This document shows positions 1 through 33,161 of a stretch of DNA of 33,161 nt, one piece after another (within the stretch, counting starts at the first letter, position 1; the number at the start of each line of letters is the position of its first letter). The stretch is taken from the NCBI GenBank assembly GCA_022843175.1, contig JALHOE010000087.1:1-33161 (forward strand). The letters run 5' to 3'. The translations under genes were made by a program, and so were the position numbers. The notes beneath the pieces were generated by a model. It made no database searches. It had not been told where the DNA came from and saw only the letters and a list, made by a program, of their open reading frames with translations. This stretch comes from Deltaproteobacteria bacterium (GTDB taxonomy: Bacteria; Myxococcota_A; Polyangia; Polyangiales; JADJMO01).

Positions 1-1460
1 GCCGTCGTCGTCGTGCCCGTGTCGTCGAGCGTGGTGGCGGTGTCGTCGACCGCGGCGTCGTCCGGCGCGCTCGAGTCGGTCGCCGCGGTCTCGCCGGCCG
101 TCATCGTGTCCGAGGGCATCGCCGTGTCGGCGGGCATCGCGGTGTCCGGCACCGCGGTGTCGGCGCCGGCGTCGGTCGGCACCACCGTGCCCCGCTCGTA
201 CGCGCCGATGTCGATCGCTCCGGCCGTCGGTCGCGCAGCCGCGGTGCCCGGCGCGATGAGCGCGCGCACCGGCGGATGGAACGCGGGCGTGGCGAGCGGC
301 GTCGGGAACGCGTAGCCGGCCGGGCCGCTCGTGGTCGCCGCGCCCGCGTTGACCAACGGACTCGTGGCGGTCGGCGTGAGATCGTACGAGGCGACGTTGG
401 TGAGGCCGGGGTTGGTGCCATTGAGCGTGCCCGTCCAGGTGCTCGGGACGAACGTGGCGCCGGAAGGGATCCAGTTGTTGCTGCCGGCGATGCGTTCGCC
501 GGAGACCCACGCCGCCTCGACCGTGCGGGTGATCCGCATCGCGCCGCCGGTGGTGTTCCAGATGACGTTGTTGTGCATCTCGACCGACTCGATGCCGTCG
601 AAGATGCGGAACACGGTCGCGTCCCACGCACCGATGAAGGTGTTGTTCTTGAAGCGGTAGCGGCCGCGCGACTCGCCGGTGCCGTCGCCGCCGATGCGCA
701 CGTAGCTGAAGTTCACCGTCTTTCGCAGGACGTTGCCGACGACGTCGGAGTCCTCGCGCTTGAGCGCGGCGCTCACGCCGCCGGCCGGATCGGGCCCGAT
801 CAGCTCGAGCTCGTGGTAGAGCGCGCCCTCGATCCAGTTGTAATAAATCTCGTTGCGCTCGGCGCGCGACTTCACGCTGTTGCCGCCGTTGGCGTCGTGC
901 ACGTAGCAGTACTGCATGCGAAACACGGCGCCCGGGTGGGCGGACTCGTCGGTCGCCATGTAGATCTGGTGATCGAACGTGCCGCCGCCCGCGTGGTGCA
1001 CCTCGCTGTACTCGAGGAGCAGCGAGCCGGAGTCGTTGTCGGCGCCGAGGATGCCCTGCTTCGGGCAGTCGTGGACGACCGAGTCGCGGATGACGTTGCC
1101 GTGCGAGTGGTGAAACACGCAGCGCGAGGAGCCGCCGGTGATGTCGAGGCCCTCGAGCACGTAGTAGTCGCCGCTGATCTCGACCGAGTTGGTGCCGCCG
1201 CTGATCACCGGTCGTTTGCCGGCGACCTTCATGCCGCGGATGGTGATCGGCGACGCGGCCGAGCCGTTGCGACTGAAGTTGACCGCGGCGTACGTGGCGT
1301 CGCCGTCGACCTCGACGATGTCGCCGGGGTTGAGCATCCCCGCCACCGCGGTGAGCTGCTTGATCGTGCGAGACGGCCCCACTTGATAGGTGGCGGCGAG
1401 CGCGAGGGGCGCGCTCGCGACGATGGCAGACGCGATGGCGGTCGCGAGGAATCGGCGCAT
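1..1460 (-). CDS. Secreted right-handed parallel beta-helix protein, partial (C-terminus beyond window)
   Basis: The minus-strand frame is open from the ATG at 1460 to the left edge, giving at least 486 residues with no stop, so the 3' end is missing. The N-terminus (MRRFLATAIASAIVASAPLA) is a clear signal peptide, probably cut after LALA. Residues about 30-350 look like a pectate-lyase-type right-handed beta-helix: recurrent coils such as ISGDYYVLEGLDITGG, HGNVIRDSVVHDC and SRAERNEIYYNWIEGA, and Asn-rich turns (RFKNNTFIGAW, MHNNVIWNTTG). The last 60 or so visible residues are a low-complexity Asp/Thr/Ala stretch (DTAMPADTAMPSDT). In myxobacterial secreted proteins such stretches often precede a C-terminal anchor; none is visible here. 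A carbohydrate-active or surface role is plausible, but I see no catalytic motif. It is divergent from the next gene, with only 49 bases between starts. Confidence 0.85.
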   Translation of the reverse strand, partial: MRRFLATAIASAIVASAPLALAATYQVGPSRTIKQLTAVAGMLNPGDIVEVDGDATYAAVNFSRNGSAASPITIRGMKVAGKRPVISGGTNSVEISGDYYVLEGLDITGGSSRCVFHHSHGNVIRDSVVHDCPKQGILGADNDSGSLLLEYSEVHHAGGGTFDHQIYMATDESAHPGAVFRMQYCYVHDANGGNSVKSRAERNEIYYNWIEGALYHELELIGPDPAGGVSAALKREDSDVVGNVLRKTVNFSYVRIGGDGTGESRGRYRFKNNTFIGAWDATVFRIFDGIESVEMHNNVIWNTTGGAMRITRTVEAAWVSGERIAGSNNWIPSGATFVPSTWTGTLNGTNPGLTNVASYDLTPTATSPLVNAGAATTSGPAGYAFPTPLATPAFHPPVRALIAPGTAAARPTAGAIDIGAYERGTVVPTDAGADTAVPDTAMPADTAMPSDTMTAGETAATDSSAPDDAAVDDTATTLDDTGTTTT

Positions 1461-1509
1461 GGGGCCGAGCCTACGACGCGCCGGCGGGCCGCGCAGGTAT
1501 CCTGCCGCA

Positions 1510-2286
1510 ATGTCTTTGCGGGTCATGGCGGTCGCAGCGGTCCTCGCCAGCTGTCAGGGGGAGCCGGTGGTCGAGGGCACGGTCGACGGCGGCAGCAACA
1601 CCGGCGACGCGCCCGCCGCCGGGTGCGCGAGCGAGAGGGGACCGAAGATGGTCCGGGTCGGCTCGTTCTGCATCGACTCGACCGAGGTCACCCGGCGGCA
1701 GTTCCTGGACTTCATGAAGGTGCCGCGCGACGCGCGAAAGGCGCCCGCGTACTGCGCGTGGAACACGACCGATCCGGAGGAGATCAGCGCACTCCCCGCG
1801 GGCCTCGACTTCCCGGTCGGCTTCGTCAACTTCTGCGACGCAGCGACGTACTGCGCGTGGGCCGGCAAGCGGCTGTGCGGGCGCATCGGCGGCGGTGAGC
1901 TCACGCCCGCGGAGGCCAACGAGGCGGGCAAGAGCGAGTGGATGCAGGTCTGCAGCGTCGGCGGCGCGCAGGTGTATCCGTACCCGGGCGAGTACCAGTC
2001 GTCGAAGTGCTTCACCGAGTCGGTGACGACGGACGTCGCGGGCGCGCGGACCAGTTGCGCGGGCGCGTCGCCGCCTCACTCGCAGGTCTACGATCTCGTG
2101 GGCAACGCCGTGGAGTGGGAGCACGCGTGCGACGCGGCGCCATCGGCGGCGATGTCGACCCACTGCCGAACGCGCGGCGGCGGATACGACGGCAACCGCG
2201 CCGCCAAGTGCGCGCTCGAGGCGCAGACGCGCGTCGACACCCGCGCGCCGGGAATCGGCTTCCGCTGCTGCGCCGCCGCGACCTGA
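1510..2286 (+). CDS. Sulfatase-modifying-factor (FGE/SUMF1)-like lipoprotein
   Basis: A 258-residue protein. The start at 1510 was chosen because it puts a signal peptide directly before a lipobox (MAVAAVLASC, Cys15); the frame is open further upstream, but that would bury the signal inside a longer leader. Residues 46-254 have the FGE-sulfatase fold signature: MVRVGSFCIDSTEVTRRQF near the N-terminus, CAWAGKRLCG at about 115-124, YDLVGNAVEWEHACD at about 194-208, and RGGGYDGN followed by GIGFRCC at the end. The paired cysteines that make true formylglycine-generating enzyme catalytic, expected just after the RGGG motif, are not at the usual spacing. A structural or ligand-binding role is therefore more likely than sulfatase activation. 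It has many cysteines (about 14), suiting a disulfide-bonded extracytoplasmic protein. It converges on nusG across a repeat cluster. Confidence 0.85.
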   Translation: MSLRVMAVAAVLASCQGEPVVEGTVDGGSNTGDAPAAGCASERGPKMVRVGSFCIDSTEVTRRQFLDFMKVPRDARKAPAYCAWNTTDPEEISALPAGLDFPVGFVNFCDAATYCAWAGKRLCGRIGGGELTPAEANEAGKSEWMQVCSVGGAQVYPYPGEYQSSKCFTESVTTDVAGARTSCAGASPPHSQVYDLVGNAVEWEHACDAAPSAAMSTHCRTRGGGYDGNRAAKCALEAQTRVDTRAPGIGFRCCAAAT

Positions 2287-2287
2287 T

Positions 2288-2421
2288 AGGCGCGCGCGTC
2301 AGCGAGCGCCTGAACCGCGAATAGGCGCGCGCGTCAGCGAGCGCCTGGTCCGACCAACGGGACCGGTGACCGGTGTCAAGCGGAAGAGACGGGGGTCAGG
2401 CGCTCGCTCACGCGCGCGCCT
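2288..2421. repeat. Palindromic repeat cluster between converging genes
   Basis: Two identical 24-nt direct copies lie at 2288-2311 and 2323-2346 (they begin AGGCGCGCGCGTCAGCGAGC), and an inverted copy at 2398-2421 differs from them at one position. Each copy is itself a hairpin: AGGCGC pairs with GCGCCT, the stem continues inward with one mismatch, and the loop is GTCA. The inverted copy can also pair with either direct copy. The cluster fills the gap between the lipoprotein stop (2286) and the nusG stop (2429), so a two-way terminator role is plausible, although no U-tract follows. The core GTCAGCGAGCG recurs in the repeats at 4035-4100 and 18048-18115. Confidence 0.85.
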
Positions 2422-2428
2422 GGCTGCG

Positions 2429-2974
2429 TTAGGCGCGCTTCTTCTCGACCTGCGAGAAGTCGAGCTCGACCGGCGTGCTCCGGCCGAAGATGCTCACCTT
2501 CACGCGGACCTTCTGCTTCTCGGGCTTCACCTCTTCGATGGCGCCCGTGAAGTTCGAGAACGGACCGTCGATCACGCGGACCTCGTCGCCGGCGACGAAG
2601 GTGACCTTCGCCTTCGGCTTGGCCGCGCCCTCGCTGATCCCCTTGCGGAGGTCTTCGATCTGGGACTGCTTGACCTCGATCGGGTCCTTGCCGCCGGGAC
2701 CGCCGACGAAGCCCATGATCTTCGAGGTGTCCTTGACGAGGTGCCAGGTCTCGTCGTTGAGGTCCATCTCGACGAAGATGTAGCCGGGGAAGCTCGGATG
2801 CTCGCGGGTGCGCGACTTACCGCCGGCGCGCGCCTCGGTGACCTGCTCGGTGGGGATGAGGATCTCGCCGAAGAACTGCTCCATGTTCTTCAGCTTGATC
2901 CGCTCCTGCAGGTTCGCCTTCGCGCGCTTCTCCGACTGCGAGTAGGTCTGGACCGCGTACCACTTCTTCGCCAT
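2429..2974 (-). CDS. nusG: Transcription termination/antitermination protein NusG
   Basis: A 181-residue NusG of normal length. It binds RNA polymerase, affects pausing and Rho-dependent termination, and can couple polymerase to ribosomes. The N-terminal NGN domain begins MAKKWYAVQTYSQSEKRAKANL and includes HPSFPGYIFVEMDL; the C-terminal KOW domain carries GDEVRVIDGPFSNFTGAIEEV. The start at 2974 follows the family's usual MAKKWY beginning and is preceded by AAGAGG; an in-frame ATG at 2992 would add six residues. It sits 38 bases downstream of secE, the standard pairing. In many bacteria rplK follows nusG; here nusG ends in a palindromic repeat cluster facing a converging unrelated gene. Confidence 0.97.
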   Translation of the reverse strand: MAKKWYAVQTYSQSEKRAKANLQERIKLKNMEQFFGEILIPTEQVTEARAGGKSRTREHPSFPGYIFVEMDLNDETWHLVKDTSKIMGFVGGPGGKDPIEVKQSQIEDLRKGISEGAAKPKAKVTFVAGDEVRVIDGPFSNFTGAIEEVKPEKQKVRVKVSIFGRSTPVELDFSQVEKKRA

Positions 2975-3012
2975 GGCCTCTTGCACCCTCATCTGTGAGC
3001 CTGCTTGCGCGA

Positions 3013-3687
3013 TCATGCCTTGGAACCCGCCAAGTATCGCGAGCCGAGCGCACGAATCGCGTAGATGACCACCCCTGCGGCCAATCCGTAAAGTAGCGGA
3101 TGCTCGGAGCCCGTCACGAAGGTGACGCCCTTGTTCGCTGCGATGTCGTAGAGCCAGAAGGCGACGGCTGCGCCGAGGGTTGCCGAGACGACGATCGTCG
3201 TGCTGCGGCGGACCTTCTCCTTCGTGGGCCACTCGACCTTCGAGAGCTCGAGTGCGACCTCGTCCGCGAGCTGGCGGACATCGGCGCGGCGGTAGACGAG
3301 GAACATCGCCACACCGGAGATGACCGCGGCGATCGGCGTGAGCATGTCCTCGCGGGGCTCGCCGACCTTGGGCGTCCACTGGCTGAGGCGGTGCCAGACC
3401 GACCCGGCGGCCCGGCTCAGGAAGTAGGCGAGCGCGATCGCGAACGAGAAGAACGCGGCGTAGACGTAGCGACGGTGCCCCATCTGGGTGGGCAGCGCGT
3501 CTTCGTCCTCGTCGCCCTCTTCTTCGCCGTCTTCGTCGGTGCGGGCGAGCGGGGCGTCGGCGCGGGGCTCGAGCGCGTCGGCGTCGCCGGCGGCCTCGGC
3601 CTCGTCGTCGAACGACGCGTCGACGACTGCGCTCTTCTTCGCGCCGCCCTCTTCTTTGTCGTCGTCTTTCTCGTCGTCGGAAGCCAT
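3013..3687 (-). CDS. secE: Preprotein translocase subunit SecE, enlarged form
   Basis: A 224-residue SecE; E. coli SecE is 127. The diagnostic region is ELSKVEWPTKEKVRRSTTIVV at about residues 147-167, an amphipathic helix leading into the conserved membrane segment at about 163-181. SecE clamps SecY in the Sec channel. Residues 1-68 form a strongly acidic, probably disordered extension (DEDGEEEGDEDED). Hydrophobic segments lie at about 74-92, 116-133, 163-181 and 198-215, one more than the three-segment E. coli form. The ATG at 3687 is 19 bases after the tRNA-Trp gene, so the tRNA and secE are probably co-transcribed. No strong Shine-Dalgarno sequence is visible; downstream in-frame starts would remove the acidic tail, so its translation is not certain. 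Confidence 0.93.
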   Translation of the reverse strand: MASDDEKDDDKEEGGAKKSAVVDASFDDEAEAAGDADALEPRADAPLARTDEDGEEEGDEDEDALPTQMGHRRYVYAAFFSFAIALAYFLSRAAGSVWHRLSQWTPKVGEPREDMLTPIAAVISGVAMFLVYRRADVRQLADEVALELSKVEWPTKEKVRRSTTIVVSATLGAAVAFWLYDIAANKGVTFVTGSEHPLLYGLAAGVVIYAIRALGSRYLAGSKA

Positions 3688-3706
3688 GTGTCCGTGTTTT
3701 GGTGGG

Positions 3707-3779
3707 CAGGGGAAGGGGGACTCGAACCCACGGCCTGCGGATTTGGAATCCGCTGCTCTACCAACTGAGCTATTCCCCT
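3707..3779 (-). tRNA. tRNA-Trp (anticodon CCA)
   Basis: A 73-nt cloverleaf: acceptor AGGGGAA pairs with TTCCCCT, the D arm is GCTCAGTTGGTAGAGC, the anticodon loop is TTCCAAA in a GCGGA/TCCGC stem, and the T loop is TTCGAGT. The discriminator base is G, usual for tRNA-Trp. The 3' CCA is not encoded. It lies between rpmG and secE, as in many bacteria. Confidence 0.97.
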
Positions 3780-3789
3780 AACACTTTCC

Positions 3790-3815
3790 GGGGATCCGCC
3801 GGGGGCGGGACCGGG
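3790..3815. repeat. Short hairpin element, copy 1
   Basis: GGGATCCGCC and GGCGGGACCGGG flank a short loop and form an imperfect hairpin. Its arms match the element at 20532-20557, 16.7 kb away. It lies just upstream of the 5' end of tRNA-Trp, between rpmG and the tRNA, and could be an RNA processing site or simply a mobile small repeat. Confidence 0.6.
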
Positions 3816-3863
3816 TATGAGATGAGCGCCGAGGTTAACCGGCGGGAGAGGGATGTCGACTCC

Positions 3864-4007
3864 CTACTTCGTCTCTTTGTGAAGCGTGTGAACATTGCAC
3901 TTCGGGCAATGCTTCTTGAGCTCGAGGGCCTTGCTGCCCGTCTTGCGCGCTCGCGTGGTGCGGTAGTTCCGGCTGCCACAGACGGAACAAACCAGCGTGA
4001 TCGGCAT
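3864..4007 (-). CDS. rpmG: 50S ribosomal protein L33, zinc-ribbon form
   Basis: A 47-residue protein beginning MPITLVCSVCGSRNYRTT and ending HCPKCNVHTLHKETK. The two CxxC knuckles (CSVC and CPKC) mark the zinc-binding form of L33, a small 50S subunit protein. The start at 4007 gives the usual short N-terminus; an in-frame ATG at 4019 would add MSER. It lies between tuf and tRNA-Trp. A long near-perfect hairpin (4035-4100) separates it from tuf and may lower read-through from the very highly expressed tuf gene; that is an inference. Confidence 0.95.
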   Translation of the reverse strand: MPITLVCSVCGSRNYRTTRARKTGSKALELKKHCPKCNVHTLHKETK

Positions 4008-4034
4008 GCGCTCGGACATATGGGGATACGAGCT

Positions 4035-4100
4035 GGAGCCGCGAGCGTGAGCGAGCGGGTTGCTGTTCGAAGCAACCCGCTCCCTGACGGTCGCGGCTCC
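4035..4100. repeat. Long interspersed inverted repeat between tuf and rpmG
   Basis: Two 30-nt arms (4035-4064 and 4071-4100) are complementary at 27 of 30 positions around a 6-nt loop. Read on the minus strand, the arm at 4073-4099 is identical over 27 nt to plus-strand positions 18048-18074 (it begins GAGCCGCGACCGTCAGGGAG). Both also share the GTCAGCGAGCG-type core with the cluster at 2288-2421. This is a dispersed repeat family, not a unique terminator, although here it could serve as an attenuator or an RNA-stabilising stem. Confidence 0.85.
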
Positions 4101-4113
4101 CGCCGTTGCAGAA

Positions 4114-5310
4114 TTACTCGAGGATCTTGGTGACGACGCCCGAGCCGACGGTCTTGCCGCCCTCACGGATCGCGAAGCGCATCTGCGACTCGAGCGCGAC
4201 CGGCGAGATGAGCTCCACCGTCATGGTGACGTTGTCGCCCGGCATGACCATCTTCGTGCCCTCGGGGAGCATGCAGGTGCCGGTGACGTCCGTGGTGCGG
4301 ATGTAGAACTGCGGGCGGTAGTTCGTGAGGAACGGCGTGTGACGGCCGCCCTCCTCCTTCTTGAGGACGTAAACCTGCGCCTCGAACTTCTTGTGCGGGG
4401 TGATGGAGCCCGGCTTCGCGAGGACCTGGCCGCGCGAGACGTCGTCCTTCTCGATACCGCGGAGGAGCGCGCCGATGTTGTCGCCCGCCTGGCCGCTGTC
4501 GAGGAGCTTGCGGAACATCTCGACGCCGGTGACGACCGTCTTCTTCTGCTCCTTGGCGTCCGTGAAGCCGATGATCTCGACCTCTTCGTTGACCTTGATG
4601 ACACCGCGCTCGATACGGCCGGTGACGACCGTGCCGCGGCCCTTGATCGAGAAGACGTCCTCGATCGCCATGAGGAAGGGCTTGTCGATCTCGCGGACCG
4701 GCTCCGGGATGTGCGAGTCGAGGGCGGCCATGAGGTTCATGATGCCCTCCTCGCCCTTGGGATCACCCTCGAGCGCGAGCTTCGCCGAGCCACGAACGAT
4801 CGGGCTGTTGCGGTCGAACTCGTACTTCGCGAGGAGGTCGCGGACCTCTTCCTCGACGAGCTCGAGCATCTCCGGGTCCTCGACCGCATCGACCTTGTTC
4901 AGCCAGACGACGATGGTCTTGAGACCGACCTGGCGAGCCAGGAGGACGTGCTCGCGGGTCTGCGGCATGACCGAGTCGAGGGCCGACACGACCAGGATCG
5001 CGCCGTCCATCTGCGCGGCGCCGGTGATCATGTTCTTGATGTAGTCGGCGTGGCCGGGGCAATCGACGTGCGCGTAGTGACGGTTGTCCGTCTCGTACTC
5101 GACGTGCGAGACCGCGATGGTGACGATCTTCTGATCGTTACGGACGGTGCCGCCCTTGGCGATGTCGGCGTACGAGATCGCCTTCGACTTGCCCTTCTTC
5201 GAAAGGACCTTCGTGATGGCCGCAGTGGTCGAAGTCTTGCCGTGGTCGATGTGACCGATCGTCCCGACGTTCACGTGCGGCTTCGTCCTGTTGAACTTCT
5301 CCTTGGCCAT
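4114..5310 (-). CDS. tuf: Translation elongation factor EF-Tu with atypical switch I
   Basis: A 398-residue EF-Tu that delivers aminoacyl-tRNA to the ribosome as a GTP complex. The P-loop is GHIDHGKT (19-26), G3 is DCPGH (84-88, with catalytic His88 by position), and G4 is NKVD. Domain 2 ([13 protein letters not shown]) and domain 3 ([14 protein letters not shown], ending [15 protein letters not shown]) are canonical. The effector loop is not: the near-universal RGITI is replaced by KIVTI (61-65), preceded by [10 protein letters not shown], where an APEE-type sequence is usual, and the loop is two residues longer than in E. coli. The Mg-coordinating Thr is kept. DGPMPQT is also altered, to DSVMPQT. 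The start has a strong GGAGGA at 5319-5324, eight bases upstream. It follows four tRNA genes, as tufB does in E. coli. Confidence 0.97.
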
Positions 5311-5331
5311 CTCAGTCGTCCTCCGGTGAAG

Positions 5332-5346
5332 GCAAAAACTTTTTGC
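5332..5346. other. 15-nt A/T-rich palindrome in the tuf leader
   Basis: On the minus strand the sequence is GCAAAAAGTTTTTGC, two 7-nt arms around one base. It lies between the 3' end of tRNA-Thr(GGT) and the tuf ribosome-binding site and stands out in a GC-rich background. It could be a processing or regulatory site. As RNA it cannot close a loop of one base without opening several pairs. Confidence 0.5.
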
Positions 5347-5360
5347 GGTCTACTGTTTCG

Positions 5361-5433
5361 AGCCCACCACCGGGATTGAACCGGTGACCTCCCCCTTACC
5401 AAGGGGGTGCTCTGCCAGCTGAGCTAGGTGGGC
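5361..5433 (-). tRNA. tRNA-Thr (anticodon GGT)
   Basis: A 73-nt cloverleaf with acceptor GCCCACC/GGTGGGC, anticodon loop TTGGTAA in a CCCCC/GGGGG stem, and T loop TTCAATC. The 3' CCA is not encoded. It is the last of four tRNA genes upstream of tuf. Confidence 0.97.
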
Positions 5434-5457
5434 GGCTAATACACTGCGGATTGCGGG

Positions 5458-5530
5458 AGCGGGAGACGGGACTCGAACCCGCGACGTTCAGCTTGGAAGG
5501 CTGACGCTCTACCAACTGAGCTACTCCCGC
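5458..5530 (-). tRNA. tRNA-Gly (anticodon TCC)
   Basis: A 73-nt cloverleaf with acceptor GCGGGAG/CTCCCGC, anticodon loop CTTCCAA and T loop TTCGAGT. A second copy of the acceptor sequence (GCGGGAG on the plus strand at 5453-5459) overlaps the 3' end; the copy at 5459-5465 gives the right T-arm spacing. No CCA is encoded. Confidence 0.97.
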
Positions 5531-5541
5531 GCGTGGGTTCG

Positions 5542-5623
5542 TGGAGGGTGTTGGATTCGAACCAACGTAGGCAGTGCCGGCAGATTTACAGTCTGCTCCC
5601 TTTGGCCGCTCGGGCAACCCTCC
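5542..5623 (-). tRNA. tRNA-Tyr (anticodon GTA)
   Basis: An 82-nt class II tRNA with a long variable arm, acceptor GGAGGGT/ACCCTCC, anticodon loop CTGTAAA in a GCAGA/TCTGC stem, and T loop TTCGAAT. The discriminator is A. No CCA is encoded. Confidence 0.97.
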
Positions 5624-5685
5624 GAGATCGTTGAACTAGGTGTCCCTTTCGTGAACCAAACTCCGAGTCGAGTGAAAGACAGGCG

Positions 5686-5759
5686 AGCTGACGAGGGGAG
5701 TTGAACCCCTAACCGCCTGTTTACAAAACAGGTGCTCTGCCGGGTTGAGCTACGTCAGC
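5686..5759 (-). tRNA. tRNA-Thr (anticodon TGT)
   Basis: A 74-nt cloverleaf with acceptor GCTGACG/CGTCAGC, anticodon loop TTTGTAA in a CCTGT/ACAGG stem, and T loop TTCAACT. It is the first gene of the Thr-Tyr-Gly-Thr-tuf series, matching the E. coli thrU-tyrU-glyT-thrT-tufB order. Confidence 0.97.
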
Positions 5760-5818
5760 GAGGGCGCGCAGCCTACCACCTCTCCAACCGACTTGCGGCG
5801 GGTGGATTGGGGGACGGC

Positions 5819-5847
5819 TTGCTAGCAGCGGCCGCAGGGCTGGTCAA
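5819..5847 (-). promoter_or_regulatory. Candidate sigma-70 promoter for the tRNA-tuf operon
   Basis: On the minus strand TTGACC (5847-5842) is followed after 17 bases by TAGCAA (5824-5819), then a GC-rich stretch (GCCGTCCCCC). The -35 matches five of six consensus bases; the -10 is weak, with three of six. It starts just after the kinase stop codon and would begin transcription about 50 bases before tRNA-Thr(TGT). A GC-rich discriminator is typical of stable-RNA promoters under stringent control. Confidence 0.45.
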
Positions 5848-5849
5848 GC

Positions 5850-7178
5850 CTACTTCTTCTTCTTGGGGGGCGGCTTCTTCGGGGGCGGGAGCGGAGCTTT
5901 GGGCTTGGCCGTGGCGACCGCCTTGGTGTGGGCGTCGGCGACCGCCGCGTCGCTCGTCTGTTCGTCGGCCGAGGCAGACGCCGCCGCCGCCGAGGGCTCG
6001 GGGGGTTGCTCGCTCGACGAGGGCGCGGCGCTCGACGCGAGGCCTCCCGCGTCTCCGACGGTGGTGTCGACGCGCCCCTTCCGCATCACGCCGATCACGG
6101 CGGCGCCCGCGGCTGTCACGATCAGCACCCAGATCACCGAGACGATCACGCCGACGCTCCGCGGCTTGGGTCGCGCGGCAGTGGTCCTCCGCGCGAGCGC
6201 GGGGCGCGGCTCGGGCGGGGATACCGGGATCGCGACCGTGGGCTCATGGCCGAGCGACGGGAGCGGCTTGCCCTCGCGCGCAGCACGCACGTCTTCGCGC
6301 ATGGCTTGCGCGGTCTCGTAGCGATCGCGTGGTTTGAACTGGAGCGCGCGGTCGACGATCGTCGCGACGGCCTCGGGGACGTCGGCTCGGACCTCGCGCA
6401 CCTTCGGTGCGGGCAGGCGCGCCATCTTGGTGACGAGCTCGACGACGTTGGCCGACTCGTGCACGCGACGACCGGTGAGCAAACGGAAGAGGATCGCCCC
6501 CAGCGCGAACACGTCGCTCCGCCCGTCGATCGCCTCGGAGCGCCCCTCGGCCTGCTCGGGCGCCATGTACGACGGCGTGCCGAGGGCCATGCCCGCGCGC
6601 GTGGTGACCTCGGCATGCGCCAGCCGTGCGAGGCCGAAATCGAGGACCATCACCCGGGAGAAACCGAACGGTCCGTCGCCGGCGGCGAGGAGCAGGTTCT
6701 CGGGCTTGAGATCGCGATGGATGACGCCGTGCGCGTGCGCGGCGGCGAGCACCTCGAGCACGTCGTCGGCGATCGCGAGCACCTCGTCGTGGGTGAACGG
6801 TCCGCCGTCGTGGACGCGGTCCTCGAGGGACACCCCCTCGAGCAGCTCCATGATCAGGTACGCCGAGCCCTCGTCGGGCCCGGAGGTGATCACGTCGTCG
6901 TCGAGCACCCGCACCGCGTTCGGGTGCTCGACCTTGTTGGCCGCGTAGCCCTCGCGGAGAAATCGCTCGCGAACCTCGGGGACGCGCGCGAGCTCGGGGT
7001 GGAGCAGCTTCACCGCCCCGCGCGCGCCGTTGCGATGCCGCCCGGCGTACACCGCGGCCATACCTCCAAGACCGATGAGACGCTCGAGCGTCCACTTGTC
7101 GTTGAGGACGGCGCCGATGCGCGCCTCCGCTTGTTCGCGAGGACCTGACACGGGGTTGCGCGGCAAGCATACCCTCAC
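5850..7178 (-). CDS. Membrane-anchored Ser/Thr protein kinase (PknB/Hanks type)
   Basis: A 442-residue protein with a complete eukaryotic-type kinase domain at about 28-300: glycine loop GLGGMAAVYAG (36-46), AVKLL with the ATP-binding Lys57, catalytic loop HRDLKPEN (154-161), DFG (180-182) and APE (206-208). All key residues are present, so it should be active. A linker rich in Pro/Arg leads to one membrane segment at about 342-364, then an Ala/Ser-rich outer region ending in a Pro/Lys tail (PPPKKPPPKKKK). No PASTA or other sensor domain is seen. The start is a GTG at 7178; a second GTG nine codons in is possible. It lies 37 bases after the lipoprotein gene on the same strand, so the two are probably co-transcribed. 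Confidence 0.93.
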   Translation of the reverse strand: MRVCLPRNPVSGPREQAEARIGAVLNDKWTLERLIGLGGMAAVYAGRHRNGARGAVKLLHPELARVPEVRERFLREGYAANKVEHPNAVRVLDDDVITSGPDEGSAYLIMELLEGVSLEDRVHDGGPFTHDEVLAIADDVLEVLAAAHAHGVIHRDLKPENLLLAAGDGPFGFSRVMVLDFGLARLAHAEVTTRAGMALGTPSYMAPEQAEGRSEAIDGRSDVFALGAILFRLLTGRRVHESANVVELVTKMARLPAPKVREVRADVPEAVATIVDRALQFKPRDRYETAQAMREDVRAAREGKPLPSLGHEPTVAIPVSPPEPRPALARRTTAARPKPRSVGVIVSVIWVLIVTAAGAAVIGVMRKGRVDTTVGDAGGLASSAAPSSSEQPPEPSAAAASASADEQTSDAAVADAHTKAVATAKPKAPLPPPKKPPPKKKK

Positions 7179-7215
7179 CCGGGGCGCGCTCCCGGAGCGA
7201 GAAGACGTCGCGCCG

Positions 7216-8415
7216 TCAGGCCTTTGATTTGTTCGAGAGGTCGTCGAACGCCTTCTTCAACTCCGCCTCGGTGTAGGGCAGCTTGGCGAGCTCGGCCTTT
7301 TCCTCGGCGAGCTGCTTCTCGAGCGTCGCCTTGGCCTTGCGCGCGTGCTCGAGCCAGCTCGTCTTTGCGTTGACCGCCTTCTCGAGGTTCAGCGTGCGTT
7401 CGAGCGTGCCGAGCCCTTTCTCGAGGAGGATGCGGTAGCGGAGGAGCATCGCGCCGCGGAACAGCTGCTTCTTGGCCTCGGTGGTGGCGCCCTTGGGCGC
7501 GGGGATGACGACGACCGCGTCGTGGAGGTCGATGTACATCGTCGCCACGCGTACGCCGGAGCGCACCGCCCACCTCAGCTCGCGGGTGTTGATCGACTCG
7601 ACGTACTCGTCCTGCGCGTCGAGCACCTTCTGGCAGCGCGCCTCCATCTTGGCCGGAAACTCGGCGGCGACGATCGGCGCCGTGGGGGCCTGCGGATCGA
7701 CGAAGGTGATCGCCAAGCCCTCGGCGCGGAGGAGATCGCCGCGGGCGAAGCGGATCGCGGCGAGGTTGTGCGGGGGGACGACCTCGGCGGAGTCCTTGGT
7801 GTCGACGAGCTTCATCGCGCTCGCGATCGATTTCTGCGCGGAGGCGAGATCCTTGCCGCCGTGGATCATCGCGAGGCCCTGCAGCGCGAGCGCCTCGGCG
7901 CGATCGAAGCGCGCGAGCTCCTTCGCGGCGAGCACGCCCGACGCGGCCAGGCCGAGGTCGGCCCAGTCCTCGAGCTCCACGTCGAGCCGAGCGCGCCGGA
8001 GATCGGCGTCGACCGCGTCCGCGCTGCCGACGGCGGCCCGCGACAGCGCGCGATAGCGGTCCCGCGCGTCGCTCGACTCGTCGAGGTTCTCGCTGCACAG
8101 CGCGGCGTTGTAACTCGCTGCGCGCCCGAGCGGGGAGAGCTCCGGGTGCTCGGCGCCGTCGGCCTTTACGACCCGGTCAAAGAGCGTGCGCGCGTGCGCC
8201 AGCTTGCCGGCCGCCATCTCCGACTTGGCTCTTTCGAACACCTCCGCCGGCGTCCCGCCCGCGTCGTCGTCGGTCGGCACGATCTGCGCGGTCGTCGTCG
8301 GCGGCGTACCCGCGGGGCGGGGCGTGCCCGTGAGCGCACGCGGAGTCGTCGCCGCGGTCGATACACCGCACGCCGACAGGAGCACGGCGAAGATCAACGG
8401 GAGTGCGGCGCGCAT
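7216..8415 (-). CDS. Helical-repeat (TPR-like) lipoprotein, function unknown
   Basis: A 399-residue protein. The start at 8415 was chosen because it gives a lipoprotein signal, MRAALPLIFAVLLSAC, with a good lipobox (LSAC, Cys16); an open frame continues upstream but has no signal. After a Thr/Pro-rich linker, residues about 60-230 look like helical repeats of the tetratricopeptide kind (EVFERAKSEMAAGKLAHARTLFDRVV; then ARDRYRALSRAA; then LGLAASGVLAAKELARFDRAEALALQG). The C-terminal 50 residues are a charged coiled-coil-like helix (EKQLAEEKAELAKL). The following kinase gene suggests a shared envelope-stress or scaffold function, but there is no direct evidence. It is divergent from rpoH with 131 bases between starts. 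Confidence 0.8.
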   Translation of the reverse strand: MRAALPLIFAVLLSACGVSTAATTPRALTGTPRPAGTPPTTTAQIVPTDDDAGGTPAEVFERAKSEMAAGKLAHARTLFDRVVKADGAEHPELSPLGRAASYNAALCSENLDESSDARDRYRALSRAAVGSADAVDADLRRARLDVELEDWADLGLAASGVLAAKELARFDRAEALALQGLAMIHGGKDLASAQKSIASAMKLVDTKDSAEVVPPHNLAAIRFARGDLLRAEGLAITFVDPQAPTAPIVAAEFPAKMEARCQKVLDAQDEYVESINTRELRWAVRSGVRVATMYIDLHDAVVVIPAPKGATTEAKKQLFRGAMLLRYRILLEKGLGTLERTLNLEKAVNAKTSWLEHARKAKATLEKQLAEEKAELAKLPYTEAELKKAFDDLSNKSKA

Positions 8416-8546
8416 GGACGGATCGTAACCCTCGGACACACAAGAGGTGGTTTTGGTTCCCGATCGGGTGGGAAGGGGGGGAGCGCAAGCGGGTGGTTCC
8501 GCCATTGCACTGCTCTCGGTCGAGCCCCTTGGGAGGAGCTGGATCT

Positions 8547-9425
8547 ATGGCCGAGACGGACAAGGACGCAGCGATCTCGCGGTACATCTCCGCAGCGCGT
8601 GACGAAGTCGCGCTGAGCCGCGAGGAAGAGGTCGAGCTCGCCCGAAAGTGGCGGGACGGAAACGATCCGCGCGCCGCCGAGCGTCTCATCCGTGCCAACC
8701 TCAAATATGTCGTCGCGATCGCGCTCTCCTATCGCCGCTACGGCCTGCGGCTCGCGGACCTCGTCAGCGAGGGCAACCTCGGGCTGATGATGGCGCTCCG
8801 AAAGTTCGACCCCGAGCGGGGCGTGCGCTTCGTGACGTACGCGGCGTACTGGAGCCGCGCGTACATCCTCAACTTCGTCATCAAGAGCTGGTCGATGGTC
8901 GGCGGCGGCTCGGGGCCGCTGCGATCGAAGATGTTCTTCAAGCTCCGCCGCGAGCGCGCGATGGTCTCGAACCTCCTCGGCGAGGGCAACGAGCAGAAGT
9001 CGATGGAGATGCTGGCCGATCGCATCGGCCAAACCGTCGAGAGGACGAAGGAGCTGACGCGCCGCCTCGAGGCGCGCGACGTGAGCCTCGACGTTCAGCA
9101 GCACGAGGAGGGTCGAATGACGCTCCTCGACGCGCTCCAGGACGGCGGCGCCAACCAGGAGGAGCGGTTCTTCGAGGAGGAGCGCCGCGGCGCGCTGCGA
9201 ACGGCGCTCGTCTCCGCCGTCGCGAGCCTCGACGAACGCGAGCGCTTCATCGTCGAACAGCGCCTGATGGCCGACGAGGAGACCAGCCTCGCCGAGATCG
9301 GCCGGCAGCTCGGGGTGTCCCGCGAACGCGCCCGTCAGCTCGAGGCGCGAGCCAAGGCCAAGCTCAAGAAGCAGCTGGCCGGCCTGGTCGAGAACCTCGA
9401 TCTGGCGGACGTGCTCGCCGCATAG
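8547..9425 (+). CDS. rpoH: RNA polymerase sigma factor, RpoH (sigma-32) family
   Basis: A 292-residue sigma-70-family factor. Region 2 carries RANLKYVVAIALSYRRYGLRLADLVSEGNLGLM and RFVTYAAYWSRAYI; region 4 ends SLAEIGRQLGVSRERARQLE, a clear helix-turn-helix. Between them SKMFFKLRRER corresponds to the RpoH box, separating it from primary and sporulation-type sigma factors. Family members direct heat-shock or other stress transcription; myxobacteria have several RpoH-like factors with developmental roles, so the regulon cannot be read from sequence. The ATG at 8547 has GGGAGGAG at 8531-8538, eight bases away, and deletes an upstream in-frame extension. The moxR operon begins 62 bases downstream. 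Confidence 0.93.
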   Translation: MAETDKDAAISRYISAARDEVALSREEEVELARKWRDGNDPRAAERLIRANLKYVVAIALSYRRYGLRLADLVSEGNLGLMMALRKFDPERGVRFVTYAAYWSRAYILNFVIKSWSMVGGGSGPLRSKMFFKLRRERAMVSNLLGEGNEQKSMEMLADRIGQTVERTKELTRRLEARDVSLDVQQHEEGRMTLLDALQDGGANQEERFFEEERRGALRTALVSAVASLDERERFIVEQRLMADEETSLAEIGRQLGVSRERARQLEARAKAKLKKQLAGLVENLDLADVLAA

Positions 9426-9487
9426 CGCCAGAAGGGAATATTTCCGCGCTCTTGCCGGTCTCGGTCCCGCACGACTAGAGGAACGGC

Positions 9488-10477
9488 ATGGGCTTCGACA
9501 TCCGTGCGCTGAACGAGGTGGTCCAGCGGGAGAGCGCGTTCGTCGATCGCGTGATCTCCGAGACGGCGACCGTCATCGTCGGGCAGACCTACATGATCGA
9601 GCGGATCCTCATCGGTCTGCTCACCGGCGGGCACGTCCTGCTCGAGGGCGTCCCCGGCCTGGCCAAAACGCTCACCGTCCGCACCCTGTGCCGGGCGATC
9701 GACGCCAAGTTCGCCCGTGTGCAGTTCACGCCCGACCTGCTCCCGGCAGACCTGATCGGGACCGTCATCTACGACCAGCGCAGCGGCGAGTTCACCCCCA
9801 AGCTCGGGCCGATCTTCGCGAACCTGGTCCTCGCCGACGAGATCAACCGCGCCCCGGCCAAGGTGCAGAGCGCGCTGCTCGAGGCGATGCAGGAGCGGCA
9901 GGTCACCATCGGCGACAAGACCCACCCGCTGCCGAATCCGTTCGCGGTCCTCGCCACGCAGAACCCGATCGAGCAAGAGGGCACCTATCCGCTGCCCGAA
10001 GCGCAGGTGGACCGCTTCATGATGCTCGTCCGCGTCGGCTACCCGTCGCGCGAGGAGGAGCGGCAGATCATGGACCGCATGACCCAGCCGCTCTCCCACG
10101 AGCCCAAGCCGGTCTGCACGCCGCAGGACCTGCTCTCGGGCCGGCGGACGGTCGAGCAGATCTATGTGGACGAGAAGGTGAAGGACTACATCGTCGATGT
10201 CGTCCACGCCACGCGCGAGCCGCACAAGCACGGGCTCAAGGAGCTCGACGGCCTCGTGGAGTACGGCGCCTCGCCGCGCGCCTCGATCGCCCTCAATATG
10301 GCCGCGCGCGCCCACGCCTTCCTCCGTCATCGGGGATACGTCACGCCCGAGGACGTCAAAGAGGTCGGCCCCGACGTGCTCCGCCACCGCATCGTCCTCA
10401 CCTACGAGGCCGAGGCCGAGATGGTGACGACCGAGCAGGTCGTGAAGAAGGTGTTCGAGGTCGTCGAAGTTCCCTAG
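9488..10477 (+). CDS. moxR: MoxR-type AAA+ ATPase
   Basis: A 329-residue AAA+ ATPase of the MoxR family, thought to act as a chaperone for proteins with von Willebrand A (VWA) domains. Walker A is GVPGLAKT (54-61), Walker B is LVLADEIN (113-120), followed by RAPAKVQSALLEAMQERQVT, and the sensor-1 region is ATQNPIEQEGTYPLPEAQ. The C-terminal lid is typical of the family (YGASPRASIALNMAARAHAFLRHR). The start at 9488 has AGAGGAA at 9477-9483. It heads a cluster with a DUF58 protein and the VWA proteins BatA and BatB, the usual MoxR partners. Confidence 0.95.
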   Translation: MGFDIRALNEVVQRESAFVDRVISETATVIVGQTYMIERILIGLLTGGHVLLEGVPGLAKTLTVRTLCRAIDAKFARVQFTPDLLPADLIGTVIYDQRSGEFTPKLGPIFANLVLADEINRAPAKVQSALLEAMQERQVTIGDKTHPLPNPFAVLATQNPIEQEGTYPLPEAQVDRFMMLVRVGYPSREEERQIMDRMTQPLSHEPKPVCTPQDLLSGRRTVEQIYVDEKVKDYIVDVVHATREPHKHGLKELDGLVEYGASPRASIALNMAARAHAFLRHRGYVTPEDVKEVGPDVLRHRIVLTYEAEAEMVTTEQVVKKVFEVVEVP

Positions 10478-10482
10478 CTGCG

Positions 10483-11394
10483 ATGATCCCCAAAGAGCTC
10501 CTCAAGGCCCTACGGCAGATCGAGATCCACACGTCTCGACTGGCGACGAACGCGCTCGGCGGCAACTACACGAGCGTCTTTCGCGGGCAGGGGATCGCGT
10601 TTCGCGAGGTGCGTCCGTATCAGCCGGGCGATGACGTGCGGCAGATCGACTGGAACCGCACGGCCCGCATGGGCGAGCCCTTCGTGAAGATCTTCACCGA
10701 AGAGCGCGAGATGACGGTCATGCTCGTCGTCGACGTGTCGGCGAGCGAGAAGTTCGGCACCGCCAAGGCCACCAAGGGGCGCGTCGCCGCCGAGGTCGCC
10801 GCGCTCCTGGCCTTCAGCGCGATCAAGGGAGGCGACCGCGTTGGCCTCGTGCTCGCGAGCGACCGCGTCGAGCGGATGGTGCCGCCGCGCAAGGGTGAGA
10901 AGCACGTGCTGCGCGTCACCCGCGAGGTGCTCGGCGTGGAGCCGTCGGGCCGCACCACCGATCTCGCGGTCGGCCTCGAGACGCTCACTCGGGTGGCCAA
11001 GCGCCGCAGCGTGGCCTTCCTCATCAGCGACTTCTTCGTCCCCGAGGGCGACGACCGCCGCCGCGTGCGGTTCGAGCGGATGCTCGCGCTCGCGGCGGCC
11101 AAGCACGACGTGGTCGCGATCGAGCTCGTCGACCCGCGCGACGACGAGCTGCCCGACCTCGGCCTGGCGATGCTCGAGGATCTCGAGACGGGCGAGGAGG
11201 TCCTCGTCGACACCTCCGACCCCGAGGTGCGCAAGGCCTTCGCGGCGCACTCGCGCAAGCGGCGGGCCACCATCCGCTCGATCTTCAAGCGGCTCGCGAT
11301 CGACACGGTGACGGTGCGGACCGACGGCTCCTACGTGAAGCCCATCCGCGATCTGTTCGCGCGCCGCGCGAGCCGCGCGAGGAGCGGCCGATGA
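10483..11394 (+). CDS. DUF58 protein with VWA-like fold
   Basis: A 303-residue protein starting at the ATG at 10483, five bases after moxR stops; the frame is open far upstream only as a shadow of moxR. The DUF58 signature FREVRPYQPGDDVRQIDWNR is at about residues 38-57, and DVSASE at about 84-89 is a DxSxS metal-binding (MIDAS) motif of a VWA domain. No membrane segment is evident, unlike longer DUF58 proteins. Such proteins sit beside MoxR and are presumed clients or adaptors. The stop overlaps the next start by four bases, so translation is coupled. Confidence 0.93.
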   Translation: MIPKELLKALRQIEIHTSRLATNALGGNYTSVFRGQGIAFREVRPYQPGDDVRQIDWNRTARMGEPFVKIFTEEREMTVMLVVDVSASEKFGTAKATKGRVAAEVAALLAFSAIKGGDRVGLVLASDRVERMVPPRKGEKHVLRVTREVLGVEPSGRTTDLAVGLETLTRVAKRRSVAFLISDFFVPEGDDRRRVRFERMLALAAAKHDVVAIELVDPRDDELPDLGLAMLEDLETGEEVLVDTSDPEVRKAFAAHSRKRRATIRSIFKRLAIDTVTVRTDGSYVKPIRDLFARRASRARSGR

Positions 11395-12419
11395 CGCGCG
11401 CGCTCATCGTGCTGCTCGTGCTGTTGTCGTCGCGCGCGGCGCTCGCCGCGTGCGCCGAGAACGTGCCGGCGGGCGCGACCAAGCCGACGTTGGTCGAGAA
11501 GATCGAGCCGCGGGGTAAGGCCGGTGACCTCGTTCACCTGGAGATCGCCGTGCGCCACCTCGCGGGCGAGACCGCGACGCTGCCCGCCGATCTGGCCAAG
11601 CTCGCCAACGGCGAGGTCCGCGTGGCGGACGACGGCACCTTCGGGCGCGGCGAGGTGCCGAAGTCGGCCCCCGTCCCCGGCGACCCGGCCTCGGCGACGA
11701 CGATCCTCAAGGTCCCGTTCGTGGTCCTGTCGACGGCGCTCCAACGCAAGACGTTCACCATCCCCGCGGTGCGCGTGATCGTCCTCCGCAAGGGCGGCGG
11801 CGATCTGTCGGTGTGCACCGCGGAGCACGCGATCGCGATCGACCAGCCCACGGCCAACACGCCCGATCCGGCCGTGCGTCCCAACCCGCCCTCGCTCCCT
11901 CAGCGCACGCGCGACGAGCGCGCCGAGGCGATCGCCAACGCGGTCGTGTTCTCGACGTTGGGCGCGCTGACTGTCGCCGCGCTGCTCTGGTGGTGGCGTC
12001 GTCGACCGGTGGAGGCGCCCCCTCCCCCTCCCCCGACGCCGTCGTGGAAGCTCGCGATCGAGGCGATCACCAGGGCGCGCCGCGACTTCATGAGCGGCGC
12101 GATCGACACCAAGCTGTTCTACGACCGCATCTCCGACGCCGTGCGCGCCCACCTCGGAGATCGCTATGGCTTCGACGGTCTCGAGTCGACGACCGACGAG
12201 ATCCTCTCTCGCCTCCGCCGGCTGCCCACGCCGAGTTTTCCCTTCGGCGAGGTCGAGAAGCTGCTCTCCGAGTGCGACCTCGTGAAGTTCGCCAACTACC
12301 GTCCCGAGACCGACGAGGCCAACGCCACCGCCGATCTCGCCGAGTCGGTGGTGCGGGCGACGACGCACCCCCTCGCGCTGCGCCCCTATGACCCCCGTCC
12401 ACGGGAGGCGTCGGCATGA
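11391..12419 (+). CDS. DUF4381-like single-pass membrane protein of the Bat operon
   Basis: A 342-residue protein with a signal peptide (VLLVLLSSRAALA before Ala-Cys-Ala), an outer beta-rich region at about 25-150 resembling the N-terminal half of BatD (KPTLVEKIEPRGKAGDLVHLEIAV), one membrane segment at about 182-200 (ANAVVFSTLGALTVAALLWW), a proline hinge (PPPPPPTPSW), and a cytoplasmic helical domain to the end. That layout and position, between a DUF58 gene and batA, fit the DUF4381-type proteins of MoxR clusters. The assignment rests mainly on context and architecture. It overlaps both neighbours by four bases. Confidence 0.75.
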   Translation: MTRALIVLLVLLSSRAALAACAENVPAGATKPTLVEKIEPRGKAGDLVHLEIAVRHLAGETATLPADLAKLANGEVRVADDGTFGRGEVPKSAPVPGDPASATTILKVPFVVLSTALQRKTFTIPAVRVIVLRKGGGDLSVCTAEHAIAIDQPTANTPDPAVRPNPPSLPQRTRDERAEAIANAVVFSTLGALTVAALLWWWRRRPVEAPPPPPPTPSWKLAIEAITRARRDFMSGAIDTKLFYDRISDAVRAHLGDRYGFDGLESTTDEILSRLRRLPTPSFPFGEVEKLLSECDLVKFANYRPETDEANATADLAESVVRATTHPLALRPYDPRPREASA

Positions 12420-13507
12420 CCTGGCGCGCTCTGTCGGTGACGCTCGCGGCGGCCCTCGCGATCGCGGTCGGTCTCGCCTGGGCCCTGATCGCGCTCGGCC
12501 CCGAGCTGTCGGCGGTGCGGTGGGACCGGCCGTGGTGGCTGCTCGGGCTGCTGCTCGTGCCGGTTGTCCTCTACGTGGGCACCCTCGCCGAGGACGCACG
12601 CGTGCCGCGGCTGCGCGTCGGAACGATCAGCGCCGCCAAGCGCGCCGGGGGCGGGCTCCGCGCGCGCCTCCGCGACGCGCCGGGCATCCTCCGCGCGGCC
12701 GCGGTCGCGCTGATCGTCCTCGCGCTCGCGCGACCGCAGTCGATCGCGGCGGCCGAGACCGACGAGCGACGCGGCATCGACGTGATGGTCGTGCTCGACA
12801 TGTCGCTGTCGATGCGCGCGGCCGATCTCAAGCCGACCCGCCTCGCGGCCGCCAAGGTCGTGATCCAGGAGTTCCTCGAGCGGCGCAACGACGACCGCCT
12901 CGGCGCGGTGGTCTTCGGTCGCGACGCGTTCCTCCTCTCGGCGCCCACGTTCGATCACCCGCGCCTCGGCCAGCTCGTGGGCAAGATGCAGCTCGGCGCC
13001 ATCGACGGCGGCGGCACGGCGATCGGCGACGGGCTCGCGACGGCGCTGGCGCGCCTGCGTCACTCCAAGGCGACGTCGCGGGTGATCGTGCTCCTCACCG
13101 ACGGCGACAACAACGCCGGCTCGATGAGCCCGGAGTACGCGACCGAGCTCGCACGGCAGCTCGGGGTGAAGATCTACTCGGTGCAGATGGGCAACGGCGA
13201 CGCGGTCGACGTGGAGGTCGAGAAAGACCAGTACGGCCGCCCCGTGTACGAGCGCGTGCGCTTCCCGGTGAAGCCCGAGGTCCTCAAGAAGATCGCCGCC
13301 GACACCGGAGGCGAGTTCTGGATCTCGACCGACGCCGACCAGCTGCGCTCGTCGATGCACCAGATCCTCGACCGCCTCGAGAAGACGCGGTTCGAGGCGG
13401 CCGCGGGCGACGTCGTCGAGCGGTTCCCCCTGCTCCTCGCGCCCGGCGTGGCGCTGGTCCTGATCGAGGCGCTCCTGCGCGCGATCGTGCTGCGGAGGTT
13501 CCCGTGA
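12416..13507 (+). CDS. batA: BatA-like VWA-domain membrane protein
   Basis: A 363-residue protein. Hydrophobic segments lie at about 6-28, 38-56, 91-108 and 335-355. The VWA domain between the last two carries the MIDAS motif DMSLS (128-132), GGTAIGDGL and LLTDGDNN, so metal binding is expected to be intact. BatA proteins are membrane VWA factors first linked to aerotolerance in Bacteroides; in other groups they are tied to envelope stress. Here the first membrane helix is extra relative to a minimal BatA. Start and stop each overlap the neighbouring genes by four bases. Confidence 0.92.
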   Translation: MTWRALSVTLAAALAIAVGLAWALIALGPELSAVRWDRPWWLLGLLLVPVVLYVGTLAEDARVPRLRVGTISAAKRAGGGLRARLRDAPGILRAAAVALIVLALARPQSIAAAETDERRGIDVMVVLDMSLSMRAADLKPTRLAAAKVVIQEFLERRNDDRLGAVVFGRDAFLLSAPTFDHPRLGQLVGKMQLGAIDGGGTAIGDGLATALARLRHSKATSRVIVLLTDGDNNAGSMSPEYATELARQLGVKIYSVQMGNGDAVDVEVEKDQYGRPVYERVRFPVKPEVLKKIAADTGGEFWISTDADQLRSSMHQILDRLEKTRFEAAAGDVVERFPLLLAPGVALVLIEALLRAIVLRRFP

Positions 13508-14553
13508 CCTTCGAGCACCCGAAGCTGCTCCTCCTGCTCCCGATCGCGCTGGTGCTGCTCGCGCTGCAGGTCCTCGGCGACATGCGGCGGCGGCGCGCCG
13601 GCGCGGCGTTCGGCCAGGCGCGGCTGATCGACGCGCTGGTGACGTTCGACGCCGGCCCGCGACGCGCCGTGAAGGGCGCGCTGCGGGTGCTGGCTGTGCT
13701 GCTGGTCATCGTCGCGGTCGCGCGGCCCCGCTACGGGCGCGGCACCAAGGTCATCCCCGCGGCGGACGTCACCGCGATGGTCGTGCTCGACCTCTCGAAG
13801 TCGATGTACGCGCAGGACATCCTCCCCTCGCGCCTCGAGCGCGCGCGGAGCGACGTGCTCCGCATGATCAAGACGCTCCCGCGGGTGCGGTGGGGCGCGG
13901 TCGCCTTCGCCGGTGAGGCGATCGCGTTCCCGCCCACCAGCGACGCGCCCGAGGCGGTGGCGTTCATCGGCGCGCACGATCCCGCGGAGATGCCCGGTGG
14001 CACCGCGATCGCGCGCGCCCTCGAGATGGCGCGCCGGCAGGTCACGCCCGAGGGCGCCCAGCCGCGCCCCGAGGCGCGTCGCAAGACGGTGATCGTCCTC
14101 GTGACCGACGGCGAGGACCTCGAGGGAGATCCGATCGCGGTCGCGCGTCAGGCGTTCAACGAGGGGATCAAGATTCACGTCGTGGCGGTCGGCTCGCGCG
14201 CGCCCCAGCCGATCCCCGACATCGACCCGGCGACGGGCAAATCGAAGGGATACATCCACGACGAGGACGGCTCGCTGGTGACCACCGAGCTGTCGCCGCA
14301 GGCCGAGGACCAGCTGAAGTCGATCGCGCTCGAGACGAAGGGCAAGTTCGTCCACGCCGAGGACGGCAGCACGGGCATCGCGACGATCGAGGCGGAGCTC
14401 AAGTCGATGATCGCCGCCGAGGGCACCGAGCGCGTGGAGACGTTGTTCGCCGACGTCTTCGCGATCCCGCTCGGCATCGCGCTCGCGCTCCTCGTGCTCG
14501 ACACCCTGCTCGGCGAGGCGCCGCTGCGCCGGCGGAGGGCCTATGCGCGCTAG
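13504..14553 (+). CDS. batB: BatB-like VWA-domain membrane protein
   Basis: A 349-residue protein that starts at GTG 13504, inside the batA stop (GTGA overlap). Membrane segments lie at about 7-24 and 60-74 and near the C-terminus (LFADVFAIPLGIALALLVLD). The VWA domain has the MIDAS motif DLSKS (96-100), GGTAIARAL and LVTDGEDLEGD. The Bat-type loop with SKGYIHDEDGSLVTT precedes LSPQAEDQLKSIA. It is the expected second VWA protein beside BatA and probably forms a complex with it. The next gene starts 11 bases before this one ends. Confidence 0.92.
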   Translation: MTFEHPKLLLLLPIALVLLALQVLGDMRRRRAGAAFGQARLIDALVTFDAGPRRAVKGALRVLAVLLVIVAVARPRYGRGTKVIPAADVTAMVVLDLSKSMYAQDILPSRLERARSDVLRMIKTLPRVRWGAVAFAGEAIAFPPTSDAPEAVAFIGAHDPAEMPGGTAIARALEMARRQVTPEGAQPRPEARRKTVIVLVTDGEDLEGDPIAVARQAFNEGIKIHVVAVGSRAPQPIPDIDPATGKSKGYIHDEDGSLVTTELSPQAEDQLKSIALETKGKFVHAEDGSTGIATIEAELKSMIAAEGTERVETLFADVFAIPLGIALALLVLDTLLGEAPLRRRRAYAR

Positions 14554-15556
14554 CCGTGCGCTCGCCGCGCTCCTGCCGATCGCCCTGTCGTTCGGCGCGT
14601 GCTCGTTCGAGAAGCTCTTCGAGCGCGACGACCCCCGCGTCGAGACCGCGCGCGCTGCGCTCGACGGCGGCCCCGACGCCGATCTGCAGGGCGCCCGAGT
14701 CGCCCTCGAGGAGGTCCTCAAGTACCGCTGCGAGAGCGACGGCGGGCAGGATCTGGTGCTCGATCGTCCGAACGCGGCCCTCGATCTCGGCCTGGTGATC
14801 TTCCGCCTCTCGGAGCTGATCGGCCGCCGCTTCGGCGAGGAGGAGCTCCCCGACGGCGGCACCGAAGAGGGCGACGAGCTGGTGATGAGCGCGCGCGGAA
14901 AGCAGCTCGACTGCGCGCACCTCTTGTTGCTCAAGGTCGCGACCGATCCCAAGACGCCCCTCGCGCTCGCGATCCGCGCGCGCTACCTCCTCGGAAACCT
15001 CGCGTTCCTCGCGCGCCGCTACAAGGACGCGATCGCGCGCTACGACGAGGTCCTCCTCGCCCACCCGGCCCGCGGCGTCGACTCGGCGGAGACAGGGCCG
15101 CCGTCGGACGACGACGCCGTCGCGCGCTACGCGGCGTGGAACCGCGCGATCGCGCTCAAGCGGCTCGAGGATCAGGACGCCGGCCCCGACGCCGACGCGG
15201 CCAACGACGGCGCCGACGGCGGCGACGAGTCCGGCGACGGCAGCAGCGACAGCAGCAGCGAGGGCGGCGACAGCAGCGACAGCAGCAACGAGGGCGGCGA
15301 GAGCGGCGGCGCCGACACCGGCGGCGACACCGGCGGCGGCGACCAGCAGCCCGACTCGGGCCAGGGAGACGGTGGGCAGGACACCTCCGCGCCGCCCCCC
15401 TCGCCAAGCACCACCACGCCGCCGCCGATGCCCTCCTCGTCGGCAGCGGTCGATCTCCGCGAGCTCGATCGCTTCGATCAGAAGGCGCCGTTGGATCTCG
15501 ACTTCAAGGCGCGCCTGCGCGAGCGGCGGAAGCTGCCCAAGAAGCTCGACAAATGA
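14543..15556 (+). CDS. BatC-like lipoprotein with low-complexity region
   Basis: A 337-residue protein. The N-terminus MRASRALAALLPIALSFGAC is a signal peptide with Cys20 as possible lipidation site; Phe at -3 makes the lipobox weak. Residues about 30-215 are helical with a TPR-like part (ARYLLGNLAFLARRYKDAIARYDEVLLAHP). Residues about 216-300 are low-complexity Asp/Gly/Ser then Pro/Thr, including an internal 30-nt duplication. The C-terminus is charged (FDQKAPLDLDFKARLRERRKLPKKLDK). The place between batB and batD and the TPR part suggest the BatC slot; sequence identity to BatC is not obvious to me. It overlaps batB by 11 bases and batD by four. Confidence 0.75.
   Translation: MRASRALAALLPIALSFGACSFEKLFERDDPRVETARAALDGGPDADLQGARVALEEVLKYRCESDGGQDLVLDRPNAALDLGLVIFRLSELIGRRFGEEELPDGGTEEGDELVMSARGKQLDCAHLLLLKVATDPKTPLALAIRARYLLGNLAFLARRYKDAIARYDEVLLAHPARGVDSAETGPPSDDDAVARYAAWNRAIALKRLEDQDAGPDADAANDGADGGDESGDGSSDSSSEGGDSSDSSNEGGESGGADTGGDTGGGDQQPDSGQGDGGQDTSAPPPSPSTTTPPPMPSSSAAVDLRELDRFDQKAPLDLDFKARLRERRKLPKKLDK
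15241..15300 (+). repeat. 30-nt in-frame tandem duplication in the BatC-like gene
   Basis: Positions 15241-15270 and 15271-15300 are two 30-nt units differing at one base (AGC versus AAC, Ser to Asn). They encode a Ser/Asp/Gly stretch (SSDSSSEGGD then SSDSSNEGGE). A 12-nt unit (GACACCGGCGGC) is then repeated twice at 15314-15337. Both unit lengths are multiples of three, so copy-number changes would keep the frame. Confidence 0.85.
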
Positions 15557-17313
15557 AGCGCGCGCTCTTCCTCGCCTCGGTGGCCATGGTGACCGTCGCC
15601 TCCCCGCGACCGGCCACCGCCGCGCCGACGGTGCTCGCCGAGGTGGACCGCAAGGTCGTCGGCGTCGGCGAGACGATTCAATACTCGATCACCATCCGCT
15701 CGAGCGAGAGCATCACGGTGGGCTCGGTGAGCGCGGGGAGCGTCGAGGGCTTCGACGTCATCGGCAAGCAGAGCGGCCAGTCGAGCAGTTGGGTCCCGCA
15801 GAACGGGCAGTTCGTCGACGTCGCGACGTTCAGCGTCACGTTCACGCTGCGCGCCAAGGCGATCGGCACCTACAAGCTCGGGCCCGGGCGGGTGCTCATC
15901 TCGGGGAAGACGGTGCAGACCGCCGTGCAGCGCGTCGAGGTCGTCGCCGCGGCGAAGAAGCCGCGCGGACCGTTCGACGACCTGATGGACGACGAGCCGG
16001 CGCCGCCGCCGCCGGCGCACGCCCCCGCAGACCCGCTGGCTGCGGTCGACGCCGCGCCCACCGACGCAGACAAGCGGATGTTCTTCACGCGCCTGGTCCC
16101 GTCCACCAAGACGGCGATCGTCGGCGAGCAGGTCACGCTCAAGCTCTTCGTCTACTCGCGCGATCCGCCCAAGGTCTTCGTGAAGCGCCCGCCGGTGCTG
16201 CCCGACTTCCGTCACGTCCCGCTCGGGGGCGTCGACAAGATGTGGCAGAAGATCACCATCGGCGACGACGTCTGGCTGTACGGCACGCTCGAGGCGTTCG
16301 CGGCGTTCCCGCTCCGCCCCGGCAAGCTGCCGATCGGTCCCTCGATCGTCGAGACGGTGCGCGAGCTCGCGTTCGGCAAGGCCGACCAGCGCGACGTCGA
16401 GTCGCCCGACACCGAGGTCGAGGCGGTCGAGCCGCCGGCTGCGGGACGACCTCCGGGGTACGTGCTCGGCGACGTCGTGGCCGACCTCATCGTCGAGGCC
16501 GACGTCGCGCCGCGCGTCGTCACCGACGGACACGCGCTGGTGACGCTGCGCATGAAGGGCGCGGGCCGCCTCGATCCGCTGCGCCCCCAGCTGTCGAGCC
16601 CCGCGGCGGTCACGTGGACCAACACCGGCGACGAGACCAAGACGCGGATCGACGCGCTCACGGTGGTCGGCGAGCGGAAGCTCCAGATCGACGCGCGGTT
16701 CGATCGCACGGGGGATCTCGAGCTCGGCGAAGCGGTGATCCACGTGTGGGATCCGAAGCGAAAGGGCTACGTCACCGCGCGCTCCGCGCTCGGGAAGGTG
16801 CGGGTCAACAAGGTGGCGGAGTCCAACGCGCTGCCGGGGGCCGCGGCGCCGGCCGCGTTGCCGCCGCCGCGAGGGGCGATCGGTCGACCGGGCGAGGGCC
16901 GATCGCTCGCCGACCGCGCGCTCACCTGGATCCTGGTCGGCGGCGCGCCGCTCGCGGTCGTGCTCTCGCAGGTCGCGACGTCGCTCGCGCGTCGCCGTCG
17001 GGAGCGGGCCGCCCAAAAGGAAACCGACCCCGCCGAGCAGGCGCGGCGCGCGCTGCTCGAGGCCAAGAACGATCCGATCGGCGCGTGCACCCGCGCGCTC
17101 GATCGCGCGGTCGAGGCGGCGACCGGCGTGCGGCCGCGCGGGCTGACCCGCGTGGAGCTCTCGCGCGCGCTCGGGGCCACCGCGCTGGATCCGAAGCTGG
17201 TCGACGCGCTCCTCCGTGCCTTCGACGATCTCGAGTCGGCGCGCTTCGCCGGCGGCAAGCCGCCCACGGTCGAAGAAGTGCGCGCGCTCGTCGATCGGGT
17301 GCTGCCACCATGA
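15553..17313 (+). CDS. batD: BatD-like membrane protein
   Basis: A 586-residue protein starting at ATG 15553, inside the preceding stop. A signal peptide (MKRALFLASVAMVTVASPRP) is followed by beta-sandwich domains starting PTVLAEVDRKVVGVGETIQYSITI, the usual BatD opening, and a second unit near ADKRMFFTRLVPSTKTAIVGEQVTL. An Ala/Pro linker lies at about 145-175. A single membrane segment at about 458-475 (WILVGGAPLAVVLSQVATSL) precedes a cytoplasmic helical domain (ARRALLEAKNDPIGACTRALDRAVEAATG) ending in a short acidic fold. BatD is the outer-facing partner of the BatA/BatB VWA proteins. Confidence 0.92.
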   Translation: MKRALFLASVAMVTVASPRPATAAPTVLAEVDRKVVGVGETIQYSITIRSSESITVGSVSAGSVEGFDVIGKQSGQSSSWVPQNGQFVDVATFSVTFTLRAKAIGTYKLGPGRVLISGKTVQTAVQRVEVVAAAKKPRGPFDDLMDDEPAPPPPAHAPADPLAAVDAAPTDADKRMFFTRLVPSTKTAIVGEQVTLKLFVYSRDPPKVFVKRPPVLPDFRHVPLGGVDKMWQKITIGDDVWLYGTLEAFAAFPLRPGKLPIGPSIVETVRELAFGKADQRDVESPDTEVEAVEPPAAGRPPGYVLGDVVADLIVEADVAPRVVTDGHALVTLRMKGAGRLDPLRPQLSSPAAVTWTNTGDETKTRIDALTVVGERKLQIDARFDRTGDLELGEAVIHVWDPKRKGYVTARSALGKVRVNKVAESNALPGAAAPAALPPPRGAIGRPGEGRSLADRALTWILVGGAPLAVVLSQVATSLARRRRERAAQKETDPAEQARRALLEAKNDPIGACTRALDRAVEAATGVRPRGLTRVELSRALGATALDPKLVDALLRAFDDLESARFAGGKPPTVEEVRALVDRVLPP

Positions 17314-18023
17314 CGGACGCGGCTGCCGCGATCAGGGAGGGTCGGCTCGACGACGCGATCGCGCTCCTCGAGCAGCTCGGCGATCAGGGCGCGGTCGGCG
17401 CGTCGCTCGCGTTCGACCGGGGCCTCGCCTATGCGCTCCGCGCGCGGTCCGGTCGCGGCCTGCCGGGCGACTACGGCCGCGCGGCGCACGCCTTCGAGGA
17501 GGCTCTCCGTCGCGATCCGCACGACGGCGAGGCGCGCCGAGTGCTCGACGAGATCCGTAGAGAGATCGCCGCTCGCGACGCGCAGGCGAAGGGCAAGGCC
17601 GAGGAGCTCGCCTCGCAGCCCGCGTACCGCGCGGTGTTGGTGGCGCTGCCGGGCGACGCCTGGGCGGGGCTCGCGCTCGTCGCATCGTTGCTCCTGTCGA
17701 TCGCGCTCGCGGCGCGCCCGCGCCTCACGCGCGGCCTGCGCCTCGCGGCCTCGACGACCGCGATCGTCTCGGCGGTGGTGATGATCGCGGCGAGCGGCAT
17801 GGCCCTCGGCGCGCGGTGGCTCCGCACGAGGGTGCGCGAGGCGGTCGTCGTCGCGCCGCGCGTGCTCACGACACCCGAGGAGGGAGGCGCGATCGAGCTC
17901 GACGAGGGCCAACGCGTCGACGTCGTCGAGGAGCGCGCGACGAGCACGATGATCCGCACCGAGAAGGGCACCGGCTGGGCCCCCCGCGACGCGCTGCGGA
18001 TGCTGCCCCCGTATCGCCCCTGA
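17310..18023 (+). CDS. batE: BatE-like protein: TPR, two membrane helices, SH3-like domain
   Basis: A 237-residue protein whose ATG at 17310 overlaps the batD stop by four bases. Residues 1-95 are TPR-like (REGRLDDAIALLEQLGD, DYGRAAHAFEEALRRDPHDGEA). Two membrane segments follow at about 118-136 (AWAGLALVASLLLSIALAA) and 144-165, then an SH3-like domain at about 178-232 (VLTTPEEGGAIELDEGQRVDVVEERATSTMIRTEKG, split by turns, then GWAPRDALRML). This TPR-membrane-SH3 layout at the end of a Bat operon is that of BatE. It lacks an N-terminal signal peptide, so the TPR part is probably cytoplasmic. It converges on the methyltransferase across a repeat-rich gap. Confidence 0.85.
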   Translation: MTDAAAAIREGRLDDAIALLEQLGDQGAVGASLAFDRGLAYALRARSGRGLPGDYGRAAHAFEEALRRDPHDGEARRVLDEIRREIAARDAQAKGKAEELASQPAYRAVLVALPGDAWAGLALVASLLLSIALAARPRLTRGLRLAASTTAIVSAVVMIAASGMALGARWLRTRVREAVVVAPRVLTTPEEGGAIELDEGQRVDVVEERATSTMIRTEKGTGWAPRDALRMLPPYRP

Positions 18024-18115
18024 GCCGCGACGCGGAGCCGCGACCCTGAGCCGCGACCGTCAGGGAGCGGGTTGTACGTCCCTCCCAATAGCCCGCTCGC
18101 TGACGCGCGCGGCTC
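18022..18115. repeat. Interspersed inverted repeat with three GAGCCGCGA leads
   Basis: GAGCCGCGA occurs at 18022, 18035 and 18048, exactly 13 bases apart. From the third copy, arm 18048-18073 pairs with 18090-18115 (22 of 26 positions, or 23 with one G-T pair) around a 16-nt loop. Positions 18048-18074 equal the reverse complement of 4073-4099 exactly. The element lies between the converging batE and methyltransferase genes and may stop transcription from both sides. Confidence 0.85.
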
Positions 18116-18174
18116 CGCTACACCACACGCGCGCGGCTCCGCTCCACCACACGCGCGCGGCTCCGCTACACCAC
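18103..18174. repeat. 3 x 24-nt tandem repeat covering the methyltransferase stop codon
   Basis: Three consecutive 24-nt units (18103-18126, 18127-18150, 18151-18174), each beginning ACGCGCGCGGCTCCGCT, are identical except for one base in the middle unit. The first unit contains the end of the inverted repeat arm; the third contains the methyltransferase stop (18166-18168) and its last two Val codons. There are no spacers, so this is not a CRISPR array. Confidence 0.9.
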
Positions 18175-19170
18175 GCGCTCGATCGAGAGCTCGGGCAGGC
18201 GCTTCTGGGCCGTGGCGAGCGCGACCGGGCTCTCGTCGATCAGCACGAACGGGCGCCCGAGCGCCGCAGCGGCGACGCCGGTCGTGCCGCTGCCGGCGAA
18301 CGGGTCGATCACCAGATCGCCGGGATCGCTCGTGGCCTCGAGGATGCGACGGAGGAGCGGCTCCGGCTTCTGGGTGGGGTAGCCGGTGCGCTCCTTCGGG
18401 GAGGCGTGACGGAGCGGCGCGACGTCGTCCCACACCGCGTCGACGGCGCGCGGCTTGTAGAGCTGCCCGTCGTCGCCCTCTTCGACGAAGTACTTCACGT
18501 AGACCTTCCCCGCCTCGCTCCGGTGGATGCGGCCCTCGGCATCGAGGCGCGCGACGCTCTCGTCGGTGTAGTCGCCGCGCGGGGCGAGCGTGAACCACCG
18601 GCCGTCGGGGCCCTTTCGAGCGCGACCACGCGGGAGCGGCGCGCGCGTGGTCGCCGGATGCCAGCGCGCCTGATCGCCCTTCGCGTACGCAAAGAGCAGA
18701 TCGAGGTTGCGCGGGAACTGATTGCTCTGCACCTGCCGCCCGAGCGGGGGCGCGCGGCGCCACGCGATCACGTTGCGGAGGCGCTCGGCGCCGAACAGCT
18801 CGTCGAGCAGCGGTTGGACGAGGCCGCTCGCGCGATGATCGACCTGCACCCAGATCGTCCCGTGCGGGCCGAGGAGCGCGTGCACGAGGCGCAGCACGGG
18901 CCACAGCATCGAGAGGTACGCGTCTCGATCGGCCCAACGGTCCCCATACGCGCGCGCCCCCTCACGCTCGTGCACGTAGTCGGTGCCGCTGAGGTAGGGC
19001 GGATCGAGATAGGCGAGGCCGTAGCGTCCCGCGCCGTCGAGCAGCGCGCGCATCGCCGCCACGTTGTCTCCCGCGATCATGCGCCCGCGCGCCGAGCGCT
19101 CGCCCTCGAGCCGGCCAGCGGGCGTGAGCGGCGTGTCGTCGCGCCCGGTCCACGTCAAACGAACGGCCAC
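18166..19170 (-). CDS. Site-specific DNA methyltransferase (N6-adenine or N4-cytosine), beta class
   Basis: A 334-residue enzyme that would transfer a methyl group from S-adenosylmethionine to the exocyclic amine of a base in DNA. Motif IV is DPPY (56-59) near the N-terminus and motif I is FAGSGTT (291-297) near the C-terminus, the permuted order of beta-class enzymes such as the type III Mod family. YPTQKPEPLLRRIL, a common lead into motif I, is present. Start is GTG at 19170. No restriction endonuclease gene adjoins, so it looks like an orphan methyltransferase, perhaps with an epigenetic or regulatory role. Its last codons and stop come from a tandem repeat. Only 21 bases separate its start from the divergent transpeptidase gene. 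Confidence 0.93.
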   Translation of the reverse strand: MAVRLTWTGRDDTPLTPAGRLEGERSARGRMIAGDNVAAMRALLDGAGRYGLAYLDPPYLSGTDYVHEREGARAYGDRWADRDAYLSMLWPVLRLVHALLGPHGTIWVQVDHRASGLVQPLLDELFGAERLRNVIAWRRAPPLGRQVQSNQFPRNLDLLFAYAKGDQARWHPATTRAPLPRGRARKGPDGRWFTLAPRGDYTDESVARLDAEGRIHRSEAGKVYVKYFVEEGDDGQLYKPRAVDAVWDDVAPLRHASPKERTGYPTQKPEPLLRRILEATSDPGDLVIDPFAGSGTTGVAAAALGRPFVLIDESPVALATAQKRLPELSIERVV

Positions 19171-19191
19171 GCGCTACACTACTGCTCCTTC

Positions 19192-20424
19192 ATGCGGCTC
19201 CGCCACGGTCTGTTCCTCGCCGTCGTGCTCATCGCGTTGCCCTCCCACGCAGACGTTTGGGTGGAGCCGGGCGAAGTCCCGCTCCCCGACTGGGCCAAGA
19301 GCGTCGAGATCATTCGCGACGACGAGGCGCTCTCGGTCACGCCCGGCGGCACGCGCCGCGGGCTCATCGCGGCCGGCGTGAAGCTGCCGCTGCTCGGCGC
19401 CACGCGCGGGCCGGGGTGCCTCTCGCGGTGGTTGCTCGTGGGGCCGCTGGCCTACGTCTGCTCCGACAAGGTGAAGCTCTCCGCGGACCCGCCCGGCGTC
19501 GCCGAATCGATTCATCCCACGCCCGCCGACGCGATGCCGTATCGCTACTACTTCGTCGGCAAGGACGGCGCCGATGCGTTCGCCAAGCTGTCCGACGCAG
19601 ACGACGAGACACCCGCGGAGCAGCTCGAGCGCGGCTGGTCGATCGCCGGCGTCGGCGAGATCGCCCACAAGGGCGCCACCTACGTGGTCACCCGCAAGGG
19701 CCGCTACATCCCGCGCGCGCAGCTCGGCGCGATCGCCGCCTACGGATTCCACGGCGAGACGGTGACGAACGGCGAGCTCTCGTTCGGGTGGATCCTTCCC
19801 GACAAGACGAGCGTGCTCAACGACGCGAAGCCCACCGCGAAGGTGATCGGCGCGCGCACCCGGCTGCAGAAGATCGACGTGCGCGAGGCCAAGGTGGTCG
19901 GCAAGGACACCTTCCTCCGCATCGGCGACGGCGAGTGGATCCGCGGCAAGGACGCGCGCGTCCCCACGCTCGCCCCGCCCCCGGACGAGGCAGGCGCACG
20001 CTGGCTCGACATCGAGCTCTCGACCCAGACGCTCGTCGCCTACGAGGGCAAGACGCCGGTGTTCGCCACCGTCGTATCGACCGGTCGCGCCGCGGGAAGC
20101 ACCCCCAAGGGCGTGCACAAGATCTGGGTGAAGCTCCGCAGCTCGACGATGTCCAACGCCGACGACGCGACCGAGACCACCGACGACACCACGCCGTACT
20201 CGATCGAGGACGTGCCCTGGGTGCAGTACTTCTCCAACGGTGTCGCGATTCATGGCGCTTTCTGGCACCGCAAGTTCGGCAACGTCGCGAGCCACGGCTG
20301 CGTGAACGTGGCCCCGCTCGACGCGATGAAGCTCTTCGATTGGACTCTTCCGCGCTTGCCTCGAGGCTGGGACGCCACCTTCCCGACCGCAGCGGAGCCG
20401 GCGACCGTGATTCGCGTGCGCTGA
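19192..20424 (+). CDS. L,D-transpeptidase (YkuD domain), exported
   Basis: A 410-residue protein. ATG 19192 gives a signal peptide (MRLRHGLFLAVVLIALPSHA); the open frame upstream is antisense to the methyltransferase. Residues about 200-262 look like an SH3-type wall-binding domain (FGWILPDKTSVLNDAKPTAK, FLRIGDGEWIRG). The YkuD catalytic domain runs from about 273 (RWLDIELSTQTLVAYEGKTP) and carries IHGAFWHRKFG then SHGCVNV, with His354 and the catalytic Cys370. Such enzymes form 3-3 peptidoglycan cross-links or attach lipoproteins to the wall. The C-terminal RVR end is normal for the family. All catalytic residues are present. Confidence 0.93.
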   Translation: MRLRHGLFLAVVLIALPSHADVWVEPGEVPLPDWAKSVEIIRDDEALSVTPGGTRRGLIAAGVKLPLLGATRGPGCLSRWLLVGPLAYVCSDKVKLSADPPGVAESIHPTPADAMPYRYYFVGKDGADAFAKLSDADDETPAEQLERGWSIAGVGEIAHKGATYVVTRKGRYIPRAQLGAIAAYGFHGETVTNGELSFGWILPDKTSVLNDAKPTAKVIGARTRLQKIDVREAKVVGKDTFLRIGDGEWIRGKDARVPTLAPPPDEAGARWLDIELSTQTLVAYEGKTPVFATVVSTGRAAGSTPKGVHKIWVKLRSSTMSNADDATETTDDTTPYSIEDVPWVQYFSNGVAIHGAFWHRKFGNVASHGCVNVAPLDAMKLFDWTLPRLPRGWDATFPTAAEPATVIRVR

Positions 20425-20501
20425 ACGGCCACAAATGCAGTGGTTTCGCGCAGTCCGACGCGGCGGTGGTTGGATCTGCTTCCCTTTCGACCCCGCACTC
20501 T

Positions 20502-20513
20502 GGCAAGCTTGCC
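20502..20513. promoter_or_regulatory. Perfect 12-nt palindrome upstream of the small RHH-like gene
   Basis: GGCAAGCTTGCC is a perfect inverted repeat about 87 bases upstream of the GTG at 20600, in a 175-base gap that otherwise holds the hairpin at 20532-20557. It could be an operator for the downstream DNA-binding-like protein; no other copy is evident to me in the window. Confidence 0.4.
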
Positions 20514-20531
20514 GAAGTACATGAAACTACC

Positions 20532-20557
20532 GGGATCCGCCGCCAGGCGGGACCGGG
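20532..20557. repeat. Short hairpin element, copy 2
   Basis: GGGATCCGCC, a 4-nt loop and GGCGGGACCGGG form an imperfect hairpin with the same arms as 3790-3815, but a different loop (GCCA here, GGG-rich there). Both copies precede the 5' end of a gene. Confidence 0.6.
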
Positions 20558-20599
20558 GGTCTGTGACTGCCCGTGCCGGGCAGGTCTCGAGGAGGTACC

Positions 20600-20836
20600 G
20601 TGGCGGACAACGAGTCGAAGGGTCGGATCAGCCTGACCGATGCGCGCTCGGACAAGCGCAAGCAGAGCCTCTACTTCCCCGAGGAGATGCTGCAGGAGAT
20701 CAAAGACGAAGCAGCGCGTCTCGATCGCTCGCTCTCGTGGGTCGTGCAGCGCGCGTGGAAGATCGCCCGCCTCGAGATCCGCAAGCTCCCGAGCGTGAAC
20801 GAGATCAACAGCGGCGAAGACGAAGACGAGGGCTGA
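20600..20836 (+). CDS. Small ribbon-helix-helix-like protein
   Basis: A 78-residue protein. GTG 20600 is chosen because GAGGAGGT (20589-20596) lies directly upstream. After a charged N-terminus, residues about 23-60 read KQSLYFPEEMLQEIKDEAARLDRSLSWVVQRAWKIAR, a strand-helix-helix pattern typical of ribbon-helix-helix (Arc/MetJ-like) DNA-binding proteins; the end is acidic (GEDEDEG). I recall a small family of this kind in myxobacteria (possibly TIGR04563), but cannot confirm it here. No toxin gene adjoins, so it does not look like an antitoxin of a standard pair. Its stop touches that of the converging FliQ-like gene with no gap. Confidence 0.8.
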   Translation: MADNESKGRISLTDARSDKRKQSLYFPEEMLQEIKDEAARLDRSLSWVVQRAWKIARLEIRKLPSVNEINSGEDEDEG

Positions 20837-21082
20837 TCAGCCCCCGAAAGACCTCGTCGCGAACGCGACGAGGGTGCGGGCCATCCATGGCGCCGCTAGC
20901 GCCGTAGCCACGGCGACCGCAATGAGCTTGGGGAGGTGGGCCAAAGCCGCGTCCTGCAAGCTCGTTGCGCTTTGAAGCGCCGACACGAACAGCCCGACGA
21001 TCGCCGCGACCGCGACGATCGGCAGGCTGAGGGCGGTCGCGAGCACCAGCGCCTCGCGCACGAGCGCGAAGGGCGCGTCCAT
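20837..21082 (-). CDS. FliQ/SctS-type export apparatus protein, isolated
   Basis: An 81-residue protein with two membrane segments (about 12-34 and 50-68) joined by the family's conserved hairpin loop VGLFVSALQSATSLQDAALAHLPKL, read in two parts, then APWMARTL. FliQ and its type III secretion counterpart SctS are small export-gate subunits that form a helical assembly with FliP/SctR and FliR/SctT. No other flagellar or type III gene is in the window. The ATG at 21082 overlaps the stop of the preceding lipoprotein gene by one base (TGATG), so its translation is probably coupled to that gene. Possible explanations are a scattered type III system, a relic, or a repurposed subunit. Confidence 0.85.
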   Translation of the reverse strand: MDAPFALVREALVLATALSLPIVAVAAIVGLFVSALQSATSLQDAALAHLPKLIAVAVATALAAPWMARTLVAFATRSFGG

Positions 21083-21459
21083 CAGTCGGCCGCGTCGGCG
21101 TCGGCGGCGGGCGGGGTGCCGGTGTCCGCCGGGGCGTCGGTGGAGGTCTCGCTCGCCGTGCCGGTGTCGGCGGCCGTCTCGCCGGTGCCGGTGTCCGTGG
21201 GCGGCTCGGTCTCGGCGGCGGTGCCGGTGTCGGTCGTGGGCGTCGTCGCGCCGTTCTTGCACTCGTCCGTGGTGGAGCGCGCGCGGTCCGGCGGGCAGCA
21301 GATGCGGTCGGCGAAGCCGACGTTGCTGCACTTGAGGTTGGTGTCGCAGTCGTCGTCGACCTCGCAGCGCATGGCCTCGGTCTGCTTGCCGCAGGCCTGG
21401 AACACGAACCCGGTGGCGAACAGCATCGCGGCAGCGAAGGCAACGGACCGAACCGACAT
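21082..21459 (-). CDS. Small Cys-rich secreted protein or lipoprotein with Thr/Asp-rich tail
   Basis: A 125-residue protein of unknown function. A signal peptide (MSVRSVAFAAAMLFATGFVF) ends near Gln-Ala-Cys, giving a possible but weak lipobox. Residues about 31-67 hold a cysteine cluster (RCEVDDDCDTNLKCSNVG, then RICCPPDR and DECK), a spacing typical of small disulfide-knotted modules common in myxobacterial secreted proteins. The last 55 residues are a low-complexity Thr/Asp/Ala/Glu stretch much like the tail of the beta-helix protein at 1-1460. It is coupled to the FliQ-like gene by a TGATG overlap. Confidence 0.8.
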   Translation of the reverse strand: MSVRSVAFAAAMLFATGFVFQACGKQTEAMRCEVDDDCDTNLKCSNVGFADRICCPPDRARSTTDECKNGATTPTTDTGTAAETEPPTDTGTGETAADTGTASETSTDAPADTGTPPAADADAAD

Positions 21460-21477
21460 GGGGCTCTCGATAACATA

Positions 21478-21505
21478 GTCGACAGTCGACCGTCGACAGT
21501 CGACC
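21478..21505. repeat. 14-nt tandem duplication rich in GTCGAC
   Basis: GTCGACAGTCGACC is present twice in tandem (21478-21491 and 21492-21505), in the 102-base gap between glgC and the Cys-rich protein gene. Every unit has two palindromic GTCGAC sites, so it can fold back in several registers. Its role is unknown. Confidence 0.8.
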
Positions 21506-21561
21506 GTCCGTTCTCGCTGCGCGAGCTGTTCTGTAGCGAGATCGCCCGGTCGACGTTCGAT

Positions 21562-22824
21562 CTACTTCGTCAGCTTGGCGCCCTTGGGGATGACGGTGAT
21601 CCCCTTCTCGGTGACCGAGAACCCGCGGGCGAGGTCGGCCGCGCGGTCGAAGCCGACGCTGAGACTCCCCGGCACCTCGACGTCCTTGTCGACGATGCAG
21701 CGGCGGAGCTTGGCGTGGCGACCGACCTGCACGCCCTCGAAGAGCACGCACTCCTCGATCTCGCTGAACGAGTTGATGCGACAGCGCGGCGAGAGCACCG
21801 AGCGGTGAATGCGACCGCCGGAGATGATGCAGCCGTTGGCGACGAGGGAGTCGGTCGCGGTTCCGATACGACCCTCTTCGCGGAAGACGAACTTCGCCGG
21901 CGGGTCGTGGGTCATGCCGGTGCGGATCGGCCAGCGCATGTTGTAGAAGTTGAAGTGCGGCTGGACCGCGACGAGGTCCATCTGCGCTTCCCAGTAGGCG
22001 TCGGTGGTGCCGACGTCGCGCCAGTAACCGCGCTCGCGCTCGCCCTCGCCGGGGACGCGGTTGTCGAAGAAGTCGTAGACGAAGACCGCGCGCCCCTGCT
22101 TGACCATGTTGGGCAGGATGTCGCGACCGAAGTCGTGCTTGCTCTCGGTGTCGGACGTCTGCGCGTCGCGGGTGATCTCTTCGACCAGCGCCTGCCGGTT
22201 GAAGATGTAGTTGCCCATCGAGGCGAGGCACATCCCCGGCCTTCCCGGCATCTCCGGCGGGGCCTGCACCTTTTCGTGGAACGCGATGACTCGTCCCTCG
22301 GCGTCGACCTCGAGCACGCCGAAGTCCCGAGCCTCGGCCACGGTGACCGGGATCGCCGCGATCGTCACGTCCGCGTCGAGCGCGATGTGGGTGTCGATCA
22401 TCTGCCGGACGTCCATCTTGTAGATGTGGTCGCCGCCGAAGATGGCGACGATGTCCGGGTTGTCGTCGTCGATGACGTGCTTGCACTGCCACACCGCGTC
22501 GGCCGAGCCCTTGTACCAGGTCGCGCCGGTGCGCTGCTGCGCGGGCATCGGCTCGATGTAGTCGTCGGTGATCGCCGAGAGGCGCCACGCGCGCGCGATG
22601 TGCTCCTCGAGCGACGCCGACTTGTACTGCGTGAGCACCTTGATGCGGGTGAGGCCGCTGTTGACGAAATTGGAGAGGACGATGTCGACGATGCGATAGC
22701 GCCCGCCAAACGGCACGGCGGGCTTGGCGCGGTCGGCCGTCAGCGGAAGCAGACGCCGACCCTCGCCGCCGGCGAGGATCATCGAAAGGACGTGGGGCTC
22801 ACCGAGGACGGGGACGCGCTGCAC
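21562..22824 (-). CDS. glgC: Glucose-1-phosphate adenylyltransferase
   Basis: A 420-residue enzyme making ADP-glucose from ATP and glucose-1-phosphate, the committed step of bacterial glycogen (and GlgE-type glucan) synthesis. The nucleotidyltransferase core has MILAGGEGRRLLPLTADRAK near the N-terminus, VPFGGRYRIVDIVLSN, and FGGDHIYKMD. The C-terminal left-handed beta-helix is suggested by NGCIISGGRIHRSVLSPRCRI and further hexapeptide-like turns. Length matches E. coli GlgC (431). The start is GTG 22824, with GGAG about ten bases upstream. It lies 77 bases downstream of lipB on the same strand; no other glycogen gene is in the window. Confidence 0.96.
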   Translation of the reverse strand: MQRVPVLGEPHVLSMILAGGEGRRLLPLTADRAKPAVPFGGRYRIVDIVLSNFVNSGLTRIKVLTQYKSASLEEHIARAWRLSAITDDYIEPMPAQQRTGATWYKGSADAVWQCKHVIDDDNPDIVAIFGGDHIYKMDVRQMIDTHIALDADVTIAAIPVTVAEARDFGVLEVDAEGRVIAFHEKVQAPPEMPGRPGMCLASMGNYIFNRQALVEEITRDAQTSDTESKHDFGRDILPNMVKQGRAVFVYDFFDNRVPGEGERERGYWRDVGTTDAYWEAQMDLVAVQPHFNFYNMRWPIRTGMTHDPPAKFVFREEGRIGTATDSLVANGCIISGGRIHRSVLSPRCRINSFSEIEECVLFEGVQVGRHAKLRRCIVDKDVEVPGSLSVGFDRAADLARGFSVTEKGITVIPKGAKLTK

Positions 22825-22901
22825 CAGGGATGCTCCGGAGGCGGCAGAATAGCGAGAAAACGGGCAAAGTGAGGAGCGAGTTGGAGGGGCGGCGCAGAGC
22901 G

Positions 22902-23612
22902 CTACCGTACCCAGCCAAACGGCGGGGGAAACCGCTCGACGCGGGCCTCGAACACATCGCCGAACGCGGCTTCGGCGAGCGACGCGACCTCCGCGAGCGG
23001 AGGGGTGTGCGCGCCGAGAGAGGCGAGCGAGGTGACGCCCTTGTCACGGATGCCGCAGGGGACGATGGCGTTGAAGCCGGCGAGATCGGTGCTCACGTTC
23101 AGCGCGAAGCCATGCATCGTGACCCAGCGCGAGAGCCGTACGCCGATCGCGCCGATCTTCGCCGGACGGACCGCTTCGTCCTCGCCGGGCCACGCGCGCG
23201 TCGCCTCGAGATCGACCCACGAGCCGATCTCCTTCTTCATGTGGCCGGCCGAGACGCCGAAGGTGGCGCAGACGCGGATCATGACCTCGGAGAGATCGCG
23301 CACGTATCGCCGGACGTCGCAGCGGTCCGGCTTGAGATCGAAGATCGGGTAGGCGACGAGCTGGCCCGGACCGTGGAAGGTGACGTCGCCGCCGCGGCCC
23401 GTCTCCTCGAGATCGAACCCGCCGACGGCCGGGTCCATCAGCACGTGCTCTCGCTTCGCCCCGCGGCCGAGGGTGACCACGGGCTCGTGCTCGAGGAGCA
23501 GGAGCGTGTCGCCGATGAGGCCCTCGATGCGCGCCTGCACGAGCTCGCGCTGGAGCTCGTGCGCCGCCGCGTATCGGATGCGGCCGAGCCAGTAGCTCTG
23601 GATAGAGCGCAT
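22902..23612 (-). CDS. lipB: Octanoyl-[acyl-carrier-protein]:protein N-octanoyltransferase
   Basis: A 236-residue LipB, which moves octanoyl groups from acyl carrier protein to lipoyl domains of 2-oxoacid dehydrogenases and the glycine cleavage H protein; LipA then adds sulfur. Motifs RGGDVTFHGPGQLVAYPI (73-90), KIGAIGVRLSRWVTMHGFAL (152-171) with catalytic Lys152, and the acyl-carrying Cys186 in VPCGI are all present. lipA is not in the window. The ATG at 23612 is only 17 bases after the tRNA(CAT) gene, so both may share the promoter at 23744-23772. Confidence 0.96.
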   Translation of the reverse strand: MRSIQSYWLGRIRYAAAHELQRELVQARIEGLIGDTLLLLEHEPVVTLGRGAKREHVLMDPAVGGFDLEETGRGGDVTFHGPGQLVAYPIFDLKPDRCDVRRYVRDLSEVMIRVCATFGVSAGHMKKEIGSWVDLEATRAWPGEDEAVRPAKIGAIGVRLSRWVTMHGFALNVSTDLAGFNAIVPCGIRDKGVTSLASLGAHTPPLAEVASLAEAAFGDVFEARVERFPPPFGWVR

Positions 23613-23629
23613 GGCCGAGGTCTTGTCAG

Positions 23630-23703
23630 TGCCGGAGGAGGGAATCGAACCCCCGACCTAGCGCGTATGAAACGCCCGCTCTAACCATCTGAGCTACTCC
23701 GGC
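23630..23703 (-). tRNA. tRNA with CAT anticodon, probably elongator tRNA-Met
   Basis: A 74-nt cloverleaf with acceptor GCCGGAG/CTCCGGC, anticodon loop TTCATAC and T loop TTCGATT; discriminator A; no encoded CCA. It lacks initiator marks (the three G-C pairs of the anticodon stem and an unpaired first base). A tRNA-Ile with CAT read as lysidine cannot be excluded by eye. The anticodon stem has wobble pairs at both ends. Confidence 0.92.
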
Positions 23704-23743
23704 CAAGCGGCGCCGAGGCGTCCGCGGCTCTAGGTCGGCGGGG

Positions 23744-23772
23744 CTTATGGAACGTTCGCCCGCGCCAGTCAA
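23744..23772 (-). promoter_or_regulatory. Sigma-70 promoter for tRNA(CAT)-lipB
   Basis: On the minus strand TTGACT (23772-23767) is followed after exactly 17 bases by CATAAG (23749-23744), then a GC-rich discriminator (CCCCGCC). Transcription would begin near 23737, 34 bases before the tRNA. The -35 overlaps the stop codon of the MMPL-type gene (TGA at 23771-23769). Confidence 0.6.
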
Positions 23773-26165
23773 GATCGGGGACGGACGAGCATGCCGGCCG
23801 CCGCGGGGACCACCACCAGCGATGCAATGAGGCCGGCCACGGTTCCGAGGACGCCGAGGGTGCCGAGGTCGCGGAGGCCGGGAAACCCGCAGGTGAGCAG
23901 GGCCGCGAACCCGGCCGCCGTGGTGAGCGCCGTCGTGACGATGGCCCGACCCTCTCGCCGAATCGCCGCCTCGGGCGTCCCCTCCCGGAGCGCGTGGAGG
24001 AGGAACATCGACTCGTCGACGGTGATCCCGACCAGCACGGGGAGCACCAGCGCGTCGTAGACGTGGACCCGCACGTGGAGGACGCGCACGAACAGGGCGA
24101 CCGCCAGCAGCTCGACGAAGAGCGCGATCAAAGCCACCAGCACCTCGCGGCCGCTCTTGAGCACCGAGCGCAGCGCGATGGCGACGAGGATCAACGCGAC
24201 GAGGGCGACGCGCGGGAGATCGCGCGCGAGCGCGTCCTTGAGGGACTGCTCGAGGACCGGGTAGCCAGTGACCACCGCATCGGGATCGATCGACGAGACC
24301 TCGACGGCGAGCCTCTTCGCGTCGAGCGCGGGACCGCGGATGTAGGTCGCAACGATGGTCTCGCCCGAGAGCGGGTGGCGCGCGACGTGCCGCGCCGAGA
24401 GCGGGGCGAGCGGCCCGTCGCGGAGGCGCCCGACCGCGCCGATCGAGGCGTCGAGCGTGGCCGGGTGGCGCAGGTGCTCGAGGGCGGGCGCGAACGGCTC
24501 GGTCGCGAAGCCGAGCTCGGAGAGGAGCTTCGCGAGCACGTCGGCGCGCGCCGAGAGCTCGAGCTTGTCGCGTTCGGCCACGCGCGCGGCGAGCGTCGCA
24601 CGCGACGGCAGCCACGGGGCGATCGACTCGACGACCCGCCCGGCCGGCGGCAGCGATCGGGCCAGGTGCTCGGCGCGCGCCAGCACCGCGTTGGGATCGA
24701 CGCCGGTCTGGGTGATGGTGAGCTGGATCTCCCCGGGGGTCCCGGCGGTGAGCTTGATCGCCTCTTCCTGCGCGACGAGCGAGGGGAGGTTCTTCGGCTT
24801 GAGCGCGACGATCGCCTCGCCCGGACGCGGCGGCCCGAGCACCACGAACCCGACCAGCGCCACGGCGACGAGCCCGAACACCACCCGTCCGCGGCGCGCA
24901 CTCCAGCCGCCGATCTTCTCGAGGATCTTCGGCGATGGACGAGCGACCGCGTGCTTCTCGAGGCGCGCGGCGATCGAGGGCGTGAGCGCGAGGATCGCGA
25001 GCGCGGTGAGCACCTCGCCGACGGCGCAGAGCAGCCCGAGCTGGCGGAGGGCGGGGAGTCGCGAGAGGGCCATCGAGCCGAACGCGCAGGCCGCGGCGAT
25101 CGCCGCCGTCAGCGTCGGGCGCGCGACCTCTCTGCGCGCGATGGCGGCTGCGTCGCCGCTCGGGTCCTCGACGCGTGCGCGCTCGACGGCGGCGTACACG
25201 TGCACGCCGGTGTCGAGGCCGACGCCGATGACGACGGAGGCGAAGCCCATCGCGATGGCGGTGATCCCGCCGGGGAGCAGCGCGGCGACGGCGGTCGTCC
25301 ACAGCGTGCCCATCAGGAGCGGGGGACCGATCGCGAGGAGCGCGCGCGCGCGGCGGAACGTGGCCAGGAACGCGAACGCCACGAGCACGGTGGAGAGCGC
25401 GCTCGAGATGTAGAGGTCGCGGCGGATCATTCGCTCGACGTCGCGCGCGATCGCCGCGCCGCCGGCGATCGAGGCGCGCACCCCGGGCTCGCGCGCCTCG
25501 TCGATCGCGGCCTCGAGCGAGCCGACCAGGCGCTTGGCCTCGTCGGAGTCGAGCGCGGAGCCGACGGTGTTGATCAGCACGAAGCGCGCGCGACCGCCGT
25601 CGGCGACCAACGCGCCGCTGTCGTCGGCGCCGACGGTGGCGGCGAGCGTGCGCGCACGGCCCTGCACGATGGCGAGCAGCCGTAGCGGATCGTGCTTGAT
25701 CAGCGACGAGAGGCCCGACGATCCCGGCATCAGCAGCAGCGCGCGGGTCTCCTCGAGGCGCGCCCGCATGCCCTCGTCGGTCAGCGCCTCGGCGAGCGCC
25801 TTGCGTTGCTCGTCGTCGGCGAACGTCCACGCCAGCGTGGGATCGGGCGGCGGCGCGTCGGGGTCGGGCGGGGGCGGCGCGACCGAGGTCGTGGCCCCGC
25901 GGACGCCGGGCTTGCCGGTGGCGGCGCGCGCGATGTTGTCCGCCGCCCGCGCGACCGCGGTGGGGTCGTCGCCGCGCACGAGCACGATGGTGACGTCGCC
26001 GCCGCCGAACGCGTCGACGTACGCGCCGAGCGCCTTGGCCGCCGGGTCGTCGGGGAACAGCCGCGCGAGCCGCCCCGACAGCCGCAGCCGTGGGACGAGC
26101 AGCAGCGAGACGACCGTGAGCAGGAGCGCGAGGTACGGCGCGAGCCGAGCGAGACGTTGCATCAT
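23769..26165 (-). CDS. MMPL/RND-superfamily membrane transporter
   Basis: A 798-residue protein with the RND repeat plan: a first helix (YLALLLTVVSLLLVP), a large outer loop, five or six helices at about 250-395, a middle helix near residue 430, a second outer loop, and five or six helices near the end. GFASVVIGVGLDTGVHVYAA and VGITVDESMFLLHAL are the two equivalent helix-4 segments with acidic residues that carry the proton relay in this superfamily. Substrate is unknown; relatives export lipids, hopanoids or similar amphiphiles. The ATG overlaps the stop of the upstream CNNM-type gene by four bases. Confidence 0.9.
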   Translation of the reverse strand: MMQRLARLAPYLALLLTVVSLLLVPRLRLSGRLARLFPDDPAAKALGAYVDAFGGGDVTIVLVRGDDPTAVARAADNIARAATGKPGVRGATTSVAPPPPDPDAPPPDPTLAWTFADDEQRKALAEALTDEGMRARLEETRALLLMPGSSGLSSLIKHDPLRLLAIVQGRARTLAATVGADDSGALVADGGRARFVLINTVGSALDSDEAKRLVGSLEAAIDEAREPGVRASIAGGAAIARDVERMIRRDLYISSALSTVLVAFAFLATFRRARALLAIGPPLLMGTLWTTAVAALLPGGITAIAMGFASVVIGVGLDTGVHVYAAVERARVEDPSGDAAAIARREVARPTLTAAIAAACAFGSMALSRLPALRQLGLLCAVGEVLTALAILALTPSIAARLEKHAVARPSPKILEKIGGWSARRGRVVFGLVAVALVGFVVLGPPRPGEAIVALKPKNLPSLVAQEEAIKLTAGTPGEIQLTITQTGVDPNAVLARAEHLARSLPPAGRVVESIAPWLPSRATLAARVAERDKLELSARADVLAKLLSELGFATEPFAPALEHLRHPATLDASIGAVGRLRDGPLAPLSARHVARHPLSGETIVATYIRGPALDAKRLAVEVSSIDPDAVVTGYPVLEQSLKDALARDLPRVALVALILVAIALRSVLKSGREVLVALIALFVELLAVALFVRVLHVRVHVYDALVLPVLVGITVDESMFLLHALREGTPEAAIRREGRAIVTTALTTAAGFAALLTCGFPGLRDLGTLGVLGTVAGLIASLVVVPAAAGMLVRPRS

Positions 26166-27538
26166 CTCCCCGGCGGAAGGGTCGTGTCGGAGTCCTCGTA
26201 GTCGAGCTCTTTGATCTCAGCGGCAGGCGGGTGAATCGTCGGTGCGTGCGGGTGGAGCCGCACGCGGAGGACGCGGCGGCGACGGACGGCGCGGATTTCG
26301 GCGTCGAACGGGCCGAGCCGCACGCGGTCGCCGCGGCGGGGAATGCGGCCGAGCGCGCGCACCAGGAACCCGCCGAGCGCCTCGCCCTCGGCGCCCTCGG
26401 GCGTATCGATCCCGATGCCGCGGAGCTCGTCGAGCGGGAGCAGCGGGTCGACGTCCCACACGCCCCCGGCCCCGGGCAGCTCGCGGAGACGCGGTTGCTC
26501 TTCTTCGTCTGCCTCGTCGCGGATCTCGCCGACGATTTCCTCGAGCAGGTCTTCCATCGTCAAGAGGCCCGAGGTGCCGCCATACTCGTCGACCACGAGC
26601 GCGAACAGGGTCTGCGCCTGTTGCATGGCGCGGAGCACGTCGATGAGCGACTGCGGCTCGGGCACGTAGAGGATGTCGCGGCGGATGGTGGTGAGGTCCT
26701 TGAGCTCGGCGCTCTTCGGATCGAGCAGCAGATCCTTGCCGTACAGGTAGCCGACCACCCGGTCGATGTCGTCGCGCTCGGTGAGCACGATGCGCGTGTA
26801 CTCCTGCGCGCGGAGGTAGGCGATCGCCTCGCCGGGAGTGGCGGTGACCGGGAGGTATTTGATGTCGACGCGCGGCACCATCGCGTGGCGGGCCTGACGC
26901 GAGGCGAACCGGACGACCCGCTCGAGGAGCGCGCGCTTGTCCTCCGCGCGGGGACCACGAGCCAGGGTCGCGGCGATGATCGACGTGAGCTCCTCTTCGC
27001 TCAGCTCGCCCTCGCCCGGCAGGCCGCCCTTGAGCCCGAACGCGCGCAGCACGGCGCGCGTCGCCCCCTCGATGAGGAAGCGGATCGGCGACATGACGAT
27101 GAAGACGATCCGGAAGGGGCGCGCGAGCACCAGCGCGACCTCTTCGGCGCGGTGGAGCGCGATCAGCTTCGGGATCTGCTCGCCGAGGAGCACGTGCAGG
27201 TAGGTGATGAGGGCGAAGGCGACGCCGGCGCCCACGGCGTGCGCGCGGGGGCCGAAGGGCCGGCTGGTGACCGCGAACCACGCGTGCTCCACGATCCACG
27301 CGAACGCCGGCTCGCCGATCCAACCGAGGGCGAGTGAGCAGAGCGTGATACCGATCTGCGAGACCGAGAGGTAGCGGTCGATCTCCTTCGCGACGCGGAG
27401 CGCGGACGCGGCGCCGGGGACGCCCTTCTTCTCGAGCCTCGCCAGCTGGGCGGGCCGCACCCGCACCATCGAGAACTCGGCCGCGACAAAGAAGCCGTTG
27501 AGGGCGACCAGCGCAAGCGCGGCGAGGAGGCCCAGCAT
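26162..27538 (-). CDS. CNNM/HlyC-CorC-type membrane protein with CBS domains
   Basis: A 458-residue protein. The N-terminal DUF21 (CNNM) membrane domain at about 1-160 starts MLGLLAALALVALNGFFVAAEFSMVR and includes LLGEQIPKLIALHRAEEVAL. A CBS pair at about 205-330 includes MVPRVDIKYLPV and FALVVDEYGGTSGLLTMEDLLEEIVGEI, the classic family signature. The C-terminal CorC/HlyC domain is at about 350-440. Such proteins are linked to Mg/Co efflux or resistance; the old label hemolysin is misleading. The ATG at 27538 lies only 18 bases from the divergent rlmH start and has no clear Shine-Dalgarno sequence. It is coupled to the MMPL-type gene by a four-base overlap. Confidence 0.92.
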   Translation of the reverse strand: MLGLLAALALVALNGFFVAAEFSMVRVRPAQLARLEKKGVPGAASALRVAKEIDRYLSVSQIGITLCSLALGWIGEPAFAWIVEHAWFAVTSRPFGPRAHAVGAGVAFALITYLHVLLGEQIPKLIALHRAEEVALVLARPFRIVFIVMSPIRFLIEGATRAVLRAFGLKGGLPGEGELSEEELTSIIAATLARGPRAEDKRALLERVVRFASRQARHAMVPRVDIKYLPVTATPGEAIAYLRAQEYTRIVLTERDDIDRVVGYLYGKDLLLDPKSAELKDLTTIRRDILYVPEPQSLIDVLRAMQQAQTLFALVVDEYGGTSGLLTMEDLLEEIVGEIRDEADEEEQPRLRELPGAGGVWDVDPLLPLDELRGIGIDTPEGAEGEALGGFLVRALGRIPRRGDRVRLGPFDAEIRAVRRRRVLRVRLHPHAPTIHPPAAEIKELDYEDSDTTLPPGR

Positions 27539-27556
27539 CGGGAGCCGCAACGTATC

Positions 27557-27985
27557 ATGGCCGCGGTGAAGATCCGCGTGGTTGCCGTCGGCAAGCTGAA
27601 GGAAGCGCACTACCGGGACGCCGTCGACGAGTACGTCGGCCGGTTGCGACACTACGCGACGATCGAGGAGGTCGAGGTGAGGGACGACGCGGCGCTGCGC
27701 AAGGCGATCCCGCCGCGCGCCCACGTGGTCGCGATGACCATCGACGGCAAGGCGCGATCGAGCGAGGAGCTCGCCGCGCGGATCGAGGAGCTCGCCGGAC
27801 GGGTGACGGAGCTCTGCTTCGTCATCGGCGGGGCCGATGGCATTCCGGCAGACGTCGTGAAGGCGGCGCACGAAAAGTTGTCACTGTCGCGGATGACGCT
27901 CCCGCATCGACTCGCGCGGCTCGTGCTCTTCGAGCAGATCTATCGCGCGATGACGATTCGCAAGGGCGAGCCCTACCACCACTGA
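27557..27985 (+). CDS. rlmH: 23S rRNA (pseudouridine1915-N3)-methyltransferase RlmH
   Basis: A 142-residue SPOUT-class enzyme methylating pseudouridine 1915 in helix 69 of 23S rRNA, using S-adenosylmethionine. The knot region carries FVIGGADG (88-95) and the C-terminus reads LSLSRMTLPHRLARLVLFEQ then IYRAMTIRKGEPYHH, the family's hallmark ending. Two starts are possible: ATG 27557 and GTG 27566. TATCAT at 27553-27558 resembles a -10 element and, if used, would begin the message near the GTG, giving a leaderless transcript; this is speculative. No Shine-Dalgarno sequence is visible. Confidence 0.95.
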   Translation: MAAVKIRVVAVGKLKEAHYRDAVDEYVGRLRHYATIEEVEVRDDAALRKAIPPRAHVVAMTIDGKARSSEELAARIEELAGRVTELCFVIGGADGIPADVVKAAHEKLSLSRMTLPHRLARLVLFEQIYRAMTIRKGEPYHH

Positions 27986-28044
27986 CACGATGACAATCGA
28001 CGTCGACGCGGAAGAGCGCGTCGCGCGCGTGCCGTTGTACGCGC

Positions 28045-28662
28045 ATGAAAATACTCATTGGACCGCTGGTTGGTGTTCTGGCTGGATTCATCACCTCGAG
28101 CGCGTCGGCGGAGACGCTCGGAGATCCCGGCACGATCTCGATCTCGGGGCACGTCGGGGTGCAGGACATGAGGTCGACCGCGCCGAGCGAGTCGACGTTC
28201 AACCGGCGGCTCGGGGCGAACCTCTTCGTCGATCGGTTCATCGCGCCGAACGTGTCGGTCGGCGTCGGGGTCGGTGGCTCGTTGTTCGCGGCCTCGATGA
28301 AGGTCAACAACCTCGAGGGCACCTCGCGCGGCAGCGGGTTGAACGGGTCGCTCCGACTCGGCTACTTCGTGCCGCTCGGGGCGCGCGCTGGGTTCTGGCC
28401 GGTCGCGCGCGTGGGCGTGTCCGGGGACTGGTCGCGGGCCTACGACACGAACGACAAGAAGCTCTGGCCGACGCAGCACGGGCAGACGATCGAAGCAGCG
28501 CTCGACGTGCAGTTGACCTATTCGATCAGCGATCACGTGTACCTGCGGGCCAACACCGGCGGCCTCAACGCGATGTTCCGCAAGACCGAGGGCGGGAGCG
28601 CGCGGCAGCTCTCGGGCGGGTTCAACGGCATCTTCTTCTTCGGCGTCGGCGGCTGGTTCTAG
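28045..28662 (+). CDS. Outer-membrane beta-barrel-like protein
   Basis: A 205-residue protein with a signal peptide (VGVLAGFITSSASA, then ETLG). The mature part alternates short amphipathic strands with Gly/Ser turns (ISISGHVGVQDM, NVSVGVGVGGSLFAASMKV, GLNGSLRLGYFVPLGAR, FWPVARVGVSGDW) and ends in an aromatic residue (FFGVGGWF), as expected for a strand recognised by the BAM complex. The length suggests an eight- to ten-strand barrel of the OmpW/OmpA-like kind. The function is unknown. It lies 59 bases after rlmH. Confidence 0.75.
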   Translation: MKILIGPLVGVLAGFITSSASAETLGDPGTISISGHVGVQDMRSTAPSESTFNRRLGANLFVDRFIAPNVSVGVGVGGSLFAASMKVNNLEGTSRGSGLNGSLRLGYFVPLGARAGFWPVARVGVSGDWSRAYDTNDKKLWPTQHGQTIEAALDVQLTYSISDHVYLRANTGGLNAMFRKTEGGSARQLSGGFNGIFFFGVGGWF

Positions 28663-28680
28663 GGATATGCTCGGACGCCG

Positions 28681-29169
28681 ATGCTCGCTGACGAGATCGC
28701 GCGCGCGGTTCGAGAGGCGTGGTCTCACTATTCGCAGCTCGGCGAGACGGTCTACGCGTTCGGGATCTACGTCGTCGCCGAGAACGGGCTGATCATCGGC
28801 TCGTGCTGCGCGACCGAGGAGGCGACGCGACGGCGCGCCGACGAATACGCGTGGATGATGCACGGCACGCCCGAGGAGCGCGCGCGGGTGATCCGCTGGT
28901 GGGACGCCGACTGGGCGCACTGCAACGACCTGCCGCGCCTGTTCGACGCGGCCAACAAGCGGCTCGCCGAGGTCGCGCGCGAGGACGCCGCGCGGGTGTA
29001 CCTCGCGGTGATGAACGAAGTCGAGGTGCCGGTGCTGCGCGGCGTGTTCGGCGTGGACCGCGCGCTCGTGGAACGATCGATCGGCGCGCTGAATCCGCCG
29101 GCGACGGCGGAGCGATGGCGAAGAGAATGTGCCGACGCGGATAAGGATTACGCCGCGTTGCAGAAGTGA
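28681..29169 (+). CDS. DUF4303-like protein
   Basis: A 162-residue protein, mostly helical, without signal or membrane segment. ETVYAFGIYVVAENGLIIGS followed by CCATEEATRRRADEY resembles the DUF4303 pattern of a YAF-type strand and a TEE helix start. Members of that family are found near polymorphic toxin loci, where some may act as immunity proteins, but no toxin gene is seen here. It starts 18 bases after the beta-barrel gene and its stop is four bases from that of the converging response regulator gene. Confidence 0.65.
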   Translation: MLADEIARAVREAWSHYSQLGETVYAFGIYVVAENGLIIGSCCATEEATRRRADEYAWMMHGTPEERARVIRWWDADWAHCNDLPRLFDAANKRLAEVAREDAARVYLAVMNEVEVPVLRGVFGVDRALVERSIGALNPPATAERWRRECADADKDYAALQK

Positions 29170-29173
29170 TCGG

Positions 29174-30613
<1,440 letters not shown>

Positions 30614-30632
30614 CGGCGGGATCAAAGCAGCT

Positions 30633-31373
30633 TCACTGGCCGTCGTCGAACCGAACGAGGTGAATGCCGAGCGCGCTCTTGCCGTCGCGCACGCCGACGA
30701 CGACGCGACCACCACCGAGCCGGGCCGAGGCCGCAGCGGCGTAGAGCGCGAGCCCGCGACCGTAGCGCGCCTCGGCGCTGCCCTTGGCCCGCGATTGGCC
30801 CGGGCGCGACGTGGCCTCTTCGCGCATCCCCTCGGGGATGGCGACGCCGTCGTCGAGCACGGTGAGCGCGACCTCGCGCCCGCGGCCGCCGACGTCGACG
30901 ACGATACGAGTGCCGGCCGGCGCGTATTGCACGGCGTTGGCCACGAGGTTGTCGACCGCGCGCAGGATCGAGTCCCGATCGCCGCGCGCCCAGCAGGGGC
31001 CAGCGCTCTCGACCGAGAGTTCGAGCCTCCGCGCGCTCGCCGCGCCGCGGTGCCGCGCCACGACCTCGTCGGCGAGGGCGAGGATGTCGAGCGGCAGCGG
31101 CTCGGGGGGAAAGCTGGCGCGGCCGCCGCCGAGGTCGCGCGCGACGACCTCGAGGTTGCTCACGAACCGCTGGAGCGCCTCGCAAGCGAGCTTTGCGTCG
31201 AGCATCGCCTCGCGTACGTCGGTGAGCTCGTTCTCGTCGGGCGGGACGTCGGGGTTGAGCGTGTCGACGAAGCCGCCGACGAACCCGATGTTGGTGAGCA
31301 CTGCGGCGAGCGGGTTCTTCAGGTCGTGCGCGAGGAGCGAGAGGGTCTCGGCGATGTCGTTCGGCTCGGACAT
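30633..31373 (-). CDS. Soluble histidine kinase lacking a sensor domain
   Basis: A 246-residue protein. The H box is LSLLAHDLKNPLAAV with His16 almost at the N-terminus; the N box is DNLVANAVQYAP, the G1 box LDDGVAIPEG, and the G2 box RYGRGLALY. There is no membrane segment and no room for a PAS, GAF or other sensor domain, so the signal must come from a partner or from its own oligomer. It most likely phosphorylates the NtrC-type regulator encoded 19 bases downstream. The ATG at 31373 overlaps the hisC stop by one base (TGATG). Confidence 0.9.
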   Translation of the reverse strand: MSEPNDIAETLSLLAHDLKNPLAAVLTNIGFVGGFVDTLNPDVPPDENELTDVREAMLDAKLACEALQRFVSNLEVVARDLGGGRASFPPEPLPLDILALADEVVARHRGAASARRLELSVESAGPCWARGDRDSILRAVDNLVANAVQYAPAGTRIVVDVGGRGREVALTVLDDGVAIPEGMREEATSRPGQSRAKGSAEARYGRGLALYAAAASARLGGGRVVVGVRDGKSALGIHLVRFDDGQ

Positions 31374-32497
31374 CAGGCCAGCGCCTCGGCGAGCGCGGCG
31401 AGGAGGCGGTCGTCGTCTTCTCTGGTGCCGAAGCTGATGCGGACGCGGTCGGGATACGCGGGGAAGTTGCGCACCAGGATGCCGCGGCTCTTGAGCGTGG
31501 CCACGACATCGCTCGCGGGCTTGCGGAGCGCGGCCCACACGAAGTTGGCGTGCGCGCGACCGAACCGCACCCCCTCGATCCGCGAGAGCTCGTTGAGGAC
31601 CCGGGTGCGCTCGGCGTTGATCGCGGCGACGTGGCGCGCGATCGCGGGCGCGAGCGGCCCGAGCGCGGCGACGGCCGCCGCCTGCGAGGGCGCGGCGAGG
31701 TTGTAGGGAAGCCGAGTCTTCTCCATCTCGGCGGCGAGCAGCGGGTGAGCGACGGCCCAGCCCACGCGGAACGCCGCCAGGCCGATCTTGGAGAGCGTGC
31801 GCAGGACCACCACGTTGGAGTACTTACGCAACAGATCGAGGCCGGTGACGCCCTTCCACGGATCGCCCTCGCCGAGCCGGAACGGCAGGTATGCCTCGTC
31901 GATCACCACCACCGTCGGCGGCTGCGCGGCGGCCGCGGCCACGACGATGCGCTCCACCCGGCCGAGGTCGTAGACGCCGGAGGTGGGGTTGTTCGGTGTG
32001 GCGAGGAAGACGATCGCCGGGCGCGACGTGGTGATGGTGTCGATGACGCGCGCCTCGTCGACGTCCCACTCGCTGTCGAGCGGGATCTCGATCACCTCGA
32101 GCCCGTGGAGGCGCGCGGAGATTCGATACATCACGAACGTGGGCGTGGGGATCGCGATCGAGGTCGGTCCGCGGCCGACGGTCGCGATCAACATGGCGAT
32201 CACCTCGTCGGAGCCGACGCCGAGCACCAGCTGCTCGGGCGACACCGCGAGCTGGGTGGCGAGCGCCTCGCGCAGGGCGGTGGCGCGCACGTCGGGGTAG
32301 CGTGCGGGCTCGATCGCCGCGAGCGCGTCGTGGAGCGTCTTCCGCTCGGCGTCGGACAGCGTGGGGAGGAGCGCGGGTGCCTCGTTGGCGTCGAGCCGGA
32401 TCGGCACCGGGGCCGGGTCGGGCACGTAGGGCTTCAGCTCGCCGAGCGCGGCCGGCGTGCGCGCCGCGAGCAACGCGCGGATGACGGCGTCGGACAT
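31373..32497 (-). CDS. hisC: Histidinol-phosphate aminotransferase
   Basis: A 374-residue PLP-dependent class I/II aminotransferase that converts imidazole acetol-phosphate and glutamate to histidinol-phosphate. RLDANEAP near residue 34, PTFVMYRISARLHG, ATPNNPTSG (166-174), VIDEAYLPF (198-206) and the PLP-binding TLSKIGLAAFRVGW with Lys237 are all present. No other his gene is in the window. Some HisC-like enzymes accept other substrates, so the pathway is not fixed by sequence alone. It starts 12 bases after the peptidase gene and is coupled to the kinase gene. Confidence 0.92.
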   Translation of the reverse strand: MSDAVIRALLAARTPAALGELKPYVPDPAPVPIRLDANEAPALLPTLSDAERKTLHDALAAIEPARYPDVRATALREALATQLAVSPEQLVLGVGSDEVIAMLIATVGRGPTSIAIPTPTFVMYRISARLHGLEVIEIPLDSEWDVDEARVIDTITTSRPAIVFLATPNNPTSGVYDLGRVERIVVAAAAAQPPTVVVIDEAYLPFRLGEGDPWKGVTGLDLLRKYSNVVVLRTLSKIGLAAFRVGWAVAHPLLAAEMEKTRLPYNLAAPSQAAAVAALGPLAPAIARHVAAINAERTRVLNELSRIEGVRFGRAHANFVWAALRKPASDVVATLKSRGILVRNFPAYPDRVRISFGTREDDDRLLAALAEALA

Positions 32498-32509
32498 GGG
32501 ACGCGAAGA

Positions 32510-33161
32510 CTACTGCTTCGGCAGGCGTGCTACCACGAGCTGCGCGCGGTCCTCGTCGAGGATCTTCGCCGCCGCCGCGCGGAGCTGCGTCAGGTCGACG
32601 GCGGCGGGCGAGGAGAGGAGCTCGCCCGCGAAGAGGTCGACGACCCGCGCGCGCGGCTCGAGCCGGCGCGTCGCGCGCAGAGCCGCACGGTCGCGGTCGG
32701 CGCGGGCGACGTCGGCCGCCTCGATCCCGGCGCCGCGCAGCTTCTCGAGGAGCACGCGGAGCTTGCCCACCACCGCATCGAGGTTGGACTCGGGCGCGAG
32801 CACGAGGAGCACGAGCGCGTGCCTGCTCACGCCGCGCACCAGGCGCGCCTCGAAGCGGGTGCCGAGGCCCGTCAGCTCGGCGGCGATCCTGCCATTGCTG
32901 CCATCGAGGATCGCCGCCAGGTGCGCCGCGTGGTCGCGCGCGCTGTCGTCGACGGGAAACGCGAGCGCGATGCCGGTGCCCGCCTTGACCGTGAGCGGGA
33001 GGATGGCGCCCTTGGGCGGCGGCCCCGCGTCGGTGATCGGGCACGCGCGCGCTTCGCCCGGCCGGCGCGGTAGCCAGCGCTCGGCCGCGCGGGCGGCGGC
33101 GTCGTTCTGCGCGTCGTCGACGTTGGCGAGGATCGCGAGGCGGAGCGGACCGCTGCGGATC
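32510..33161 (-). CDS. M16-type (insulinase/processing peptidase-like) protein, C-terminal part
   Basis: The frame is open from the right edge to a stop at 32510, about 216 residues; the N-terminus lies outside. GTGIALAFPVDDSARDHAAHLAAIL, read in parts, and ILDGSNGRIAAELTGLGTRF resemble the C-terminal domains of M16 peptidases, where one half is active and the other is a fold copy. The HxxEH zinc site, if present, would be in the missing N-terminal half. A helical end (LRAAAAKILDEDRAQLVVARL) matches the usual family ending. It is upstream of hisC with a 12-base gap. Confidence 0.75.
   Translation of the reverse strand, partial: IRSGPLRLAILANVDDAQNDAAARAAERWLPRRPGEARACPITDAGPPPKGAILPLTVKAGTGIALAFPVDDSARDHAAHLAAILDGSNGRIAAELTGLGTRFEARLVRGVSRHALVLLVLAPESNLDAVVGKLRVLLEKLRGAGIEAADVARADRDRAALRATRRLEPRARVVDLFAGELLSSPAAVDLTQLRAAAAKILDEDRAQLVVARLPKQ

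Follow-up and report, generated by a model that had tools for sequence, protein, structure and literature searches.

The sctS gene and its lipoprotein partner

The window, a stretch of 33,161 nucleotides, is the whole of contig C87 of its source genome (G000), an assembly of 9.75 Mb in 470 contigs with 95% completeness and 1% contamination. On the minus strand, it carries an sctS/fliQ-like export-gate gene encoding 81 amino acids (20837..21082), preceded by a gene encoding a Cys-rich lipoprotein of 125 amino acids (21082..21459). The stop and start codons of the two genes overlap in the motif TGATG (21080..21084, minus strand), with base 21082 being common to both open reading frames. A preliminary description of this DNA had reported an isolated FliQ/SctS gene, joined in this manner to the gene of a secreted Cys-rich protein with a Thr/Asp-rich tail, and both statements were borne out. 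The pair is flanked upstream by a nucleotidyltransferase gene and downstream by a convergent gene of 78 codons, whose stop codon abuts that of sctS without a spacer (20836/20837). A stem search placed a terminator-like stem at this junction (20827..20846, minus strand), and three terminator-like sites were found between 20500 and 21700, compared with 0.4 expected.

Several other features of the window were recorded. Just 5' of the start of the lipoprotein gene, at 21477-21508, GTCGACAGTCGACC is repeated 2.2 times and forms a terminator-like stem on the minus strand; no repeat of the GTCGACAGTCGACC type was seen in the 120 bases 5' of the lipoprotein gene in four relatives of the same family. 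Six tRNA genes (Trp, Thr, Gly, Tyr, Thr, and Met) are located at 3703-5759 and 23629-23703, five of which surround what we take to be a tuf-like gene, and the region 9488-18023 holds a run of genes that are presumably MoxR/BatA/BatD-like.

The assignment of the export-gate gene was examined with several profile libraries. The protein matched PF01313 with 74.5 bits (E 6.5e-21; gathering cut-off, 25) over positions 4-73 of the 74 in the profile, and it was the sole PF01313 match in the source genome. It scored 71.4 bits against the NCBIfam SctS model (cut-off, 76.5) and 65.6 bits against the FliQ model, both values lying under the cut-off. A profile built from 13 SctS rows retrieved seven distinct sequences from the PDB, including FliQ (2.6e-16) and SpaQ (1.9e-11). 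When eight home-made type III secretion system (T3SS) profiles were applied to the window, SctS alone was matched; the SctJ and SctQ profiles among them are narrow. Home-made profiles for these two components, built from flagellar seeds, missed the divergent copies of the source genome, whose SctJ and SctQ were identified by Pfam searches.

Translation of the partner gene gave a protein with a signal-peptide-like start, an FQA-C lipobox, six further Cys residues, and a Thr/Asp/Ala-rich tail. The hydrophobic signal peptide and the lipobox with Cys23 are encoded at 21391..21459, a putative disulphide-rich domain at 21259..21390, and the low-complexity tail at 21085..21258 (all on the minus strand); the protein is presumably lipidated, as judged from the lipobox. 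An alignment of 35 members of this lipoprotein family showed that C23, C32, D37, C38, C44, C54, and C55 are invariant and that C67 is nearly so, while the tail is not conserved in sequence and is rich in Thr, Asp, Ala, Ser, or Gly. The AlphaFold2 model (mean pLDDT 73.8, pTM 0.44) predicted a small beta hairpin, with pLDDT blocks of 89-93 at residues 31-70 and a tail of low confidence (blocks of 52-69), which is probably a disordered stalk. A Foldseek search with the model returned 45 matches, none of them significant (best E, 0.77); the frequent occurrence among these matches of small disulphide folds of the Dickkopf and spider-toxin types may give a hint of the fold of the predicted head. No significant Pfam match was obtained for the six lipoproteins scanned (best E, 0.39), and none of the four scanned against NCBIfam gave a match.

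We then examined whether the gene pair is kept in related genomes, a check that the preliminary description had proposed. The genome set comprised 56 genomes from the genus, family, and order of the source organism, the source genome included. Of 68 SctS matches in this set, 21 were judged to be flagellar because sctR lies directly upstream, and the 47 not so placed were classed as non-flagellar. In all 13 genomes of the source family (f1) and one related family (f12) that carry a non-flagellar SctS, the lipoprotein gene is located directly 5' of sctS; a ninth f12 genome (G032), which carries only a flagellar SctS copy, lies outside these 13. The lipoprotein is absent from the other 34 of the 47 non-flagellar loci, which belong to eight families. 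A database search with the f1 and f12 SctS proteins yielded 40 loci, assigned to Polyangiaceae, Labilithrix, Sorangium, Myxococcales, Myxococcota, or delta-proteobacterium and nearly all from metagenome-assembled genomes, with nine of the contigs taken as identical to contigs of equal length in the 56-genome set. The lipoprotein gene was found upstream of sctS in 39 of these loci, in one of which (L239) it is cut at its start; in the fortieth (L234), the contig ends 66 bases short of sctS. These counts demonstrate that the pairing of the two genes is beyond chance.

Among the database loci, 34 of 36 measurable gaps between the two genes fell between -3 and +29 bases. A lipoprotein profile, seeded from 26 of the 39 database loci, gave 60 matches in the 2.15 Mb of partly redundant DNA scanned, 57 of which adjoin sctS, and the remaining three represent one tandem copy in three overlapping loci. 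Furthermore, the pair is retained although its surroundings are not the same in f1 as in f12, and although it is inverted with respect to them in G003. All three observations speak against the lipoprotein being a passenger, that is, a protein with an unrelated role in the envelope whose gene shares an mRNA with sctS by historical accident. Such a passenger is nevertheless favoured by the SctS loci of the eight families that have no lipoprotein and by the outer flanks of the database loci, which are mostly conserved (one upstream family in 27 of the 35 loci containing an upstream gene and one downstream family in 29 of 39), so that a kept gene order is not unusual there. It is further favoured by the rate of evolution. 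The dN/dS ratios of SctS in three pairs were about 0.05, 0.20, and 0.07 (Nei-Gojobori), showing that SctS is under purifying selection, whereas those of the lipoprotein, in three pairs and one core-only comparison, were 0.63-0.82 by the simple Nei-Gojobori method, with a tail that aligns poorly. Owing to this fast evolution, the lipoprotein could be a loosely constrained passenger. We regard this explanation as possible but rather doubtful, and a functional partnership of the lipoprotein with SctS as the better reading of the conserved pair.

Dispersion and joint occurrence of the export genes

T3SS genes are generally detected in clusters, and it is the clusters that are counted. In the source genome, each of the remaining export genes was detected at a separate site: single matches were obtained for SctR (C144), SctT (C64, a weak match of 39 bits), SctV (C291, one frame matched in two pieces), SctU (C215, its C-terminal half, located at the edge of the contig), SctJ (C31, 53 bits), and SctQ (C40), and one of four ATPase matches, on C326, was above the FliI/YscN cut-off and was taken as SctN. 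The gate and ATPase genes R, S, T, U, V, and N are thus all present, U as a fragment, and the eight genes J, N, Q, R, S, T, U, and V lie on eight different contigs. Of the two possibilities raised in the preliminary description, a scattered type III system is supported by these matches and by the conservation of the gene pair.

Scatter across an assembly of 470 contigs proves little by itself, and the long assemblies of relatives are therefore important. In G015, a single contig of 10.33 Mb, the genes are located at 1.96 (U), 5.48 (J), 5.75 (S and T, adjoining), 5.80 (V), 7.98 (R), 9.10 (Q), and 9.78 Mb (N). In G030, which consists of two contigs with all of the genes on the first, they are located at 1.72 (V), 1.78 (T and S), 2.05 (J), 5.62 (U), 8.48 (N), 9.20 (Q), and 10.27 Mb (R). 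The eight genes of both genomes thus occupy seven sites at least 50 kb apart. A 1.97-Mb contig of G037 has S, V, J, and T scattered along it, and a second contig of 0.90 Mb has U, R, and N. Because the same scatter is seen in the long contigs of these three genomes, an assembly artefact was rejected as its cause. These results show that the genes of the set, with sctJ, N, Q, R, S, T, U, and V as a minimum, are dispersed singly; the one exception is sctS and sctT, which adjoin each other in the majority of the order's other families. In 31 of the 34 non-flagellar loci outside f1 and f12 (exceptions: G012, G021, and G053), SctT lay no more than about 0.6 kb from SctS, whereas in f1 and f12 the non-flagellar SctT, where found (10 of 13 genomes), lies away from SctS. 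Since f1 and f12 lack the S-T pair and possess the lipoprotein, the loss of the former and the gain of the latter go together, in one or a few events.

Matches in the 56 genomes, counted with flagellar copies and weak matches included, were obtained for V in 50, S in 49, U in 46, R in 50, T in 47, J in 48, Q in 49, and an ATPase over the cut-off in 47. Five genomes, all of genus g7, lacked V, S, U, R, T, J, and Q as well as an ATPase over the cut-off. The joint absence of the eight genes is the pattern that the loss of an entire single machine would leave; as the five genomes belong to one genus, they probably reflect one loss event. Missing assembly may account for single gaps in other genomes, such as those of U, J, and N in G001 or of R, T, and Q in G004.

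The second possibility raised in the preliminary description, a new use of SctS by itself as a small two-helix membrane protein, fared poorly. It would accord with the presence of SctS in a presumed transcription unit with only one other gene. However, the gate and export partners exist in the source genome, five genomes of one genus are without all of them together, and none of the 13 f1 and f12 genomes keeps sctS and the lipoprotein gene while lacking every other sct gene, and we consider reuse of this kind extremely improbable. A further question was whether the scattered genes are what remains of a decaying T3SS or flagellum, as their dispersion and divergence, the weakness of SctT and SctU in f1, and the partial set of family f11 might indicate. 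The two f11 genomes, G014 and G019, still show weak, fragmentary V and R matches, a match for Q, and an ATPase below the cut-off, but no match for S, T, U, or J, and this lineage seems to be losing the machine. Decay is disfavoured by the purifying selection on SctS in three pairs (the sole gene among the eight assayed for dN/dS), by the matching of each component in 46-50 of the 56 genomes (flagellar copies included), by the very few export-gene rows of this set that contain a stop codon, and by the support for f1, f12, and f6 in the SctV tree described below. Decay is thus highly unlikely.

Relationship to flagellar and non-flagellar export proteins

To classify the proteins of the source genome, their scores against the Sct and flagellar models of NCBIfam were compared. 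The values were 181.5 and 147.7 bits for R, 48.8 bits and no match for T, 660 and 573 bits for V, 169 and 160 bits for U, and 559 and 553 bits for N. The Sct score was the higher in all six of the components classified, although the margins for S, U, and N were below 10 bits; J and Q were left unclassified. None of the six reached its Sct equivalog cut-off (S, 71.4 vs. 76.5; R, 181.5 vs. 208.6; V, 660 vs. 692; U, a fragment, 169 vs. 358; N, 559 vs. 605; T, 48.8 vs. 163), while the subfamily models PRK12797 (EscR/YscR/HrcR; 211 against a cut-off of 179) and TIGR01026 (FliI/YscN; 540 against 379.5) were passed. SctV of the source genome also missed the FlhA equivalog cut-off (573 vs. 772). As a control, the clustered copies of two relatives scored 826 and 824 against FlhA, passing its cut-off, and 589 and 617 against SctV.

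An SctV/FlhA tree of 85 proteins was inferred by a quick IQ-TREE run with no M. xanthus or canonical injectisome rows included. Thirty-nine of the 51 stand-alone rows formed one branch (SH-aLRT 88), within which f1, f12, and f6 appeared as supported sub-branches and f3, f5, and f9 were partly held together. All 29 clustered rows fell in a branch of 36 rows (SH-aLRT 100), together with five unclassified rows and two that are stand-alone. The remaining ten stand-alone rows, which are long or early and include those of G022 and G023 of the order, were unplaced. In genomes carrying both types (e.g., G002, G017, G041, and G050), the stand-alone SctV was located outside the flagellar branch. In a sample of the phylum, SctV/FlhA was detected in 79 of 140 genomes; among 19 loci from outside the order (6-20 kb each), 18 contained SctV/FlhA but gave no match for R, S, or U with the home-made profiles, and two of these 18 (G079 and G090) fell in the flagellar branch of the tree.

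These data bear on whether the genes represent the export apparatus of a flagellum that has itself been lost, rather than a T3SS-type machine. The subunits of the two apparatuses are homologous, and a FliO-type gene, normally flagellar, was found directly 5' of sctR in three f12 genomes (L256, L257, and L258; Pfam FliO, 43.8 bits as checked in G017). In addition, a flagellar-type cluster is also present in 21 relatives; G017 and G041 carry such a cluster elsewhere despite the FliO-type gene 5' of sctR. Against a flagellar origin, the Sct models score higher in six of six components, if narrowly for U and N, the clustered controls score as FlhA, the reverse of the proteins studied here, and the clustered copies of relatives constitute another branch, outside of which stand-alone SctV lies in the genomes that carry both. 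Only one export set, with one PF01313 match, was found in the source genome; according to the preliminary description, a second FliQ within a complete flagellar or type III set would make the window gene a relic or paralog, and none appeared. We judge a flagellar remnant to be unlikely. The points that count against an Sct-type assignment are the scores of all six components below their Sct equivalog cut-offs, the thin U and N margins, the weak SctT (39 bits), the fragmentary SctU, the FliO-type gene in f12, and, in the tree, the ten unplaced stand-alone SctV rows and the two in the flagellar branch. With these points weighed, the window gene probably encodes the SctS gate subunit of a dispersed type III machine of the non-flagellar type, with a putative lipid-anchored, disulphide-rich envelope partner.

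Gene neighbours and the proposed machine

The neighbourhoods of the other dispersed genes were examined for further components. In 10 of 11 genomes (exception, G017), a protein with a GYF-to-AgmX-type C-terminus is encoded 5' of sctJ, its gene ending 50-440 bases before it (L314 on contig C31 of G000, L274, L275, L296, and L298-L303); two of the ten positive genomes provided the seeds of the profile used. This neighbour is a possible further component of the machine. The SctJ neighbour in G053 also contains a kinase domain and gave a weak match to the AgmX/PglI-end model. By a simple pattern search, a zinc-ribbon protein was found 5' of sctS in at least 12 of the 47 non-flagellar loci (f5, f6, and f9). 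The two that were checked contain Zn_ribbon_4 and GYF_2 domains, and the one scanned against NCBIfam gave a weak AgmX/PglI-end match. The layout 5' of sctS and the C-terminus 5' of sctJ resemble those of the gliding-motility proteins GltJ and AgmX, but the score against the GltJ model was 77 with a cut-off of 450, and the zinc-ribbon proteins are of GltJ-like architecture rather than GltJ. Loci L137, L139, L144, and L111 are examples of a GltJ-like zinc-ribbon/GYF protein 5' of sctS in families without the lipoprotein, and in several of them sctT is followed by what is presumably an hpt-like gene.

A DUF3634-type gene lies 5' of sctR in four f1 genomes (50.1 bits as checked in G000), and a small lipoprotein gene lies 3' of sctQ in the five f1 and f12 genomes of the 11 examined. 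For SctN, U, V, and T, no neighbour was conserved in more than three genomes. SctV in f3 adjoins genes that we take to be ybaB/recR-like housekeeping genes (L159 and L195), with a presumed dnaX-like gene in L159. A gene at 6005-6736 of L088, which in G000, G001, and G003 is located a few genes 5' of sctR, had no significant Pfam or NCBIfam match; we assume it to encode an MglA-like small GTPase.

In T3SSs in general, SctN and SctQ prepare the substrates, SctV and SctU select them, and SctRST passes them into the periplasm. In the proposed machine, SctS would sit in this inner-membrane SctRST gate. In the source family and the one related family, sctS has parted from sctT and either overlaps the lipoprotein gene or lies closely behind it. 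The lipoprotein would present a small disulphide-rich head on a flexible acidic/Thr-rich stretch, probably held in the outer envelope, and would act at the envelope-facing end as a cap, receptor, or surface element, the canonical site of the secretin and needle. Evolving fast on a fixed frame of Cys residues at the outward side, it would meet variable partners. The machine, if its subunits assemble into one complex, would work like the needle-less T3SS* of Myxococcus xanthus, and a role in prey lysis like that of T3SS* is put forward as a proposal only.

According to the reports on M. xanthus T3SS* (MXAN_2434-2464), the Kil pilus recruits that system to sites of contact with prey, and prey lysis depends on it (PMC12075869, PMC10433427). 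As described there, it resembles the present genes in comprising non-flagellar-type sctJ, N, Q, R, S, T, U, and V in Myxococcota with vertical descent (PMC3459982, PMC10433427, PMC12075869); by the same descriptions, it differs in that its genes are clustered, while here they are single (or sctS with sctT) and occur in other lineages. The survey of Abby and Rocha (2012), which searched for clusters of hits, confines the clustered Myxo type of non-flagellar T3SS (NF-T3SS) to Cystobacterineae (PMC3459982). That type is recognized by clustering in a short or long locus, which the dispersed genes do not show. The same source describes scattered NF-T3SSs in Chlamydiales and a few others (PMC3459982). 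The arrangement reported here differs from that of Chlamydiales in that the eight core genes occupy seven to eight loci. To our knowledge, no lipoprotein-sctS pair is present in Chlamydiales. In other studies, multi-copy sctV and sctR are mentioned in Myxococcia and Polyangia (PMC11509652), and Tad and T3SS homologues were assigned mainly to Myxococcaceae by an identity cut-off (PMC11821767, PMC10469934). The literature, as far as its text was accessible, yielded no account of dispersed T3SS genes in this group or of the lipoprotein.

A wider and distinctly tentative suggestion is that a branch of Myxococcota possesses a cluster-less type III machine without needle or secretin, whose outward end would be formed by lineage-specific envelope proteins. 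In two families, SctS would be coupled to the lipid-anchored, disulphide-rich lipoprotein, whose fast-changing head would meet prey or neighbouring cells. In other families, AgmX/GltJ-type single-span proteins would be coupled to SctS, and such proteins would accompany SctJ almost everywhere. Should a dispersed, vertically inherited machine in other parts of the phylum belong to the Myxo branch, the range of that branch would widen. The lipoprotein and the AgmX-type proteins are concrete candidates for the means by which a needle-less T3SS, such as M. xanthus T3SS*, could reach the outer envelope.
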